From Goekera deserti (GTDB taxonomy: Bacteria; Actinomycetota; Actinomycetes; Mycobacteriales; Geodermatophilaceae), in assembly GCF_010685995.1 (NCBI RefSeq), contig NZ_JAAGWK010000008.1, positions 124,001-188,000 on the forward strand: a stretch of DNA of 64,000 nt, in the 5' to 3' direction. Both the position numbers and the translations under genes were made by a program. The notes beneath the pieces were generated by a model. That model saw only the letters and a list, made by a program, of their open reading frames with translations, searched no databases and was not told the origin of the DNA. Each line of letters begins with the position of its first letter. Position 1 is the first letter of the stretch. This document shows, piece after piece, positions 1 to 64,000 of the stretch.

Positions 1-92
1 ATCGTGTGGCGCGCGATCCAATTGGTCCGCTCGCACCGAACGCACAGGGTCGGCGCGAGCAGCCGGTGACTGCACGACCGCTGAGGAGTGGC

Positions 93-977
93 ATGAGCGA
101 CATGGGTGGACCGAGCAACGGCGCACGACCGGGGACGGCCCGGCCGGTCAACGGGGTGGCCAGGGCCACCCAGCTGCCCGGCGACGGCGGTGCCGGCCCG
201 GCCCGGCGCCCGGTGGCGGAGAACCGCACCGGCAACCCGGGCGCGGGGGCGACCTCCACCGGGTCACCGGAGAAGGTGGTCACCGTGCACCGGATCGGCG
301 CGCTCGTCGTCGCCGCGGTCATCGCCGTCTTCGGCATCCTGGGCTTCGCCGGCGGGCTGGGCTTCTTCGACACCGAGGGCACGACGGTGGCCGGGCTGTC
401 CACCAACGGCCTGCTGTCGACGATCTCGCTGGTCACGGCGGCGGTGCTGGTGCTGGCGGCGCTGCGCAGCGCGCGCACCGCCTCGACGATCATGCTGATC
501 GTCGGCGTCCTGTTCCTGGTCTCCGCCTTCGCCAACCTGGCGATCCTGGAGACCGACTTCAACCCGCTGGCGTTCCGGCTGCCCAACGTCTTCTTCTCGA
601 TCGCCGCCGGCCTGGTGCTCCTGGCACTCGGTGCCTACGGCCGCGTGTCGGGCAACCTGCCCGCCGACAACCCGTATCGCACCGAGGGCGACGCCGCCGA
701 GGCCGACGCCCTGGACGACGACCAGGGCCTGCCCGAGACGCCGGCCGAGGTCGCCGCCGAGGCCGCCATGCGGGACGCAGAGCTCGCCGTGGTGAACCAC
801 ACCGCCACCGACGAGCAGCGCCGCCGGGTGGAGGCGATGGCCCGGGTGCGCACCCGCCGTGACCGGCGCGAGGTGTGGATGGACCTGGACCGGCAGGCGG
901 CCGGCCGCCCGACTCCCGAGCGCACCGCCGCGGCGCCGTCCCCGGTCGAGCGGATCAAGCGGCGCCTGGGGCGCTGA
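93..977 (+). CDS. DUF4383-type membrane protein
   Basis: A 294-residue protein of unknown function. After about 65 disordered, Pro/Gly/Ala-rich residues come four hydrophobic segments (roughly residues 70-200). Segment spacing, the short FFDTEG-type loop after the first segment and the overall pattern resemble the actinobacterial DUF4383 family of four-helix membrane proteins. The last ~90 residues are charged and probably cytoplasmic. The ATG at 93 follows a GAGGAG Shine-Dalgarno sequence, so I prefer it to an in-frame GTG at position 6. A glutathione peroxidase gene follows 89 bases downstream on the same strand. The family match is from memory of the pattern; no function can be assigned. 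Confidence 0.7.
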   Translation: MSDMGGPSNGARPGTARPVNGVARATQLPGDGGAGPARRPVAENRTGNPGAGATSTGSPEKVVTVHRIGALVVAAVIAVFGILGFAGGLGFFDTEGTTVAGLSTNGLLSTISLVTAAVLVLAALRSARTASTIMLIVGVLFLVSAFANLAILETDFNPLAFRLPNVFFSIAAGLVLLALGAYGRVSGNLPADNPYRTEGDAAEADALDDDQGLPETPAEVAAEAAMRDAELAVVNHTATDEQRRRVEAMARVRTRRDRREVWMDLDRQAAGRPTPERTAAAPSPVERIKRRLGR

Positions 978-1066
978 CCGCACGGGAAGAGCGCGGCCGG
1001 GCCCGGGGTTCGCCCGGTGAGCCGCCGGCGTCCACCGATCGCCGGCGCCAGACCCGAGGAGCCCCG

Positions 1067-1561
1067 ATGAGCGACCTGCTGGACCTGCCCGTCACCACGC
1101 TGGACGGCGCGGACACCACCCTGGGCGCGCTGACCGCCGGCCGGGTGACCCTGGTGGTGAACGTGGCCAGCCGGTGCGGCCTCACCCCGCAGTACACCCA
1201 GCTGGAGGCACTGCACGAGGAGTACGCCCACCGTGGCTTCACCGTGCTCGGCGCCCCGTGCAACCAGTTCGCCGGCCAGGAGCCCGGGACCGCCGAGGAG
1301 ATCCAGGCCTTCTGCTCCGCCACCTACGGCGTCACCTTCCCGATGACCGGCAAGGTCGACGTCAACGGCGCCGGTGCGCACCCGGTGTTCCGCCGGCTCG
1401 CCGCCGTCCCGGACGTGACCGGTACCGCCGGCGACGTGAGCTGGAACTTCGAGAAGTGGCTGCTCGCCGCCGACGGGACGGCCGTGGCCCGCTTCCGCCC
1501 GCAGACCCAGCCCGACTCCCCCGAGGTGCGCGCCGCCATCGAGCAGGCCCTCGCCCGCTGA
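1067..1561 (+). CDS. glutathione peroxidase family thiol peroxidase
   Basis: A 164-residue thioredoxin-fold peroxidase that reduces hydrogen or organic peroxides in the cytosol; bacterial members of this kind usually take electrons from thioredoxin rather than glutathione. The family motifs are present: NVASRCGLT with the peroxidatic cysteine at about residue 37 (Cys, not selenocysteine), APCNQF with the following Gln near 71, and the WNFEKWL motif near 126-132. Length is normal. The ATG at 1067 is preceded by GAGGAGC and begins the conserved domain directly. A dyad-symmetric repeat follows 22 bases after the stop and probably ends transcription. Confidence 0.9.
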   Translation: MSDLLDLPVTTLDGADTTLGALTAGRVTLVVNVASRCGLTPQYTQLEALHEEYAHRGFTVLGAPCNQFAGQEPGTAEEIQAFCSATYGVTFPMTGKVDVNGAGAHPVFRRLAAVPDVTGTAGDVSWNFEKWLLAADGTAVARFRPQTQPDSPEVRAAIEQALAR

Positions 1562-1583
1562 CCACCCCGCCCCGGCTCCCGGC

Positions 1584-1639
1584 GATCATGGAGCTGCGTC
1601 AGCGACACGCCGGGACGGCGTTCACGCAGGTCCGTGATC
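1584..1639. repeat. dispersed long inverted repeat, copy 1 (terminator-like)
   Basis: An imperfect 56-base palindrome. The left arm starts GATCATGGAGCTGCG and the right arm ends CAGGTCCGTGATC. Copy 2 at 53521-53576 shares arms and spacing but is perfect, so these are two members of one family. It lies between convergent genes (peroxidase and STAS protein), which suits a bidirectional terminator or a mobile palindromic element. Confidence 0.8.
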
Positions 1640-1652
1640 GTCGCCGCCGGCT

Positions 1653-1679
1653 GGGCGGGCGGGCGGGCGGGCGGGCGGG
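1653..1679 (+). repeat. (GGGC)n tetranucleotide tract
   Basis: Seven GGG runs separated by single C residues, a perfect 4-base tandem repeat ending at the base next to the stop codon of the STAS gene on the other strand. The pattern has strong G-quadruplex potential on the plus strand. Slippage here would not alter a coding frame because the stop codon comes first. Confidence 0.9.
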
Positions 1680-2162
1680 TCAGAAGAGCAGCAGGTCCTG
1701 GTCGGGCGCGGGGCGGGCGGTCCCGGGCTCGGTGTCGAAGACGCCGTCCAGGCCGGCGAGCTGGAAGACCCGCCACACCGAGGGCTGCACCGAGCGCAGC
1801 ACCAGCGTGGCCCCGCGGGCGTCGCACCAGCGCCGGAGGGCCACGAACGCCGACAGCCCGGCCGACCCGGTCCAGGGCACGCCGGCCAGGTCGAGCTCCA
1901 GCACCGAGCGCCCGGACAGCGGCGTGCCGGTCACGTAGGCCTCCAGCCGTGCGGCCGCGGCCGTGTCCAGCTCGCCGCGGACCAGCACGACCGCCCGCTG
2001 GCCGGTCGACCAGCGGTCCAGCCCCACCGACCTGTCCGGTGCGGGGCAGACCGGCGTCCACCACGGCCTCGACGTGCCCGACGCCCGGCCCAACCGCCGG
2101 TGCGCGTCCCACTCGTGTGCTCGGACCACGTGCTCGTTCCCCCTGGCGCCCGACCGGCGCAC
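1680..2162 (-). CDS. STAS-domain protein (anti-sigma factor antagonist-like)
   Basis: A 160-residue protein whose last ~110 residues form a STAS domain: [16 protein letters not shown] strand-turn-helix, [20 protein letters not shown], then a [13 protein letters not shown] helix. Anti-anti-sigma factors usually carry D-S-(S/A)-G-L at the phosphorylation site. Here it reads G-S-A-G-L, so the serine is kept but the preceding aspartate is replaced. Partner-switching control of a stress sigma factor is the usual role of the family; no partner kinase or phosphatase is nearby. The ~45-residue N-terminus is unlike the family and the true start may be further in. The gene is convergent with the peroxidase gene. 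Confidence 0.7.
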
Positions 2163-2263
2163 CGCGCCCGTCCGACCAGGAGACTACGTCGTCCCCCTCG
2201 TCACAGTCGTCACACGAGCACCACCGGTCACCGTGTCCGGCGTGTCGGCGCGTGCGTGTCGGA

Positions 2264-4231
2264 TCAGCCCACGTGCACGTGCGGCCGCCGGGCCCGCACC
2301 GGCTCGGCCTCCCGGAGCACCTCGCGCGTCATCGGGGCCACCTCGCCGACGCCGAAGAGCAGGTAGCGCAGGAAGTTGGCGACCGGGTTGCCCTCGGTCC
2401 ACTCGAAGTAGATGTGCGGCTGCGCGCCGGTGCGGTCGCGCGCGGCCAGGAGCAGCGCGGCCAGGGCGTTGGGCACGGTCGGGCTGGAGCAGGTGAGCAC
2501 CCGGAACCGCCCGTGCACCACCTGCCCGCGCACGGCCAGCTCGCCCTCGAAGTCCGACGGGTCGCTGACGGTGACCTCCACGAAGACGACATCCTCGTCC
2601 GGGATGTCGTGGTCCTTGCGGATCTGCTCCAGCTTGGTGCGGTACTCCTCGACGTCGCGGCTGTCCGGCTCGTTGGCGATCAGCCGCAGCCGGCGCCGGG
2701 AGCAGTCGCGCAGGAACAGCTCCGCGCGCTCGTCGAACACCACGCCGGTGACGCGCAGCTCGAAGGACCGGGACAGCCGGGACACCAGCGAGATCGCGAT
2801 GATCGCCGCGATGAACAGGGCCCCGATCTTGATCCCGTCCGGGCGTTCGACCACGTTGGCCGCCGTGGTGTAGACGAAGATCGCCGCGATCACGCCGAAG
2901 CCGATGGTGGCCCGGCGCTGCCCGGCCCGCCGGGCCGACAGCGTCACGGCGACCGAGGCCGACGTCATCAGCACCAGCACGCCGGTGGCGTAGGCGCCGC
3001 CCTGGGCGTCGACGTCGGCGTCGAAGACCCAGGTGATGAAGAAGGCGGCCCCGGTGAGCACCAGGACCAGGGGCCGCACGGCACGGGCCCAGGTCGGGGC
3101 CATGCCGTAGCGGGGCAGGTAGCGGGGCACCAGGTTGAGCAGCCCGGCCATCGCCGAGGCACCGGCGAACCACAGGATGACGATCGTCGAGACGTCGTAG
3201 AGGGTGCCGAACCCGTTGCCCAGGTACTCGTGCGCCAGGTAGGCCAGCGCCCGCCCGTTGGCCTCGCCGCCGGGCTCGAACTCCTGCTGCGGGATCAGGA
3301 ACGTGGTGATGATGCTGCTGGTCACCAGGAAGACGCTCATGATCAGCGCCGCGGTGGTCAGCATGCGGCGGGTGCCCCGGATGCGGCCGGTGGGCTGCGC
3401 CTCGGTGTCGCCGGGGTCGCCCGCGACGCTGGGCATCACGGCCACGCCGGTCTCGAAGCCGGACAGGCCCAGCGCCAGCCGGGGGAACACCAGCAGCGCC
3501 ACGCCCACCGCGAGCACCGGGTTGCTGTGCTCCAGGCTCACCGCGTTGGTCCAGCTGCCGACGAGACCGTCGGTCGTGACCACGTGCCACAACCCCACCA
3601 CGACGACGACGGTGTTGAGCGTGAGGTAGACGGCCACGATGCCCACCGCGATGCCGATCGCCTCGCTGAAGCCGCGCAGGAACACCGCGCCGAGCAGGGC
3701 CAGCAGCCCCAGCGTGATGAGCACCCGGTGCCCCTCGGCACCCTCGGGCACGTAGGGGTTCTCGATCACGTGCGCGGTGGCGTCGGCGGCCGAGAGCGTC
3801 ATGGTGATGATGAAGTCGGTGGCGGCGAAGCCGAGCAGGACGAGGACGAAGACCTTGCCCTTCCAGAACGTGAGCAGCCGCTCGAGCATGGCGATCGACC
3901 CCTCGCCGCGCGGGCTCTCCGCGGCGACCCGGCGGTACACCGGCAGCGCGCCGAGCAGGGTGAGCGCCACCAGCACCAGCGTGGCCACCGGCGACAGCAC
4001 GCCGGCGGCCAGCGCGGCGATCCCGGGCTGGTAGCCCAGCGTGGAGAAGTAGTCGACGCCGGTGAGGCACATGACCTTCCACCACGGCTTGGTGGCCACC
4101 TGCTCGGAGGGCTCGACGTGCGGGCCGGGGTGGTTGCCCGCCTGGTGGGAGAGGCCCTGGAGCAGCCAGTCCCGCACCGGGCGGTGCTCGGGGACCCCGG
4201 GGGCGTCCTGCTGCTGGGTCGTCGTGGCCAC
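2264..4231 (-). CDS. APC-superfamily permease with cytosolic C-terminal domain
   Basis: A 655-residue membrane protein: about 60 soluble N-terminal residues, 12 or so hydrophobic segments (about 60-510), then a ~150-residue soluble C-terminus (from [12 protein letters not shown]) ending in ARRPHVHVG. The membrane part has the look of APC transporters such as amino-acid or KUP/KimA-type potassium permeases; the [13 protein letters not shown] segment resembles the first-helix substrate region. Substrate is not certain from sequence. I start at GTG 4231 because AGGAG lies 8 bases upstream; a longer frame to 4279 lacks one. Tandem GTCAAGA direct repeats lie about 95 bases upstream and suggest control by an OmpR-type regulator. 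Confidence 0.75.
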
Positions 4232-4324
4232 CGGGGGGTCTCCTGGTCTGCGGGGCGCGTGCCCCGGTCCAGGGCACACCCGTCGACGGTAGGGCGGTCC
4301 GTGCCGCTCCGGGCCCGCGCCGGC

Positions 4325-4342
4325 GTCAAGATCCCGTCAAGA
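4325..4342. promoter_or_regulatory. GTCAAGA direct repeats, candidate OmpR/KdpE-family site
   Basis: GTCAAGA occurs at 4325-4331 and again at 4336-4342, an exact 11-base period, the geometry bound by OmpR/PhoB/KdpE-type response regulators. It sits in the 306-base divergent gap (4232-4537) between the APC permease and the aldehyde dehydrogenase. The rest of that gap shows a small dyad CCCGTC-CGGAC-GACGGG at 4371-4387 and a weak promoter at 4424; nothing coding is seen. Confidence 0.4.
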
Positions 4343-4423
4343 CCACCCGTCGCGGGGGTGTCGTCCCCACCCCGTCCGGACGACGGGATCCGCAGCCGGC
4401 GGCGGCGCCCAGGACCGTTCTCG

Positions 4424-4452
4424 TTGACAGACCGACCCTCCGGCAGTGGGAT
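4424..4452 (+). promoter_or_regulatory. possible sigma-70-type promoter for the aldehyde dehydrogenase operon
   Basis: TTGACA at 4424-4429, then a 17-base gap to TGGGAT at 4447-4452. The -35 is perfect, the -10 poor. It would leave an ~80-base leader before the GTG at 4538. Confidence 0.3.
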
Positions 4453-4537
4453 CAGCGGCAGGAACGGCGCGCGGCACCGTCGCCCCTCCCGGCGGCGGTG
4501 CGACGGCGGCGCCGAACGGACCCCCGGAGGAGCACAC

Positions 4538-5983
4538 GTGGGCGAGACCCTGGACCTGAGGAACGTCGTCGGCGGCGAGCACGTGGACACCCTCGACGGG
4601 CGGACCTCCGACCTGGTCGACCCGTCGACCGGCGACGTCTTCGGCACCGCACCGGTCTCGGGCCCGGAGGACGTCGACCGCGCCTACGCGGCGGCCGCGA
4701 CCGCCTTCGAGACCTGGCGCGACGTGACGCCGTCGGAGCGGCAGCGGGCACTGCTGCGCTTCGCCGACCTGGTGGAGGAGCACGCCGACGAGCTGGTGGC
4801 CCTGGAGAGCCGCAACACCGGCAAGCCGCTGGGGCTCACGGCCAGCGAGGAGGTGCCGCCGATGGTCGACCAGATCCGGTTCTTCGCCGGTGCCGCCCGG
4901 GTGCTGGAGGGCCGCGCCGCCGGGGAGTACATGGCCGGGCACACCTCGTGGGTGCGCCGCGAGCCGATCGGCGTCGTCGGGCAGGTGACGCCGTGGAACT
5001 ACCCGATGATGATGGCGATCTGGAAGATCGCCCCGGCGCTGGCCGCCGGGAACAGCATCGTGCTCAAGCCCAGCGACACCACCCCGGTCACCACGCTGCG
5101 GCTGGCCGAGCTCGCCGCCGAGTGCTTCCCGCCCGGGGTGCTCAACGTGGTGTGCGGCGACCGGGACACCGGCCGCGCGGTGGTCGAGCACCGCACCCCC
5201 GCGCTGGTGGCCATCACCGGCTCGGTGCGGGCCGGTGTGCAGGTGGCCACCTCGGCGGCCAAGGACCTCAAGCGGGTGCACCTGGAGCTGGGCGGCAAGG
5301 CCCCGGTGGTGGTGTTCGACGACGCCGACCTGGCGGCCGCGGCGGAGGGCATCGCCACCGCCGGGTACTTCAACGCCGGGCAGGACTGCACCGCGGCGAG
5401 CCGGGTGCTCGCCGGGCCGGGCATCTACGAGGACTTCGTCGCCGCGCTGACCGAGCAGGCCCGGGCCACCTCCACCACCTACGCGAACGGCGCCGGCGAC
5501 GCCGACGCGCTGGTGCCACCGGTGAACAACGCCGCGCAGCTGGCCGCCGTCACCGGCTTCCTGGACCGGGCACCCGGGCACGCCGAGGTGACCACCGGCG
5601 GGCGGCGGCAGGGCGACCGGGGCTTCTACGTCGAGCCGACCGTCGTCGCCGGCCTGCGCCAGGACGACGAGATGGTGCAGCACGAGGTGTTCGGGCCGCT
5701 GATCACCGTGCAGCGGTTCACCGACGAGGAGGAGGCGGTGCGCTGGGCCAACGACGTCGACCTGGGCCTGGCGTCGTCGGTGTGGACCCGCGACTTCGGC
5801 CGGGCGATGCGGATGAGCCGGCGCCTGGACTTCGGCTGCGTGTGGATCAACACCCACATCCCGGTGGTCGCCGAGATGCCGCACGGCGGGTTCAAGCACT
5901 CCGGTTACGGCAAGGACCTGTCGATGTACGGCTTCGAGGACTACACCCGGGTCAAGCACGTCATGGCCAACATCGAGAGCTGA
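4538..5983 (+). CDS. NAD(P)-dependent aldehyde dehydrogenase, aminobutyraldehyde type
   Basis: A 481-residue cytosolic aldehyde dehydrogenase, full length for the family. It shows the TPWNYP motif, the NAD-binding LKPSDTTP and TGSVRAG segments, the general-base Glu in LELGGKAP (about 250) and the catalytic Cys in GQDCTA (about 284). Overall pattern is closest to the gamma-aminobutyraldehyde/betaine aldehyde group. Neighbours support an amine-derived substrate: an agmatinase-family gene and a copper amine oxidase follow on the same strand, so the amine oxidase product (4-aminobutanal or 4-guanidinobutanal) is a likely substrate. The GTG at 4538 follows GGAGGAGCACAC. A 152-base gap with a strong inverted repeat separates it from the next gene. 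Confidence 0.85.
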
Positions 5984-6050
5984 GCGGTGCTCCCGCACCG
6001 GCGCTGCCGCGGACGGCGACCCCGGCGACACGGGTTCCGCGCGTGGTGTC

Positions 6051-6114
6051 ACCTCCGGACGACGCTTCCCGCGGCCGTGGTCGCACGCAGCTACGCTCCC
6101 CGTCGTCCGGAGGT
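6051..6114. repeat. 14-bp inverted repeat between dehydrogenase and ureohydrolase
   Basis: ACCTCCGGACGACG at 6051-6064 is perfectly complementary to CGTCGTCCGGAGGT at 6101-6114, with a 36-base loop that contains a TACGCT hexamer (6092-6097). It could be a transcription terminator plus promoter, an operator pair, or an RNA structure upstream of the ureohydrolase start at 6136. It has no U-tract. Confidence 0.7.
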
Positions 6115-6135
6115 TCTCCCAGGGGGCGGTGGCGC

Positions 6136-7146
6136 ATGACCCGGTACGGCGCGCAGTTCGGTCCGGACGTCACGTTCCTCGGCGTGGACCGGTGCGACCT
6201 GTCGGACCCCGCCTCGTTCGCCGAGGCGGACGTGGTGGTGATCGGGGCGCCGTTCGACGGGGGCACCTCGCACCGGCCGGGCACCCGGTTCGGCCCGCAG
6301 GCCATCCGGACGACCGACTACCTGGGTCACGACGGCTCCCGCCCCAGCCTCGCACTGCGCACCGACGGGCTGCGCGACCTGCGGGTGCTGGACGCCGGTG
6401 ACGTCGAGATGCCGCCGGGCCACATCGAGACGTCGCTGACCCGGCTGCGCCAGGCGGTGTCCACGGTGGCCGCGGCCGGCGCGATCCCGGTGGTGCTGGG
6501 CGGGGACCACTCGGTGGCCTTCGCCGACGCCGGCGGCGTGGCCGACGTGCTCGGCCACGGCCGGGTGTCGATGATCCACTTCGACGCGCATGCCGACACC
6601 GGCGACATCGAGTTCGGCAGCCTGTGGGGCCACGGCCAGCCGATGCGCCGGCTGATCGAGAGCGGCGCGCTGCGCGGTGACCGGTTCCTGCAGATCGGCC
6701 TGCGCGGGTACTGGCCGCCGCCGGAGACGCTGGCCTGGATGGCCGCCCAGGGCCTGCGCTCCTACGAGATGACCGAGATCGGCCACCGCGGGCTGGCCGC
6801 CTGCCTCACCGAGGCGTCCGCGATCGCCACCGACGAGTGCGACGGGGTGTTCCTGTCCGTCGACATCGACGTCTGCGACCCCGGGCACGCGCCGGGCACC
6901 GGCACCCCGGAGCCCGGTGGGCTGACCGCGCGGGAGCTGCTGGACGCCGTCCGCCGGCTGTGCCTGGAGCTTCCGGTGGTGGGCATCGACGTCGTCGAGG
7001 TCAGCCCGCCGTACGACCACGCCGACATCACCGCCGCCCTGGCCAACCGGGTGGTGCTGGAGGCCCTGTCGGCGATCGCGCGCCGCCGCACCGGCGTGCC
7101 GTTCGACCCGTCGCTGCCGCTGCTCGCGGACAGGGACACCCCGTGA
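6136..7146 (+). CDS. speB: agmatinase/guanidinobutyrase-family ureohydrolase
   Basis: A 336-residue manganese ureohydrolase that hydrolyses a guanidino compound to an amine and urea. The metal-binding motifs are complete: GGDHS (about 120), DAHADT (about 142) and SVDIDVCDPGHAPG (about 240), with the GTPEPGG segment after it. This is the agmatinase-like branch; agmatine (giving putrescine) or 4-guanidinobutyrate (giving GABA) are both possible. The copper amine oxidase start overlaps its stop as GTGA, so the two are translationally coupled, and an aldehyde dehydrogenase lies upstream. Together these can take agmatine to GABA by either order of reactions. The ATG at 6136 follows an AGGGGGC sequence. 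Confidence 0.85.
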   Translation: MTRYGAQFGPDVTFLGVDRCDLSDPASFAEADVVVIGAPFDGGTSHRPGTRFGPQAIRTTDYLGHDGSRPSLALRTDGLRDLRVLDAGDVEMPPGHIETSLTRLRQAVSTVAAAGAIPVVLGGDHSVAFADAGGVADVLGHGRVSMIHFDAHADTGDIEFGSLWGHGQPMRRLIESGALRGDRFLQIGLRGYWPPPETLAWMAAQGLRSYEMTEIGHRGLAACLTEASAIATDECDGVFLSVDIDVCDPGHAPGTGTPEPGGLTARELLDAVRRLCLELPVVGIDVVEVSPPYDHADITAALANRVVLEALSAIARRRTGVPFDPSLPLLADRDTP

Positions 7147-9044
7147 GACACCCCCTGGACCCGCTGACCGCCGAGGAGTTCCGGCAGGCCGCAGCCGTGC
7201 TGCGCCGGGACCGGGGGGTGGGGGCCCGGTGGCGGTTCGCGTCGATGGAGCTGTGGGAACCGGCCAAGGACGTCGTCCGCGGCTGGCAGCCGGGGGACGC
7301 GATCCCGCGAGAGGCACGCGTCGTCGTCTTCGACCGGGACGCGAACGCCGCCTTCACCGCGCGGGTGTCGATCACCGACGACGCCGTCCTGGAGTGGACA
7401 CCGGTGCCCGGCGAGCAGCCCAACATGACCGTCGACGAGTGGCACGAGGCGCACGAGGCGCTGATCGCGCACCCCCGGGTGGTGGCGGCGCTGGCCGCCC
7501 GCGGCATCACCGACCTCGACCTGGTGCTGATCGACACGTGGGCCTACGGGCACTCGCTGATCCCCGCGCGGTTCGCCGACCGGCGGGTGGGCTGGACCGA
7601 CACGTGGGTGCGGGCCACGCCCACCGGCAACCCGTACGCACACCCGGTCAACGGGCTGCACTTCGTGATCGACCTCAACTCCATGGAACTGCTGGACGTC
7701 GAGGACACCGGCTCGGTGACCCGCCCGACCGGGACCATGGGCGAGTACGCGCCCGGCCTGGTGCCCGGGCTGGTGCTGCGGACCGACCTGCGGCCGGTCG
7801 AGGTCACCCAGCCCGAGGGCGTCTCGTTCGCCTTCGAGGGGAACGAGCTGCGCTGGCAGAACTGGTCGATGCGGCTGGGCTTCACCCACCGCGAGGGCCT
7901 GGTGCTGCACCGGGTGGGCTTCGACGGCCGCCCGATCGCGCACCGGATGAGCTTCGCCGAGATGGTGGTGCCCTACCGCGACCCGGGCGAGGACCACTAC
8001 CGGCGCACCGCCTTCGACATCGGCGAGTGGGGCCTGGGCTTCATGACCACCTCCCTGGAGCTGGGCTGCGACTGCCTGGGCGAGATCACCTACCTCGACG
8101 CCGTGCTGCACGACAGCGCCGGCGAGCCGTACACGATCGCCAACGCGATCTGCGTGCACGAGGAGGACGACGGCGTCCTGTGGAAGCACGTGGACGAGCG
8201 CGCCGGGGCGGAGGTGCGGCGCTCCCGGCGGCTGGTGGTCAGCTTCCACGCCACGGTGGCCAACTACGAGTACCTCGTCTACTGGCGCTTCCACCTGGAC
8301 GGCAGCATCCAGTGCGAGGTGCGCGCCACCGGGATCATGGTCACCGCGCACGTCGAGGGCGACACCGTGCCGCCGTACGGGCCGCTGGTCGACGACCACA
8401 CGTACGCGCCGATCCACCAGCACTTCATCGTCGCCCGGCTGGACATGGAGGTCGACGGGCCGGCCAACACGGTGGTGGTCAGCGAGAGCGAGGCGCTGCC
8501 GGTGAGCGAGCGGAACCCGTACGGGCTGGCCGTCGTGCAGCGCGAGCGTCCGGTCGAGCGCGAGGGCGGCCTGGACGTCGACTGGGCCTCCCAGCGCGCC
8601 TGGAAGGTGACCAGCGCCGAGCGCACCAACGCGTGGGGCCGGCCGACCGCCTACAAGCTGGTGCCGCGGGCCGCCGTCCCGGCGATGGCCGACCCGTCGT
8701 CCCCGCTGGTGCAGCGCGCCGGCGTCGTCGAGCACGCGCTGTGGGTCACCCCGTACGCCGACGACGAGCGCTGGCCGGCCGGCGAGTTCTGCAACCAGAG
8801 CCGCCGCGACGCCGGCCTGCCGGAGTGGACGAAGGCCGGCCGGTCGGTGGTGGGCACCGACCTGGTGCTCTGGCACGTCTTCGGCATCCACCACGTGCCC
8901 CGGCCCGAGGACTGGCCGGTGATGCCGGTCGACATCGTCTCCTTCGAGCTGGCGCCGGTGGGCTTCTTCGACCGCAACCCCACCCTCGACGTGCCCCCGA
9001 GCAGGTCGGCCCACTGCTCCCCCGGGCCCGCGGACCCCAGCTGA
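7143..9044 (+). CDS. copper-containing primary amine oxidase
   Basis: A 633-residue copper/topaquinone amine oxidase, oxidising primary amines to aldehyde, ammonia and hydrogen peroxide. The cofactor motif N-Y-E is present in VANYEYLVYW (about residue 378; the Tyr becomes topaquinone), and the copper-binding HQHF is near 420. The catalytic base is probably the Asp of LIDTWAYG. Length matches single-chain enzymes such as Arthrobacter phenylethylamine and histamine oxidases. No signal peptide is seen, so it should be cytosolic. It begins inside the stop of the ureohydrolase gene and ends the operon. Likely substrates from context are putrescine or agmatine, but aromatic amines cannot be excluded. 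Confidence 0.9.
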   Translation: MRHPLDPLTAEEFRQAAAVLRRDRGVGARWRFASMELWEPAKDVVRGWQPGDAIPREARVVVFDRDANAAFTARVSITDDAVLEWTPVPGEQPNMTVDEWHEAHEALIAHPRVVAALAARGITDLDLVLIDTWAYGHSLIPARFADRRVGWTDTWVRATPTGNPYAHPVNGLHFVIDLNSMELLDVEDTGSVTRPTGTMGEYAPGLVPGLVLRTDLRPVEVTQPEGVSFAFEGNELRWQNWSMRLGFTHREGLVLHRVGFDGRPIAHRMSFAEMVVPYRDPGEDHYRRTAFDIGEWGLGFMTTSLELGCDCLGEITYLDAVLHDSAGEPYTIANAICVHEEDDGVLWKHVDERAGAEVRRSRRLVVSFHATVANYEYLVYWRFHLDGSIQCEVRATGIMVTAHVEGDTVPPYGPLVDDHTYAPIHQHFIVARLDMEVDGPANTVVVSESEALPVSERNPYGLAVVQRERPVEREGGLDVDWASQRAWKVTSAERTNAWGRPTAYKLVPRAAVPAMADPSSPLVQRAGVVEHALWVTPYADDERWPAGEFCNQSRRDAGLPEWTKAGRSVVGTDLVLWHVFGIHHVPRPEDWPVMPVDIVSFELAPVGFFDRNPTLDVPPSRSAHCSPGPADPS

Positions 9045-9472
9045 CCGACCGAGCAGCGGCCCGTGGGCGGCCGTTACGGGGGCGGGGGGTGGCCGCCTGG
9101 AGGCCACTGCTCCCTCGGTGGTCCTGTGCCGGCTGCCCCGGCCCGACGTGACCGGCCCGGCTGCCCGGCCCGGACGGCCGGCCCCGGCTGGCCGGCCCTG
9201 GCTGCCCGGCCAGGGGTGTCCGACCCGGGCGTTGGCCCGGCTGCGGCCATCTCGGAGGTGGTCATTGCCGCGGGAGGGCCACTGCTACCCCCGGCTGACC
9301 TCGCGGACAGAGCGACGCGGCGCGCGGCCAGCGGCACCGACCCGACCGCGGTGCACCAGTGGCCCGGGATCGGCCGTCCCGAAGGTCCTGGTGGCCGCCG
9401 GAGGGCCACTGGTCAGGAGCACACCCACCGGGGACCACGGCGACGACGGACCCGCTCAGCGTCGGACGGCGG
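9045..9472. other. 428-base non-coding gap with three hairpin repeats
   Basis: No convincing gene lies between the ends of the amine oxidase and the convergent methyltransferase. Three similar hairpins occur: GTGGCC/GGCCAC at 9089-9107, GTGGTC/GGGCCAC at 9258-9282, and GTGGCC/GGCCAC at 9391-9409. Each has a GCCGC-GGGA/GGAG-like loop and is followed by TGCT or TGGT. The stretch 9120-9235 is low-complexity CGGCTGCCCGGCC-type sequence. Confidence 0.7.
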
Positions 9473-10249
9473 TCAGGGCCGCCAGCGAACGCACAGCGCC
9501 TGCTGCCCGAGCGGGACCATCGTCGTACCGCGGCGGGACGCCTCGGCGGCGACGACGGCGGCGTGCGCGTCGAGCAGCTGCTCCCGGCGCTCCGGGCTCA
9601 TCACCGCGTACGCCGAGTACGTGGCCTCCCGGGCGCGCACCTCCGCGGCGGTGACCTCCCAGGTCCACGGGAACGAGCGGTGCTCCAGCTCGCCGGCCGG
9701 CAGCCCCGGCACCTCCGGGGTCTCCGGCACCACGTCGCCCTCGTCGGGGTCGTCGTCCGGGTCCAGCCGAGCCAGCCGGTGTTCCCAGGGCTCGACCGGC
9801 CGGGCGGCGTTCCACACCAGGCCGAGCCAGCCGCCCGGCCGAAGCACCCGGCGCACCTCGGCCACCGCGGCCTCGTGCGGGAACCAGTGCCACGCCTGGG
9901 CGACGAGGACAGCGTCGACGCTCTGCGCGGGCAACGGCAGCGCGTCGGCGCCGGCGAGCAGCGCGCGGGCCGCGGGGTGCCGGCGGCCGAGCACCGCCAG
10001 CATCCCCGGGTCCGGCTCCACGGCGGTCACCTGCAGGCCCCGCTCCAGCAGCGCACCGGTGAGCTTCCCGGTGCCGGCCCCCACGTCCACGACGTCGGCG
10101 GCCCCGGGCGGCAGCAGCCAGTCCACCGCAGCAGCGGGGTAGCCGGGCCGCCGGCGGTCGTACTCCTCGGCGAACCCGCCGAACACCCGCGCCCGCCGTC
10201 CGTCCAGGTCACCGAGTCCGCCCACCCACCCACCGTGCCACGGGGGCAC
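9473..10249 (-). CDS. class I SAM-dependent methyltransferase
   Basis: A 258-residue protein with the Rossmann methyltransferase core: VVDVGAGTGKLT (SAM-binding motif I), AVEPDPGML, GADALPLPAQSVDAVLVAQAWHWF and the VLRPGGWLGLVWN strand. The substrate is unknown. The gene lies 17 bases after a TetR gene on the same strand, so the two probably form one unit. A GTG at 10225 (8 codons in) is an equally plausible start, placing FGGFAEEYDRRRPGYP near the N-terminus as in related enzymes. Confidence 0.8.
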   Translation of the reverse strand: MPPWHGGWVGGLGDLDGRRARVFGGFAEEYDRRRPGYPAAAVDWLLPPGAADVVDVGAGTGKLTGALLERGLQVTAVEPDPGMLAVLGRRHPAARALLAGADALPLPAQSVDAVLVAQAWHWFPHEAAVAEVRRVLRPGGWLGLVWNAARPVEPWEHRLARLDPDDDPDEGDVVPETPEVPGLPAGELEHRSFPWTWEVTAAEVRAREATYSAYAVMSPERREQLLDAHAAVVAAEASRRGTTMVPLGQQALCVRWRP

Positions 10250-10266
10250 CGGCCGCCGACGCCGGG

Positions 10267-10851
10267 TCAGTCCGGGTCGGTCAGCTCGCGGTGCACCCGG
10301 TCGGCCTGGGCGCGGACGAAGTCCTCGTCCAGCGGCAGCACGCGGAGCAGGTGCCGGTAGAACAGCGGGCCGACCAGGCTGTCCACCACCTCGGCCGCGG
10401 CCCGGCCGGCCACCTGCTCACCCCGGTCGGCCGCCCGCTGGAGCAGGGTGGCGACGTCGGCGGTGTACCCGTCGACGAAGGTCCGCAGCACCCGCCGCTG
10501 CTCCGGGTCGTCCACCGCGGTGGTCACCAGGGTGGCAGCCACCCGGCCCCAGGAGTTCTGCAGGCCGTCGGCGAAGGCCAGGGCGTAGTCGCGCAGGTCG
10601 TCGCGCAGGCTGCGCCCGGGTGAGTAGCCGACCAGCGCCGCGTCGGAGAAGGCGTCGCGGAGGATCTCCTCGCGCGTGGTCCAGTGCCGGTAGACGGTGC
10701 TGGGCGAGACACCGGAGCGGGCGCAGATAGCGCTGATCGTGACGTCCAGGAACCCGACCTCGAGCAGCAGCTGCCGAGCGGCGTCGAGCACCTTCGCCCG
10801 GGTCCGGGTCACCCGCGGGTCCTCGTGCGGTGCCCGGTCGGCCTCGTCCAT
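10267..10851 (-). CDS. TetR family regulator
   Basis: A 194-residue repressor-type protein. The helix-turn-helix is at about 35-60 (TISAICARSGVSPSTVYRHW), followed by a ligand-binding region with the WGRVAATLVTT and GPLFYRHLL helices typical of the TetR C-terminal class with a wide acceptor pocket. It is divergent from a P450 gene with 59 bases between the starts. A TAGAAG-N6-CTTCTA dyad lies in that gap, so it most likely controls the P450 and itself. The methyltransferase follows on the same strand. Confidence 0.88.
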   Translation of the reverse strand: MDEADRAPHEDPRVTRTRAKVLDAARQLLLEVGFLDVTISAICARSGVSPSTVYRHWTTREEILRDAFSDAALVGYSPGRSLRDDLRDYALAFADGLQNSWGRVAATLVTTAVDDPEQRRVLRTFVDGYTADVATLLQRAADRGEQVAGRAAAEVVDSLVGPLFYRHLLRVLPLDEDFVRAQADRVHRELTDPD

Positions 10852-10882
10852 GGTCCCGCGGACCCTACCGACCCTGGACTTG

Positions 10883-10900
10883 TAGAAGTGCGCGCTTCTA
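10883..10900. promoter_or_regulatory. TAGAAG-N6-CTTCTA operator candidate
   Basis: A perfect 6-bp inverted repeat with a 6-base centre, 10 bases before the P450 ATG and 31 bases before the TetR ATG. Spacing and position are those of a TetR operator covering both divergent promoters. Confidence 0.65.
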
Positions 10901-10910
10901 GAGTGCGCGC

Positions 10911-12152
10911 ATGTCCTCCACGGCCGTCGACCGCTTCGACCCGATGTCCCCGAGCTTCGCCGCCGAGCGGTTCGCGCTGATGAGCGAGCTGCGCGCCCAG
11001 GCGCCGGCCGTCTTCGTCCCCGGCATCGGCATGTGGGCGGTGACCGGCTACGACGCCGTCCGGGAGGTGCTCGGCGACGAGGAGCGGTTCCCGGCCGGCG
11101 GCGGCTACAACGCGCTACGACACCTGTCCGCGGAGGCCCGCGCGGTGTACCCGGTCGACGGGCCGCTGTTCGCCTACGCCGTGATCAGCACCGACGACCC
11201 GCTGCACGCCCGGCTGCGGGCCCCGATGACCGCCGCCTTCTCCCCGCGCCGGGTCCAGGCCCTGGACGCGGTCGTGCGTGCCGACGCCGAGCAGATCGCC
11301 GGGCAGGTCGCCGCCCGCGTGCAGGAGCAGGGGCAGGCCGTGGACCTGTACGAGCAGGTCTGCCGCCGGCTCCCGCCACGCACCATCTGCCGGGTGTTCG
11401 GCCTGCCCGTCGAGGAGGCGCCCCGGTTCTCGGCCTGGTCGGCGTCCTTCATCGCCCTGCAGGTACCCGGCCTGCCGATCGAGGCCCAGGTGCAGGCGAT
11501 GACCGACATCGCCGAGTTCGACGCCTACGTGCGCGACATCGTCACCGGCGACCTGTCCGGCCTGGACGACGGCGTCCTCCGCACGCTGGTGGAGGGACGA
11601 CGCGACGGCACCTGCGACCTCACCGAGGACGAACTGGTCGGCAACCTGGCCAACGTCCTGTTCGCCGGGCACGAGACCACCGTCGGCACCATGTCGAACA
11701 TGCTGGTCCGGCTGCTGCGCGACCGGGACCACTGGGCCGCCCTGGCCGCCGGCGCCGACCCCGCGCCCCTGCTGGAGGAGCTGCTGCGGATCGACACCTC
11801 GGTGATGGGCCTGTTCCGCAGCACCGCCGCCGCCACCCGGGTGGACGGCGTCGAGGTGCCCGCGGGCGCCCCGCTGTGGGTGGCGTTCGGGGCGGCCAAC
11901 CGCGACCCGCGCGCCTTCGACCGGCCGGACGAGGTGCTGCTCGACCGGCCCCGCACGCCGGTCCCGCTCACCTGGGGCCACGGGGCGCACTACTGCATCG
12001 GGACGGCGCTGGCCCGCCAGCAGCTGCGCGCGGTGATGACCGCGCTGCCCCGCGCGTGCCCGGCGCTGCACCTGGTCGGCGACGTCGTGGAGGTGCCCAA
12101 CCACATCGCCCGGGTCTCCGTGGCCATCCCGGCCGGCCGGCAGCAGCCGTGA
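10911..12152 (+). CDS. cytochrome P450
   Basis: A 413-residue soluble bacterial P450. The I-helix oxygen-activation motif AGHETT is near 252, the K-helix ExxR is ELLR, and the heme-thiolate loop is WGHGAHYCIG with the Cys at about 362 (Trp replaces the usual first Phe). Length and lack of a membrane anchor fit class I enzymes fed by ferredoxin; no ferredoxin or reductase gene is adjacent. Substrate cannot be told from sequence. It is transcribed away from a TetR gene with a clear operator between, so it is probably inducible by a small molecule. The next gene starts within its stop codon. Confidence 0.92.
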   Translation: MSSTAVDRFDPMSPSFAAERFALMSELRAQAPAVFVPGIGMWAVTGYDAVREVLGDEERFPAGGGYNALRHLSAEARAVYPVDGPLFAYAVISTDDPLHARLRAPMTAAFSPRRVQALDAVVRADAEQIAGQVAARVQEQGQAVDLYEQVCRRLPPRTICRVFGLPVEEAPRFSAWSASFIALQVPGLPIEAQVQAMTDIAEFDAYVRDIVTGDLSGLDDGVLRTLVEGRRDGTCDLTEDELVGNLANVLFAGHETTVGTMSNMLVRLLRDRDHWAALAAGADPAPLLEELLRIDTSVMGLFRSTAAATRVDGVEVPAGAPLWVAFGAANRDPRAFDRPDEVLLDRPRTPVPLTWGHGAHYCIGTALARQQLRAVMTALPRACPALHLVGDVVEVPNHIARVSVAIPAGRQQP

Positions 12153-13048
12153 CGACGCTGACCCTGCCCACCGGGGACGTCGACCTGGGGCTGACCCTGG
12201 CGCCGTTCACGATGCTGACCCGGGACCCCACGCTCCGGCTGGCACCGGGCCGGTTCGAGCGGGCCAGCCCCACCCCGGAGGGCCCGGGCACCGTGGTGGT
12301 CACCTGGGACGGCACCCGCCCGGAGGCCCGGGTCGAGACGCACGGCGACGGCGCGGCGTGGCTGGCCGACCGCGCACCGGACCTGCTGGGTCTGCGCGAC
12401 GACGCGACCGGCTTCGACCCGGCCGAGGGCCCGCTGCGCGCACTGTGGCGCCGCCACCGGGGCGACCGGATCGCCGCGACCGGCACCCTGTGGCACGACC
12501 TGGCCTGGTTCGTCGTGCAGCAGCGGGTGACCCGCGGGGAGGCGGCGGCGCAGTGGTCCCGGCTGGTGCGCGGCCTGGGCACCCCGGCGCCGGGCGCCGA
12601 GCACCTGGTGGTGCTGCCGCCGCCGGCGGTGGTCGCCCGGCTGGGGTACGCCGACCTGCACCGCTTCGGCATCGAGCGCCAGCGGGCGGACACCCTGGTC
12701 ACCGCGGCACGCGCGGCGCACCGGCTGCACACCGAGCCCGTCCTGGACCGGGACGCCGCGCTGGCCGCGCTGGGCGCGGTGCGCGGCGTCGGGCCGTGGA
12801 CGACCAGCTGCCTGGCCACCTCCACCTTCGGCGACCCGGACACCGTCATCACCGGGGACGCCAGCATCCCCTCGCTGGTCGCCTGGGTGCTCGCCGGGGA
12901 ACGCCGGGCCGACGACGCCCGGCTGCACGAGCTGCTCGCACCGCACCGCCCGCACCGCTACCGGGTGATCCGGCTGGCCTTCGCCAGCGGCGCCCGGCCG
13001 CCGCGGCACGGCGCCCGGACCGCCCCGCACGACGTGCGCCGGCGCTGA
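12149..13048 (+). CDS. AlkA-like DNA-3-methyladenine glycosylase (HhH-GPD family)
   Basis: A 299-residue protein overlapping the P450 stop as GTGA. The N-terminal ~95 residues resemble the AlkA N-domain. The centre and C-terminus form an HhH-GPD fold: WFVVQQRVTRGEAAAQWSRL, then the hairpin LGAVRGVGPWTTSCLATSTFG, followed by an Asp (TVITGD, about 235) at the catalytic position of the family. The expected role is excision of alkylated bases. Coupling to a P450 is unusual: it could protect DNA from reactive products or be simple co-location. Confidence 0.75.
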   Translation: MTTLTLPTGDVDLGLTLAPFTMLTRDPTLRLAPGRFERASPTPEGPGTVVVTWDGTRPEARVETHGDGAAWLADRAPDLLGLRDDATGFDPAEGPLRALWRRHRGDRIAATGTLWHDLAWFVVQQRVTRGEAAAQWSRLVRGLGTPAPGAEHLVVLPPPAVVARLGYADLHRFGIERQRADTLVTAARAAHRLHTEPVLDRDAALAALGAVRGVGPWTTSCLATSTFGDPDTVITGDASIPSLVAWVLAGERRADDARLHELLAPHRPHRYRVIRLAFASGARPPRHGARTAPHDVRRR

Positions 13049-13095
13049 ACTGCACGGAGCGAGGACGTACCACCAGGCGCACCGGCGCCCGGCCG

Positions 13096-13683
13096 TCAGG
13101 CCGACGGGCCGCAGGCGCCGTCCCGGAAGACGGCGTACACCAGGTCGGCCGGGTCGCGGCCGTCGGCAGGCGGGTGCACGACCGCGCTCTGCAGCAGGGC
13201 GAACCACTGGTCGGCGAGCCACGGGGCGGGGACGTCGTCGCGCAGCACGCCGGCGGCCTGACCGCGGCGGACCAGGTCGTGCACCAACCGGTCGATGCGC
13301 ACCGCGTCCGGGCGGGTGGCGAGGTCGGGCACGGTCGAGGAGCCGCTGACCAGCAGGCCGATCAGCACGATCGCCTCCGGTCCCACCGAGCAGGCGGCGC
13401 GGGTCAGCCGGGCCAGGGCCACCTCGGGGTCGTCGTCGGCGGGCCGGCCCCGGGCGAGCAGGTCGGCGGCGACCGCCAGGGCGCGGTCGACCACCGCGTC
13501 GACCAGCGCCGTCCGGCTGGGCACGTGCCGGTAGACGGTGGCCCGGGCGAGCCCGGTGGCCCGGACGACGTCCTCCAGGGTGGCGTGCGGGTCCCGGGCC
13601 AGCTCGGCGGCACCGACGGCCAGGATGCGCTCGCGGTTGCGCGCCGCGTCCGCACGCACCCGCCCCTCCCCCGTCCCTGCCAC
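13096..13683 (-). CDS. TetR family regulator
   Basis: A 195-residue regulator with the helix-turn-helix at about 35-57 (TLEDVVRATGLARATVYRHV) and an alpha-helical ligand domain containing ALARLTRAACSVGPEAIVLIGLL. It is divergent from a GAP-family membrane protein gene, with nested inverted repeats in the 122-base gap, so it probably represses that gene and itself. The GTG at 13683 follows GGGAGGGGG. It is convergent with the DNA glycosylase gene. Confidence 0.88.
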   Translation of the reverse strand: MAGTGEGRVRADAARNRERILAVGAAELARDPHATLEDVVRATGLARATVYRHVPSRTALVDAVVDRALAVAADLLARGRPADDDPEVALARLTRAACSVGPEAIVLIGLLVSGSSTVPDLATRPDAVRIDRLVHDLVRRGQAAGVLRDDVPAPWLADQWFALLQSAVVHPPADGRDPADLVYAVFRDGACGPSA

Positions 13684-13715
13684 GACACCCCCTCCCTGAC
13701 TTTTTCGGGCTCAAG

Positions 13716-13771
13716 CACGAAGTCGTACGGTAGCGTCTCACTTATCAGAGACGCATCAGTCTGACTTCGTG
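13716..13771. promoter_or_regulatory. nested inverted repeats between TetR and membrane protein genes
   Basis: Outer arms CACGAAGTC (13716-13724) and GACTTCGTG (13763-13771) are perfectly complementary. Inside lies a second dyad, GCGTCTC (13733-13739) and GAGACGC (13748-13754), with an 8-base centre. Both cover the likely divergent promoters (TACGGT, TAGCGT). The inner dyad is the better TetR operator candidate. Just to the left, 13698-13714 matches one unit of the repeat array at 39187. Confidence 0.6.
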
Positions 13772-13805
13772 GAGGGCCCGTGCTGCACCTCGTCAGGTCC
13801 GGCCG

Positions 13806-14471
13806 GTGAGCGCCGGGCTGCTGCTCGCCATCGCCGGCCTCGCCGCGCTGGACTCGCTCAACCCGGCGACCACCGGCGCGGTGGTCCTCGTCCTGCTCCT
13901 GCCGGTGCGCCGTCCGGTGGCCAGCGCGCTGAGCTTCGTCGCCGGGGCCTACCTGACGGTGCTGCTGCTGGGCGTGGTGGTGTTCCTGGCCGCCGACGCC
14001 GCCGCGGAGTCCGTCACCGGCGGGCTGGTGTGGGTGCGCCGGGTGGCCTTCGGGCTCGCGGCGCTGATCCTGCTGGTGACCGCGGTCCGCAGGCTCTGGC
14101 CACGCCACCGGGCGGCCGTGACGCTGCCGTCGTGGTTCTCCCCGCTGACCGCCGTCCCGCTGGGCGCCCTGGTGACCGGGGTGGACCTGCCCAACGCCTT
14201 CCCCTACTTCATCGCGATCGAGCGCCTGGTCAGCGCCGGGGTCGAGCCGCTGCCCGGGCTGGCGGTGCTCGCCGGGTACGCCCTGGTGTACTGCTTGCCG
14301 TGCCTGGTGCTGCTCGCGGTCGGCCGGTTCTACGGCGACCGGGTGCGGCGCCGGCTCCAGCCGCTCTACGACCGGGTGGGTGGCGCGAAGGACCTGCCGC
14401 GGAGCATCCCGGCAGCGCTCGGGCTCACCGCACTCGCCGGCGTGCTCGCCGCGGTGGCGGTCACCAGCTGA
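13806..14471 (+). CDS. GAP/LysE-superfamily membrane protein
   Basis: A 221-residue integral membrane protein with about six hydrophobic helices. The DSLNPATTG motif near residue 17 and the GVDLPNAFPYF segment in the middle are characteristic of the actinobacterial GAP family (LysE superfamily relatives, thought to export or address lipids and small molecules). Its GTG overlaps the stop of a possible 9-codon leader frame (13780-13809) that has its own GGAGG sequence. It is regulated, by inference, by the divergent TetR gene. Confidence 0.7.
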   Translation: MSAGLLLAIAGLAALDSLNPATTGAVVLVLLLPVRRPVASALSFVAGAYLTVLLLGVVVFLAADAAAESVTGGLVWVRRVAFGLAALILLVTAVRRLWPRHRAAVTLPSWFSPLTAVPLGALVTGVDLPNAFPYFIAIERLVSAGVEPLPGLAVLAGYALVYCLPCLVLLAVGRFYGDRVRRRLQPLYDRVGGAKDLPRSIPAALGLTALAGVLAAVAVTS

Positions 14472-14677
14472 CCCGCACGGAGCGGGTCACGACGACCACG
14501 ACGGGCGCGCAGCAGGGCGTCCGCACGCTCGGCCACGGCTGACCCGGGCCGCTGCGACACCCGGCGGCCGGACTGGCCGTGATCAATCGGCAGCGGCTAG
14601 TGTTCTCCGGAGCCCGAGCAGAGGGCCTCCGGCGCACACCCGCCCGCGAGTGAGCCCGCTGCGCCCCGGAGGTCGTC

Positions 14678-16807
14678 GTGCACCAGCTCGTGGCCGCACT
14701 CGCCCTGGTCGTGGCCCTCCAGTACGCGGTGATCGCCTTCGGCGTCGTCCCGGTGCTCGCCCGGCTGGCCCTGCGCCAGGGGCGGGCCGTGCAGGCGGCG
14801 CGGTGGGGGGCGGCGGCGTTCTTCGCCGGCTGCGCGGTGACCCACGTGATGATCGCCGTGGCCGCCCTTCAGGAGACCTCGGCCGCCCCGGGGCACGGGG
14901 TGGCCGTGGGCGGGAGCGGCCTGACGGCACTGTGGCAGCACGTCCTGCCGCACGTGGCCCAGGTGGTGGGCGGCGGGCTCTTCATCGCCGTCGCCCACCA
15001 CCGGCTGTCGCTGAGCATCATGACCAAGACCGAGGCCCGCGAGCTGCACGAGCTCGAGGAGCACCTGCGCACCGTCTTCGACGAGGCCCCGGCCGGGGTC
15101 GGCCTCTACGCGCTGGACCCGGAGACCGTCCAGCTGGGCCGGGTGCTGCAGGTCAACCCCGCCCTCTGCCGGCTCGTCGGCCGCGACGAGCAGACGCTGC
15201 GCGAGACGGCCTACCGCGACCTGCTGGTGCACCGCACGGACTGGGAGGACACCCGGGACGCGCTGCGCGAGCTGCTCACCGGCCGCGAGCCGAGCGTCGA
15301 GCTCGAGCAGCCCTACCTGCACCAGGACGGCCACGAGTTCTGGGCCCACGTGATGATCTCGCTGACCCACGACGAGGCCGGGCAGCCGCTGCACTGCGTC
15401 GTCCAGGTGCGGGACGTGACCGACGACCGGCACCGGGAGAGCCAGCTGCGCCACCTGGCCGAGCACGACTCCCTCACCGGCGTGTTCAACCGGCACCGGT
15501 TCGGGGCGGAGCTGGACCGGATGGTGGCCACGGTGCACCGCTACGGCGAGACCGCGGCGCTGCTGGTCGTCGACCTCGACCACTTCAAGTTCGTCAACGA
15601 CACCTACGGTCACGCCACCGGCGACCGGCTGCTGCACACCGTGGCCAGCGTGCTGTCCAGCCGGCTGCGCAGCACCGACGTGCTGGGCCGGCTGGGCGGC
15701 GACGAGTTCGGCGTCCTCCTGCCGCACACCTCCGAGGCCGGCGCCTCGGCGCTCGCGCAGTCGCTGCTGCAGGCACTCCGGGACGAGGCCCACGTGCAGG
15801 TGATGGACCGGTCCGTCCGCGCGGCCGCCTCGATCGGGGTGTCGATGATCTCGCCGACCGACGCCGTGGTGGACGCCGACGCGCTGCTCGCCCAGGCCGA
15901 CATCGCGATGTACGAGGCGAAGGAGACCGGCCGCGACCGGGTCGCCAGCGCGGACGGCGCCGTGCACGGGACCGCCCGGATGCGCGCCCGGCTGAGCTGG
16001 TCCGAGCGGGTCCGCGACGCGCTGGACCGCGGCGGCTTCCAGCTGTGGGAACAGCCGATCCTGGACCTCGCCACCGGGCGGTTCGACCGGTCGGAGCTGC
16101 TGCTGCGGATGGTGGACGCCGACGGCTCGCTGGTCCTGCCCGGGCACTTCCTGGAGGTGGCCGAGCGCTTCGGCCAGGTGCAGGGCATCGACAGCTGGGT
16201 GTTCTCCCGGGCGATCCAGCTGCTGGAGCTGCGGCACGCCGCCGGGGACACCCGCAGCGTGGAGATCAACCTCTCCGGTGCGTCGCTGACCGACGAGGCG
16301 CTCATCGACCGGATCTGCCACCAGGTGTCCGGCGCGGCGTTCGACCCGTCCCGGCTGATCGTCGAGGTCACCGAGACCGCGGCCGTCGGCAACACCAGCC
16401 TGGCCCGGACGCTGGCCTCCCGGCTGGGGGACGCCGGCTGCCGCTTCGCCCTCGATGACTTCGGCAGCGGCTTCGGGTCCTTCTACTACCTCAAGCACCT
16501 CCACTTCGACGGCGTGAAGATCGACGGCGAGTTCGTCAAGGACCTGCCCGAGTCCAGCACCGACCTGGTGATGCTCGACGCCATCGTGGGCATGGCCCGC
16601 GGCCTCGGCAAGGAGGTCACCGCGGAGTTCGTGCAGAACGACGCCACGATCGCCCTGCTGCGGGAGCGTGGCGTCGGGTTCGCGCAGGGCTTCCACATCG
16701 CCCGGCCGCACCCGGTACCGGAGTTCGAGGGGCGGGACACCGAGTGCCTGGACGAGGCTGCCGCCCCCCGGCCGACCGTCGTGGCCGGGTCGGTCTCGCG
16801 GGACTGA
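14678..16807 (+). CDS. membrane PAS-GGDEF-EAL cyclic-di-GMP protein
   Basis: A 709-residue protein. Three hydrophobic helices (about 5-110) are followed by a coiled segment, a PAS domain (about 125-250), a GGDEF domain and an EAL domain. GGDEF is intact (RLGGDEFGVLL) and the RSTD inhibitory site precedes it by five residues, so diguanylate cyclase activity with product inhibition is likely. In the EAL domain the signature is SELLLR instead of EALLR, but EINLSG, VEVTET, LDDFGSG, VKIDGEF and AQGFHIARP are kept; the AEGVE motif reads AEFVQ. Phosphodiesterase activity is possible but uncertain. GTG at 14678 follows GGAGG. It is convergent with an ABC transporter gene across an 18-bp repeat array. 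Confidence 0.9.
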   Translation: MHQLVAALALVVALQYAVIAFGVVPVLARLALRQGRAVQAARWGAAAFFAGCAVTHVMIAVAALQETSAAPGHGVAVGGSGLTALWQHVLPHVAQVVGGGLFIAVAHHRLSLSIMTKTEARELHELEEHLRTVFDEAPAGVGLYALDPETVQLGRVLQVNPALCRLVGRDEQTLRETAYRDLLVHRTDWEDTRDALRELLTGREPSVELEQPYLHQDGHEFWAHVMISLTHDEAGQPLHCVVQVRDVTDDRHRESQLRHLAEHDSLTGVFNRHRFGAELDRMVATVHRYGETAALLVVDLDHFKFVNDTYGHATGDRLLHTVASVLSSRLRSTDVLGRLGGDEFGVLLPHTSEAGASALAQSLLQALRDEAHVQVMDRSVRAAASIGVSMISPTDAVVDADALLAQADIAMYEAKETGRDRVASADGAVHGTARMRARLSWSERVRDALDRGGFQLWEQPILDLATGRFDRSELLLRMVDADGSLVLPGHFLEVAERFGQVQGIDSWVFSRAIQLLELRHAAGDTRSVEINLSGASLTDEALIDRICHQVSGAAFDPSRLIVEVTETAAVGNTSLARTLASRLGDAGCRFALDDFGSGFGSFYYLKHLHFDGVKIDGEFVKDLPESSTDLVMLDAIVGMARGLGKEVTAEFVQNDATIALLRERGVGFAQGFHIARPHPVPEFEGRDTECLDEAAAPRPTVVAGSVSRD

Positions 16808-16922
16808 CCGAGCTCGCCGGACCGATCGAGCCCGCCGGACCGATCGAGCCCGCCGGACCGATCGAGCCCGCCGGACCGATCGAGCCCGCCGGACCGACCG
16901 GACCCGCGGGACCGACCGGGGG
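16804..16922. repeat. 18-bp tandem repeat array filling a convergent gap
   Basis: Four identical units of GACCGATCGAGCCCGCCG run from 16820 to 16891, flanked by one shorter and two diverged units. The array starts at the stop of the GGDEF-EAL gene and ends at the stop of the ABC transporter gene, so it makes up the whole intergenic space. Confidence 0.9.
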
Positions 16923-18659
16923 TCAGCCTCGGGCAGTCCAGGCCGCCCACAGGCGGGCGTACCGGCCACCGGCGGCGACCAGTTCGGCGTGGGTGCCCTG
17001 CTCGACGACCCGGCCGGCGGCCAGCACCACCACCCGGTCGGCCCGGGCGGCCTGGGTGAGCCGGTGGGCGACCACCAGCGTGGTGCGGCCGGCGGTCGCG
17101 GCCGTCGCCGCCTCCTCCAGGTCGCGCGCGCCGGCGCTGCCGGCCTCCGCGGTGGCCTCGTCCAGCACGGCCACCGGCGGGTCGGCGAGCACCAGCCGGG
17201 CCAGCGCCACCTGCTGGGCCTGCGGCGCGGTCAGCTCGTGCCCGCCCTCGCCCACCACGGTGCCGGTGCCGTCGGCCAGCGCGGCCACCCAGTGCGCCCC
17301 GACGGCGTCCAGCGCGGCGGCCACCTCGGCGTCGGTGGCGCCCGGGCGGGCCAGGCGCAGGTCCTCGGCGAGGGTGCCGGCGAACACGTGCACCTCCTGG
17401 CTGACCAGGCCGACCAGCGCGCGCAGGTCGTCCACTCCCCGGCCGTCGACGAGCACCGTGCCCGCCGTCGGGGTCAGCGAGCCGGCCAGCACCCCGGCCA
17501 GCGTGGTCTTGCCCGCGCCGCTGGCGCCCACCAGCGCCACCCGCTCCCCCGGCGCCAGCACCAGGTCGACGTCGTCCAGCACGAGCGGGCCGTCCTCGTA
17601 GCGGTGCGACACCCCGCGCAGCTCCAGGGCCGGCCGGGCCGGCGAGGGCACTCGGGTCGGCGGGTCCGCCGCGGGCAGGTCGGCCACCCCGACCAGGCGC
17701 ACCAGGCTCGCGCCGGCGCTCTGCACGTCGTCGAAGGTGAACAGCAGCAGCCCCAGCGGGCCGAACAGCCGGTGGAACAGCAGCGCTGCGGTGGTCACCG
17801 CGCCGACGGTCACCGCCCCGTCGCGCACCAGCCAGGCACCCACCCCGAGCACCGCGGCGAGCCCGACGTACTCCGCCCTGTTCATCCGCCAGCCGAAGTC
17901 GCTGTAGAGCCGGAACACCCGCAGGCCCAGCTCCAGTGCCCGGGCCGAGCGGTCGGTGACCACGGCCCGGTGCCGGGGCTCGTCGGCGTAGGCCCGCACC
18001 GTGTCCACGCCCTGCACCGAGCTGACCAGCGCCTGCGAGCGCTCCCCCATCGCCACCCGCTCGGCGGCGTAGAGCGGGGCCGACAGCGGCAGGTACCAGC
18101 GCAGCGCCAGCAGGTACAGCGGGACGACGGCGATCCCGGCCAGCGCCAGCCGCCCGTCCAGCACGCCCAGCCCGGCGACGGTGAGCAGCACGGTGAGCCC
18201 GGCACCGATCACCTGCGGCAGCCCGGTGGTGACCGACTCGGCCACCTCGGCGACGTCGTCGCCCACCCGGGCGAGCAGGTCCCCGCCGCGCACCCGGTCC
18301 AGCGTCGCCGACGGCAGGTGCAGGGCACGGTCGACGACGGCCTCGCGCAGCCGGGCCAGCACCGTCTCCCCCAGCCGGCTGATCAGCAGCGTGGACAGCC
18401 CGGTGAGCACCGCGACCAGCACCGCGGCCCCGGCGAGCGCTGCCACGAACGGCCACACCGAGCCCCCGTCGGGGACGGCGTCCACCAGCCGGCCGAGCAC
18501 CGCCGGGGCGATGAGCCCGGCGCCGGCCGCGGCGACGGCGAGCAGGATGGTGAGCGCGCTCTGCCCCGGGCTGCGGCGCAGGTGCGCAGCCACCACCCGG
18601 GCGGCCCGCCGGCCGGTCGCCACCGGCAGCAGGGCCGGCTGCGGCGTCGAGGTGCTCAC
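16923..18659 (-). CDS. ABC transporter, fused permease-ATPase (intact Walker A half)
   Basis: A 578-residue half-transporter with six transmembrane helices (about 20-310) and a C-terminal nucleotide-binding domain. Walker A is intact (GASGAGKTT) and Walker B keeps the catalytic Glu (VAVLDEAT), but the signature LSGGQ is replaced by LTAPQ. Its partner, the preceding gene, has the opposite defects, so the two should form a heterodimer with one working ATP site. Exporter-fold pairs next to siderophore-binding proteins can import ferric siderophores (as IrtAB and YbtPQ do). The GTG overlaps the partner's stop as GTGA. Confidence 0.88.
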   Translation of the reverse strand: MSTSTPQPALLPVATGRRAARVVAAHLRRSPGQSALTILLAVAAAGAGLIAPAVLGRLVDAVPDGGSVWPFVAALAGAAVLVAVLTGLSTLLISRLGETVLARLREAVVDRALHLPSATLDRVRGGDLLARVGDDVAEVAESVTTGLPQVIGAGLTVLLTVAGLGVLDGRLALAGIAVVPLYLLALRWYLPLSAPLYAAERVAMGERSQALVSSVQGVDTVRAYADEPRHRAVVTDRSARALELGLRVFRLYSDFGWRMNRAEYVGLAAVLGVGAWLVRDGAVTVGAVTTAALLFHRLFGPLGLLLFTFDDVQSAGASLVRLVGVADLPAADPPTRVPSPARPALELRGVSHRYEDGPLVLDDVDLVLAPGERVALVGASGAGKTTLAGVLAGSLTPTAGTVLVDGRGVDDLRALVGLVSQEVHVFAGTLAEDLRLARPGATDAEVAAALDAVGAHWVAALADGTGTVVGEGGHELTAPQAQQVALARLVLADPPVAVLDEATAEAGSAGARDLEEAATAATAGRTTLVVAHRLTQAARADRVVVLAAGRVVEQGTHAELVAAGGRYARLWAAWTARG

Positions 18660-20341
18660 CGCAGCACGGCCGCGGCGTAGTCGGCCCGGCCGGTCAGCTC
18701 GGCGTGCGTGCCGGTGGCGGTGACCCGGCCCCCGGTGAGCACCACGACCCGGTCGCAGCGGCCCAGCAGCGCCGGGCTGCTGGTCACCAGGACGGTGCTG
18801 CGGCACAGCCGGGCCCGGTCGTGCCGCACCGCGACCAGCCCGGCGGCGACGGCCTCCTCGGTGACGGCGTCCACCGCGGTCGTCGGGTCGTGTAGCACCA
18901 GGACGGCGGGGTCGCGCAGCAGCGCCCGGGCCAGCCCGACCCGCTGCCGCTGCCCACCGGACAGCGACCGCCCACGCTCGCCGACCGGCAGCCCCAACCC
19001 GGCCGGGACGACGACGTCGGTGGCCGCGGCGGCCTCCAGCGCGGCCAGCACGGCGGCGTCGTCGCGCTCGGCGGCCGGGTCGAGGGCCGCGCGCACCGTG
19101 CCCTCGAACAGGACCACGGCGTGCGGCTCGACCAGCACCGCGCGGCGCACGTGCCCGGGCGCCAGGGCGCGGGTGTCGACGCCGTCGAGCAGCACCGACC
19201 CCTCGTTGGCCGGCAGCCGCCCGGCCAGCAGCGCGACCAGCGACTCGGCGTCCCGGGGGTCGGGGGCCACCACGCCCAGCAGCTCACCGGGCGGCACGTG
19301 CAGCGTCGCCCCGGCCAGGCTGCCGGCGCGCACGTCGCGCAGGTGCAGCTCGGCGGGGCCGGGCCGCGGCACCTGCCCGGCCTCGTGCGCGGCGGGCAGG
19401 GCGAGCACCCCGGCGATCCGGGCCGCCGACGCGCGCGCCTCGGCGACCTTCTGCCCGGCGAAGCCGAGCAGGCCGACCGGCTCGGCGAGGAACTGGGCCA
19501 GCCCGACGACGGTGACCAGCTCGCCCACGGTCAGGTCACCGCGCAGCGCCAGCGCCCCGGCGACGCCGGCCACCGCGGCGAGGAACAGCCCGCTGCCCAG
19601 CACGGTGGCCCCGCGGTAGGCGCCCACCGCACCGGCGGCCCGCAGCGTCGAGCGCAGCGCGGTGGCACTGGTGCGCCGGTAACGCTCGGTGGCGGCGTCC
19701 TCGGCGCGGATGCCGCGCAGCACCCGCACGCCCTGCACCAGGTCGGTGGCCAGCGCCGCGGTGCGCGCGACGTCGGCCTGCTGGGCGGCGGTGCGCCGGG
19801 TGAGCAGCGGCGCCAGCAGCTGCAGCGCACCGACCAGCATCGGCGTCCCGACCAGCACGCCGATGCCCAGCGGCACGCTGACCAGCAGCAGGCTCACCGC
19901 GGACACCACCAGCGCGGTCGTGCCGGCGACCAGGACCGCGGCTGCCTCCAACACCCGGCCGGTGCGCTCGGCATCGGAGGTGGCGATGGACAGCAGCTCA
20001 CCGGTGGCCGGGGCGCCGCGCAGGCCGTGCGGGTCGAGCACCCGGCCGGCCAGCTCGACCCGCAGCTGGTGCGACTCCCGGTACCAGGCCGCCACGACCG
20101 CCCGCGCGCCGAAGCGGTAGGCCTGCGAGAGCACCAGGAAGAGCACCGCCGTCCCGCCCAGGCAGGCGGCCAGCGCCGGCAGCGACCCGGTCGCCACCGC
20201 CCGGTCGATGGTCAGCCCGATGGCCACCGGCACCAGCGCCTCGCAGGCCTGGTGCAGCGACAGCAGCACGGCCGCGGTGCCCAGCCGGCGGGGGTGCCGG
20301 CGCAGCGCCCGGCGCAGCACGGCGCGAGCCGTCGTCGGCAC
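18656..20341 (-). CDS. ABC transporter, fused permease-ATPase (degenerate Walker A half)
   Basis: A 561-residue half-transporter: six transmembrane helices then a nucleotide-binding domain. The signature LSGGQRQR is intact. The P-loop is lost (GVVAPDPRDAES, with no Gly-Lys-Ser/Thr) and the Walker B Glu is Pro (LVLHDPTT). It therefore supplies only the signature motif to the partner's ATP site. I start at GTG 20341 because GGGAG lies 7 bases upstream; an in-frame GTG at 20398 lacks such a site. The gene is divergent from a siderophore-binding lipoprotein and an iron box overlaps its likely promoter, so expression should rise when iron is low. Confidence 0.85.
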   Translation of the reverse strand: MPTTARAVLRRALRRHPRRLGTAAVLLSLHQACEALVPVAIGLTIDRAVATGSLPALAACLGGTAVLFLVLSQAYRFGARAVVAAWYRESHQLRVELAGRVLDPHGLRGAPATGELLSIATSDAERTGRVLEAAAVLVAGTTALVVSAVSLLLVSVPLGIGVLVGTPMLVGALQLLAPLLTRRTAAQQADVARTAALATDLVQGVRVLRGIRAEDAATERYRRTSATALRSTLRAAGAVGAYRGATVLGSGLFLAAVAGVAGALALRGDLTVGELVTVVGLAQFLAEPVGLLGFAGQKVAEARASAARIAGVLALPAAHEAGQVPRPGPAELHLRDVRAGSLAGATLHVPPGELLGVVAPDPRDAESLVALLAGRLPANEGSVLLDGVDTRALAPGHVRRAVLVEPHAVVLFEGTVRAALDPAAERDDAAVLAALEAAAATDVVVPAGLGLPVGERGRSLSGGQRQRVGLARALLRDPAVLVLHDPTTAVDAVTEEAVAAGLVAVRHDRARLCRSTVLVTSSPALLGRCDRVVVLTGGRVTATGTHAELTGRADYAAAVLR

Positions 20342-20414
20342 CCGGGGTCTCCCGTCGTCGATGTGGTGGGTCGCGCGGGCCCTGGTCGAGGCGACCACCC
20401 TGCGTGCGACCCGG

Positions 20415-20433
20415 TCAGGTTAGCCTGCCCTTC
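20415..20433. promoter_or_regulatory. DtxR/IdeR-type iron box
   Basis: TCAGGTTAGCCTGCCCTTC matches the classical 19-base DtxR/IdeR consensus TTAGGTTAGCCTAACCTAA at 14 positions. It contains -10-like hexamers for both directions (TAGCCT at 20421 on plus, TAACCT on minus), so repressor binding would silence both the ABC transporter pair and the binding protein. Confidence 0.75.
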
Positions 20434-20457
20434 TCTCGATGATCATGAAGGAGTCCG

Positions 20458-21489
20458 ATGAGCACCCTGATCGCCCCCGAGCGCCCGATCACCCGCCGGA
20501 CGCTGCTGGGCGCGGGCCTCGCGCTCACCGCCCTGCTCGCCGCCTGCGGCACCGACGAGGCCCGCGAGGCGGCCGGCGGCGGGGACGACGCCTACCCGCG
20601 CACGGTCACCGACGGCGCGGGCGTCGACGTCGTCATCCCGACCCGCCCCCGCCGCATCGCGTGCGGGCAGAACGTGTGGGACCTGGACGCCGTCCTCGCG
20701 CTCGGCGTCGCGCCGGTGCAGATGGGCCTGCGCGACTTCGCCGAGTACACCGGCAGCCCCACGGTGTCCTGGCCGTGGCACGAGCAGGCCCTGCGGGGGC
20801 TCGGCGACGCCGGCGCGGACGTGCAGCGGCTGCCGGTCGGCGAGGAGCCCGACATCGAGGCGATCGCGGCGAGCCGGCCGGACCTGATCATCGGCGACAC
20901 CTTCATCGGCGACGCGCGGGACACCCTGACGCCGCTGGCCCCCGTGCTCCAGGTGGCGTCCTTCGACTGGCGGCAGAACCTGCGCATCGTGGGCGACGCG
21001 CTGGACCTGCGCGCCGAGGCCGACGAGCTGATCGAGCAGACCGACCGCACCATCGCCGCCGCCCTGGCCGACCGCGACCTGGCCGGGGCCACCGTCGGGG
21101 TCTTCGCCGTCTACGACACCACCGCGTTCTACGTCTTCGGCGACGCCACCATCCCGACCGTCGACCTGTTCCAGCGGGCCGGCTTCAGCCTGGTCGAGGA
21201 CCTGGTTGCCGCGGCCACCCCCGAGGAGCCGCGTGTCGAGTACTCGATCGAGGAGATCGGCCGGCTCGCCCCGGCCGACGTGCTGCTGGTGGTCGACTAC
21301 AGCGCCGGCGCCGCCGCCTCCACCGAGCTCGCCGGGCTCTCGCTGTACGCGCAGCTGCCCGCGGTGCAGGCCGGCCGGGTCGTCGTCGTCCCGCAGGGGG
21401 AGCTGGCGCAGGGCCTGTCGGTGTTCGGCCCGCTGAACGTGCAGCTGGGGCTGGACCTCGTCACCCGGGCCGCGGACACGCTGGCCTGA
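20458..21489 (+). CDS. ferric-siderophore ABC transporter substrate-binding lipoprotein
   Basis: A 343-residue class III (FepB/FhuD-like) binding protein. The N-terminus has RR at 13-14, a hydrophobic stretch and lipobox LAAC with Cys at 30, so it is a membrane-anchored lipoprotein, possibly Tat-exported. The mature part has TVTDGAGVDVVIPTRPRRIAC and the EPDIEAIAASRPDLIIG segment typical of the family, plus a long helical backbone. AAGGAG precedes the ATG. No FecCD permease gene follows; the orphan permease operon at 33-36 kb is a likely partner, or the adjacent divergent transporter pair. Iron-regulated by the box just upstream. Confidence 0.9.
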   Translation: MSTLIAPERPITRRTLLGAGLALTALLAACGTDEAREAAGGGDDAYPRTVTDGAGVDVVIPTRPRRIACGQNVWDLDAVLALGVAPVQMGLRDFAEYTGSPTVSWPWHEQALRGLGDAGADVQRLPVGEEPDIEAIAASRPDLIIGDTFIGDARDTLTPLAPVLQVASFDWRQNLRIVGDALDLRAEADELIEQTDRTIAAALADRDLAGATVGVFAVYDTTAFYVFGDATIPTVDLFQRAGFSLVEDLVAAATPEEPRVEYSIEEIGRLAPADVLLVVDYSAGAAASTELAGLSLYAQLPAVQAGRVVVVPQGELAQGLSVFGPLNVQLGLDLVTRAADTLA

Positions 21490-21499
21490 GCCGGAGCCG

Positions 21500-21997
21500 T
21501 CAGAGGACGGCGTCCCCGGTCTGCTCGGGCCGGCGGGTGCCCCAGGCGTAGGTCTGCTTGCGCAGGCCGAGGTAGAGGAACGTCTCGGTGGACTCCACGC
21601 CGGCGACGCCACGGATCCGGCTGACCGTGTCCAGCAGCTGGTCGTCGTCGGCGCAGACCACCTCCACCAGCAGGTCCAGCGAGCCGGCGGCGATGACCAC
21701 GTAGTCGACCTCCTCGAACCCGGCCAGGGCGTCGGCGACCACGCGGGTGTCCCCGTGGGTACGGATGCCGACCATCGCCTGCCGCGCGAAGCCCACCTGC
21801 CGGGGGTCGGTCACCGCGACGATCTGCATCACCCCGGCGTCCAGCAACCGCTGCACGCGCTGCCGGACGGCAGCCTCGCTCAGCCCGACCGCCTCGGCGA
21901 TCCGGGCGTACGGGCGGCGCCCGTCCTCCTGGAGCTGCTCGATGATGGCCCGCGACAGGTCGTCGAGCACCACCGGCCGCTGTTCGCGGGACGTCAT
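21500..21997 (-). CDS. Lrp/AsnC family regulator
   Basis: A 165-residue regulator: winged helix at about 15-60 (LSRAIIEQLQEDGRRPYARIAEAVGLSEAAVRQRVQRL) and a RAM ligand-binding domain (VVIAAGSLDLLVEVVCADDDQLLDTV). Proteins of this family respond to amino acids. The ATG at 21997 follows GGGGAGGG. It is divergent from a short-chain dehydrogenase gene, and the 183-base gap holds two dyads, one a perfect 20-base palindrome that may be its operator. Confidence 0.9.
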   Translation of the reverse strand: MTSREQRPVVLDDLSRAIIEQLQEDGRRPYARIAEAVGLSEAAVRQRVQRLLDAGVMQIVAVTDPRQVGFARQAMVGIRTHGDTRVVADALAGFEEVDYVVIAAGSLDLLVEVVCADDDQLLDTVSRIRGVAGVESTETFLYLGLRKQTYAWGTRRPEQTGDAVL

Positions 21998-22062
21998 CGT
22001 CCGGCCCTCCCCACGACGGATCCGTCGTCCGGACCCCTCTCGACAGCCGCGGAGCGTAGCCC

Positions 22063-22092
22063 TCCCCGCCACGCTGGCCATCATGGCGGGGA
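22063..22092. repeat. inverted repeat related to the 62-bp palindrome
   Basis: TCCCCGCCA and TGGCGGGGA form 9-bp arms around a 12-base centre containing TGGCCATCA. The core (CCGCCA ... TGGCCATC ... TGGCGG) is shared with the perfect palindrome at 52764-52825. Confidence 0.6.
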
Positions 22093-22124
22093 GTCCCTGC
22101 CGGTCCTGCCGGGCAACTCCCCTG

Positions 22125-22144
22125 CGCTTTCTGTACAGAAAGCG
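22125..22144. promoter_or_regulatory. perfect 20-bp palindrome, candidate operator
   Basis: CGCTTTCTGTACAGAAAGCG is a perfect palindrome, AT-richer than its surroundings, 36 bases before the dehydrogenase start and 127 before the Lrp start. Position suits an operator for the Lrp-type regulator; size is larger than a minimal Lrp half-site pair. Confidence 0.6.
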
Positions 22145-22180
22145 GATTGGGGGCCCACGGAGGCGGGGTAGGCGGAGCGG

Positions 22181-23086
22181 GTGGCCCAGCAGCAGCACGA
22201 TCAGATGACGGACGACCGGGTTGCCCTCGTGACCGGCGCCTCCAGCGGCATCGGCCGGGCGACGGCGGTGCTGCTCGCGCAGCAGGGCGCCAGCCTGGTG
22301 CTGCTCGCCCGCAGCGAGCAGTCGCTGGCCGAAGCTGCGCAGGAGTGCAAGGCCGCGGGCGCCCGCGCCGTGGAGGTGGCCGCCGTGGACGTCAACGACC
22401 GGGCCGGGGTGACCGCCGCCGTCGAGGGCGCGGTCAGCGCCTTCGGCCACCTGGACCTGGTGGTGCACGCGGCGACGGTGATGGCCTACGGGCGCGTGGA
22501 GGACCTGTCGCCGGAGGTGTTCGAGCAGGTCGTGGACACCGCGGTGCACGGGACGGCGAACGTCGCCCGGCCCGCCCTGGCGGCCTTCCGGGCCCGCGGC
22601 CGGGGCGACCTGGTGATCGTCAGCTCGCTGCTGGCGTCGGTCACCGCACCGACCATGGGCGCCTACTGCACCGCGAAGTGGGGCCAGCTGGGCCTGATCC
22701 GCACCCTGCAGCAGGAGACCCGGGACGCACCCGACGTGCACGTGTCGGCGGTGGCCCCCGGCGGGGTCAACACCCCGATCTACTACCAGGCCGCGACCGT
22801 GCTCGGGAACACCGGACACCCGCCGCCGCCGGTGTACACCCCCGAACGCGTGGCCCGGGCGGTGCTGGACCGGGTCGGGCACCCGCGCAGGCTCAAGCAG
22901 GCGGGGATCGCCAACCCGCTGGTCATCGCCGGGTTCCGGTTGCTGCCACCGGTGTACGACGCGCTGGTCGGGCCGCTGCTGAAGGTGTTCGGCATGGCCC
23001 GGGACAGCGTGCCGCCCACCGACGGCAACGTCTTCGCACCGGTGCCGGACCAGGAGCGGACCAGCGGCCCCTGGCGCGCGATCTGA
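22181..23086 (+). CDS. short-chain dehydrogenase/reductase
   Basis: A 301-residue classical SDR with the TGASSGIG cofactor motif (about 18-25), a serine pair in VIVSSLL (about 149), and the catalytic Tyr162/Lys166 in YCTAKW. It has a ~50-residue C-terminal extension. Asp/Asn positions after the second strand (LLARSEQSL) suggest NADP(H) preference. Substrate unknown. GTG at 22181 follows a GGCGGAG sequence; MTDDRV nine codons in is an alternative. The divergent Lrp gene is a candidate regulator. Confidence 0.88.
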   Translation: MAQQQHDQMTDDRVALVTGASSGIGRATAVLLAQQGASLVLLARSEQSLAEAAQECKAAGARAVEVAAVDVNDRAGVTAAVEGAVSAFGHLDLVVHAATVMAYGRVEDLSPEVFEQVVDTAVHGTANVARPALAAFRARGRGDLVIVSSLLASVTAPTMGAYCTAKWGQLGLIRTLQQETRDAPDVHVSAVAPGGVNTPIYYQAATVLGNTGHPPPPVYTPERVARAVLDRVGHPRRLKQAGIANPLVIAGFRLLPPVYDALVGPLLKVFGMARDSVPPTDGNVFAPVPDQERTSGPWRAI

Positions 23087-23187
23087 CCGCTGCCGGCGTC
23101 GACGGGCCCCGGCGGCCGGGGCCCACCGGCTCCCGTCCGGGCCGGAGCAGGACAGGTCGGCGCGGGCAGGGTGGCATCCTGGGCTCG

Positions 23188-24123
23188 GTGCCGTCGCTGC
23201 CCTCGAGCAACCTGCCCGACCTCGCCCGCCGGGCGTTCCGCGCCCGGGTGTCCGGGGACCCGACCGGCGCGCCGGACTGGGTGCGTGACATCGCCCTGGT
23301 CGGCACCGGCGAGGGCTGGTTCGAGCCGGACGGCGTGGTGTGGCACGTGCACGGTGACCTGTCGACGCTGGTCGGCGGGGTGGGCGCCCTGCTCGGGCAG
23401 GGTGCGCACCCGCTGGCGCTGGCCGGGGTGCAACGGCACTCCGCCTACCAGCTCGACCCCTGGGCGCGACTGGCCGGCACCGCCCGCTGGCTGGTGGTGA
23501 GCACCTTCGGCTCGGCGGAGCTGGCGGAGCGGGAGTCGGCGCGGGTCCGCGGCATGCACACCCGGGTGCGCGGCACCACCGACGACGGCCGGGCCTACTC
23601 GGCCGGCGACCCGGACCTGCTGCGCTGGGTGCACCTGGCGTTCACCGACGCCTTCCTCGCCGCACAGGCCGCCGTGGGCCGGGACCTCCGCGGCCGGTTC
23701 GGCCCGCGCTGGCCCGACACGTACGTCGCCGAGTGGGCGCGCAGCGCCGAGCGGTTGGGCGCCACCGACCTGCCGTCCAGCGAGAGCGAGCTGGCCGAGG
23801 CGCTGGCCGCGTACGCGCCGGTGCTGGAGCCGGTGCCGGCCGACCTGCGCCGGTTCCTCGCCGGCCCGCCCGGGTTGAGCCCGCCGGAGCAGCTGTTCTA
23901 CCGGGGACTCAGCGCCGCCGCGGCCCTGCTCGTCTCCCCCACCGTCGCCCCGCTGGCCGGCGTGCCCGGCCGGGGCGTGCGGGGTCTGCCCGAGCGCGGG
24001 CAGCTCGCCGTCACCCGCGCACAGCTGCGCGGGCTGCAGCTGGCGCTGGGCAGCCACAGTCCCTCGGAGGAGGCGGCGCGGTACCGGGTCGGCATCGGCC
24101 CGGCCCCCGCCTGGGCGGGGTGA
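23188..24123 (+). CDS. MpaB-like (DUF2236) oxygenase-family protein
   Basis: A 311-residue protein resembling the DUF2236/MpaB family, named after a fungal enzyme that cleaves a prenyl chain and including latex-clearing-type heme proteins. Family-like features are the HPLALAGVQRHSAY segment (His near 82 and 87), the STFGSAELAERESARVRGMH stretch and LLRWVHLAFTDAFL (His near 153). The His residues are candidates for heme or metal binding. The start at GTG 23188 has no strong Shine-Dalgarno sequence. Function in this organism is unknown. Confidence 0.65.
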   Translation: MPSLPSSNLPDLARRAFRARVSGDPTGAPDWVRDIALVGTGEGWFEPDGVVWHVHGDLSTLVGGVGALLGQGAHPLALAGVQRHSAYQLDPWARLAGTARWLVVSTFGSAELAERESARVRGMHTRVRGTTDDGRAYSAGDPDLLRWVHLAFTDAFLAAQAAVGRDLRGRFGPRWPDTYVAEWARSAERLGATDLPSSESELAEALAAYAPVLEPVPADLRRFLAGPPGLSPPEQLFYRGLSAAAALLVSPTVAPLAGVPGRGVRGLPERGQLAVTRAQLRGLQLALGSHSPSEEAARYRVGIGPAPAWAG

Positions 24124-24331
24124 CCGCCGGGGTCGGCTCCGACCGCAGCGAGGCGGGTCCGGGTGGGACGGGGAGCACGCCGGCGCGGGCTCCCGCCCAG
24201 CGGTCGTGCGCCGCGTCATCCTCGGGCGGCGCGCAGGTGGCCTGGGGGAGCAGGCACCGGACACCCGGCACCGGGCTCGGGGCACACTGCTCCTGAGCGC
24301 GCCGGCCGCGCCCGGGAGGCGAGGAGACATC

Positions 24332-26149
24332 GTGGACCCGGCACCGTCGCTCGACCGGTTCGTCGCCGAGCAGCGGCGCCCGCTGCTGGCCACCGCGTAC
24401 CTGCTGACCGGTGCCGACGCCCCGGCCGCGGACCTGGTCACCCGGGCGCTGGTCTCGGCGCGTCCGGTGTGGCGGCGGCTGCCCCACGACGCGGACGCCG
24501 GCGCGCGCCGGGACGCCGCCCTCACCGGGCTGGTGCGGGCCCACCTCGGCCGGTGGGGCCGGTGGTCCCGCGGGGGCGGCACCGTGACCGGGGCCTCGGC
24601 GGCGCCGTGGTGGGTCGCCGAGGCCGACGCAGAGGCCGCCCACCGGCTGTTGGCCGCGCTGGACCGGCTGGAGGACCGGGCCCGCACCGCCGTGGTGCTC
24701 CGGCACCACGAGGGGCTCGCCGCGGCGGACGTCGGCCGGCTGCTGGGCGAGCCCGACCCCGCCGGCCTGCTGGCCGCAGCCGAACGCGAGCTCGCAGCCG
24801 AGGTGCCCGACCCGTCCGCGCTGGGCGCCCGGCTCGACGGCCTGGCCGCGCTCGGCGACCACAGCACGCTGGACGACGAGGCCGCCGTCAGCGGCGTGCG
24901 GGACCGGGTCGCCGGGCGCCGCCGGCGGGCCGTGGGCGTGGCGGCGGTCGCGGTGGCGCTGGTCGCCGGCGCCGTGCTCGCGCCGGACAGGCCGGCGACA
25001 CCGCAGGGCTCGTCCGTCGCCTCGGCCCCGCCGGCCGGCCCGCGACTGCCGGACTTCGGGGACCTGTACGGCGCGCCCACCCGCGGCTCGCTGGCCGACG
25101 ACCGGGCCTTCCTCGACGCCGTGCTCGCCCGCGAGCCGGGATCACCCGAGGAGAGCTCGGACCGGCGGGTGGTGTTCGCCGGCGACGCCGCCGGGCTGCG
25201 GTGGGTCCTGGTCGCAGCCCGGTCACCGGGCAGCGTGGAGAGCCGGCTGTTCACCGGCCCGGCCGGCACGCCGGCCGCGGACCTGGAGGTCGCCTCGATG
25301 TCGTCCTCCGCCACAGCAGACGGGGCACTGGGCCTGACCGCCGAGGCGGACGGCGCGCTGGCCGTCCTGGTGCTGGCCGGCCGGGACGACGAGATCGCGA
25401 TCAGCCCCGGCGTCGACGTGGCCCCGGACGGCACCGCGAGCCGCTCCTACCGGCCGGTGGAGACCAGCCGGGGCGTGGCCGCCACCCCCATCGTCCGGAC
25501 GACGGCCGCCGGGGTCCGGTTCACCGTGACCCGGGACGGCGTCACCTCGGAACCGCGGTTCGCCTCCTTCGGGTCCTGGTCCACGCCTGCACCGGCGCCA
25601 CCCCCGCCCCCGCCCCCGCGATCGGGCACCGTGGTCAGCGCGGACGCCGTGCACCACGTGGCCGACTCCGCCACCTCGGCCACCGGCTGGTCCGGCGACG
25701 ACGTCACGGTGACGGTGCTCGGCTCCGGGACGTTCGCCGCGGAGGGCGCCATGTCGGCGGAGGGCGTGGTCGTCGCCGTCACGCTGCCCAACGGAGCGGT
25801 GGTCACCGCGGCGGGCTGGGTCCGGGTCGAGGCGAACGGCAGCAGCCTGGCCTCGTGCGGCTCCGCGCTGCACCCGGCGGGCACCGACCTGGACACGCTC
25901 GTGGTCGCCGCCGGGTGCTCGCTGTACGACACGCAGTCCACGGCCGACCCGACACTGGTCGTGGTGGCCGCACCGGCGGGCACCCCCGACGCGACGCTGT
26001 CCGCCTCGACCGGCACCGTGCCCCCCGCCGTGCTGCCGCTGCCCGGCGGCTGGGGCGCGGTCGTGGACGACACCCGGTCGGTGGACCGGGTGGACGTCGG
26101 TGGCCAGGTGATCACGCTCGACCCGGGCGCCGACCCGCTGCAGATCTGA
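24332..26149 (+). CDS. membrane-anchored protein with sigma-factor-like N-terminal domain
   Basis: A 605-residue protein. Residues 1-165 look like a degenerate ECF sigma factor: LLATAYLLTGADAPAADLVTRAL resembles region 2, and LDRLEDRARTAVVLRHHEGLAAADVGRLLGEPDPAGLLAAAEREL resembles region 4. A basic RRRR stretch and a single transmembrane helix (about 197-217) follow, then ~390 probably extracytoplasmic residues with a proline run (PAPAPPPPPPP) and beta-rich sequence including two cysteines (LASCGSALH, AAGCSLYD). GAGGAG precedes the GTG. No database function comes to mind; DNA binding by the N-terminus is doubtful. A transmembrane anti-sigma-type sensor is one possibility. Confidence 0.6.
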   Translation: MDPAPSLDRFVAEQRRPLLATAYLLTGADAPAADLVTRALVSARPVWRRLPHDADAGARRDAALTGLVRAHLGRWGRWSRGGGTVTGASAAPWWVAEADAEAAHRLLAALDRLEDRARTAVVLRHHEGLAAADVGRLLGEPDPAGLLAAAERELAAEVPDPSALGARLDGLAALGDHSTLDDEAAVSGVRDRVAGRRRRAVGVAAVAVALVAGAVLAPDRPATPQGSSVASAPPAGPRLPDFGDLYGAPTRGSLADDRAFLDAVLAREPGSPEESSDRRVVFAGDAAGLRWVLVAARSPGSVESRLFTGPAGTPAADLEVASMSSSATADGALGLTAEADGALAVLVLAGRDDEIAISPGVDVAPDGTASRSYRPVETSRGVAATPIVRTTAAGVRFTVTRDGVTSEPRFASFGSWSTPAPAPPPPPPPRSGTVVSADAVHHVADSATSATGWSGDDVTVTVLGSGTFAAEGAMSAEGVVVAVTLPNGAVVTAAGWVRVEANGSSLASCGSALHPAGTDLDTLVVAAGCSLYDTQSTADPTLVVVAAPAGTPDATLSASTGTVPPAVLPLPGGWGAVVDDTRSVDRVDVGGQVITLDPGADPLQI

Positions 26150-26213
26150 GCGACCCGGTGCCGACCCGCGGGGCGCGCCGGCACCTCTGCCCGTCGACCA
26201 CCGGCCCGGTCGG

Positions 26214-27173
26214 TCAGCGGCGGGCGCTGTCCACCGGCAGGTCGACCGGGCCCACCTGGTCGACCGCGGCCACCACCGGCCGCTCCCCCAGCTTGACCAG
26301 CACGATCCCGGTCAGCACCACCACGGCACCGATGCCCTGCACGACCCCCGGCTGCTCGTCCAGCACGGCCCATGCGAACAGCACGGCGAACAGCACCTCG
26401 GTCAGCCCGGTGAACGAGGCGAGCCGCGAGCCCAGGCGCTGCACCGCCGCGACACCGGACGCGTACGCCAGCGACCCGGCGAGCAGCGCCAGGCCGAGCA
26501 CCGGGACCAGCCAGCTCGTCGTCCGGCCGGCGAGCACGACGTCGGCGGTGCCGCTGGACCAGGGCAGCAGCTGCACGGCGGCGGACAGGCCGAGCACGCC
26601 GGCGCCCACGGCCATCCCCGCCCACGCGGTGACCAGCGGCGGCAGGGCGTCGTCGGTGCGGCCGGAGACCACGTAGTAGACCGCCAGGCCCACCGCGGCG
26701 AGCAGGCCGTAGACCACGCCGAGCGCGTCGATCCGGGCGCCGCTGGCGACGTCGAGCACCAGCACCAGCCCGCCGACGGCGACGACCACGCCGGCGGTGG
26801 TGACCGCCGACGGCCGCTGCCCGGTGCGCGCCCAGGCCCACAGCACCACCAGCACCACGCCCGAGTACTCGAGCAGCAGCGCGACGCCCACCGACAGCCG
26901 GGAGACCGCCAGGAAGTAGGTCAGCTGGCACCCGGCCACCGCGAACACCCCGAACGCGAGGACGCCGCCGAGGTTGCCGCGCAGCAGCGACCACCGCCCG
27001 CGCAGCTGCAGCAGGGCCAGCGGGCTCAGCACCAGGGCGGCCACCCCGACCCGCACGGTGACGGCGGCGCCGGCCGTCCACCCGGCGTCCAGCAGCGCGC
27101 TGGCGAACACGCCCGAGGTGCCGAAGGCCGCCGCGGACAGCAGGGCGAGCAGCCAGCCGGATCGACGGTCCAC
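26214..27173 (-). CDS. EamA family transporter (DMT superfamily)
   Basis: A 319-residue membrane protein with ten hydrophobic helices in two EamA repeats (about 5-135 and 150-290), the normal size for drug/metabolite exporters. Small-residue-rich helices such as LLALLSAAAFGTSGVFASALL and the second-repeat FTGLTEVLFAVLFAWAVLDEQPG are typical. Substrate unknown. It is divergent from a CGNR zinc-finger gene, a common pairing in actinobacteria, which suggests that protein regulates it. GAGGTGG precedes the GTG. Confidence 0.88.
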   Translation of the reverse strand: MDRRSGWLLALLSAAAFGTSGVFASALLDAGWTAGAAVTVRVGVAALVLSPLALLQLRGRWSLLRGNLGGVLAFGVFAVAGCQLTYFLAVSRLSVGVALLLEYSGVVLVVLWAWARTGQRPSAVTTAGVVVAVGGLVLVLDVASGARIDALGVVYGLLAAVGLAVYYVVSGRTDDALPPLVTAWAGMAVGAGVLGLSAAVQLLPWSSGTADVVLAGRTTSWLVPVLGLALLAGSLAYASGVAAVQRLGSRLASFTGLTEVLFAVLFAWAVLDEQPGVVQGIGAVVVLTGIVLVKLGERPVVAAVDQVGPVDLPVDSARR

Positions 27174-27242
27174 GTCGCACCACCTCGCTTGTCAGTGGTC
27201 ACGAGCCCGACGCTCCTGACCTGTGCCTGACCCTAGCAGCTG

Positions 27243-27254
27243 TAAGGTGTGATC
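27243..27254 (+). promoter_or_regulatory. -10 box placing the start of a leaderless CGNR mRNA
   Basis: TAAGGT at 27243-27248 lies 6 bases before the ATG at 27255, the distance expected between a -10 hexamer and the first transcribed base. No Shine-Dalgarno sequence precedes the ATG. A CTGACC at 27216 is a weak, over-spaced -35. Confidence 0.4.
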
Positions 27255-27800
27255 ATGGCTTTCGCCCATGACACCGAGGCCGGCCTGTCGGCGGCCGCGG
27301 CCCTGGTGAACACCCTGGGCCCACCGGACGGGCTCGCCGACCTGCCCGCACTGGCCGCCTTCGTGGCCGCCGAGGGCTGGACCGGCCGGCTGCGCGCGGA
27401 CGACGAGGAACTGGCCGGGGTGCGCGCGCTACGGCCGGTGCTGCGCGGGCTGTGGTCCGGCGACGAGGACCAGGTGGTCGCCCTGGTCAACCGGCTGCTG
27501 CGCGAGGGGCGGGCACTGCCCCAGCTGGTCCGGCACGACGACTGGGGCTACCACGTGCACGCCACCTCCGATGACGCGCCGCTGGAGATCCGGATGGCCG
27601 TGGAGGCCGCGACGGCCGTGGCCGACCTGGTGCGGGCCGGCGAGCTGTCCCGGCTGCGCACCTGTGCCCGGCCGGACTGCGCCGACGTGCTGGTCGACCT
27701 GACCCGCAACCGCTCCCGCCGGTTCTGCGACGAGACCTGCGCCAACCGCGAGCACGTGGCCGCCTACCGCGCGCGGTCCGCCGCCTCCCGGCCCGGCTGA
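27255..27800 (+). CDS. CGNR zinc-finger protein (ABATE domain)
   Basis: A 181-residue protein with an N-terminal helical ABATE-type domain (LVNTLG...LADLPALAAFV) and a C-terminal CGNR zinc finger: CARPDCADVLVDLTRNRSRRFCDETCANREHVAAYR, four Cys that bind zinc. These are thought to be DNA-binding regulators of small-molecule stress. It is divergent from the EamA exporter. I use ATG 27255; a GTG two codons earlier is possible. It is followed 14 bases later by ilvA, possibly co-transcribed. Confidence 0.88.
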   Translation: MAFAHDTEAGLSAAAALVNTLGPPDGLADLPALAAFVAAEGWTGRLRADDEELAGVRALRPVLRGLWSGDEDQVVALVNRLLREGRALPQLVRHDDWGYHVHATSDDAPLEIRMAVEAATAVADLVRAGELSRLRTCARPDCADVLVDLTRNRSRRFCDETCANREHVAAYRARSAASRPG

Positions 27801-27814
27801 GCGAGGATGGGCCG

Positions 27815-29128
27815 GTGACCGACGTGCGCACCACCACCTCCGCCGACGTCGCCGCCGTCACCTCCGCCGACGTCACCGCGGCCGTGCACCGGCTGGCCGG
27901 CGTCGCCGAGCGCACTCCCCTGCAGTGGCACGCCCGGCTCTCCGCGCTGACGGGTGCTGCGGTGTGGGTCAAGCGCGAGGACCTCCAGGTGGGCCGCTCG
28001 TACAAGGTGCGCGGCGCCTACAACACGATCAGCCGGCTGGACGCCGCCGGCCGGGCCGCCGGCGCGGTGTGCGCCAGCGCCGGCAACCACGGCCAGGGCG
28101 TGGCGTACGCCTGCCGCACCCTCGGCGTGCGCGGCCACGTCTTCGTGCCGCGCACCACGCCCCGCCAGAAGCGGCAGCGGATCGCCGCGCTCGGCGGGGA
28201 GTGGGTGCAGCTGGTCGTCGTCGGCGACAGCTACGACGAGGCAGCGGCCGCCGCGCTGGCGTACGCCACCGAGTCCGGCGCGACGCTGGTGCCCGCCTTC
28301 GACGCCGTCTCGACCGTCGCCGGCCAGGCCACCGTGGCCGTGGAGGTGCTGGAGCAGCTGGCAGAGGTTCGGGGTCAGGGCAGCCGGCCGGGCCACGCCC
28401 CGGACGTCGTCGTCCTGCCGGTGGGCGGGGGCGGACTGCTGGCCGGCTGCGGCAGCTGGCTGCGCGAGCACGCGCCGGAGACCCGGCTGGTCGGTGCCGA
28501 GCCCGCCGGCGCGGCCAGCATGGCCGCGGCGCTGGCCGCCGGCGGCCCGGTGGAGCTCGCCGACCTGGACACCTTCGTCGACGGCGCGGCCGTGCGCCGG
28601 GTCGGCGACGTCACCTTCCCGCTGGTCCGCGACTGCGGCGCGGAGCTGGTCGCCGTCCCCGAGGGCGCGATCTGCACCGAGATGCTGGAGCTGTACCAGG
28701 TCGACGGGGTCATCGCCGAGCCCGCGGGGGCGCTGGCCACGGCCGCCGTGGCGTCCGGCGCGGTGACCGTCGACCCCGGCTCGACCGTGGTGTGCGTGCT
28801 GTCCGGGGGCAACAACGACGTCAGCCGGTACGCCGAGGTGGTCGAGCGCTCGCTGGTGCACCGCGGGCTGAAGCACTACTTCCTGGTCGAGTTCCCGCAG
28901 GAGCCGGGTGCGCTGCGGCGCTTCCTCGACGAGGTGCTCGGCCCGGACGACGACATCGTGCTGTTCGAGTACGTCAAGCGGGACAACCGGGAGACCGGGG
29001 CGGCGCTGACCGGCATCGAGCTGGGCTCGGTGGACGGCCTGCCGGCGCTGCTGCGCCGGATCGAGGACAGCCCGCTGCGGATCCAGCACCTGGCGCCCGG
29101 GACGACGGCCTACCGCTTCCTGGTCTGA
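27815..29128 (+). CDS. ilvA: threonine ammonia-lyase (biosynthetic type)
   Basis: A 437-residue fold-type II PLP enzyme that deaminates threonine to 2-oxobutanoate, first step of isoleucine synthesis. PLP lysine is K64 in SYKVRGAYN; SAGNHGQG, the phosphate-binding GGGGLLAG and the C-terminal SGGNND are present. A single ACT-like regulatory domain starts at KHYFLVEFPQEPGALRRF (about 345), the short form seen in Corynebacterium and relatives, giving feedback control by isoleucine/valine. GTG at 27815 with GAGGATG upstream. A repeat copy lies 7 bases after the stop. Confidence 0.92.
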   Translation: MTDVRTTTSADVAAVTSADVTAAVHRLAGVAERTPLQWHARLSALTGAAVWVKREDLQVGRSYKVRGAYNTISRLDAAGRAAGAVCASAGNHGQGVAYACRTLGVRGHVFVPRTTPRQKRQRIAALGGEWVQLVVVGDSYDEAAAAALAYATESGATLVPAFDAVSTVAGQATVAVEVLEQLAEVRGQGSRPGHAPDVVVLPVGGGGLLAGCGSWLREHAPETRLVGAEPAGAASMAAALAAGGPVELADLDTFVDGAAVRRVGDVTFPLVRDCGAELVAVPEGAICTEMLELYQVDGVIAEPAGALATAAVASGAVTVDPGSTVVCVLSGGNNDVSRYAEVVERSLVHRGLKHYFLVEFPQEPGALRRFLDEVLGPDDDIVLFEYVKRDNRETGAALTGIELGSVDGLPALLRRIEDSPLRIQHLAPGTTAYRFLV

Positions 29129-29134
29129 GCGACA

Positions 29135-29176
29135 CCCCACCACTCGCGGGCTCGCGGCGGGACCCTGCACGGGGCC
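29135..29176. repeat. 3'-end repeat family, copy 1
   Basis: CCCCACCACTCGCGGGCTCG followed by CGGCGGGACCCTGCACGGGG. The same sequence recurs at 30965-31009 and 62378-62418. Copies 1 and 3 begin 7 and 12 bases after a stop codon, suggesting a role at transcript ends. The remaining gap to 29332 shows no gene. Confidence 0.75.
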
Positions 29177-29332
29177 GAGCGGCCCGGCGGCTGTCTGCAG
29201 AACCGCCGGACCTGAGCCCGTCGCGCGGCCGGCCGCGGAGGTGCCGTGGCCTGACCGTAGCCCCCGACCGGCACTCCCGGCAGGGTCGGAGGTCCCGCCC
29301 CGGCGCATCCTGCCGGACGCGCCGCGCCCGGC

Positions 29333-29602
29333 TCAGCGGGCGTAGCGCACGGCGGCGCGCTCGCGGGCGCGGGCGGCGTCCACCTCGCGGTCCCGCGGGG
29401 GCGCCGAGGTGACCAGCTCGGCCAGCAGCCGCTCCGTGACCGCGGCGACCTCGGCCACCGCACGGTCGAAGGCGGCAGCGTTGGCCTGCGAGGGCCTGGC
29501 GTACCCGCTCACCTTGCGCACGTACTGCACGGCGGCGGCACGCACCTCGTCGTCGGTGGTGCCGGGGTCGAGGTTGTGCAGGGTCCGGATGTTGCGGCAC
29601 AT
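29333..29602 (-). CDS. DUF2277 family protein
   Basis: An 89-residue protein starting MCRNIRTLHNLDPGTTDDEVRAAAVQYVRKVSG, which is the hallmark of the DUF2277 family; a conserved Cys follows the start. Length is normal. Function unknown. No Shine-Dalgarno sequence is visible; a TACGCT hexamer (minus strand, 29615-29610) 7 bases before the ATG suggests a leaderless transcript. Confidence 0.88.
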   Translation of the reverse strand: MCRNIRTLHNLDPGTTDDEVRAAAVQYVRKVSGYARPSQANAAAFDRAVAEVAAVTERLLAELVTSAPPRDREVDAARARERAAVRYAR

Positions 29603-29776
29603 GGCGCCGAGCGTAGGAGGAGGACCCCGTCGCCCCCCACCGTCCGCTCCGCGAACGGCCGGTCCCTGCGATGGAGCCGATCGGCGTGACCCCGATCACC
29701 CCACAGGGCGTGCAGCGATCTACGCTCCGGCTCGAGCACCTGACACCGGGTGCCACGAGACCGCACTGGAGCAACG

Positions 29777-30895
29777 ATGCCCGTCACGACCCGCGCCTCG
29801 ATCATCCGCTCGTCCCCCGGGACCTACGAGACCGTCGAGCTGCAGCTCGACGACCCGCGCACCGGGGAGGTGCAGGTGAAGCTGGCCGCCTCCGGGCTGT
29901 GCCACTCCGACGACCACCTGCAGACCGGTGACCTCCAGGTGTTCACCTACCCCTTCTGCGGCGGACACGAGGGTGCCGGCGTGGTGACCAAGGTCGGCCC
30001 GGACACCCCCGGCTTCGAGGAGGGCGACCACGTCGTCTTCTCCTTCGTGCCCTCGTGCGGGCGGTGCCCGGCCTGCCGGCGAGGCGACTTCAACCTCTGC
30101 GACACCGGCGCCAACCTGCTGGTGGGCTCCCGGCCGGACGACCCGACCGACTTCCGGATGCACCTGGACGGCCAGGACGTCGGCCAGATGTGCGGGATCT
30201 CGACGTTCTCGGAGTACACGACGGCCGCGGTCGCGTCGGTCGTCAAGATCGACAAGGACATCCCGCTGAAGTCCGCGGCGCTGGTCGGCTGCGGGGTGCC
30301 CACCGGCTTCGGCTCGGCGGTCAAGGCGGCCGGCGTGAAGCCCGGCGACACGGTGATCGTCATGGGCATCGGCGGGATCGGCATCAACGCGGTCCAGGGT
30401 GCGGTGGCCGCCGGCGCGACCAACGTCGTCGCCGTCGACCCGACGCCCTTCAAGCGGGAGAAGGCGCAGGAGTTCGGCGCCACGCACACCTACGAGGACA
30501 TCGCGCAGGCCACCGAGTTCGTCCAGTCGATCACCAACGGCCAGGGGGCCGACTCCTGCATCATCACCGTCGGCGTGCTCAAGCCCGAGCACCCGGCTCA
30601 GGGCCTGGCGTCGATCCGCAAGGGCGGCACCGTCGTCGCCACCGGGCTGGGCAGCATGGCCGACATGGCGCCGATCTCGATGTTCGACCTGACGCTCATG
30701 CAGAAGCGGCTGCAGGGCGCGATCATCGGCGCGATGAGCCCGCACGCCGACATCCCGCGGCTGCTGGCGATGTACCAGGCCGGTCAGCTCAAGCTCGACG
30801 AGCTGATCACCAAGGAGTACACCCTCGACCAGGTCACCGAGGCCTACGAGGACATGCACGCCGGCAAGAACATCCGCGGCGTCATCGTCTTCTAG
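29777..30895 (+). CDS. NDMA-dependent alcohol dehydrogenase
   Basis: A 372-residue zinc alcohol dehydrogenase of the actinobacterial group whose tightly bound NADH is re-oxidised by an external acceptor (N,N-dimethyl-4-nitrosoaniline in vitro, mycofactocin in vivo). Catalytic zinc ligands lie in GLCHSDDH and CGGHEG, structural zinc ligands in CGRCPACRRGDFNLC, and the GIGGIGINAVQGA nucleotide motif is near 195. Long conserved stretches such as DPTDFRMHLDGQDVGQMCGI are typical of this group. GGAG precedes the ATG at 29777. No mycofactocin genes are in the window. A strong hairpin follows the stop. Confidence 0.9.
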   Translation: MPVTTRASIIRSSPGTYETVELQLDDPRTGEVQVKLAASGLCHSDDHLQTGDLQVFTYPFCGGHEGAGVVTKVGPDTPGFEEGDHVVFSFVPSCGRCPACRRGDFNLCDTGANLLVGSRPDDPTDFRMHLDGQDVGQMCGISTFSEYTTAAVASVVKIDKDIPLKSAALVGCGVPTGFGSAVKAAGVKPGDTVIVMGIGGIGINAVQGAVAAGATNVVAVDPTPFKREKAQEFGATHTYEDIAQATEFVQSITNGQGADSCIITVGVLKPEHPAQGLASIRKGGTVVATGLGSMADMAPISMFDLTLMQKRLQGAIIGAMSPHADIPRLLAMYQAGQLKLDELITKEYTLDQVTEAYEDMHAGKNIRGVIVF

Positions 30896-30910
30896 GCCGC
30901 CGTGCAGGGG

Positions 30911-30938
30911 CCCGGGGCGAGCGTCAGCTCGCCCCGGG
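30911..30938 (+). terminator. hairpin terminator after the alcohol dehydrogenase
   Basis: CCCGGGGCGAGC (30911-30922) and GCTCGCCCCGGG (30927-30938) form a perfect 12-bp stem with a 4-base loop, 15 bases after the stop. No U-tract, as is usual in this phylum. Confidence 0.8.
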
Positions 30939-30964
30939 GGGCACGGGGGTCCTTCTTCCCGCTG

Positions 30965-31009
30965 CCCCCCACCACGAGCAAGCTCGCGGCGGGTCCCTGC
31001 AGCGGGGCC
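30965..31009. repeat. 3'-end repeat family, copy 2
   Basis: CCCCCCACCACGAGCAAGCT followed by CGCGGCGGGTCCCTGCAGCG. Same family as 29135-29176; it lies between the alcohol dehydrogenase terminator and the convergent acyl-CoA dehydrogenase stop. Confidence 0.75.
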
Positions 31010-31058
31010 GTTCCAGCTGGCTCGTGGGCCGGGGCCTGGGCGCTCCGCGCCGTCGGTC

Positions 31059-32252
31059 TCAGCTCACGAGCGCGGGCTGGGGGGCGCCGAGGACGGTGGT
31101 GGCGCCGGTGACACCGGTGGCCAGCGCCCGGCTGATCACCAGGCGCTGGATCTGGTTGGTGCCCTCGAAGATCTGCATGACCTTGGCCTCGCGCATGTAC
31201 CGCTCCACGGGGAAGTCCCGGGTGTAGCCGAAGCCGCCCAGCACCTGGACGGCGTCGGTGGTCACCTTCATCGCGTTGTCGGTGGCCACCAGCTTGGCGA
31301 TCGAGGCCTGCTGGCCGTAGGGCAGGCCGGCGTCCTTGAGCCGGGCGGCGTGCAGCGTCATCGCCCGGGACGTCTCCACCGCCGCGGCCATGTCGGCCAG
31401 CAGGAAGCCCAGGCCCTGGTGGTCGATGATCGGCTTGCCGAAGGTCTCCCGCTCCTTGGCGTAGGCCACCGCGTCGTCCAGCGCGCCCTGTGCCAGGCCG
31501 GTGGCGACGGCGGCGATGCCCAGCCGGCCGGCGTCCAGGCCGGCCAGCGCGATCGGCAGGCCCTGCCCCTCCTCGCCGAGCCGCCGCTCGGCCGGGATGC
31601 GCACGCCCTCGAACCGCATGGTGGCCGTCGTCGAGCCGGTCAGGCCCATCTTGTGCTCGGCCGGGTCCGCCGACAGCCCGGGGGCGTCACCGGGCACCAG
31701 GAAGCAGGAGATGCCGCGCGAGCGGTGGTCGGACGTGCGGGCCATGACCTTGTAGAAGTCGGCCTGCCCGCCGTGCGTGGTCCACGCCTTCTCCCCGGTC
31801 AGCACGTACTCGTCGCCGTCCCGGACGGCGCGGGTGCGCATGGCGGCGGGGTCGGAGCCGGCGTGCGGCTCGGACAGGCAGTAGGCGCCCAGCAGCTCAC
31901 CGGCCAGCATCTCCGGCAGCCAGCGCTGCTGCTCCGGCGTGCCCACGGTGGCCAGCCCGAAGCAGGACAGCCCGTGCACGCTGACCCCGACGCCGACGCT
32001 GGCCCACACCGCTGCGATCTCCTCCAGCACCTGGAGGTAGACCTCGTAGGGCTGGCCCCCGCCGCCGACCGACTCGTCGTAGGGCAGGCCGAGCAGGCCC
32101 GCCCGGCCCAGCGTGCGGAACACCTCGCGCGGGAAGGTCTCGCTCGCCTCCGCCTGCACGACCCGGGGCGCCAGCTCCGACCGGGCGAGGTCCCGGGTGA
32201 GCTCGAGGAGGTCGGCGGCCTCCTGGGTCGGGACGAGTCGACGGACCGGCAT
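31059..32252 (-). CDS. acyl-CoA dehydrogenase
   Basis: A 397-residue FAD enzyme of the acyl-CoA dehydrogenase family. FAD/substrate signatures AYCLSEPHAGSD and the C-terminal QVLGGFGYTRDFPVERYMREAKVMQIFEGTNQIQ are present, with the catalytic base Glu at about 363 in FEGT, the position used by short-chain and branched-chain enzymes. A beta-oxidation or branched-chain amino-acid step is likely; chain length is not certain. The divergent TetR gene, 108 bases away, is the likely regulator. Confidence 0.92.
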   Translation of the reverse strand: MPVRRLVPTQEAADLLELTRDLARSELAPRVVQAEASETFPREVFRTLGRAGLLGLPYDESVGGGGQPYEVYLQVLEEIAAVWASVGVGVSVHGLSCFGLATVGTPEQQRWLPEMLAGELLGAYCLSEPHAGSDPAAMRTRAVRDGDEYVLTGEKAWTTHGGQADFYKVMARTSDHRSRGISCFLVPGDAPGLSADPAEHKMGLTGSTTATMRFEGVRIPAERRLGEEGQGLPIALAGLDAGRLGIAAVATGLAQGALDDAVAYAKERETFGKPIIDHQGLGFLLADMAAAVETSRAMTLHAARLKDAGLPYGQQASIAKLVATDNAMKVTTDAVQVLGGFGYTRDFPVERYMREAKVMQIFEGTNQIQRLVISRALATGVTGATTVLGAPQPALVS

Positions 32253-32300
32253 GCAGCACCCCCAGGTCGGTCCACCCGATGGGCCGGCGGACGCGGATCA

Positions 32301-32324
32301 GTACTGTCGGACTGTACGCAGTAC
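32301..32324. promoter_or_regulatory. GTACTG-N12-CAGTAC operator candidate
   Basis: GTACTG at 32301-32306 and CAGTAC at 32319-32324 are inverted repeats in the gap between the acyl-CoA dehydrogenase and TetR starts; a direct ACTGT repeat lies within. The position suits a TetR operator covering both promoters. Confidence 0.5.
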
Positions 32325-32360
32325 CGCTCCGTCGGTGCCGGGAGCCGCCGAGGAGGACCG

Positions 32361-32951
32361 ATGACCAGCACGGGCACCCTGCGCGGTACGGCCCGGCGCG
32401 CCGAGGTACTGGACCAGCTGGTCGCGGTCGTGCTCGCCGACGGGTTCCGGCACCTCACCCTGGACGAGATCGCCCGCCGCCTGCACTGCTCCAAGTCCAC
32501 CCTCTACGGCATCGCCGCGAGCAAGGAGCAGCTGGTCGTCGCCGCCGTCCGGCGGTTCTTCCAGCGGGCCACGCTCGCCGTCGAGAGCCGCGCGGCCGGC
32601 CCGACCGACCACCGCCGGCAGCTGGGCGAGTACCTGCTCGCGGTCAGCGAGCAGCTGGGCCCGGCGTCGGCGGCGTTCTTCGCCGACATGTCCGCCTTCG
32701 CGCCCACCCGGGAGATCTACCAGCGCAACACCCAGCTGGCCGCCGGGCGGGTGCGGCAGCTGGTGTCCGGCGGAGTGCGGGCCGGCACCATCCGGCCGGT
32801 GCACGCGGCCTTCGTCGGTGCCGCCGTCACCCAGGTCATGGGTGCGATCCACCGCGGCGAGATCGCCACCGCCACCGGCCTGGACGACGCCGCCGCCTAC
32901 CGCGAGCTCGCCGCCCTGGTCACCGCAGGAGTCGCCCCACCGGTAAGGTGA
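32361..32951 (+). CDS. TetR family regulator
   Basis: A 196-residue regulator with helix-turn-helix at about 32-55 (TLDEIARRLHCSKSTLYGIA) and a helical effector domain. GAGGAGGACC immediately precedes the ATG at 32361. It is divergent from the acyl-CoA dehydrogenase gene and likely senses an acyl-CoA or related ligand (inference from pairing). Its last codons overlap the iron box of the next operon. Confidence 0.9.
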   Translation: MTSTGTLRGTARRAEVLDQLVAVVLADGFRHLTLDEIARRLHCSKSTLYGIAASKEQLVVAAVRRFFQRATLAVESRAAGPTDHRRQLGEYLLAVSEQLGPASAAFFADMSAFAPTREIYQRNTQLAAGRVRQLVSGGVRAGTIRPVHAAFVGAAVTQVMGAIHRGEIATATGLDDAAAYRELAALVTAGVAPPVR

Positions 32952-32962
32952 GCCTTCCCTGA
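32944..32962. promoter_or_regulatory. DtxR/IdeR-type iron box
   Basis: TAAGGTGAGCCTTCCCTGA matches the DtxR/IdeR consensus at 14 of 19 positions. It contains a TAAGGT -10-like hexamer and lies 17 bases before the ATG of the FecCD-type operon, overlapping the end of the TetR gene. Confidence 0.7.
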
Positions 32963-32979
32963 CCGATCGAGGAGGCCGT

Positions 32980-34050
32980 ATGGCAGCCGGGACGACGACG
33001 CGCCCCGCGGCCGTCACCGCCGACCAGGCCCCCCGCGCCGGGCTGCTCGGCGGCTCGGCGGGCCGCGGGGGCGGGCTCCTGCTGCTGCTCGGCCTGGTCG
33101 TGCTCGCCATGGCGCTCAGCGTCGCCGTCGGCGCCCGGTCGATCGGGCTGGGCACGGTCTGGCAGGCGCTCACCGACTCCACGCTCACCAGCGACGAGGC
33201 CGTCATCGTCCGGGAACTGCGGGTCCCGCGCACCGTGCTGGGCGTGCTCGTCGGGCTCGCGCTGGGCGCCGGCGGGGCGCTGATGCAGGGCCACACCCGC
33301 AACCCGCTGGGCGACCCGGGCCTGCTCGGCGTGGCCGCGGGCGCCTCGTTCGCCGTCGTGCTGGCCATCACGCTGCTCGGGGTGGGCTCGCCCGCGGAGT
33401 ACGTCTGGTTCGCCTTCGGCGGCGCGCTGCTGGGCAGCATCGTGGTGTTCGCCATCGGCTCGCGCGGGCGCGGCGGTGCCACCCCGGTCAACCTGGCGCT
33501 GGCCGGCACGGCGCTCACCTACCTGCTGTACGCCCTGGTCCGCGCGGTGCTGATCAGCGACCAGCAGACGCTGGACAGCTTCCGCTTCTGGGTGGTCGGC
33601 GCGCTCGCCGGCCGGGACGCCGACGTCGCCTGGCAGGTGGGCCCGTTCATCGCCGTCGGGCTGGTGCTGGCGCTGGTCAACTCGCCGGCGCTGAACACCC
33701 TCGCACTGGGGGAGGACGTCGCCCGCGGGCTGGGCCAGCGCATCTGGCTGGCCCGCGGCACCGGCATCGCCGGCATCACCCTGCTCACCGGCGCGGCCAC
33801 CGCCGCCTGCGGGCCGATCGCCTTCGTCGGCCTGGTCGTGCCGCACGTGGCCCGCTCCCTCACCGGCCCCGACCACCGCTGGCTGGTGCCGTACGCGGCC
33901 CTGCTCGGCGCCGCGCTGCTGCTGGTCGCCGACGTGATCGGCCGGGTGGTGGTGCGCCCCGGCGAGCTGCAGGTCGGCATCGTGCTGGCGCTGGTCGGCG
34001 CGCCGTTCTTCATCGCCCTGATCCGCCGCCGCCGGCTGGCCGCGCTGTGA
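32980..34050 (+). CDS. FecCD-family siderophore ABC permease 1
   Basis: A 356-residue inner-membrane permease of the BtuC/FecCD family with about ten helices. Family features: RELRVPRTVLGVLVGLALGAGGALMQGHTRNPLGDPGLLGVAAGA near 80-120 and GPIAFVGLVVPHVARSLTGPDHR near 285. It should pair with the next gene product to import ferric siderophores. GAGGAGG precedes the ATG. First gene of a three-gene operon with 4-base overlaps, under a predicted iron box. Confidence 0.93.
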   Translation: MAAGTTTRPAAVTADQAPRAGLLGGSAGRGGGLLLLLGLVVLAMALSVAVGARSIGLGTVWQALTDSTLTSDEAVIVRELRVPRTVLGVLVGLALGAGGALMQGHTRNPLGDPGLLGVAAGASFAVVLAITLLGVGSPAEYVWFAFGGALLGSIVVFAIGSRGRGGATPVNLALAGTALTYLLYALVRAVLISDQQTLDSFRFWVVGALAGRDADVAWQVGPFIAVGLVLALVNSPALNTLALGEDVARGLGQRIWLARGTGIAGITLLTGAATAACGPIAFVGLVVPHVARSLTGPDHRWLVPYAALLGAALLLVADVIGRVVVRPGELQVGIVLALVGAPFFIALIRRRRLAAL

Positions 34051-35162
34051 CCGCCACCCAGGTCACGCCCCGGTCCGGCACCCCGGAGCCCCCGCAGCGG
34101 CACCCGGAGGAGCGGCCCCGCCGGGTGCTGCGGGCCGGGCCGCTGTCGGCCACCTACCGCCGCCGCCAGCTCACCGTGCCCGTGGTCGTCCTGGCGCTGC
34201 TCGTGCTGGTCTCCGCGCTGAGCATCGGCCGCGGCGACTACCCGATCGCGCTGACCGACGTGCTGCGCACCATGGTCGGGCTCGGCGACCCGGCGGCGGA
34301 GTTCATCGTCCTGGAGCTGCGGGCGCCGCGGGTGGTCGTCGGCGTGCTGGTCGGCATCGCGCTCGGGCTGTCCGGGGCGCTGGTGCAGACCTTCGCCCGC
34401 AACCCGCTGGCCTCCCCCGACGTGCTGGGCGTGACCCAGGGCGCCTCGGTCGGCGCGGTGGCCGTGCTCGCCCTCGGCGGCGGCAGCTCCGCCGCCGCCG
34501 GGCTGCTCGGCGGCGCCGGCCTGCCGCTGGCCGCGCTGGTCGGCGCGCTGGCCACTGCCGCCCTGGTGGTGCTGCTGGCCTGGCGGACCGGCATCGACGG
34601 CTACCGGCTGGTGCTCGTCGGCATCGGCATCTCGGCCATCTGCACCGCGCTCACCGACTGGCTGCTGGTGCGCGCGGACATCGCCGAGGCCACCGCCGCC
34701 TACGTCTGGATCACCGGCTCGCTGAACGCCCGCGGCTGGGACCAGGCCCTGCCGCTGACCCTGGCCCTCGCCGTCCTGCTGCCGGCCGCGCTGGTGCTCA
34801 GCCGCACCCTGGGTGCCCTCCAGTTCGGCGACGACACCGCGCGCAGCCTGGGCATCCGGGTCACCGGGTCGCAGGCCCTGGTGCTGCTGGTCGCGGTGGC
34901 CCTGGCCGCCGCAGCCGTGGCGGCCGCCGGCCCGATCCAGTTCGTCGCCCTGGTCGTGCCGCAGATCGCGGTCCGGCTCACCGGCGGCTCCCGGCCGCCG
35001 CTGCTGGCCTCGGCACTGCTCGGTGCCCTGCTGGTGGTCGGCGCCGACCTGGTGGCCCGCACCGTCCTGCCCGTCGCCCTCCCCGTGGGCATCGTCACCG
35101 CCGTCCTCGGGGCGCCGTACCTCATCTGGTTGCTGGTCAGCCGAAGGAGCCGTGTCCGATGA
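34047..35162 (+). CDS. FecCD-family siderophore ABC permease 2
   Basis: A 371-residue permease, second half of the membrane channel. The first ~45 residues are hydrophilic; then come about ten helices with LRAPRVVVGVLVGIALGLSGALVQTFARNPLASPDVLGVTQGA and GPIQFVALVVPQIAVRLTGGSR. The GTG start overlaps the stop of permease 1 and its own stop overlaps the ATPase start, so the three are translationally coupled. Confidence 0.93.
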   Translation: MTATQVTPRSGTPEPPQRHPEERPRRVLRAGPLSATYRRRQLTVPVVVLALLVLVSALSIGRGDYPIALTDVLRTMVGLGDPAAEFIVLELRAPRVVVGVLVGIALGLSGALVQTFARNPLASPDVLGVTQGASVGAVAVLALGGGSSAAAGLLGGAGLPLAALVGALATAALVVLLAWRTGIDGYRLVLVGIGISAICTALTDWLLVRADIAEATAAYVWITGSLNARGWDQALPLTLALAVLLPAALVLSRTLGALQFGDDTARSLGIRVTGSQALVLLVAVALAAAAVAAAGPIQFVALVVPQIAVRLTGGSRPPLLASALLGALLVVGADLVARTVLPVALPVGIVTAVLGAPYLIWLLVSRRSRVR

Positions 35163-35995
35163 CCGCCACGATCCCGCACCGCACCACCACCGCCCGGGGC
35201 CCCGGACGGGTCCGGCTGGCCGCCGACGGCGTCCGGCTGGCCTACGGCGCCGACGTCGTCGTCGACCGGCTCGACCTGGAGCTCACCGACGGCTCCTTCA
35301 CCGCGATCGTCGGGCCCAACGGCTGCGGCAAGTCGACACTGCTGCGCGCCCTGGGCCGGCTCATGCGCCCCACGTCGGGCCAGGTGGTCCTGGACGGCCG
35401 GGCCATCACCAGCACCCCCACCAAGGACGTCGCCCGGGTGCTCGGCATGCTCCCGCAGACACCGGTGGCGCCCGAGGGGCTGACCGTGGCCGACCTGGTG
35501 GCCCGCGGCCGGCACCCGCACCAGAGCTGGCTGCGCCAGTGGTCCTCCGACGACGAGTCGGTGGTCGCCGAGGCGCTGCAGTGGACCGACATGGCCGAGC
35601 TCGCCGACCGGCCGGTGGACGCGCTGTCCGGCGGGCAGCGCCAGCGGGCCTGGATCTCGATGGCGCTGGCCCAGGGCACCGACCTGCTGCTGCTCGACGA
35701 GCCGACCACGTACCTGGACCTCTCCCACCAGATCGACGTGCTGGAGCTGGTGGCCCGGCTGCACGCCGAGCGCGGGCGCACCGTCGTCGTCGTGCTGCAC
35801 GACCTCAACCTCGCCGCGCGCTACGCCCACCGCCTGGTGGCCATGAAGGACGGCGTGCTGGTGGCCGAGGGCACGCCGGCGGAGGTGCTCACCGAGCAGC
35901 TGCTGGCCGACGTCTTCGACCTCGAGGCCCGGGTCGTGCCCGACCCGGTGACCGGGACGCCGATGGTCGTCCCGGTCCGCCGGCTGAACCGCTGA
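35159..35995 (+). CDS. FepC-type siderophore ABC transporter ATPase
   Basis: A 278-residue ATPase with complete motifs: Walker A GPNGCGKST (about 60), Q-loop LPQTP, signature LSGGQRQRA (about 160), Walker B LLLLDEPTTYLD and switch His in LHDLNLA. It powers the two permeases. The operon lacks a binding-protein gene; the orphan lipoprotein at 20.5 kb, also iron-box-controlled, is the best candidate in this window. Confidence 0.94.
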   Translation: MTATIPHRTTTARGPGRVRLAADGVRLAYGADVVVDRLDLELTDGSFTAIVGPNGCGKSTLLRALGRLMRPTSGQVVLDGRAITSTPTKDVARVLGMLPQTPVAPEGLTVADLVARGRHPHQSWLRQWSSDDESVVAEALQWTDMAELADRPVDALSGGQRQRAWISMALAQGTDLLLLDEPTTYLDLSHQIDVLELVARLHAERGRTVVVVLHDLNLAARYAHRLVAMKDGVLVAEGTPAEVLTEQLLADVFDLEARVVPDPVTGTPMVVPVRRLNR

Positions 35996-36020
35996 CCGCG
36001 CCGGCGGCACCCCCGCCGGA

Positions 36021-36028
36021 GATATATC
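36021..36028. promoter_or_regulatory. GATATATC, possible GntR operator
   Basis: An 8-base palindrome, very AT-rich for this genome, 70 bases before the NCS1 transporter start. FCD-type GntR regulators often bind short AT-rich dyads, and such a regulator is encoded at the end of this operon. Confidence 0.3.
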
Positions 36029-36097
36029 GCTCGTGTCATCGAGGGGCAACACCCGGTCCCTAGCGTCCTGGCGCAACCGACCAGGGGAGCTCACGCG

Positions 36098-37636
36098 ATG
36101 GCCACCACACGTTCATCACAGTCCAGCCACGTCGCGACACCGATCGTCGGCACCGGGGAGCACCTGGCCGGTGCGAGCATCGTCAAGCCGGGCTACGACC
36201 CGCAGCTGACCAACGAGGACCTCGCGCCCCTGCGCGAGCAGAAGTGGACCTCGTACAACATCTTCGCCTTCTGGATGTCCGACGTGCACAGCGTCGGCGG
36301 GTACGTGACCGCGGGCAGCCTGTTCGCCCTGGGCATCGCCGGATGGCAGGTGCTGATCGCGCTGATCGTCGGCATCGTGATCGTGCAGGTCTTCACCAAC
36401 CTGGTGGCCAAGCCGAGCCAGAAGACCGGCGTGCCCTACCCGGTGATCAACCGGGCGGTGTTCGGCGTCAAGGGCGCGAACATCCCGGCGATCATCCGCG
36501 GGCTCATCGCGGTGGCCTGGTACGGCGTGCAGACCTTCCTGGCCGCGACCAGCCTGAACATCATCTGGCTGAAGTTCTTCCCCAGCTCCGCGGCGCTGCT
36601 GGACCACTCGTTCCTCGGCCTGAGCGCGCTCGGCTACATCTCCTTCGCCGTCCTCTGGGTGGCGCAGGCGGCGCTGTTCTGGCGGGGCATGGAGACGATC
36701 AGGAAGTTCATCGACTTCGCCGGCCCCGCCGTCTACGTCGTCATGATCATCCTGGCCGTGTACCTGGTGTCCGAGGCCGGCTGGTCGAACGTCGACCTCG
36801 ACCTGCACACCGGCGAGACGTTGACCGGCTGGGCGAGCGTCTCCGCGATGATCGGTGCGATCGCGCTGGTGGTGGCCTACTTCTCCGGCCCGATGCTGAA
36901 CTTCGGCGACTTCGCCCGGTACGGCAAGAGCTTCGAGGCGGTCAAGCGGGGCAACTTCCTCGGCCTGCCGGTCAACTTCCTCTTCTTCTCGGTCCTCACC
37001 GTGGTGTGCGCCTCGGCCACGGTGCCGGTGTTCGGCCGGCTGATCACCGACCCGATCGCCACGGTGGAGGCGATCGACACCCCGTTCGCGATCCTGCTCG
37101 GTGGCCTCACCTTCGTCACCGCCACGGTGGGCATCAACATCGTCGCCAACTTCATCGCCCCGGCGTTCGACTTCTCCAACGTGTCCCCGCAGCGGATCAG
37201 CTGGCGCACCGGCGGCATGATCGCCGCCGTCGGCTCGGTGCTGCTCACCCCGTGGAACTGGTACGACAGCGCCGAGGGCATCCGGTTCACCCTGGGCATC
37301 CTCGGCAGCCTGATCGGCCCGCTGTTCGGCATCCTCATCGCCGGCTACTACCTCGCCGCGAAGCAGCGGGTCGCTGTCGACGACATGTACTCGATGAGCC
37401 CCGCGGGCCGGTACTGGTTCCGCGGCGGCTACAACCCGAACGCGGTCGTAGCGGTGGTCGCCGCGGGCGTGCCGACGGTGCTGCTGACCCTGTTCGCCTC
37501 GGTCGGTGACTACGGCTGGTTCATCGGCTGCGCGCTGGGCTTCCTGTGCTTCGCCGGGCTGGAGCGGGTGCGGCCGATGATGCCGCAGCTGGACCCGGCC
37601 GACGCGGGCGTCTCCGACGGCGCAGCCACGTCCTGA
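36098..37636 (+). CDS. NCS1 family nucleobase/hydantoin/allantoin permease
   Basis: A 512-residue transporter with about 12 helices. The NCS1 family N-terminus is present (TNEDLAPLREQKWTSYNIFAFWMSDVHSVGGY), as are the GVPYPVINRAVFGVKGANIPAIIRGLIAVAWYGVQT and SGPMLNFGDFARYG segments. This family imports uracil, allantoin, hydantoins or related compounds. The next gene, a hydantoin/allantoin-type racemase, narrows the substrate to a hydantoin-like ring. GGGGAGC precedes the ATG. Confidence 0.9.
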   Translation: MATTRSSQSSHVATPIVGTGEHLAGASIVKPGYDPQLTNEDLAPLREQKWTSYNIFAFWMSDVHSVGGYVTAGSLFALGIAGWQVLIALIVGIVIVQVFTNLVAKPSQKTGVPYPVINRAVFGVKGANIPAIIRGLIAVAWYGVQTFLAATSLNIIWLKFFPSSAALLDHSFLGLSALGYISFAVLWVAQAALFWRGMETIRKFIDFAGPAVYVVMIILAVYLVSEAGWSNVDLDLHTGETLTGWASVSAMIGAIALVVAYFSGPMLNFGDFARYGKSFEAVKRGNFLGLPVNFLFFSVLTVVCASATVPVFGRLITDPIATVEAIDTPFAILLGGLTFVTATVGINIVANFIAPAFDFSNVSPQRISWRTGGMIAAVGSVLLTPWNWYDSAEGIRFTLGILGSLIGPLFGILIAGYYLAAKQRVAVDDMYSMSPAGRYWFRGGYNPNAVVAVVAAGVPTVLLTLFASVGDYGWFIGCALGFLCFAGLERVRPMMPQLDPADAGVSDGAATS

Positions 37637-37660
37637 CGACCGACCCACCGAGGACCGACG

Positions 37661-38428
37661 ATGCTCCTGCAGGTCATCAACCCGAACAGCACCGCCGCCA
37701 TGACCGACGCCATCGCCGCCACCGCCCGCGGGGTGGCGGCGGTGGGCACGTCGGTCAGCGCGGTCACCAACACCGGCGCCCCCGCGTCGCTGCAGAGCCA
37801 CACCGACGAGGCGCTCGCCGTGCCGGGGATGCTCGCCGCCGTCGCCGCCGGTGAGCGGGCCGGCGTCGACGGGCACGTCATCGCCTGCTTCGGCGACCCG
37901 GGTCTGGACGCCGCCCGGGAGGTGGCGCGCGGGCCGGTGGTGGGCATCGCCGAGGCGGCGATGCACCTGGCCACGATGCTCGGGCGCGGCTTCAGCGTGG
38001 TGACGACGCTGGGCCGCACCCGTGCCCGGGCCCAGGAGCTGGCCGTCCGCTACGGCATGGCCGAGGCCTGCCGGGCGGTGCGGGCCTGCGAGGTGCCGGT
38101 GCTCGAGCTGGACGGGCCGGGCTCGGCCGCCGAGCAGCGGGTGCTCGCCGAGTGCCGGGCCGCACTCGCCGAGGACGACGCCGACGTGATCGTGCTCGGC
38201 TGCGCCGGGATGGCCGACCTGACCGTCCGGCTGGGCCAGCGGCTCGGCGTCCCGGTGGTGGACGGGGTCACCGCCGCGACGGTGCTGGCGCAGTCGCTGG
38301 TGACCCTGGGCCTGGCCACCAGCACCCGCCAGGAGCTCGCACCACTGCCGGCGGACACCCTCGCCGCGCTGGACCGTGCGCCGGGGACTGGCGCGCCGGA
38401 CCCCCGCCGGGCCACAGTCCCCCGGTGA
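37661..38428 (+). CDS. Asp/Glu/hydantoin (allantoin) racemase family protein
   Basis: A 255-residue racemase with the family N-terminus LLQVINPNSTAAMTDAI and two cysteines in IACFGDPG (about 72) and VLGCAGM (about 184), the expected proton-transfer pair. Members racemise hydantoins or allantoin. It follows the NCS1 permease by 24 bases and overlaps the GntR gene start as GTGA. No hydantoinase or allantoinase gene is nearby, so the hydrolytic steps must be encoded elsewhere. Confidence 0.85.
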   Translation: MLLQVINPNSTAAMTDAIAATARGVAAVGTSVSAVTNTGAPASLQSHTDEALAVPGMLAAVAAGERAGVDGHVIACFGDPGLDAAREVARGPVVGIAEAAMHLATMLGRGFSVVTTLGRTRARAQELAVRYGMAEACRAVRACEVPVLELDGPGSAAEQRVLAECRAALAEDDADVIVLGCAGMADLTVRLGQRLGVPVVDGVTAATVLAQSLVTLGLATSTRQELAPLPADTLAALDRAPGTGAPDPRRATVPR

Positions 38429-39141
38429 CCGGTGCCCCGCGACGCCACTCGGCGCTGACCGCCGTCCTGCGGGCGCGCCCGCCCGGCGCGGGGCACGCCG
38501 ACATCCTGGCCGAGCTGCACCGGATGCTGCGCGGCGGGGAGGTGCCCGCGGGCACGCCGATCCGGGTCGACGACCTGGCCACGCACTTCGGCGTCAGCCG
38601 CATCCCGGTGCGCGAGGCGCTGATGACGCTGGTGGGTGAGGGGCTGGTCGTGCACCGGCCGCACGCCGGGTACGCCGTCGCCCGGCTGACCGCCGCCGAG
38701 CTACGGGAGCTGTACGTGGTGCGGCGGCTGCTGGAGACCGCGGCGCTGTCGTCGGCACTGGCCGCCGCCGGCCCCGAGGACGACGCCTGCGCGCGCGCCG
38801 CCTTCGCCGCGCTGGACGCCGCCGTCGAGCGCGGCGACCAGGCCGCCTACCACCGGGAGAGCCGGGCGTTCCACCTGGCGCTGGTCGCCCCGGCCCGGAT
38901 GCACCGGCTGCGGCACGTGCTGGAGTCCGCCTGGGACGCCACCGAGCTGTGCCGCCCGATGGCGCACGTGCCCGAGGCCGAGCGGCGGGCCATGCACGCC
39001 GAGCACAGCGAGATGCTGGCCGCGTTCACCGCCCGGGACGAGCACAGCCTGCTGGAGGCGTCCGGGCGGCACCACGCCCGGCTGGAGACCTCTATCGCCG
39101 CCATCGCCGCCGACGCCGCCGCCGGCCACGGCCAGGCCTGA
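38425..39141 (+). CDS. GntR family regulator (FCD domain)
   Basis: A 238-residue regulator: winged helix at about 25-90 (RVDDLATHFGVSRIPVREALMTLVGEGLV) and a helical FCD domain (ELYVVRRLLETAALS ... ESRAFHLALVAPARMHRLRHVL ... EHSEMLAAF) with metal/ligand-binding Asp/His positions. It is the last gene of the operon with the permease and racemase and probably regulates them in response to the imported compound. Confidence 0.9.
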   Translation: MTGAPRRHSALTAVLRARPPGAGHADILAELHRMLRGGEVPAGTPIRVDDLATHFGVSRIPVREALMTLVGEGLVVHRPHAGYAVARLTAAELRELYVVRRLLETAALSSALAAAGPEDDACARAAFAALDAAVERGDQAAYHRESRAFHLALVAPARMHRLRHVLESAWDATELCRPMAHVPEAERRAMHAEHSEMLAAFTARDEHSLLEASGRHHARLETSIAAIAADAAAGHGQA

Positions 39142-39186
39142 CACCCCCGGCCGCCGCACCTGGCCGCCCCGTCCCGCCCCCTTCCC

Positions 39187-39313
39187 GACTTTTTCGGGCA
39201 GAAGTCAGGAGGGGCTTTTTCGGGCATAAGTCAGGCGGACTTCTTCGGGCACAAGGCAGGCGGACTCTCCCGGGCGGAAGTAGGGAGGGCCTTCTCGGGC
39301 AGGAGTCAGGGGG
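39187..39313. repeat. five tandem ~25-bp hairpin units
   Basis: Units start at 39187, 39213, 39239, 39264 and 39289; consensus is about ACTTTTTCGGGCANAAGTCA plus GGNGG. Most units have a small dyad (GACTT ... AAGTC). The fifth unit supplies the stop codon and last codons of the convergent acyl-CoA dehydrogenase-like gene. A single related unit lies at 13698-13714. No spacers, so this is not a CRISPR array. Confidence 0.9.
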
Positions 39314-40328
39314 TGAGGTGGTCGAGCAGGGCGGTGCGGACGGCGGGGCGGCTGCCGAAGACGAGCAGGAACAGCGCCTCCCGGGCGAGCCGCTGGGCGG
39401 GGTGACCGGCCCCGATCGCAGCGCTGCCCGCGGCGGTGACCAGCGCCCCGCTCGCCCGGTGCGCCAGCGCGGACGCCGCGGCCCGGGCGGCGGGCAGCTC
39501 GGCCGGCGCCGCGGTGTCCAGGGTCCGCCGGGCGTCGTCGACGGCGCGGGTCAGGGCCTCGGCCAGGGCGCCGAGCGCCGGCCGGTCGGCGGCCAGCTCG
39601 CGCACCGAGCGGGCGCAGCGCCCGGCCACCCCCAGCGCCAGCGAGCCGTTGAGCCGCAGGCCGGCCTGGTCACCGGCCCGCCAGCGCAGGAAAGGCACCT
39701 GCAGCACCAGCCGGCCGGCCGGCACGCGGTGCCCGCGCAGGGTGAGGTCCACGGTGGCGCTGGCGGTGACCGCGACCGTCGTCTGCGGCCGCACCGCCAG
39801 CGTGCCGCCGGCGACGGCGTCGACCAGCAGCAGGACGACGTCGTCGTCGGCGGTGCGGGCGGCCACCAGGACGACGTCCACGTGGTCCCAGCCGGTCACC
39901 CACGGCACCGCACCGTCCAGGACGACGTCACCGCCGTCGAGCCGGGCGCGCACCGCCGGCGGCCCGGGCCTGTTGGCGGCCTGCAGGGCGATGCCGGCGC
40001 GGAGCCGACCGGCGCACAGGTCCTCCAGGTGCGCCGCGCGCAGCGGGCCGGGTGCATCCGCGACCAGCCGGACGACGCCCAGGTGCTGCAGCCAGACGAA
40101 CGTGGTGGCCAGGTCACCGCCGGCCAGCAGCTCGACCACGGTCTGCACGGTGAGCGCGTCGGCGGCGAGGCCACCGGCGTCGGCCGGGCCGGTGAGGCCG
40201 TACAGCCCCGCGTCGGCGAGAGCGGCCAGGTGGCCCGACGGCACCCGGCCGGCACGTTCCACCTCGCCCGCGGCGGGGAACAGCACCTCGTCGGCGAGCC
40301 CGCGGGCCCAGGACACCACATCGGTCAC
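39306..40328 (-). CDS. acyl-CoA dehydrogenase-like protein
   Basis: A 340-residue protein with acyl-CoA dehydrogenase architecture: N-terminal helices (VERAGRVPSGHLAALADAGLYGL), a middle beta-domain region (VVLDGAVPWVTGWDHVDVVLVAART) and C-terminal helices ending in a four-helix segment. The catalytic glutamate motif of canonical enzymes is not obvious, and the QVLGG FAD motif is absent, so it may be an oxygenase or hydroxylase-like relative or catalytically altered. GTG at 40328 begins the conserved domain. Its C-terminus and stop codon lie in the tandem repeat array. Confidence 0.75.
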   Translation of the reverse strand: MTDVVSWARGLADEVLFPAAGEVERAGRVPSGHLAALADAGLYGLTGPADAGGLAADALTVQTVVELLAGGDLATTFVWLQHLGVVRLVADAPGPLRAAHLEDLCAGRLRAGIALQAANRPGPPAVRARLDGGDVVLDGAVPWVTGWDHVDVVLVAARTADDDVVLLLVDAVAGGTLAVRPQTTVAVTASATVDLTLRGHRVPAGRLVLQVPFLRWRAGDQAGLRLNGSLALGVAGRCARSVRELAADRPALGALAEALTRAVDDARRTLDTAAPAELPAARAAASALAHRASGALVTAAGSAAIGAGHPAQRLAREALFLLVFGSRPAVRTALLDHLTP

Positions 40329-40462
40329 GCCGTCATGGTGCCCCGTCCGCGCGCCGCTCCCGACCCCCTCGTCCCGACGCGCCCTCCGGCGCCCGCGGCC
40401 CCAGACTGAGGGCTGCGGATTCGATGACGACCCCGCCCCACGACTGGAAGAGGACCGAGCAG

Positions 40463-41221
40463 ATGTCCGTAGACCCCGCCGTCTCGTCCGTGAAGGGTGC
40501 GCGCGCCGAGGACCAGTTCGGCACACCCCTCGGCACCGTGGACGCCGTCTTCCTCGACGACGCCACCGGTCAGCTCAGCTGGGTGGTCGTGGGCGGTGAC
40601 GCCGTCGCCCCTGCCACCGGTGCGCAGCTGGAGGGCTCCTCGCTGCGGCTGCCGGTGGACGCAGCGGCCGTGCAGACCGCGCCCCGGCTGGGTGGCCGCG
40701 GCCACCTGGACGCCGACCACCTGGCCGCCCTGCAGGACCACTACCGCGGGGTCGGCTCGACCGGCCGGCACGCCGCGGACACCGGTGGCTACGGCTTCGC
40801 CGGCAACCAGGCCGCCGACGCCGGCGCGCGCTCCCTGGACGGGGACGGGGCGATGACCCTGTCGGAGGAGCGGCTGTCGGTGGGCACGGAGGTGGCCCCG
40901 TACTCCCGCGCGGTGCTGCGCATCGAGACGGTGACCGAGGAGGTCATGGTCCCGGTGACGGTCACCCGGCAGGTGGCCCGGGTGGAGTACCTCCCGCCGC
41001 ACCACGAGAGCACGGGGCAGGCGACGGCGCCGGCCGGCCGGGTCGGCGAGCAGGCCACCGGCTGGGTGACCCTGCACGGCGAGGAGCCCGTCGTGCAGAC
41101 CCGGCGCGTGCCGGTCGAGCGGGTCCGGCTGGCCACCAGCTGGACCCAGGAGCAGCAGCAGGTCAGCGGCCAGGTGCGCCGCGAGGAGCTCGCACTGGAC
41201 GACGACACCGCCCGCCGCTGA
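40463..41221 (+). CDS. PRC-barrel and DUF2382 stress-type protein
   Basis: A 252-residue protein. Residues 10-90 resemble a PRC-barrel (TPLGTVDAVFLDDATGQLSWVVV); residues 130-245 match DUF2382 (MTLSEERLSVGTEVAPYSRAVLRIETVTEEVMVPVTVTRQ ... VPVERVRLATSW). Such proteins are common in radiation- and desiccation-tolerant actinobacteria and are linked to stress, without known activity. I use ATG 40463 with AGAGGA upstream; an in-frame ATG at 40424 is possible. A strong hairpin follows the stop. Confidence 0.8.
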   Translation: MSVDPAVSSVKGARAEDQFGTPLGTVDAVFLDDATGQLSWVVVGGDAVAPATGAQLEGSSLRLPVDAAAVQTAPRLGGRGHLDADHLAALQDHYRGVGSTGRHAADTGGYGFAGNQAADAGARSLDGDGAMTLSEERLSVGTEVAPYSRAVLRIETVTEEVMVPVTVTRQVARVEYLPPHHESTGQATAPAGRVGEQATGWVTLHGEEPVVQTRRVPVERVRLATSWTQEQQQVSGQVRREELALDDDTARR

Positions 41222-41231
41222 CCTGCCCGGT

Positions 41232-41258
41232 CCCGTCCCGGCGCGCTGCCGGGACGGG
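41232..41258 (+). terminator. hairpin terminator after the DUF2382 gene
   Basis: CCCGTCCCGGC (41232-41242) and GCCGGGACGGG (41248-41258) form an 11-bp perfect stem with a 5-base loop, 10 bases after the stop codon. Confidence 0.8.
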
Positions 41259-41335
41259 CCGCGGACCCGTGCAGCCGCTGTGATCCCCTGCGTCAGGGTG
41301 GCGTCCGGGCGCCCGGCACGGGAGGCTCGACCCTG

Positions 41336-42331
41336 ATGGACACACGCGCGATCGGCCTCCCCTCGGACGTGCAGGACTGGATCACCGGCCGCGGGCTCGA
41401 GGTCGTGCTGATCGTGATCGGCTCGGTGCTGCTGGCCCGCTTCGCCACCTGGGTCGGTGACCGGATCACCACCCGCATCGACCAGGCGTCCACCGGCGGC
41501 GACGCGCTGGTGCGCTCGGAGGCGGCCAAGCACCGGCACTCGGTCACCCAGGTGCTGCGCTGGGTGGCGATCGTGCTGATCTACACGCTGGCCGTGATCC
41601 TGGTCCTCGACCGGCTGGGCGTCCCGGTCACCGGGCTGACGCTGCCGGCGACCGTGCTCGGTGTCGGTCTGGGCTTCGGCGCGCAGCGGATCGTCCAGGA
41701 CCTGCTGGCCGGCTTCTTCATCATCACCGAGCGGCAGTACGGCTTCGGGGACGTCGTGTCGATCACCGCGACCGGCGCCGCGACCGAGGCGACCGGCACC
41801 GTGGAGGACGTCACCCTGCGGATCACCCGGCTGCGCTCGAGCAACGGCGAGGTGATCACCGTGCCCAACGGCCAGATCGTCAAGGTGGTCAACCTGTCGC
41901 GGGACTGGGCGCGAGCCGTGGTCGACGTCCCGGTGCAGGCCACCACCGACGTCAACCGGGTCAACGAGATCCTGCACGCGGTGGGCACGCAGGCCTTCGC
42001 CGACCCCGACCTGAAGCCGCTGCTGCTGGACGAGCCCAGCGTGATGGGCGTGGAGAGCCTCGGCCTGGACCAGGTCAACCTGCGCATGGTGGCCCGCACG
42101 CTGCCCGGCAAGCAGTTCGAGGTGGGCCGGGACCTGCGCGCCCGCGTCGTGAAGGAGTTCCGCCGGGCCGGCCTGATCGTCGACTCCAGCCTGAGCACCG
42201 ACGGCGACGGGGACCACCGGCAGGGCAGCACGCCTGCGTCCGCGGGTGCACCGGCGAGCACGGCGCCGTCCACCACGATGATCCCCCGCACGCCCCCGCC
42301 CGCGAAGAAGACGACGAGGGAGCGCACGTGA
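41336..42331 (+). CDS. MscS-family mechanosensitive channel
   Basis: A 331-residue channel: helices at about 20-42, 78-98 and the pore helix region LTLPATVLGVGLGFGAQRIVQDLLAGFFIITE, then the MscS beta domain (GFGDVVSI, ITVPNGQIVKVVNLS) and alpha/beta domain (DVNRVNEIL, FEVGRDLRARVVKEF). The last ~45 residues are a low-complexity Ser/Thr/Pro tail. It relieves osmotic pressure. The next gene starts in its stop codon (GTGA), which suggests a functional partner. Confidence 0.92.
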   Translation: MDTRAIGLPSDVQDWITGRGLEVVLIVIGSVLLARFATWVGDRITTRIDQASTGGDALVRSEAAKHRHSVTQVLRWVAIVLIYTLAVILVLDRLGVPVTGLTLPATVLGVGLGFGAQRIVQDLLAGFFIITERQYGFGDVVSITATGAATEATGTVEDVTLRITRLRSSNGEVITVPNGQIVKVVNLSRDWARAVVDVPVQATTDVNRVNEILHAVGTQAFADPDLKPLLLDEPSVMGVESLGLDQVNLRMVARTLPGKQFEVGRDLRARVVKEFRRAGLIVDSSLSTDGDGDHRQGSTPASAGAPASTAPSTTMIPRTPPPAKKTTRERT

Positions 42332-42873
42332 CCGGCCCCGAGGGCTCCGGCGCCGAGCGTGGTGCACCCACCCGGGCCGTCCCCGCCGCCGGGACGGGGC
42401 AGAGCGCGGCGTCGCCGCCCACCCCGAACGCGGTGCGGGCCTGGCTGGACCGGGTGCCGGCGAGGCTGGGCCGGGCCCGCACCTCCACGGTCGTGCTGTG
42501 CCTGCTCTTCCTGGCCTCCTACACCCTGTACCTCAACGTCCGGCCGTACGTGCCGCCCGCACCGGGCACCACGCAGACGTCGGTGGACCAGCCGGTGCCC
42601 GCCCCGGCACCGGCGCCGGAGACCACCAGCGAGGCGCCGGCCACGCCGACCGCGACCACGCCCCGCAGCACGTCGGAGGCACCGGCCACGACCACCGAGC
42701 CGGAGACCCCGACGTCCACCTCGGCGGAGGAGAGCACCCCGACCGGCACCTCCGGGTCCGCGACACCCACGTCCGGGGCGCCGGAGACCAGCGCTCCACG
42801 CACCTCGGCGCCCGCACCGACCAGCCAGGCACCCGACGACGTGCCGGGGGACGACGCCGGGTCCACCGGCTGA
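42328..42873 (+). CDS. single-pass membrane protein with Ser/Thr/Pro-rich tail
   Basis: A 181-residue protein with ~50 N-terminal cytoplasmic residues, one transmembrane helix (about 53-72, TVVLCLLFLASYTLYLNV) and a ~105-residue outer tail almost entirely Ala, Thr, Ser, Pro and Glu, resembling a mucin-like or O-mannosylated stalk. No globular domain is seen. Translationally coupled to the MscS gene; it may link the channel or membrane to the cell wall. Function unknown. Confidence 0.75.
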   Translation: MTGPEGSGAERGAPTRAVPAAGTGQSAASPPTPNAVRAWLDRVPARLGRARTSTVVLCLLFLASYTLYLNVRPYVPPAPGTTQTSVDQPVPAPAPAPETTSEAPATPTATTPRSTSEAPATTTEPETPTSTSAEESTPTGTSGSATPTSGAPETSAPRTSAPAPTSQAPDDVPGDDAGSTG

Positions 42874-42919
42874 GGGGCCGTTGCGGGGGGCAGCGTCCGA
42901 GCGGCCGTGCCCGGAGGCG

Positions 42920-43400
42920 ATGTCCGCCGCGGCGACGGTGCCGGTGCCGGGCATGGCCGCGGGGACCCGCTGGGGCGTCTACCCGGCCGCCGCACTCGCC
43001 GACGGCGTCCGCTCGGTGCCCTCGGTCCCGGTGGGCCTGCCCGGGGAGGTCGTCGGTGCGCTGGACCTCTACGCCACCGCGCCGCCGGTCTTCGGCCCGG
43101 AGGCGGGAGATCGAGCTGCTGCGCTGGGCGGCGCAGGCCGCCGGCTCGCCGTCGGCGACCGGCGCGGTGACCAGCCGGCCGGCGCGCCGACCTCGCGCTC
43201 CACCATCGACCAGGCGATCGGCATCCTCGTGGCCCGGCAGTGGTGCTCCGCCGGCGCCGCGTTCGAGGTCCTGCGGCGCGGGTCCCAGGGGTGCGACGTC
43301 GAGCTGCGCACGCTCGCCGCCGACGTCGTGCGGTCGGTGGGCGGGGTCGGGCCCGGAGGCCCGCCACTGGCACCCGGCGACCGACCGGCGGTCAGCGCGC
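42920..43400 (+). pseudogene. decayed GAF-ANTAR regulator remnant
   Basis: In one frame from ATG 42920 there is the C-terminal third of a GAF domain (RWGVYPAAALADGVRSVPSVP ... VVGALDLYATAPPVFGP) and then an ANTAR domain (SRSTIDQAIGILVARQWCSAGAAFEVLRRGSQ ... LRTLAADVVRSV). Between them the expected helix, EIELLRWAAQAAG, is in another frame, which suggests compensating frameshifts. The N-terminal GAF half is missing and no stop codon occurs before the frame runs deep into the opposite gene. ANTAR proteins bind RNA hairpins as antiterminators. GGAGG precedes the ATG, but I judge the gene dead or dying; right boundary is approximate. Confidence 0.6.
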
Positions 43401-43784
43401 CGGGGCGCCGAGCACCCGGAGCAGCAGCCGGGGCTCCCCCGGCCAGGCCGCCAGCACCCGCTCGCGCGGGATGCTCCGGGCCGCGTAGCGGAACAGCAGC
43501 ACCACCGCGACGACGTCGTCCAGCGGGCCGATCACCGGCAGGAACTCCGGCAGCAGGTCGATCGGCGAGAGCACCCACAGCACCGCCACCCCCAGCGCCA
43601 CCTTCGCCCGGCGGGGCACCGCGCCGTCCCGGCGCAGGGTGCGGGCGGTGCTCACGCAGGCCGGCAGGAACTCCAGCACCTCGCGCAGCAGCCCGGGCGG
43701 CAGCCGCTTGGCGAGCACCACCATGACCAGGCAGAGCAGCGCCCACACCGCCACGGCCACCCCGGCGACGACCAGCCACCTCAC
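43392..43784 (-). CDS. YkvA/DUF1232 membrane protein
   Basis: A 130-residue protein with a transmembrane helix at about 3-25 and the DUF1232 core VLWVLSPIDLLPEFLPVIGPLDDVVAVVLLFRY at about 70-103. Function unknown; a family often tied to membranes and stress. Its GTG overlaps the stop of the alcohol dehydrogenase gene as GTGA, so the two are co-translated. Confidence 0.85.
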   Translation of the reverse strand: MRWLVVAGVAVAVWALLCLVMVVLAKRLPPGLLREVLEFLPACVSTARTLRRDGAVPRRAKVALGVAVLWVLSPIDLLPEFLPVIGPLDDVVAVVLLFRYAARSIPRERVLAAWPGEPRLLLRVLGAPAR

Positions 43785-44998
43785 GGCGCGGGCCGGCCGA
43801 ACGAGGTGATCACGGCGACGCCGGGGGCCCGGCCGACCTCAGCGAGCGCGGCGCCCGCGCCGTCCAAGTCCAGCTCGCGGGTGACCAGCGCGGCAGGGTC
43901 GAGCCGGCCGGCCTCGATCAGCGAGAGCATCGCCGGGTAGTCGCCCGCGGCCATCCCGTGGCTGCCCAGCACCGCGAGCTCCCCGGCCACCACCAGCTCC
44001 ATCGGCACCGCGGGCCGGCCCAGCGACGGCGGCAGCAGCCCCACCTGCACGTGCCGGCCGCGTGGCCGCAGCGAGCGGATCGAGTCCAGGCAGGTGGCCG
44101 GGGAGCCCAGGCAGTCCAGCGAGACGTGCACGCCGCCCCCGGTCAGCTCGCGCACCGCTGCCACCACGTCGCCCACCCGGCCACTTCCGCGGAAAGGGCC
44201 GTCGTCCGGCCGGCCACTTCCGCGGAAAGGGCCGTCGTCCGGCCGGCCACTTCCGCGGGAAGGGCCGCCCTCCACCCGGCCACTTCCGCGGAAAGGGCCG
44301 TCGTCCGGCCGGCCACTTCCGCGGGAAGGGCCGTCGTCCGCCTGGCCGCCCACGTCGAGCGTGTGCTCGGCGCCCATCGCCCGGGCCAGGGCCAGCGCAC
44401 CCGGGCTGACGTCGACGGCCACGACGCGGGCGCCCACGGCCACCGCGACCTGCACCGCCGACAGGCCCACCCCGCCGCAGCCGTGCACCGCCACCCACTC
44501 CCCCGGGCGCACCCGGCCCACCCCGGTCACCGCCCGGAACGCGGTGGCGAACCGGCAGCCCAGCGCGGCAGCCGTGCGGGCGGGCAGCCCGTCGGGCAGC
44601 GCCACCAGGTTGACGTCGGCGGCGTCCAGCGCGACCAGCTCGGCGAAGGAACCCCAGTGCGTGAACCCGGGCTGGGTCTGTCGCAGGCAGACCTGGCCGT
44701 CGCCGTCCCGGCAGGGCGGGCAGCTGCCGCAGGCACACACGAACGGCACGGTCACCCGGACGCCCACCGACCAGCGCCGCACCCCCGCACCCACGGCGGC
44801 CACGGTGCCGGCGAGCTCGTGCCCGGGCACGTGCGGCAGCACCACGTCGGGGTCGTGCCCGGACCAGGCGTGCCAGTCGCTGCGGCACACCCCGGTGGCC
44901 TCCACCCGGACGACGACACCGTCGGTGGCCGGGGACGGGTCGGGCACCTGCCGCACGACCAGCGGGCCGCCGAACTCCTCGAAGACCAGTGCGCGCAC
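43781..44998 (-). CDS. zinc-dependent alcohol dehydrogenase with internal 11-residue repeats
   Basis: A 405-residue medium-chain dehydrogenase, about 55 residues longer than its relatives. Catalytic zinc ligands are in TGVCRSDWH and PGHELAG, structural zinc ligands in CACGSCPPCRDGDGQVC, and the nucleotide motif is VHGCGGVGLSAVQVAVAVG (about 165). After GAEHTLDVGGQA the chain enters five repeats of an 11-residue unit (GP(F/S)RGSGRPDD-like, about 219-273) and then resumes with RVGDVVAAVRELTGGG. The array sits in a surface loop of the Rossmann domain and leaves both sides intact, so the enzyme could still fold. GTG 44998 begins VRALVFEEF. Divergent from the SAM riboswitch. Confidence 0.88.
   Translation of the reverse strand: MRALVFEEFGGPLVVRQVPDPSPATDGVVVRVEATGVCRSDWHAWSGHDPDVVLPHVPGHELAGTVAAVGAGVRRWSVGVRVTVPFVCACGSCPPCRDGDGQVCLRQTQPGFTHWGSFAELVALDAADVNLVALPDGLPARTAAALGCRFATAFRAVTGVGRVRPGEWVAVHGCGGVGLSAVQVAVAVGARVVAVDVSPGALALARAMGAEHTLDVGGQADDGPSRGSGRPDDGPFRGSGRVEGGPSRGSGRPDDGPFRGSGRPDDGPFRGSGRVGDVVAAVRELTGGGVHVSLDCLGSPATCLDSIRSLRPRGRHVQVGLLPPSLGRPAVPMELVVAGELAVLGSHGMAAGDYPAMLSLIEAGRLDPAALVTRELDLDGAGAALAEVGRAPGVAVITSFGRPAP
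44177..44341. repeat. five in-frame 33-bp tandem repeats inside a gene
   Basis: The unit CCGGCCACTTCCGCGGAAAG plus GGCCGTCGTCCGG recurs with exact 33-base spacing (CCACTT at 44181, 44214, 44247, 44280 and 44313). Units differ by a few bases. Each contains a near-palindrome centred on TTCCGCGGAA. As 33 is a multiple of 3, copy number can change without breaking the frame. Confidence 0.95.
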
Positions 44999-45027
44999 AC
45001 CCAGAGACTGCCGCACGCGCGATGTCC

Positions 45028-45033
45028 TATCAT
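45028..45033 (+). promoter_or_regulatory. -10 box for the met operon
   Basis: TATCAT at 45028-45033 lies 7 bases before the first riboswitch stem. No good -35 is seen at the right distance. Confidence 0.45.
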
Positions 45034-45037
45034 CGCG

Positions 45038-45165
45038 GTGGCTCACGAGAGGCAGCGACAAGCACCTGGCTTGCTGCCCGGCAACCTCTACTCCGTCTGA
45101 GGTGCTCCCAGGGGAAGAGCCGGTCGGACGGCACCCGCCGCCCGGCAAGGACGGAGCTCCGTGCG
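45038..45165 (+). ncRNA. SAM-IV riboswitch
   Basis: S-adenosylmethionine-sensing leader upstream of metY. P1 pairs GGCTC (45040-45044) with GAGCC (45117-45121). P2 pairs AGAGG (45048-45052) with CCTCT (45085-45089), and a nested helix pairs GCAGC/GCTGC and AAGC/GCTT. The conserved CCCGGCAACC lies at 45077-45086. Extra 3' sequence after P1 (CGGTCGGACGGCACCCGCCG) fits the additional hairpin and pseudoknot that set SAM-IV apart from SAM-I. A 12-base palindrome ACGGAGCTCCGT at 45151-45162 may belong to the expression platform. High SAM should lower metY-metX expression. Confidence 0.88.
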
Positions 45166-45201
45166 CCGCGGGACTCCGCTGATCACAGGAGGCCATGGCG
45201 C

Positions 45202-46494
45202 ATGTCCGACCCGCAGAGCTGGAGCTTCGAGACCCGGCAGATCCACGCCGGCACGAGCCCCGACCCCACCACCGGCGCCCGCGCGCTGCCCATCTACGCC
45301 ACGACCAGCTACCAGTTCCGCGACAGCCAGCACGCCGCGGACCTGTTCGCCCTCGCCGAGATGGGCAACATCTACACCCGGATCATGAACCCGACGCAGG
45401 ACGCGCTGGAGCAGCGCGTCGCGTCCCTGGAGGGCGGCGTCGCCGCGCTGGCCGTCTCGTCGGGGCAGGCCGCGGAGACCCTCGCGATCCTCAACCTGGC
45501 CGAGGCCGGTGACCACATCGTGGCGTCGGCGTCGCTCTACGGCGGCACGTACAACCTGCTGCACCACTCGCTGCCGAAGATGGGCATCACCGTCTCCTTC
45601 GTCGAGGACCCCGACGACCCGGCGGCCTGGCAGGCGCTGGTGCAGGAGAACACCAAGGCCCTCTACGCCGAGACGATCGGCAACCCCAAGGGCGACGTGC
45701 TGGACATCGCCGCGGTCGCCGAGGTCGCGCACCGCAACGAGATCCCGCTGATCGTGGACAACACGGTGGCCACGCCGTTCCTCATCCGGCCCATCGAGTT
45801 CGGCGCCGACATCGTGGTGCACTCGGCCACCAAGTACCTGGGCGGGCACGGCACCGCCGTCGCCGGGATCATCGTCGACAGCGGCAACTTCGACTGGTCC
45901 CGCGGCAAGTTCCCCGGCTTCACCACCCCGGACCCGACCTACCACGGTGTGGTCTACAAGGACCTGGGCGCACCCGCGTTCGCGCTCAAGGCCCGGGTGC
46001 AGCTGCTGCGCGACCTGGGCCCGGCCATCTCGCCGTTCAACGCGTTCCTCGTCGTCCAGGGCATCGAGACGCTGTCGCTGCGGATGGAGCGGCACATCGC
46101 CAACGCGCAGCGGGTCGCCGAGTGGCTGGAGGCGCGCGACGAGGTGCAGTCGGTGCACTACGCCGGGCTGCCGTCCTCGCCGTGGCACGCGGCGGGCAAG
46201 AAGTACGCGCCCCGGGGCACCGGCGCGGTGCTGGCCTTCGAGATCGTGGGCGGCGTCGAGGCCGGCAAGGCGTTCGTGGAGGCCCTGGAGCTGCACAGCC
46301 ACGTGGCCAACATCGGCGACGTGCGCAGCCTGGTCATCCACCCGGCGTCGACCACGCACTCCCAGCTGACCCCGGAGGAGCAGCTCACCACCGGCGTCAC
46401 CCCCGGCCTGGTGCGCCTGGCCGTCGGGCTGGAGGGCATCGACGACATCCTCGCCGACCTGGACGCCGGCTTCCGCGCGGCGAAGACCAGCTGA
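45202..46494 (+). CDS. metY: O-acetylhomoserine aminocarboxypropyltransferase (sulfhydrylase)
   Basis: A 430-residue PLP enzyme of the Cys/Met metabolism family that makes homocysteine from O-acetylhomoserine and sulfide. PLP lysine K211 is in [12 protein letters not shown], and [22 protein letters not shown] and the Asp of IVDNTVATP are present. Length and the long insert around [16 protein letters not shown] match O-acetylhomoserine sulfhydrylase rather than MetB. ATG 45202 has AGGAGG 9 bases upstream; an ATG at 45195 is out of frame. Controlled by the SAM-IV riboswitch and followed by metX. Confidence 0.94.
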
Positions 46495-46495
46495 C

Positions 46496-47620
46496 GTGAC
46501 CGTCGTCCGGGGTGCCGGGACGGCGCCCCGGACGACGGCCCGCTCCGGCGGCTGGGTCGAGGGCGACCCGACCGGCGACCGCCAGCTCCTCGACCTCGAC
46601 GGACCGTTCCGTCTCGAGCGGGGCGGGGAGCTGCCGGCCGTGCGGGTGGCCTACGAGACGTGGGGCGAGCTCGCCCCGGACGCCGGCAACGCGGTGCTGG
46701 TCGAGCACGCGCTCACCGGCGACAGCCACGTCACCGGGCCGACCGGGCCGGGCCAGCCCACGCCGGGCTGGTGGGACGGTCTGGTCGGCCCCGGCGCGCC
46801 GCTGGACACCGACCGCCTGTTCGTCGTGTGCGCCAACGTGCTGGGCGGCTGCCAGGGCACCACCGGGCCGTCGTCCCGGGCGCCGGACGGGGCACCGTGG
46901 GGCTCGCGCTTCCCCGCCGTCACCATCGGCGACCAGGTGGCCGTGGAGGCCGCGCTCGCCGACGCGCTGGGGATCGGCCGGTGGGCCGCCGTCGTCGGGG
47001 GCTCGATGGGCGGCATGCGGGTGCTGGAGTGGGCGGTCTCCCGGCCCGACCGGGTCGAGGCTCTGTTCTTCCTCGCCTCCGCCGCCGCGGCGAGCGCCGA
47101 CCAGATCGGCACCCAGACCACCCAGCAGACCGCCATCCGCAGCGACCCCCGCTGGGCCGGCGGCGACTACCCCGCCGGGGAGGGCCCGGTCGACGGGCTG
47201 GGCACCGCCCGGCGGATCGCGCACCTCACCTACCGCAGCGCCGCCGAGCTGGAGCAGCGCTTCGGCACCCACGTGCAGGACGACGGCCGGTTCGCCGTCG
47301 CCTCCTACCTCGACCACCACGCCGCCAAGCTGGCCGGCCGCTTCGACGCCGGCAGCTACGTGGTGCTCACCGAGGCGATGAACACCTGGGACGTCGGCCG
47401 GCACCGCAGTGGCGTGGAGGCCGCGCTGAGCCGGGTCACCGCCCGCGCCACGGTCGCCGGCATCGACAGCGACCGGCTGTACCCGGTCGCCCAGCAGCAG
47501 CGGGTGGCCGACGCGCTCGGCGTCGGCCTGCGCGTGGTGCCGTCGACGCACGGGCACGACGGGTTCCTGATCGAGCTGGACGCCGTCGGCGCTCTGGTGC
47601 GGGAGCTGCTCGGCACCTGA
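46496..47620 (+). CDS. metX: homoserine O-acetyltransferase
   Basis: A 374-residue alpha/beta-hydrolase-fold acyltransferase that activates homoserine. Nucleophile Ser170 is in GGSMGGMRVLEW; the acid and base are in IDSDRLYP and STHGHDGFL. The family motif VCANVLGGCQGTTGPSS is present. It starts 1 base after the metY stop. It supplies the substrate for MetY, so the two genes form a direct-sulfhydrylation methionine module. A small GCGACG/CGTCGC hairpin follows at 47621. Confidence 0.94.
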   Translation: MTVVRGAGTAPRTTARSGGWVEGDPTGDRQLLDLDGPFRLERGGELPAVRVAYETWGELAPDAGNAVLVEHALTGDSHVTGPTGPGQPTPGWWDGLVGPGAPLDTDRLFVVCANVLGGCQGTTGPSSRAPDGAPWGSRFPAVTIGDQVAVEAALADALGIGRWAAVVGGSMGGMRVLEWAVSRPDRVEALFFLASAAAASADQIGTQTTQQTAIRSDPRWAGGDYPAGEGPVDGLGTARRIAHLTYRSAAELEQRFGTHVQDDGRFAVASYLDHHAAKLAGRFDAGSYVVLTEAMNTWDVGRHRSGVEAALSRVTARATVAGIDSDRLYPVAQQQRVADALGVGLRVVPSTHGHDGFLIELDAVGALVRELLGT

Positions 47621-47788
47621 GCGACGCGCACGTCGCACAGCCTGTGGACAGCGCGGGCACGGGCCGCCCACACAGGACACAACCGCAGGTCACAGGCCTG
47701 ACAGCCGGCTCCGGGCGCTCAGCCGGCGGGCGCATACTCGCCGTCGCCCGCGGTCGCGGACCATCGCCGCCAGCGTCTGGAGTCCCGC

Positions 47789-49483
47789 GTGACGATCGCC
47801 CCCAGCATCATCGTGCACCGGCCGAGTGCCGTCCCCGCCCCGGCGCGGGGATCACGGCTGGGCATGCTGCTGCGAACCACCGACCACAAGACGATCGGCC
47901 TGATGTACCTGGCCACGTCGTTCACCGTGTTCGTCGTCGCCGGGGTCATGGCGCTGCTCATGCGCGGCGAGCTGGCCCGGCCGGGGCTGCAGTACCTGTC
48001 CCCCACGCAGTACAACGAGCTGTTCACCATGCACGGCACGCTGATGCTGCTGTTCTTCGCCACCCCGCTGTTCTTCGCCTTCGCGAACCTGATCATGCCG
48101 CTGCAGATCGGGGCGCCCGACGTGGCGTTCCCGCGGCTTAACGCGCTGTCCTACTGGCTGTTCTTCTTCGGCGTGCTCATCGTGCTGAGCGGCCTGCTCA
48201 CCCCCGGGGGCGCCGCCGACTTCGGCTGGACCGCCTACTCCCCGCTGTCGGACATCACCAACTCCCCCGGCGCCGGCGGCGACCTGTGGATCACCGGGCT
48301 GGTGGTCAGCGGCCTCGGCACGATCCTCGGCGGGGTCAACTTCATCGCGACCATCGTCTGCCTGCGGGCGCCCGGGATGACCATGTTCCGGATGCCGGTC
48401 TTCGTGTGGGCGACGTTCGTGACCGCCGTGCTGATCCTGCTGGCGTTCCCGATCCTGACCTCGGCCCTGATGGCGCTGCTGGCCGACCGGCACCTGGGCG
48501 CGCAGGTGTTCAGCGCGGCGAACGGCGGGCCCATCCTGTGGCAGCACCTGTTCTGGTTCTTCGGCCACCCCGAGGTCTACATCATCGCGCTGCCGTTCTT
48601 CGGGATCATCTCCGAGGTGGTCCCGGTGTTCAGCCGCAAGCCGCTGTTCGGCTACAAGGGCATGATCTTCGCCCTGATCGGCATCGGCGCGCTGTCGGTG
48701 AGCGTGTGGGCCCACCACATGTTCGCCACCGGGGTGGTGCTGCTGCCGTTCTTCTCCTTCCTGACGTACCTGATCGCCGTCCCGACCGGCATCAAGTTCT
48801 TCAACTGGATCGGCACCATGTGGCGCGGGCAGATCACCTTCGAGGCACCGATGCTCTTCGCCGTCGGCTTCATGATCACCTTCCTGCTCGGTGGCCTCAC
48901 CGGCGTGCTGCTGGCCAGCCCCCCGCTGGACTGGCAGGTGACCGACTCCTACTTCGTCGTCGCGCACTTCCACTACGTCGTGTTCGGCACGGTCGTGTTC
49001 GCCGCCTACGCGGGCATCTACTTCTGGTTCCCCAAGATGTGCGGCCGGATGATGGACGAGCGGCTGGGCAAGCTGCACTTCTGGCTCACCTTCATCGGCT
49101 TCCACGCCACCTTCCTGGTGCAGCACTGGCTGGGCTCGGAGGGCATGCCGCGCCGCTACGCCGACTACCTGCCCACCGACGGATTCACCACGCTGAACAC
49201 GTTCTCGACGATCGGGTCGTTCGTCCTCGGCGCCTCGACGATCCCCTTCTTCTACAACGTCGTGACGTCCTGGAAGTACGGGCAGCCGGCCCTGCGCGAC
49301 GACCCGTGGGGCCACGGCAACTCCCTGGAGTGGGCCACGTCCTCGCCGCCCCCGCGGCACAACTTCATCGAGATCCCGCGCATCCGGTCCGAGCGGCCCG
49401 CCTTCGACCTGCACCACCCGCACCTCAGGGAGCGGCTGCTGACCGAGGCACACGCCGGACGCCGGGACACCGCACCCCACTGA
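47789..49483 (+). CDS. ctaD: cytochrome c oxidase subunit I (aa3 type)
   Basis: A 564-residue integral membrane subunit with 12 helices. Heme a and CuB ligands are recognisable: [11 protein letters not shown] (low-spin heme His), [10 protein letters not shown] (His-Tyr crosslink region), [11 protein letters not shown] (CuB His pair) and HFHYVVFG (both hemes). It catalyses oxygen reduction and proton pumping. No subunit II or III genes adjoin; standalone ctaD is common in actinobacteria. GTG 47789 with GGAG upstream. Confidence 0.95.
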
Positions 49484-49720
49484 CCCGCTCGGTCACCCCC
49501 CGGACGCGGCGCCCCGTCGACAAGTCGTGCCGGCGGGGTGGGGTCGGCGGCCGCGGGACAACGGTCCTGTGACAGGTGAGCGCGCCACCCGTGGCGCGGC
49601 GGGTCCGCACAGCAGACTCCCGGACACCGAGTCGCGCACCCGCGCCCGGTCGCGGACGTCGACGGGACGGCGTGCCGCGTGGTGCGGAGGCACCCCCGTC
49701 CCGCAGACCGAGGAGACGCC

Positions 49721-51328
49721 ATGGGACACACCGCCGAGACCAGCCGCCGGGGCAGCTGGTTCACCGACCGGCCCCTGGCCGTGAAGATGGGCGCGTCCCT
49801 CGCACTGCTCGGCACGGTGGCCGTCGGCGTCACCGTGCTCGCCGTCGACAAGATCGACACCCTCGCCGCGGCCGAGGTGAAGCTGAACGAGGGCAGCATC
49901 GTGCCGCTGGACACCCTGGGGAAGCTGCAGCGCACCTTCCAGGGCGACCGGGCGCGGTACATCCTGTACGCGCTCTCCGACGAGGCCACCCGCGCCGAGC
50001 TGCGCCCCGACCTCGCCGAGCGGCGGCAGACGCTGCTGGACCAGGAGCAGGCCTACCTGGACACCCTCGGCGACCCCGGCGACTTCGACCCCGTGCACGA
50101 CCAGCTGACCGCCTACTACACCCTGGTCGACCAGCAGGTGGTGCCCACCGCGGACGCCGGTGACCGGGTGACCAGCCTGGCTCTGGCCACCGGCCCGCTG
50201 GCCGAGGCCGGCCGGGCGACCTCCGACGCCTTCGGTGCCGAGCAGGCCCGGCAGGGCATCGACGCGACCGCCGACGCGGAAGCCGGCCTCGCCGAGGCCA
50301 CCAGCGCCCGGCGCACCCTCTGGATCGCGCTGGCCGTCGGCATGGTGCTGGCCGGGGTGCTCGCCACCGTCGTCGTCCGGCAGGTGCTGCGCGCCGTCCG
50401 CTCGGTGCAGGCGTCCCTGGAGGCGCTCGCCGAGGGTGACCTCACGGTCGAGCCGGAGGTGCGGTCCGGCGACGAGCTCGGCCGGATGGCCGCCGGCCTG
50501 GGCACCGCGCTGGCCGGGCTGCGCCGGGTGATGAGCTCCGTGGTCGCCTCCGCCGAGGCCGTGGCCGCGTCCTCGGAGGAGCTGAGCGCGTCCGCGGCCC
50601 AGATCAGCGCATCGGCGAACGAGACCAGCGCCCAGTCCGGCGTCGTGTCCACCGCCGCCGACGAGGTGTCGCGCAACGTCGGCACCGTGTCCGCGGGTGC
50701 CGAGCAGATGGGCGCCAGCATCCGGGAGATCAGCCAGAACGCCAACGAGGCCGCCCGGGTCGCCGCCAGCGCCGTCGCCGAGGCCGAGACCACCAACGGC
50801 ACCGTGCTCAAGCTCGGCGAGTCCTCGCGGGAGATCGGCGACGTCGTCAAGCTGATCACCTCCATCGCCGAGCAGACCAACCTGCTCGCCCTCAACGCCA
50901 CCATCGAGGCGGCCCGGGCCGGGGAGGCCGGCAAGGGCTTCGCCGTCGTCGCCACCGAGGTCAAGGACCTCGCCCAGGAGACCGCCAAGGCCACCGAGGA
51001 GATCTCCCGCCGGGTGGTCGCCATCCAGGCCGACACCGCCGGCGCCGCCGAGGCCATCGGCCGGATCAGCGGCATCATCGGCTCCATCAACGACTACCAG
51101 CTGACCATCGCCAGCGCCGTCGAGGAGCAGACCGCCACCACCCAGGAGATGAGCCGCTCGGTGCTCGAGGCCGCCGCCGGCACCGGGGAGATCGCCCGGA
51201 ACATCACCGGGGTGTCCGCGGCCGCCACCACCACCACCGAGGCCCTCGGCCAGACCCGGATCGCGGTCGACGAGCTGTCCCGGATGGCCAGCGACCTGCG
51301 GGGGACGGTGTCGCGCTTCCGGTATTGA
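49721..51328 (+). CDS. methyl-accepting chemotaxis protein
   Basis: A 535-residue chemoreceptor: transmembrane helices at about 25-45 and 198-220 flank a four-helix-bundle sensor domain, then HAMP (SVQASLEALAEGDLTVEPEVRSGDELGRMA) and a long cytoplasmic coiled coil with the conserved tip EQTNLLALNATIEAARAGEAGKGFAVVA. It should control CheA and flagellar motility, though no other che genes are in the window. GAGGAGACGCC precedes the ATG. The 237-base gap upstream shows no gene. Confidence 0.93.
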   Translation: MGHTAETSRRGSWFTDRPLAVKMGASLALLGTVAVGVTVLAVDKIDTLAAAEVKLNEGSIVPLDTLGKLQRTFQGDRARYILYALSDEATRAELRPDLAERRQTLLDQEQAYLDTLGDPGDFDPVHDQLTAYYTLVDQQVVPTADAGDRVTSLALATGPLAEAGRATSDAFGAEQARQGIDATADAEAGLAEATSARRTLWIALAVGMVLAGVLATVVVRQVLRAVRSVQASLEALAEGDLTVEPEVRSGDELGRMAAGLGTALAGLRRVMSSVVASAEAVAASSEELSASAAQISASANETSAQSGVVSTAADEVSRNVGTVSAGAEQMGASIREISQNANEAARVAASAVAEAETTNGTVLKLGESSREIGDVVKLITSIAEQTNLLALNATIEAARAGEAGKGFAVVATEVKDLAQETAKATEEISRRVVAIQADTAGAAEAIGRISGIIGSINDYQLTIASAVEEQTATTQEMSRSVLEAAAGTGEIARNITGVSAAATTTTEALGQTRIAVDELSRMASDLRGTVSRFRY

Positions 51329-51403
51329 CGGTCGTCCTGCGGACTCCGACCGCGGCCAGGAGCGGTCCCCGGCTCGGGGTGAGCTGCTGCAGCCGCTCGC
51401 TCG

Positions 51404-51420
51404 GGGACCCTCCGGGTCCC
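51404..51420 (+). terminator. small hairpin after the chemoreceptor gene
   Basis: GGGACCC (51404-51410) and GGGTCCC (51414-51420) with a TCC loop, inside a direct repeat of CGCTCGCTCGGG. It lies 76 bases after the stop. Confidence 0.5.
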
Positions 51421-51502
51421 GCTCGCTCGGGCACCACTCGGTGAGGTCCGGACGTCGGGGCGCCCGGTCGTCGCCGAGCGGGGGGCTGCCTAGGGTGGGT
51501 GG

Positions 51503-52723
51503 ATGGGTTACGACGTGGTGGGGCTCCGGCAGCACTTCCCGCAGCTGCGGGGTGGGGCGGCGCACTTCGACGGGCCGGGGGGCACGCAGGTGCCCGACGT
51601 CGTCGCCGACGCCGTCCGGGACACGCTGCTGTCGCCGCTGGCCAACCGGGGGCGGGTGACCGCTGCCGAGCGCACCGCCGACGACGTGGTCACCGGCGCC
51701 CGATCGGCGATGGCCGACCTGCTCGGCGTCGACCCGCAGACCGTCGTCTTCGGCCGCAGCATGACCCAGCTGACCTACGACGCGGCCCGCACCCTCGCCC
51801 AGGACTGGGGCCCGGGCGACGAGGTCGTCGTCACCCGGCTCGACCACGACGCCAACATCCGGCCCTGGGTGCACGCCGCCGAGTCCGCCGGGGCCACCGT
51901 GCGCTGGGTGGGCTTCGACCCGGCCACCGGCGAGCTCACCGCCGACGACGTCGCCGCCCAGCTGTCCGAGCGCACCCGGCTCGTCGCGGTGACCGGCGCG
52001 TCGAACCTGATCGGCACCCGGCCCCCGCTGGCGGCCATCGGCGCGGCCGTGCACGCCGCCGGCGCCCTGTTCGCCGTGGACGGCGTGCACCTCACCGCGC
52101 ACGCCCCGGTGGACGTCGCCGCCACCGGCGCCGACCTCTACGCCTGCTCGCCCTACAAGTTCCTCGGCCCGCACTGCGGCGTGCTCACCGGCCGTGCGGA
52201 ACTGCTCGCCCGGATGCACCCGGCGAAGCTGCTGCCCTCCACCGACGCCGTCCCCGAGCGGTTCGAGCTCGGCACCCTGCCCTACGAGCTGCTCGCCGGG
52301 ACCACCGCCGCCGTCGACCTGCTCGCCTCCCTCGGCCCTGCCCAGCCGCCCGGCGACGCGACCGACCGGCGCGCCCGCCTGCTGGCGTCGATGTCCGCGG
52401 TCGAGGAGCACGAGGACGCGCTGCGCCTGCGGCTGGAGCAGGACCTGGCCGCGCTGCCCGGCGTCACCCTGTGGTCCCGCGCGGCGCACCGCACCCCCAC
52501 CCTGCTGCTCACCTTCGACGGCCGGGACGCCGCCGACGCGTACCGCTGGCTCGCCGACCGCGGGGTGAACGCCCCCGCCGGGTCGTTCTACGCCCTGGAG
52601 GCCTCCCGCTGGCTCGGCCTCGGCGACACCGGCGGCCTCCGCGCCGGCCTCGCGCCCTACACCGACGACGACGACGTCGACCGCCTCCTCGACGGCCTCC
52701 GCACCTTCCTGACCTCCCCCTGA
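51503..52723 (+). CDS. cysteine desulfurase-like PLP protein
   Basis: A 406-residue fold-type I aminotransferase-V-like protein. PLP lysine K219 is in SPYKFLGPHCG; VTRLDHDANIRPW and LFAVDGVHLTAHAPVDV (PLP Asp) are typical of the cysteine desulfurase-like group (distinct from IscS/SufS). The active-site Cys loop of desulfurases is not clear, so the reaction is unknown. ATG 51503 begins the conserved LRQHFPQL segment. Convergent with the carbonic anhydrase gene across a perfect palindrome. Confidence 0.85.
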   Translation: MGYDVVGLRQHFPQLRGGAAHFDGPGGTQVPDVVADAVRDTLLSPLANRGRVTAAERTADDVVTGARSAMADLLGVDPQTVVFGRSMTQLTYDAARTLAQDWGPGDEVVVTRLDHDANIRPWVHAAESAGATVRWVGFDPATGELTADDVAAQLSERTRLVAVTGASNLIGTRPPLAAIGAAVHAAGALFAVDGVHLTAHAPVDVAATGADLYACSPYKFLGPHCGVLTGRAELLARMHPAKLLPSTDAVPERFELGTLPYELLAGTTAAVDLLASLGPAQPPGDATDRRARLLASMSAVEEHEDALRLRLEQDLAALPGVTLWSRAAHRTPTLLLTFDGRDAADAYRWLADRGVNAPAGSFYALEASRWLGLGDTGGLRAGLAPYTDDDDVDRLLDGLRTFLTSP

Positions 52724-52763
52724 CCCGCCCGCGAGCAGTCAGCCGGTCAGCCGGTCAGCCGGT

Positions 52764-52825
52764 CACGATCGACACGAACAGCCCGCCAAGATGGCCATCT
52801 TGGCGGGCTGTTCGTGTCGATCGTG
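52764..52825. terminator. 62-bp perfect palindrome, bidirectional terminator candidate
   Basis: Two 31-base arms meet at 52794/52795 without a loop or mismatch; the left arm begins CACGATCGACACGAACAG and the centre is ATGGCCAT. It lies between two convergent genes. Just before it, AGCCGGTC is repeated three times (52741-52764). A shorter relative is at 22063-22092. Confidence 0.85.
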
Positions 52826-52863
52826 GCGGCGTGGCGCAGCGCGGCGCGGTGGGGCGGTGGGCG

Positions 52864-53442
52864 TCAGGGCATGCCGTCGCCGGGGGTGCTGCCGGACGGC
52901 GGCAGCGGCTGGGGGCGCACCCGGCGCACGTGCCGGGCGGAGATCAGCCGGTCGGTGTAGCTGATCGCGTTGCCCTGGATGTGCAGCATGTCGTCGTCGG
53001 TGGTGGGCCGCAGCACCTTCGCCGGCACCCCGGCGACCAGCGAGCGCGGCGGCACCTGGGTGCCCTGCGTGACGACGGCGCCCGCGGCCACGATCGACCC
53101 GGACCCGATGTGCGCGCCGTTCATCACCACGCTGCCCATCCCGATCAGGACGTCGTCGTCCACCCGCGCGCCGTGCAGCACCACGCGGTGCCCGACGGTC
53201 ACCCCGCGGCCCACGATCAGCGGGGAACCGGGGTCGGAGTGCAGCGTGCACCCGTCCTGCACGTTGGAGTCCGCGCCGATCTCGATGCGCTCCAGGTCGG
53301 CGCGGGCCACGGCGCCGTACCAGATGCTGGAGCGGGCGCCCATCGTCACCGCGCCGACGACCACCGAGGTGGGGGCGAGGAAGGCGTCCGGGTGGATGAC
53401 GGGTGCGCCGGAGTCGAGCTCGGCGATGAAGGGGTCGGTCAC
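52864..53442 (-). CDS. gamma carbonic anhydrase family protein
   Basis: A 192-residue left-handed beta-helix protein built of hexapeptide repeats. The three zinc His are at about 68 (TLHSD), 85 and 90 (GHRVVLHG). Arg and Asp of the ARADLERIEIG segment are present. Members hydrate CO2 or act as acyltransferase-like proteins; carbonic anhydrase activity is likely but not proven. Starts at GTG 53442, downstream of the long hairpin at 53521. Confidence 0.88.
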   Translation of the reverse strand: MTDPFIAELDSGAPVIHPDAFLAPTSVVVGAVTMGARSSIWYGAVARADLERIEIGADSNVQDGCTLHSDPGSPLIVGRGVTVGHRVVLHGARVDDDVLIGMGSVVMNGAHIGSGSIVAAGAVVTQGTQVPPRSLVAGVPAKVLRPTTDDDMLHIQGNAISYTDRLISARHVRRVRPQPLPPSGSTPGDGMP

Positions 53443-53520
53443 CGCACCTGCCTACCGCCCACCCGCCCCGCTGTCACCCCGAACCCCCCGCCCCTCCCCC
53501 GCCCCCGCCCCCAGGCCCGC

Positions 53521-53576
53521 GATCATGGACCTGCGTGAGCGACACCCCGGCGTGTCGCTCACGCAGGTCCATGATC
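53521..53576. repeat. dispersed long inverted repeat, copy 2 (terminator-like)
   Basis: Perfect 25-bp arms (53521-53545 and 53552-53576) with loop CCCGGC. The left arm begins GATCATGGACCTGCGTGAGC. Same family as 1584-1639. It lies 37 bases after the NnrD-type gene stop and upstream of the carbonic anhydrase gene. Confidence 0.9.
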
Positions 53577-53613
53577 ACCGGCAGCAGAGCGGGCAGAGGC
53601 GGGGCGGAGCGGG

Positions 53614-54504
53614 TCAGAGGTCGATCTCGGCCTGCACGCGGGGGATCTGCGGGGGGAGCTCGCGGGCGAGGAAGCCCAGCCGGCCCACCGAGGCGGCCAG
53701 CCGCTCGCCGGCCCGGCCGTGCAGGTGGGCGGCCCACACCGCGGCCTGCTCGGCCTCGGCGCCGCGGGCGAGCAGGCCCGCGGTCACCCCGGCGCGCACG
53801 TCCCCGGAGCCGGAGACGCCGAGCCCGGCGCCGCCGTTCTCGTCCCGCCACAGCCGGCCGTCCGGCGCCGCGATCCAGGACGTCGCCCCGCCCAGGCCGA
53901 CCGTGGCCTGCGCCTGGTCGGCGAGCTGCCGGGCGTGGCCGGCCGGGTCGTCGTCGACGTCGTCCTGGTCGACGTGCAGCGTGAGCGCCAGCTCCTTGGG
54001 GTTCGGGGTGAGCACCACGCGCCCGTCCAGGTGGTGCAGGCAGCTGGTGTCGTCGGTGACCGCGGCGAGCCCCAGCGCGTCCAGCACCAGGCCGGCCTGC
54101 AGGTCCGGCAGCAGCCGGCCGACCAGGTCGCTGGTCTGCCCGGTGTCCACCATCCCCGGCCCGACCAGCAGCGCCGAGCAGCTGCCGACCAGGTCCAGCA
54201 GCAGCTCCGCCGCGTCGGCGCGGATCGCCCCGGCGTCGGTCTCCGGCAGCCCGCGCACCAGCGCCTCCGGCAGGGCGAGCGCGGCGAGCCCGGCCACGCT
54301 GCGCGGGACGGCGACCTGCAGCTTGCCGGCCCCGGAGCGCAGTGCGGCCTCCGCGGCCAGCAGCACCGCGCCCAGGGTCTCCGAGCTGCCGCCGACCACG
54401 AGCACCGAGCCGCGGGACTCCTTGCCGCCGGTGGGCTCGGGCAGCCGCCAGTCCCGCAGCACCTGCGGGGAGACCAGCGTGGAGTCAGGCGGGCGCGGGG
54501 ACAT
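53614..54504 (-). CDS. nnrD: ADP-dependent NAD(P)H-hydrate dehydratase family protein
   Basis: A 296-residue ribokinase-like protein that repairs hydrated NAD(P)H. Features: GSVLVVGGSSETLGAVLLAAEAALRSGAGKLQVAVP near 33-68, LTPNPKEL near 170 and GVSGSGDVRAGVTAGLLARGA near 235 (usual GTGDVLAG, so slightly diverged). It lacks the N-terminal epimerase half found in fused NnrDE proteins. Its ATG lies within the end of the phosphatase gene (20-base overlap), indicating co-translation. Confidence 0.8.
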   Translation of the reverse strand: MSPRPPDSTLVSPQVLRDWRLPEPTGGKESRGSVLVVGGSSETLGAVLLAAEAALRSGAGKLQVAVPRSVAGLAALALPEALVRGLPETDAGAIRADAAELLLDLVGSCSALLVGPGMVDTGQTSDLVGRLLPDLQAGLVLDALGLAAVTDDTSCLHHLDGRVVLTPNPKELALTLHVDQDDVDDDPAGHARQLADQAQATVGLGGATSWIAAPDGRLWRDENGGAGLGVSGSGDVRAGVTAGLLARGAEAEQAAVWAAHLHGRAGERLAASVGRLGFLARELPPQIPRVQAEIDL

Positions 54505-55228
54505 CGGGCTCCTCGGTCACGTCCTCGTCGGCGCGGTCCAGGTGGGCCACGCCGTTGAACTCGGTCAGCACCAGCCGGCCGCTGCCGTCGCTCTCGTACC
54601 GGGTCACCGACGCGTTGGCCACCTGCTCCCGGGCGTCCACCTCCAGCAGCTGCTGCTCGGTGAGCTCCTCCAGCACGTAGCGGAACACCATCACCACCGC
54701 CTGGTGCGCGACCATCACCAGCCGCTCGCCGTCGAGCTGCTGCGACTCCGTGGCCAGCAGGCTGCGCACCCGCAGGGCGACGTCGGCCCAGCTCTCCCCA
54801 CCCGGCGGCCGGTAGTAGAACTTGCCGAGCAGCGCGCGGCGCTCGGCCTCGGCGGGGTGCTCGGCGCGGATGCCGGCGGCGGTCATGCCGTCGAAGGCGC
54901 CGAAGTCGCGCTCGCGCAGCCGCTCGTCGTAGCGGATCGCCAGGTCCAGCCCGGCCGCCCCGACGGCGCGCTGCGCGGTGGTGGCGGCACGCAGGAACGG
55001 CGAGCTGAGCACCGCCGTGGGCCGCTCCCCGTCCGGCAGGGTGCCGAGCCAGCGGCCCAGCGCGTCGGCCTGGCCCTGCCCGGTGTCCGACAGCGGCACG
55101 TCGGGGTCGCGGACGTCGAGTCCGAGCCGCACCGCGCCGCTCTCGTGCGCCCGCGCGTCGGCCACGTTGCCCTGGCTCTCGCCGTGGCGCACCAGCCAGA
55201 GCGCGCTCGGCCCGGGTCCCTGCGTCAT
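54485..55228 (-). CDS. histidine phosphatase (phosphoglycerate mutase-like) protein
   Basis: A 247-residue phosphatase with the phosphohistidine motif LVRHGES (His16), SSPFLRAATTAQ and the second histidine in VMVAHQAV, plus RERDFGAFDGMT. The substrate is unknown. I start at ATG 55228, which places the RHG motif at the normal distance from the N-terminus. It overlaps the NnrD-type gene by 20 bases. Confidence 0.88.
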   Translation of the reverse strand: MTQGPGPSALWLVRHGESQGNVADARAHESGAVRLGLDVRDPDVPLSDTGQGQADALGRWLGTLPDGERPTAVLSSPFLRAATTAQRAVGAAGLDLAIRYDERLRERDFGAFDGMTAAGIRAEHPAEAERRALLGKFYYRPPGGESWADVALRVRSLLATESQQLDGERLVMVAHQAVVMVFRYVLEELTEQQLLEVDAREQVANASVTRYESDGSGRLVLTEFNGVAHLDRADEDVTEEPDVPAPA

Positions 55229-55322
55229 GCCCCACCGCCCCCGCGTCGTCGTCCGGCCCACCCTGCCCTGTCCCCCGCCGATCCGCAGGACGACGGGTGC
55301 AACGACCGCTGGGTGCGCGGGA

Positions 55323-56009
55323 TCAGTACTGCGGCAGCCACTCCGCGGCGTCGGGCCACACCGTCTCGCAGGGCACCCCGTCGGCGTCGGCGTCCATGGC
55401 CGCGGGCAGCTGCCAGAGGAACCAGTAGTCGACGGCGTCCTTGGCGCCCATGCCGCGCGCCTCGACGTCCTGGCAGAGCAGGTCCGGGGGCAGGTCGGAG
55501 ACCTCGTCGAGGGCCACCACGGCGGAGTTCAGCAGCACCGGCGACACCTCCTCGGGGTACTCCCCCGCGATGTCCACCATGACCTGGTAGCCGCAGCGCT
55601 CCACGACCTCGTCGACGGTGGCGTCCAGCCAGGCGATCGCCTCGGGCGACCCGAACTCGGTGACCAGGCCACCCGGGAAGGCGCTGCCGGCGACGGCGTC
55701 GAAGGAGTCGACGGCGCTGGTGAACGGCGCGCAGGCCACGTCGACCGGGCTGACCCCCGGCGCGTCGTCCCCGGCCGGCTCGTCGGACACCGGCTCCTCG
55801 GTGGCCGGGGTCCCCGACGAGGTCGGCTCGTCGCAGGCCGCCCCCGTGCAGGGCGGCTGCGCACCCCCGCCGGCACCCGGCGCCGGGGTGCGCGAGGGCC
55901 GGGCGGACGTCTCCGCGGTGGCACCCGCAGCCGGGTCGGCGGACCCGTCGACGGTCTCCCCGCACCCGGCGACCAGCAGCAGCGCCGCCCCCAGCACCAG
56001 CGACCTCAC
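55323..56009 (-). CDS. lipoprotein with Excalibur-like calcium-binding motif
   Basis: A 228-residue secreted lipoprotein: signal LVLGAALLLVAGC with lipobox Cys at about 16, a ~70-residue Pro/Thr/Glu-rich linker, then a helical domain with four cysteines (ACAPF, RCGYQ, LLCQD, PCETV). The C-terminal DADADGVPCE resembles the Excalibur calcium-binding motif DxDxDGxxCE. Function unknown. I use GTG 56009 because GGAGG lies just upstream. Divergent from the YdeI-like gene. Confidence 0.75.
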   Translation of the reverse strand: MRSLVLGAALLLVAGCGETVDGSADPAAGATAETSARPSRTPAPGAGGGAQPPCTGAACDEPTSSGTPATEEPVSDEPAGDDAPGVSPVDVACAPFTSAVDSFDAVAGSAFPGGLVTEFGSPEAIAWLDATVDEVVERCGYQVMVDIAGEYPEEVSPVLLNSAVVALDEVSDLPPDLLCQDVEARGMGAKDAVDYWFLWQLPAAMDADADGVPCETVWPDAAEWLPQY

Positions 56010-56128
56010 GACCACCCCTCCGCAGCTCGCCCCCACGGGCAGCGGTGACCCTAGGGCAGCGCGCCGCCGCCGAACAGACCCCGGCGCACCCCCTCGACGG
56101 ACGGCGCGGCAACCGCCAGGCTGGGCCG

Positions 56129-56710
56129 ATGACGGTGCCCACGGACCTGGAGCAGCGCGCCTTCCCCGACGCCCCCGCGTTCGACGCCTGGCTGGCCGCC
56201 GAGGGCGCCCGCTCGCCGGGGATCTGGCTGAAGCTGGCCAAGAAGGGCACCGGTGTCCCGTCGGTGACCCCGGCCGAGGCCGTCGAGGTGGCGCTGTGCC
56301 ACGGCTGGATCGACGGGCAGAGCAACCGGCTGGACCAGACGTGGTGGCTGGTGCGGTTCACCCCGCGGCGGGCCCGCAGCATCTGGTCGCAGAAGAACGT
56401 GCAGACCGTGGCCCGCCTGGTCGACGAGGGCCGGATGCGCCCGGCGGGGCTGGCCGCCGTCGAGGCCGCCCGGGCCGACGGGCGCTGGGACCGCGCGTAC
56501 CCGGGCCCGGCCACGATGACCGTCCCGCCCGCTCTGGCCGCCGCGCTGGACGCCGAGCCCGCGCTGCGCGCCGCCTACGACGCCCTGGACCGGACCAACC
56601 GGTACGCGCTGTGCCACCGGGTGCACACCGCGGCCACCGAGGTCACCCGCGCGCGGCGGGTGGCGGCCGCCGTGCAGCTGCTGCGCGAGGGCCGCGGCCC
56701 GCACAGCTGA
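56129..56710 (+). CDS. YdeI/OmpD-associated family protein
   Basis: A 193-residue protein typical of the YdeI family: FPDAPAFDAWLAAEGARSPGIWLKLAKKGTG at the start, then ALCHGWIDGQSNRLDQTWWLVRFTPRRARSIWSQKN, a nearly invariant block. Function is unknown in actinobacteria. ATG at 56129; no strong Shine-Dalgarno sequence. Confidence 0.85.
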   Translation: MTVPTDLEQRAFPDAPAFDAWLAAEGARSPGIWLKLAKKGTGVPSVTPAEAVEVALCHGWIDGQSNRLDQTWWLVRFTPRRARSIWSQKNVQTVARLVDEGRMRPAGLAAVEAARADGRWDRAYPGPATMTVPPALAAALDAEPALRAAYDALDRTNRYALCHRVHTAATEVTRARRVAAAVQLLREGRGPHS

Positions 56711-56815
56711 CGACGTCCTCGTCAGTCGAAGGGTCTCGGCGCTACGCTTCCCACCGCGCCCTCCCGATCTGACGACGGATCCCGCAGACGAGGGCCGCCG
56801 ACGAGGGAGCACCCC

Positions 56816-58207
56816 ATGACCACCACCGAGCAGCCCGTGACCGCACCGGACTCGCCCTACGGCCCGGGGAGCACCGACCACCTGTGGCTGCACTTCTCCC
56901 GGATGGGCGGCTACGCCACCGCCCCGCCGCCGGTGATCGTGCGCGGTGAGGGCGTGCACATCTGGGACGACCGCGGCAAGCAGTACCTGGACGGGTTGAG
57001 CGGGCTGTTCGTCGTCCAGGCCGGGCACGGGCGCCGGGAGCTGGCCGAGGCCGCCGCGAAGCAGGCCGAGACGCTGGCGTTCTTCCCGCTGTGGTCCTAC
57101 GCGCACCCGGCCGCGATCGAGCTGAGCCACCGGCTGGCCGCCGCGGCCCCGGGCGACCTGAACCGGGTCTTCTTCACCACCGGCGGCGGCGAGGCGGTCG
57201 AAACGGCGTGGAAGGCGGCCAAGCAGTACTTCAAGCTGACGGGCAAGCCGCACAAGCACAAGGTGATCAGCCGGGCGGTGGCCTACCACGGCACCACGCA
57301 GGGAGCGCTGTCGATCACCGGCGTCCCGGCGATGAAGCAGGACTTCGAGCCACTGGTGCCCGGCGCCTTCCGGGTGCCGAACACCAACATCTACCGCGCG
57401 CCGTACTTCGGTGACGACCCGAAGGCCTTCGGCCGGTGGGCCGCCGACCAGATCGAGCAGGCCATCGAGTTCGAGGGCCCGGACACCGTGGCCGCGGTGT
57501 TCCTGGAGCCGGTGCAGAACGCCGGCGGCTGCTTCCCGCCGCCGCCCGGCTACTTCGACCGGGTGCGCGAGATCTGCGACCGGCACGACGTGCTGCTGGT
57601 CAGCGACGAGGTCATCTGCGCCTTCGGCCGGCTGGGCACCACGTTCGCCTGCGAGAAGTTCGGCTTCGTGCCGGACATGATCACCTGCGCCAAGGGGATG
57701 ACGTCGGGCTACTCGCCGATCGGCGCCATGATCGCCAGCGACAAGGTCATGGAGCCGTTCCTGCAGGGCACCACCACGTTCCCGCACGGCTACACGTTCG
57801 GCGGGCACCCGGTGTCCTCGGCGGTGGCGCTGGCCAACCTGGACGTGTTCGAGCGGGAGGGCCTGAACCAGCACGTGCTGGAGAACGAGGGCGCCTTCCG
57901 CCGCACCCTGGAGAAGCTGCTCGACCTGCCGATCGTCGGCGACGTGCGCGGCGACGGGTACTTCTACGGGATCGAGATGGTCAAGGACAAGGCCACCAAG
58001 GAGACCTTCGACGCCGCGGAGAGCGAGCGGCTGCTGCGCGGGTACCTGTCCAAGGCGCTGTTCGAGGCCGGCCTGTACTGCCGCGCCGACGACCGCGGCG
58101 ACCCGGTCATCCAGCTCGCGCCGCCGCTCACCTCCGGTCAGCAGGAGTTCGACCAGATCGAGGAGGTCCTGCGCAGCGTGCTGACCGAGGCCTGGGCCCG
58201 CCTCTAG
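56816..58207 (+). CDS. class III aminotransferase (omega-amino acid/polyamine type)
   Basis: A 463-residue PLP transaminase. PLP lysine K293 is in TCAKGMTSGYSPIG, the PLP-binding Asp is in VSDEVICAFGRLG, and the TTGGGEAVETAWK phosphate-binding motif is near 122. Pattern and length fit the putrescine/beta-alanine-pyruvate group. A polyamine-type APC permease and a saccharopine dehydrogenase-like gene nearby support an amine or diamino acid substrate. Good upstream context: GAGGGAGCACCCC before the ATG, and a TACGCT hexamer at 56743. Confidence 0.9.
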   Translation: MTTTEQPVTAPDSPYGPGSTDHLWLHFSRMGGYATAPPPVIVRGEGVHIWDDRGKQYLDGLSGLFVVQAGHGRRELAEAAAKQAETLAFFPLWSYAHPAAIELSHRLAAAAPGDLNRVFFTTGGGEAVETAWKAAKQYFKLTGKPHKHKVISRAVAYHGTTQGALSITGVPAMKQDFEPLVPGAFRVPNTNIYRAPYFGDDPKAFGRWAADQIEQAIEFEGPDTVAAVFLEPVQNAGGCFPPPPGYFDRVREICDRHDVLLVSDEVICAFGRLGTTFACEKFGFVPDMITCAKGMTSGYSPIGAMIASDKVMEPFLQGTTTFPHGYTFGGHPVSSAVALANLDVFEREGLNQHVLENEGAFRRTLEKLLDLPIVGDVRGDGYFYGIEMVKDKATKETFDAAESERLLRGYLSKALFEAGLYCRADDRGDPVIQLAPPLTSGQQEFDQIEEVLRSVLTEAWARL

Positions 58208-58215
58208 GCAGCGCG

Positions 58216-59052
58216 GTGGACGACGGGGCAGGCCGGAGCTGGGACCCGACGCTGTACGCGGGCAGCGCCGCGTACTACGCCACCGGCCGGGTCGGCTACC
58301 CGGCCGAGCTCGCCGGCGCGCTGGCCGGGGCGCTCGGCTGGGACGGGACGGGGCGGCTGCTCGACGTCGGCTGCGGGCCGGGATCGCTGACCCTGCTGCT
58401 CGCGCCGTGGTTCGCCGAGACCGTCGGCCTGGACGCCGACGCCGACATGCTGCGCGAGGCCGAGCGGGCCGCCGCCGCGGCCGGCGTGCGCGCCGTCCGC
58501 TGGCGGCAGCTGCGCGCCGAGGAGCTGCCGGCCGACCTGCCACCCGTCGACGTGGTCACCTTCGCCCAGTCCTTCCACTGGCTGGACCGGCCCCGCGTCG
58601 CGGCCACGGTGCGGGACATGCTCACCCCGGGTGGGGTCGTCGTCCACGTGGGTGCCACGACGCACGAGGGCATCGACCCCGACGGCCCGCTGCCCTGGCC
58701 GCGGCCGCCCCGCGCCGAGATCGCGCAGCTCGTACGGCGCAGGCTCGGTCCCGCCCGGCGGGCCGGGCAGGGCGTGGTCACCGGGACGCCGGGCGACGAG
58801 GACGCCGTCTACCGCGCGGCGGGGTTCACCGGGCCGCAGCGGCTGGAGGTGCCCGGCCGGGTGGTGGAGCGGAGCCTGGACGAGGTCGCCGCCTCGGTGC
58901 ACTCGCTGTCCAGCTCGGCACCGCACCTGTTCGGCGACCGGTTCGCCGAGCACGACGCCGAGCTGCGCGCCCTGCTCGCCCGGGCCAGCCCCAGCGGCCG
59001 CTTCAGCGAGCAGATGCGCTCGATCTCGCTGCGCGTCTGGCGCCCGGTCTGA
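58216..59052 (+). CDS. class I SAM-dependent methyltransferase
   Basis: A 278-residue methyltransferase with LLDVGCGPGSLTLLLA (motif I, about 45-60), VGLDADADMLREAE and VVTFAQSFHWLDRPR, then MLTPGGVVVHVG. Substrate unknown. It starts 8 bases after the aminotransferase stop, so it is likely co-transcribed. Convergent with the USP gene. Confidence 0.85.
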   Translation: MDDGAGRSWDPTLYAGSAAYYATGRVGYPAELAGALAGALGWDGTGRLLDVGCGPGSLTLLLAPWFAETVGLDADADMLREAERAAAAAGVRAVRWRQLRAEELPADLPPVDVVTFAQSFHWLDRPRVAATVRDMLTPGGVVVHVGATTHEGIDPDGPLPWPRPPRAEIAQLVRRRLGPARRAGQGVVTGTPGDEDAVYRAAGFTGPQRLEVPGRVVERSLDEVAASVHSLSSSAPHLFGDRFAEHDAELRALLARASPSGRFSEQMRSISLRVWRPV

Positions 59053-59063
59053 CGGCGTCGGTG

Positions 59064-59483
59064 CTACCCGGCCTCGGCGGGGACGCAGAGCACCGGGCGG
59101 GTGGACAGGTGCAGCAGCTTGTAGCTCACCGACCCCAGGAAGGCACCGCGCAACGGGCTCTCGCCGTAGGTGCCGACCACGATGACCCGCGCGTCGTGCC
59201 GGTCGGCGGCGTCCAGCAGGGCCGCGACGGGCTTGGCGTCCAGCACCTCGACGACGGTGCGCACCCCGGCCGCGTCCGCCTCGGCCACGGCGTGCGCGAC
59301 GGCGGTGCCGCCGACCTCGGCCAGTGCCCGGGCGTGCTCGCCCGACTCCTCCCCGACGGTGCCGGGTGGGGCGGCGCCGTAGACCAGGACCAGCGGCTCG
59401 TCGAGGCGGCCGGCCAGGTCGATCGACATCTGCAGCGCCCGGCGGGCACCCGGCGACTCGTCGTAGCCCAGCACGATGCTCAC
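59064..59483 (-). CDS. universal stress protein
   Basis: A 139-residue single-domain USP. The ATP-binding motif G-x2-G-x9-G-S is intact (GTYGESPLRGAFLGSVS) and the N-terminus IVLGYDESPGARRAL is typical. It lies 46 bases after the APC permease on the same strand and is probably co-transcribed, a common pairing of USP domains with APC transporters. Confidence 0.9.
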   Translation of the reverse strand: MSIVLGYDESPGARRALQMSIDLAGRLDEPLVLVYGAAPPGTVGEESGEHARALAEVGGTAVAHAVAEADAAGVRTVVEVLDAKPVAALLDAADRHDARVIVVGTYGESPLRGAFLGSVSYKLLHLSTRPVLCVPAEAG

Positions 59484-59529
59484 GGGTTCTCGGTCCTCAC
59501 GGTGGTCGGGTCGGTGGGTCGTGCGCCGG

Positions 59530-61050
59530 TCACGGGGCGGGGTCGACGACGCTGGCTCCGGACCGGCCGGCGGCGACGTCGGCCTCGAGCCGGTCGGCCG
59601 TCGTCCGCTGCTCGGTCCAGAAGCGGCGGTCCCGCACCCGCCAGCACAGCATGACGACGATGCCGAGGGCGAAGATGCCGATGCCGATCACCAGCGGCGG
59701 GCCCAGGCCGAACCAGGCGACGCCGCTGTCGGAGTTGGCCGGGTCGGACAGGTCGCCGATCGACTCGACGAGCAGCCAGATCAGCAGGCCCGCACCGACC
59801 AGCGGACCCACCCCGATGAGCAGCGCGTCCCTCACGCTGCGGGTCAGCCGGTCCCGGTGGAACACCGCGCAGGCGATGCCGGTCAGCGAGTAGTAGAAGG
59901 CGATCAGCAGCGAGAGCGCCGTGATGGAGTCGAACAGGGCGTTCTCGCTGATCAGGTTGACCACGACGTACCAGGCGCTGGCGATGCCGGCGACCGTCCA
60001 GGTGGACACGTCCGGGGTGCGGAACCGGGGGTGGATCCGGGCCAGCCCGGGCGGCAGCGCGTGCCGGCGGGCCATCGACAGCCCGGTGCGCGAGGCCGGC
60101 AGGATCGTGGTCTGGGTGGAGGCGATGGCCGAGGTGGAGATCGCCAGCAGCAGCACCCAGTCCCAGCCGCCCAGCACGTCCCGGGCCAGCAGGACGAAGA
60201 GGTCCTCGGCCTCCTCGGCGTTGGCCTCCAGGTAGTCGGTGCCGCTGTACACCAGCACCGCGTAGGCGACCGCGAGGTAGGTGACCAGCAGGACGACGGT
60301 GGAGACCACCCCGGCCCGGCCCGGCGCAGACGCCGAGTCCTGGGTCTCCTCGGTCAGGTTGACCGCCGACTCCCAGCCCCAGTAGATGAACACGCCGAGC
60401 AGCAGGCCCCCGGTGAGCGCGGCGCCACCGGCCCCGAAGGGGTTCAGCCAGGACCAGGACGGCGACAGGCCGCCGCCCTCCACGGCGTCGCCACCCAGGC
60501 CCTTGACCAGCGCCACCGCCGCGAACGCCAGCAGGGCCACCACCTGGGCGATGATCAGCACGTTCTGGAACCGCGCGCTGACCTCGGTGCCGATCACGCA
60601 GACCGCGGTCATGGCCAGGATGAGCAGCACGCTCAGCGTGCGCACCGCCCACGTGGTGTCGGCGATCCCGTCCAGCTGCAGGGACAGCAGGCCGAACCGG
60701 ACGCCGACCTCGGCCAGCGACCCGATGACGAGCACGCCGGTCATCGAGATGGCCCAGCCGCCCAGCCAGCCGAACCAGGGCCCCATCGCCCGGGTGACCC
60801 AGGAGAACGTCGTCCCGCAGTCCTGGTCGGCGCGGTTCAGGTAGTAGAACGCTGAGGCGATGAGCAGCATCGGCAGGAACGAGGCCAGGAACACCCCGGG
60901 GGCGTAGACGCCGACCAGGGCCACGACCGCGCCCATCACGGCGGCCAGCGAGTAGGCGGGCGACGTCGACGCGAGGCCGATCACGAGGGCGTCGACGAAG
61001 CCGATGGCCCCTCGGCGCAGCTCTGCCGGGGCACGGTCCGGGCTCGTCAT
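59530..61050 (-). CDS. APC family amino acid/polyamine permease
   Basis: A 506-residue permease with 12 hydrophobic helices. The first helix region IGLASTSPAYSLAAVMGAVV, the GTTFSWVTRAMGPWFGWLGGW segment and FIYWGWESAVNLTEETQDSASAPGRAG are typical of amino acid/polyamine APC transporters (PuuP-like). I use ATG 61050; a promoter with 17-base spacing sits exactly where it would give a leaderless mRNA. Divergent from the saccharopine dehydrogenase-like gene. Confidence 0.88.
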   Translation of the reverse strand: MTSPDRAPAELRRGAIGFVDALVIGLASTSPAYSLAAVMGAVVALVGVYAPGVFLASFLPMLLIASAFYYLNRADQDCGTTFSWVTRAMGPWFGWLGGWAISMTGVLVIGSLAEVGVRFGLLSLQLDGIADTTWAVRTLSVLLILAMTAVCVIGTEVSARFQNVLIIAQVVALLAFAAVALVKGLGGDAVEGGGLSPSWSWLNPFGAGGAALTGGLLLGVFIYWGWESAVNLTEETQDSASAPGRAGVVSTVVLLVTYLAVAYAVLVYSGTDYLEANAEEAEDLFVLLARDVLGGWDWVLLLAISTSAIASTQTTILPASRTGLSMARRHALPPGLARIHPRFRTPDVSTWTVAGIASAWYVVVNLISENALFDSITALSLLIAFYYSLTGIACAVFHRDRLTRSVRDALLIGVGPLVGAGLLIWLLVESIGDLSDPANSDSGVAWFGLGPPLVIGIGIFALGIVVMLCWRVRDRRFWTEQRTTADRLEADVAAGRSGASVVDPAP

Positions 61051-61056
61051 GCGACG

Positions 61057-61085
61057 GTTATCGCAGCCGGAGAGCCATTGCACAA
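61057..61085 (-). promoter_or_regulatory. promoter for a leaderless permease transcript
   Basis: On the minus strand: TTGTGC (61085-61080), a 17-base spacer, then GATAAC (61062-61057), then 6 bases to the ATG at 61050. The start codon is therefore near the predicted first base of the mRNA; no Shine-Dalgarno sequence exists. Confidence 0.55.
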
Positions 61086-61160
61086 GGTCTCTCGTGGGTG
61101 GACGCCCTCCCGACGACGGAAGTCGTCGCTAGGGTGGCGCCACCCACGAAAGGGGCAGTC

Positions 61161-62366
61161 ATGCGGATCCTGCTCGTCGGCGCCGGTGGCGTCGGGAGTG
61201 CGCTGACCGGCATCGCCGCCCGGCGCCCGTTCTTCGACACCCTGGTGGTGGCCGACTTCGACCTCGCCCGGGCGGAGAAGGCGGTGGCCGCCACCGGCGA
61301 CCCGCGGTTCACCGCCGCTCGGGTCGACGCCACCGACGAGGACGCCGTCCGGGCACTGCTGGCCGAGCACTCCTGCGACGTGCTGGTCAACGCCACCGAC
61401 CCGCGCTTCGTGATGCCGCTGTTCCGGGCGGCGCTGGCGGCGGGCACCCACTACCTGGACATGGCGATGTCGCTGTCGCACCCGCACCCCGACCACCCGC
61501 ACACGCTGACCGGGGTGAAGCTCGGCGACGAGCAGTTCGCGCTGGCCGCCGAGTGGGAGCGGGCCGGCCGGCTGGCCCTGGTGGGCATCGGCGTGGAGCC
61601 CGGGCTGTCCGACGTGTTCGCCCGCTACGCCGCCGACCACCTGTTCTCCCACATCGTCGAGCTCGGTGTGCGCGACGGCTCGGACATCACCGTCCGCGGT
61701 CACGACTTCGCCCCGTCCTTCAACATCTGGACGACGATCGAGGAGTGCCTGAACCCGCCGGTGGTGTGGGAACGCGAGCGGGGCTGGTTCACCACGCCGC
61801 CGTTCAGCGAGCCGGAGGTGTTCGAGTTCCCGGAGGGCATCGGGCCGGTCGAGTGCGTCAACGTGGAGCACGAGGAGGTCCTGCTCATGCCCCGCTGGGT
61901 GCAGGCCGAGCGGGTGACCTTCAAGTACGGCCTGGGCGCGGAGTTCATCGGCGTGCTCAAGGCCCTGCACGCCACCGGCCTGGACTCGACGACGCCGATC
62001 CGGGTCGGCGGGGTCGAGGTGTCACCGCGCGACGTGGTGGCCGCCGCACTGCCCGACCCGGCCGGCCTGGGCGAGCTGATGACCGGCCGGACCTGCGCCG
62101 GGCTGTGGGTGACCGGCACCGGCACCGACGGCGAGCCGCGGGAGGTCTACCTCTACCACGTGGTGGACAACGAGTGGTCGATGCGGGAGTACGGCGCCCA
62201 GGCCGTGGTCTGGCAGACGGCGGTCAACCCGGTGGTCGCCCTGGAGCTGCTGGCCACCGGCGCCTGGACCGGCAGCGGCGTGCTCGGCCCGGAGGCCTTC
62301 GACGCCGTCCCGTTCCTGGACCTGCTCACCGCCTACGGCAGCCCCTGGGGCATGCGCGAGGGATGA
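61161..62366 (+). CDS. saccharopine dehydrogenase family protein
   Basis: A 401-residue NAD(P)-binding oxidoreductase. The nucleotide motif is LLVGAGGVGSALTG at the N-terminus, followed by the LVNATDPRFVMPLFRAALAAGTHYLDMA and GIGVEPGLSDVFARYAADHL segments of the saccharopine dehydrogenase/carboxynorspermidine synthase group. The substrate may be a lysine- or polyamine-derived imine. AAAGGGGC precedes the ATG. A TAGGGT -10-like hexamer at 61130 and a CGACGAC-GGAA-GTCGTCG dyad (61111-61128) lie upstream. Confidence 0.85.
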   Translation: MRILLVGAGGVGSALTGIAARRPFFDTLVVADFDLARAEKAVAATGDPRFTAARVDATDEDAVRALLAEHSCDVLVNATDPRFVMPLFRAALAAGTHYLDMAMSLSHPHPDHPHTLTGVKLGDEQFALAAEWERAGRLALVGIGVEPGLSDVFARYAADHLFSHIVELGVRDGSDITVRGHDFAPSFNIWTTIEECLNPPVVWERERGWFTTPPFSEPEVFEFPEGIGPVECVNVEHEEVLLMPRWVQAERVTFKYGLGAEFIGVLKALHATGLDSTTPIRVGGVEVSPRDVVAAALPDPAGLGELMTGRTCAGLWVTGTGTDGEPREVYLYHVVDNEWSMREYGAQAVVWQTAVNPVVALELLATGAWTGSGVLGPEAFDAVPFLDLLTAYGSPWGMREG

Positions 62367-62377
62367 GGACCCCCTCG

Positions 62378-62418
62378 CCCCCCACCACTCGCACGCTCGC
62401 GGCGGGACCCTACGAGGG
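62378..62418. repeat. 3'-end repeat family, copy 3
   Basis: CCCCCACCACTCGCACGCTC then GCGGCGGGACCCTACGAGGG. It begins 12 bases after the saccharopine dehydrogenase-like stop and ends 6 bases before the convergent NlpC/P60 stop. Same family as 29135 and 30965. Confidence 0.8.
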
Positions 62419-62423
62419 AGCCG

Positions 62424-63506
62424 TCACGCGGTGACGCGGCGGGCGCCGACGTAGCCGGACTTGTCCACGCTGGTCACCGCGACCGGGCGGCCGGTGACGC
62501 TGGAGTGCACCATCTGGCCGTTGCCGATGTACATGCCCACGTGGCTGACCGGGGAGTAGAAGAACACCAGGTCACCGGGCTGCAGGTCGGCGCGGGACAC
62601 CGGGGTGCCCATCTGCGACTGGCTGCGGCTGGAGTGCGGCAGCGACACCCCGGCCGCGGCGTAGGCGAACATGGTCAGCCCGGAGCAGTCGAAGCCGTTC
62701 GGGCCGACGGCGCCGACCACGTAGGGGTCACCGACCTGGGCCAGCGCGGTCTGCACGGCGACGCCGGCGGCCTCGGTGGGCGCGGCGGCGGCGGAGGCCG
62801 TCACGGCGGCGGCGGTGGGCGCGGCCAGCGTCGGGCCGGCCAGGACGGTGGTGACCCGCTCGCGCTGCGCGGCGGTGAGCCGGGCGAAGTCGGCCTCGTA
62901 GCCGTCCTGCTGGGCCTGCAGGTCGCGCTGCTGGCCCTCCAGCGTGGCGACCGTGCCCTGCGCGGCCGCGGCGGCGGCGTCGGCGGCGGCCTGGGCGTCC
63001 AGCGCGGTGCGGCGGGCCGCGGCGACCTGGGTGATCATGTCGTCGGTCTCGGCGGCGAGCACGTCGAGCATGCCCAGCTGCTGCACGAGGTCGTCGGCGG
63101 AGCTGCTGGTGAGCAGCACCTCCAGGCGGGAGCGGTGGTTGCCGGCGTAGCCGTGCTGGGCGATGGCCCGCAGCTGCGGGGCGAAGGCGTCGACGGCGGC
63201 CTGGGCGGTGGCGGCCTGGCCGGCGGCGACCTCGGCGGCGGCCAGCTGCTGGCCGGCCAGCTCGCGGGCCTCGTTGACCTGCTCGGCCAGCGCCTCGAGC
63301 TGCTGGCCGGAGCGGGCGACCAGCGTGGCCGCCTCAGCCGCGGTGCTGGGCTCGGCAGCCGGGGCGGGGGCGGCCGGAGCGGGGGCGGCCGGGGCGGCGG
63401 GCGTGGCGGACGCCGTCGGGGCGCAGACGGTCACCGCGATGCCGACGGTGAGCGCCAGCGCGGCAGAGCGGGCCCAGGATCGGGCCGTCGTCCGGTTGCG
63501 GTCCAC
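62424..63506 (-). CDS. secreted NlpC/P60 peptidoglycan hydrolase
   Basis: A 360-residue exported cell-wall hydrolase, similar in layout to mycobacterial RipA. A signal peptide (about 1-35, ending TASA) is followed by an Ala/Pro linker, a long coiled coil (about 55-205) and a C-terminal NlpC/P60 domain with Cys274 (GFDCSGLT), His322 (VSHVGMYIG) and His334. It cleaves D-Glu-diaminopimelate bonds in the peptide stem. GGAGG precedes the GTG at 63506. I saw no ydaO-type leader upstream. Confidence 0.9.
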   Translation of the reverse strand: MDRNRTTARSWARSAALALTVGIAVTVCAPTASATPAAPAAPAPAAPAPAAEPSTAAEAATLVARSGQQLEALAEQVNEARELAGQQLAAAEVAAGQAATAQAAVDAFAPQLRAIAQHGYAGNHRSRLEVLLTSSSADDLVQQLGMLDVLAAETDDMITQVAAARRTALDAQAAADAAAAAAQGTVATLEGQQRDLQAQQDGYEADFARLTAAQRERVTTVLAGPTLAAPTAAAVTASAAAAPTEAAGVAVQTALAQVGDPYVVGAVGPNGFDCSGLTMFAYAAAGVSLPHSSRSQSQMGTPVSRADLQPGDLVFFYSPVSHVGMYIGNGQMVHSSVTGRPVAVTSVDKSGYVGARRVTA

Positions 63507-63661
63507 CGTGGTCCTCCGTGCTCGTCGGTCGACGCGGAGGGCGATCCACCGCGTGTCGTGACGAACCGTAGGGCGACACACCGAGATCGTGTGCACGCCA
63601 CGCGGGGCGGACCGAAGAACCTCTTGACGAGCCGCGAACCGTGTGCTGGGTCGCGGGGAGG

Positions 63662-64000
63662 TCAGTCCCAGAGGCCGCGGGTGCGCGCCCGGGCCGGCAC
63701 CTCGGGCACCAGACGGTCGGCCACCGCACCGGTGACGAAGGAGTAGACGGCCTTGTGGGCGACGTCGACGACCCGGTCGCGCCGGGACCACGTCCACGGC
63801 GGCGCACCGACGCCGGTCACGTTCTCCAGGGTCTGGTCGGTGGCCAGCCGCACCGAGGTGTGCCAGGCCGACGCCCGCCAGCCCCGCAGCCCGGCGGCCG
63901 ACCAGACGCCGCGCAGCGCACCGACGGCAGCGCCGGTGCCCCAGTGCATCAGGTGGTTGGGCACCAGCGGGCGGGCCCGGCCGGGCAGGCGCCGGCCGGT
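63662..64000 (-). CDS. conserved actinobacterial protein, partial (N-terminus outside the window)
   Basis: At least 112 residues; the frame stays open to the window edge, so the start is missing. Visible sequence includes LMHWGTGAAVGALRGVWSAAGLRG and ATDQTLENVTGVGAPPWTW, then DVAHKAVYSFVTGAVADRLV, with small-residue-rich amphipathic helices. It resembles hypothetical membrane-associated proteins of actinobacteria; function unknown. A GTG at 63964 is an alternative start but lacks a clear Shine-Dalgarno sequence. Confidence 0.6.
   Translation of the reverse strand, partial: TGRRLPGRARPLVPNHLMHWGTGAAVGALRGVWSAAGLRGWRASAWHTSVRLATDQTLENVTGVGAPPWTWSRRDRVVDVAHKAVYSFVTGAVADRLVPEVPARARTRGLWD

Follow-up and report, generated by a model that had tools for sequence, protein, structure and literature searches.

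When the cytoplasmic half of a membrane protein is recognizable as an ECF sigma factor, does it still work as one? The question is raised by a gene of Goekera deserti at 24332..26149 (+ strand) of the window, by which we mean the whole stretch of 64,000 nucleotides of contig NZ_JAAGWK010000008.1 that was analyzed here. Sigma factors count as subunits for transcription, and PhyR is the best described sigma fold with other work. The initial annotation of this locus had left two readings side by side: a one-component design, in which a sigma-like domain carries its own transmembrane sensor, and a decayed sigma factor reused as an adaptor.

Results

The reading frame 24332..26149 is real: it begins with a GTG start codon preceded by a ribosome-binding-site-like GGAGG/GAGGAG (24315..24326, +), the GAGGAG of which lies 5 nt upstream of the start; its GC3 is 0.96, with both halves alike, and full-length relatives and paralogs exist. 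The product (605 amino acids) consists of a pseudo-sigma half, a juxtamembrane segment, one membrane helix and an outer region. Residues 6–139 match the SigE-family sigma model TIGR02983 of NCBIfam (E=7.5e-17), with 61.7 bits that do not reach the curated family cut-off of 141.55, and matches to the same model were found in all 20 fused relatives scanned. Pfam detects region 4 weakly, below its cut-off (E=0.0038), and finds no region 2 match in the window protein. By the TIGR02983 match, the residue comparison described below, AlphaFold and Foldseek, residues 7–78 (24350..24565, +) form a sigma region 2-like helical domain of which the core is kept and region 2.3–2.4 is degenerate. In the alignment the following linker carries a Pro-Trp-Trp motif at residues 92–94 (24605..24613, +), which the window protein shares without exception with its ten Klenkia and Modestobacter relatives and which occurs in none of the intact sigmas. 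A sigma region 4-like domain (residues 97–154; 24620..24793, +) was assigned from Pfam, TIGR02983, AlphaFold and Foldseek, and its recognition helix (residues 143–154; 24758..24793, +) is degenerate, lacking the basic residues of intact sigmas in the residue comparison and the AlphaFold model.

An AlphaFold model computed from 11 related sequences reaches a pLDDT of 90.4 and a pTM of 0.84 for residues 1–216, and a pLDDT of 79 for the whole protein. The nearest PDB structures found by Foldseek are ECF sigmas, with a probability of 1.00, but every E-value is 0.001 or higher. A sigma2–sigma4 fold is thus predicted in the N-terminal half, and the unrelated fold that the initial annotation had set as the alternative outcome of such a prediction was not seen; together with the TIGR02983 match, the model and the Foldseek search bear out its description of this half as ECF sigma-like, with region 2- and region 4-like parts. 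The model of residues 1–216 gives target TM-scores of 0.65–0.67 with RpoE–NepR, 0.61–0.68 with SigW–RsiW and 0.60 with CnrH–CnrY, and of 0.31–0.35 with the sigmas of Mycobacterium tuberculosis initiation complexes; two anti-sigma complexes, AlgU–MucA and Escherichia coli sigmaE–RseA, were not matched (TM 0.30–0.34). The sigma domains are therefore predicted to be arranged more as in some anti-sigma-bound sigmas than as in initiation complexes, with the sigma part closed upon a two-helix anti-sigma-like segment of its own chain. This closed arrangement is an AlphaFold prediction from the 11 related sequences, and AlphaFold may favor compact forms.

The segment in question occupies residues 161–174 and 182–198 (24812..24925, +), where the model places helices at 161–174 and 182–215, and from the model and the alignment with the split partner described below we regard it as a candidate anti-sigma segment in cis. 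About 45 residues long, it aligns with the cytoplasmic N-terminus of a protein that is separate in relatives. The model has the layout of class II (CnrY-like) anti-sigma factors, a short two-helix cytoplasmic segment followed by one membrane helix. The CnrY model PF17524 matches only one of 20 fused members, weakly (E=0.025), and none of five split-partner N-termini; these five matched no anti-sigma family of Pfam at all, nor did Pfam find a zinc finger or any other recognized anti-sigma domain in the fused proteins. The single membrane helix lies at about residues 199–216 (24926..24979, +), with RRRR on its cytoplasmic side, as judged from the sequence and the AlphaFold model. One helix had been annotated from the start, but as following the sigma part directly, and it is this adjacency that has to be corrected, since the two-helix segment intervenes.

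The outer domain, annotated initially at ~390 residues, was found to measure about 388. Residues 246–605 (25067..26146, +), assigned to it from AlphaFold and profile searches, comprise two beta-rich halves; the region has no significant Pfam or NCBIfam match, and Foldseek found no confident PDB match for its fold. That the two halves are an internal repeat is not supported, the hhalign probability being 18%. The poly-proline linker of the initial annotation exists as seven prolines at residues 423–429 (25598..25618, +), but it separates the two outer halves instead of adjoining the membrane, and the alignment shows that it is not conserved in relatives. The only two cysteines of the window protein, Cys509 and Cys529 (25856..25918, +), are invariant in the alignment of fused proteins and nearly invariant across fused and split outer regions, and probably form a disulfide.

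Among relatives in the Geodermatophilaceae, a soil-dwelling actinobacterial family, the outer region occurs in two forms. The split form consists of the gene of an intact SigE-family sigma and, behind it, the gene of a single-pass partner protein with the same outer region; in all 19 split pairs the two genes overlap or adjoin, since the partner gene can begin a few bases away from the stop codon of the sigma gene, mostly overlapping it by 4 bases. The other form is a single fused gene. Against a model built here from the split sigmas, split sigmas score 195–275 bits and fused ones 17–127 bits, a gap that is partly expected from the way in which the model was made. The genome of the window carries eight outer-region copies, five of them fused (contigs C22, C9, C45, C32 and C2) and three split (C52, C6 and C7). 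A search of contigs with a single protein returned nothing, and the named Klenkia and Modestobacter loci were obtained when an alignment was used instead; the profile search for the same fusion that the initial annotation had proposed as a check finds it in close relatives as well as in paralogs. At the level of sequence comparison, these relationships show the window gene to be a fusion of a translationally coupled sigma/partner pair into one reading frame. Full-length matches to the outer-region profile were confined to the Geodermatophilaceae among the 150 genomes of the order that were searched, and two other families gave weak partial matches. In another family of the order, at L103:1212-3859, a SigE-type sigma gene overlaps a frame that weakly matches the first outer half, so the sigma/partner pair may predate the Geodermatophilaceae.

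A single origin for all fused proteins was rejected, as the tree of 60 outer regions requires five changes for the fused state, or four when L077, which lacks a sigma part, is excluded. The AU test (p=0.097) does not reject one common origin of the three main clades of fused genes. Since L058 and L071/L087 sit inside split clades, at least two or three fusions are likely, though the number is not firm. Several other arrangements were observed. L077:3111-4553 encodes an outer-region protein with a membrane helix and no sigma part in its own frame; at L087:2496-6381 an intact sigma/partner pair is immediately preceded by a strongly degenerate fused gene that points the same way; and at L088:2874-7527 (genome G043) several outer-region genes follow one another, their outer regions shortened. 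The parts of the neighborhoods that were read revealed no conserved partner gene beside the fused genes.

What the sigma part has lost emerges when 37 fused proteins are set against 19 intact sigmas. The region 2.4 Trp falls from 100% of intact to 0% of fused sequences, and an Arg within that helix drops from 100% to 19%; in region 4.2, a Cys falls from 100% to 5% and a Ser from 100% to 0%. An Arg of the recognition helix declines from 100% to 16%. The net charge of the recognition segment changes from +3.42 to -0.14 (Mann–Whitney p=2e-9, for sequences that are not independent), and deletions often accompany the loss of region 2.4/4.2 residues. The positions kept at 90–100% in fused proteins are mostly hydrophobic or small core ones. 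The region 2.2 Gln drops from 100% to 35%, and at the position after it a Thr (89% of intact sigmas) gives way to Arg (84% of fused proteins). In sigma70 the region 2.2 helix faces the polymerase clamp; since it is this helix that is altered, binding of the fused sigma parts to core RNA polymerase may be lost as well.

In spite of these losses the pseudo-sigma domain is not drifting freely, because dN/dS (YN00) is 0.15–0.21 in the unsaturated pairs, several saturated pairs giving no value, and because in the clade of the window gene conservation is higher in the sigma part than outside the membrane: 73% in the region 2.1–2.2 part against 41–44% in the outer region for the window protein and L029, and 95% against 64–77% for L039 and L044. 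In this clade the pseudo-sigma has also acquired newly fixed residues, such as the Pro-Trp-Trp at 92–94 and an Arg in region 2.2. The reverse is seen in the clade L053–L057, where it is the pseudo-sigma that is the less conserved of the two parts, and in four fused copies (L076, L080, L081 and L083) only profile-detectable fragments of the sigma are left. Judged from residues and substitution rates, the comparison shows loss of the promoter-reading residues and purifying selection on the hydrophobic core in fused forms.

Upstream sequences also differ between the two forms. The pattern GTCAAC-N-CGT[GC], drawn up by eye from some of the same sequences in which it was counted, precedes 6 of 25 intact sigma genes and none of 38 fused genes (background 0.3%), and would fit intact sigmas that regulate themselves, with the site lost after fusion. 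A candidate ECF-type promoter, TGTCAACC-N-CGTG(T), lies before some intact SigE-family pairs, upstream of the sigma genes in L033, L034 and L066–L069, and one further exact match was found in the genome of the window at G000:C32:500769-500799. A different pattern, [GCT]TT[CG]ACT, chosen after inspection of the sequences, coincides with the start codon or shortly precedes it in 14 of the 17 fused genes in the clade to which the window gene belongs (L029, L031, L036–L044 and L046–L048); the window gene is without it, and it occurs in 0.3% of random 120-nt stretches, in none of 12 other fused genes and in none of 17 intact ones.

Discussion

We think it probable that the window protein is a membrane-anchored pseudo-sigma that acts as an adaptor or decoy instead of a working sigma factor. 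The second suggestion of the initial annotation, a decayed sigma reused as an adaptor, is thereby the reading that fits best, because the DNA-reading residues are lost while the core is kept under purifying selection. A sigma/partner pair was joined into one reading frame, and the sigma part shed its promoter-reading residues and kept its core. The sigma part is predicted to close on the juxtamembrane segment, which in a chain of its own would play the role of anti-sigma factor. We propose that the outer region would sense an envelope signal, that this signal would alter the exposure of the cytoplasmic pseudo-sigma/anti-sigma module, and that the module would then act on another protein rather than direct RNA polymerase. 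A broader proposal, which we hold as tentative and somewhat doubtful, is that such proteins make up a new class of membrane receptor, whose cytoplasmic output is a sigma without use of DNA or RNA polymerase, a self-contained adaptor that arose repeatedly by fusion of a sigma with its partner.

The sigma part could instead be a structural cap or a slowly fading remnant, needed only for folding, insertion or stability of an outer region that does the work. The retained residues are indeed mainly those of the core, four copies are reduced to fragments, and the greater conservation of the outer region in L053–L057 points the same way; but a dN/dS well below 1, and in the window's own clade a sigma part that is better conserved than the outer region and has newly fixed Pro-Trp-Trp and Arg residues, make this explanation unlikely. 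A partner switch of the PhyR type, in which a signal would make the pseudo-sigma bind the anti-sigma segment belonging to an intact SigE-family pair of the same cell and so release that sigma, draws on the presence of PhyR–NepR among the structural matches, on the Pfam model of the PhyR sigma-like domain, which finds 3 of the 20 members scanned (best E=7e-4), and on the coexistence of both forms in many genomes, including that of the window, where an intact SigE-family sigma is present alongside fused genes. Against it, seven genomes with fused genes and a listed completeness of 99–100% (G013, G021, G030, G041, G042, G043 and G053) have no SigE-family sigma above the family cut-off, a count restricted to that family (TIGR02983). 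An intact SigE-family sigma is thus not generally required, switching was rejected as a general mechanism, and we give this explanation very little weight.

The same genomes could be turned in favor of a working one-component sigma like ECF52 or IutY, whose N-terminal domain would be freed by proteolysis and direct RNA polymerase to promoters, since the fused copies could have replaced the intact sigma there. Sigma homology and fold, and an architecture shared with known membrane-fused ECF sigmas (PMC8999054, PMC5826349), speak for it too. However, the residues with which regions 2.4 and 4.2 read promoters, and which intact relatives have without exception, are lost across the 37 fused proteins compared, often with deletions, and Pfam matches no recognized anti-sigma domain such as a zinc finger; because of the lost residues this first suggestion of the initial annotation is disfavored, and we consider it improbable. 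Nor would the design be as unusual as was thought, since membrane-fused ECF sigmas are already on record, namely ECF48, ECF52, ECF53, some ECF36 members and IutY (PMC8999054). Other sigma matches in long frames of the window's genome resembled ordinary ECF sigmas and so supplied no control for membrane-fused sigmas that work.

The adaptor reading, if confirmed, would reveal how a sigma/partner gene pair can become an adaptor bound to the membrane, related genomes containing both intact pairs and copies at several degrees of decay. It would also be a warning for annotation, as homology alone would label such proteins sigma factors. The intact pairs, in which a SigE-family sigma is accompanied by a single-pass partner without a recognized anti-sigma domain, are candidates for an undescribed type of anti-sigma factor. 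No membrane-anchored, DNA-blind sigma was found in the open-licence literature searched.

Several known systems share features with the window protein. The family of origin is that of the SigE-type ECF sigmas (TIGR02983), whose above-cut-off members adjoin a homologous membrane partner in relatives, and from which the window protein differs by its score, far under the cut-off, and by the absence of DNA-reading residues. In layout the nearest known system is ECF52 (SCO4117 of Streptomyces coelicolor), also a single actinobacterial protein with an ECF sigma domain, a membrane helix and a proline-rich outer extension, the sigma domain of which is reported to modulate development (PMC5826349). ECF52 also contains a zinc finger and a carbohydrate-binding domain; in the window protein there is no cysteine before residue 509 and no Pfam match for a zinc finger between the sigma part and the membrane, no Pfam or NCBIfam match for a carbohydrate-binding domain in the outer region, and the DNA-reading residues are lost. 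IutY of Pseudomonas putida (ECF243) likewise joins a sigma to its own membrane-bound anti-sigma factor (PMC8999054), but it is active after proteolysis and belongs to iron-carrier signalling, whereas the sigma part of the window protein can apparently no longer read promoters and is followed by nothing that Pfam or NCBIfam matches to a FecR-like anti-sigma part. The short two-helix cytoplasmic segment recalls the class II anti-sigma factor CnrY, CnrH–CnrY being one of the structural matches (PMC7406223); here, however, segment and sigma fold share one polypeptide, and the split partners tested have no sequence match to CnrY. PhyR carries a receiver domain and is not known to be anchored in the membrane (PMC5830050). 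It binds NepR, whereas the fused proteins are anchored in the membrane, have no receiver domain match in Pfam and do not always coexist with an intact SigE-family sigma. PhyR nevertheless uses a sigma fold outside transcription and lies in the structural and Pfam neighborhood of the fused proteins, in which a sigma fold without DNA reading, as in PhyR-type mimics, appears from residues and model to be present, and it is the nearest functional precedent.
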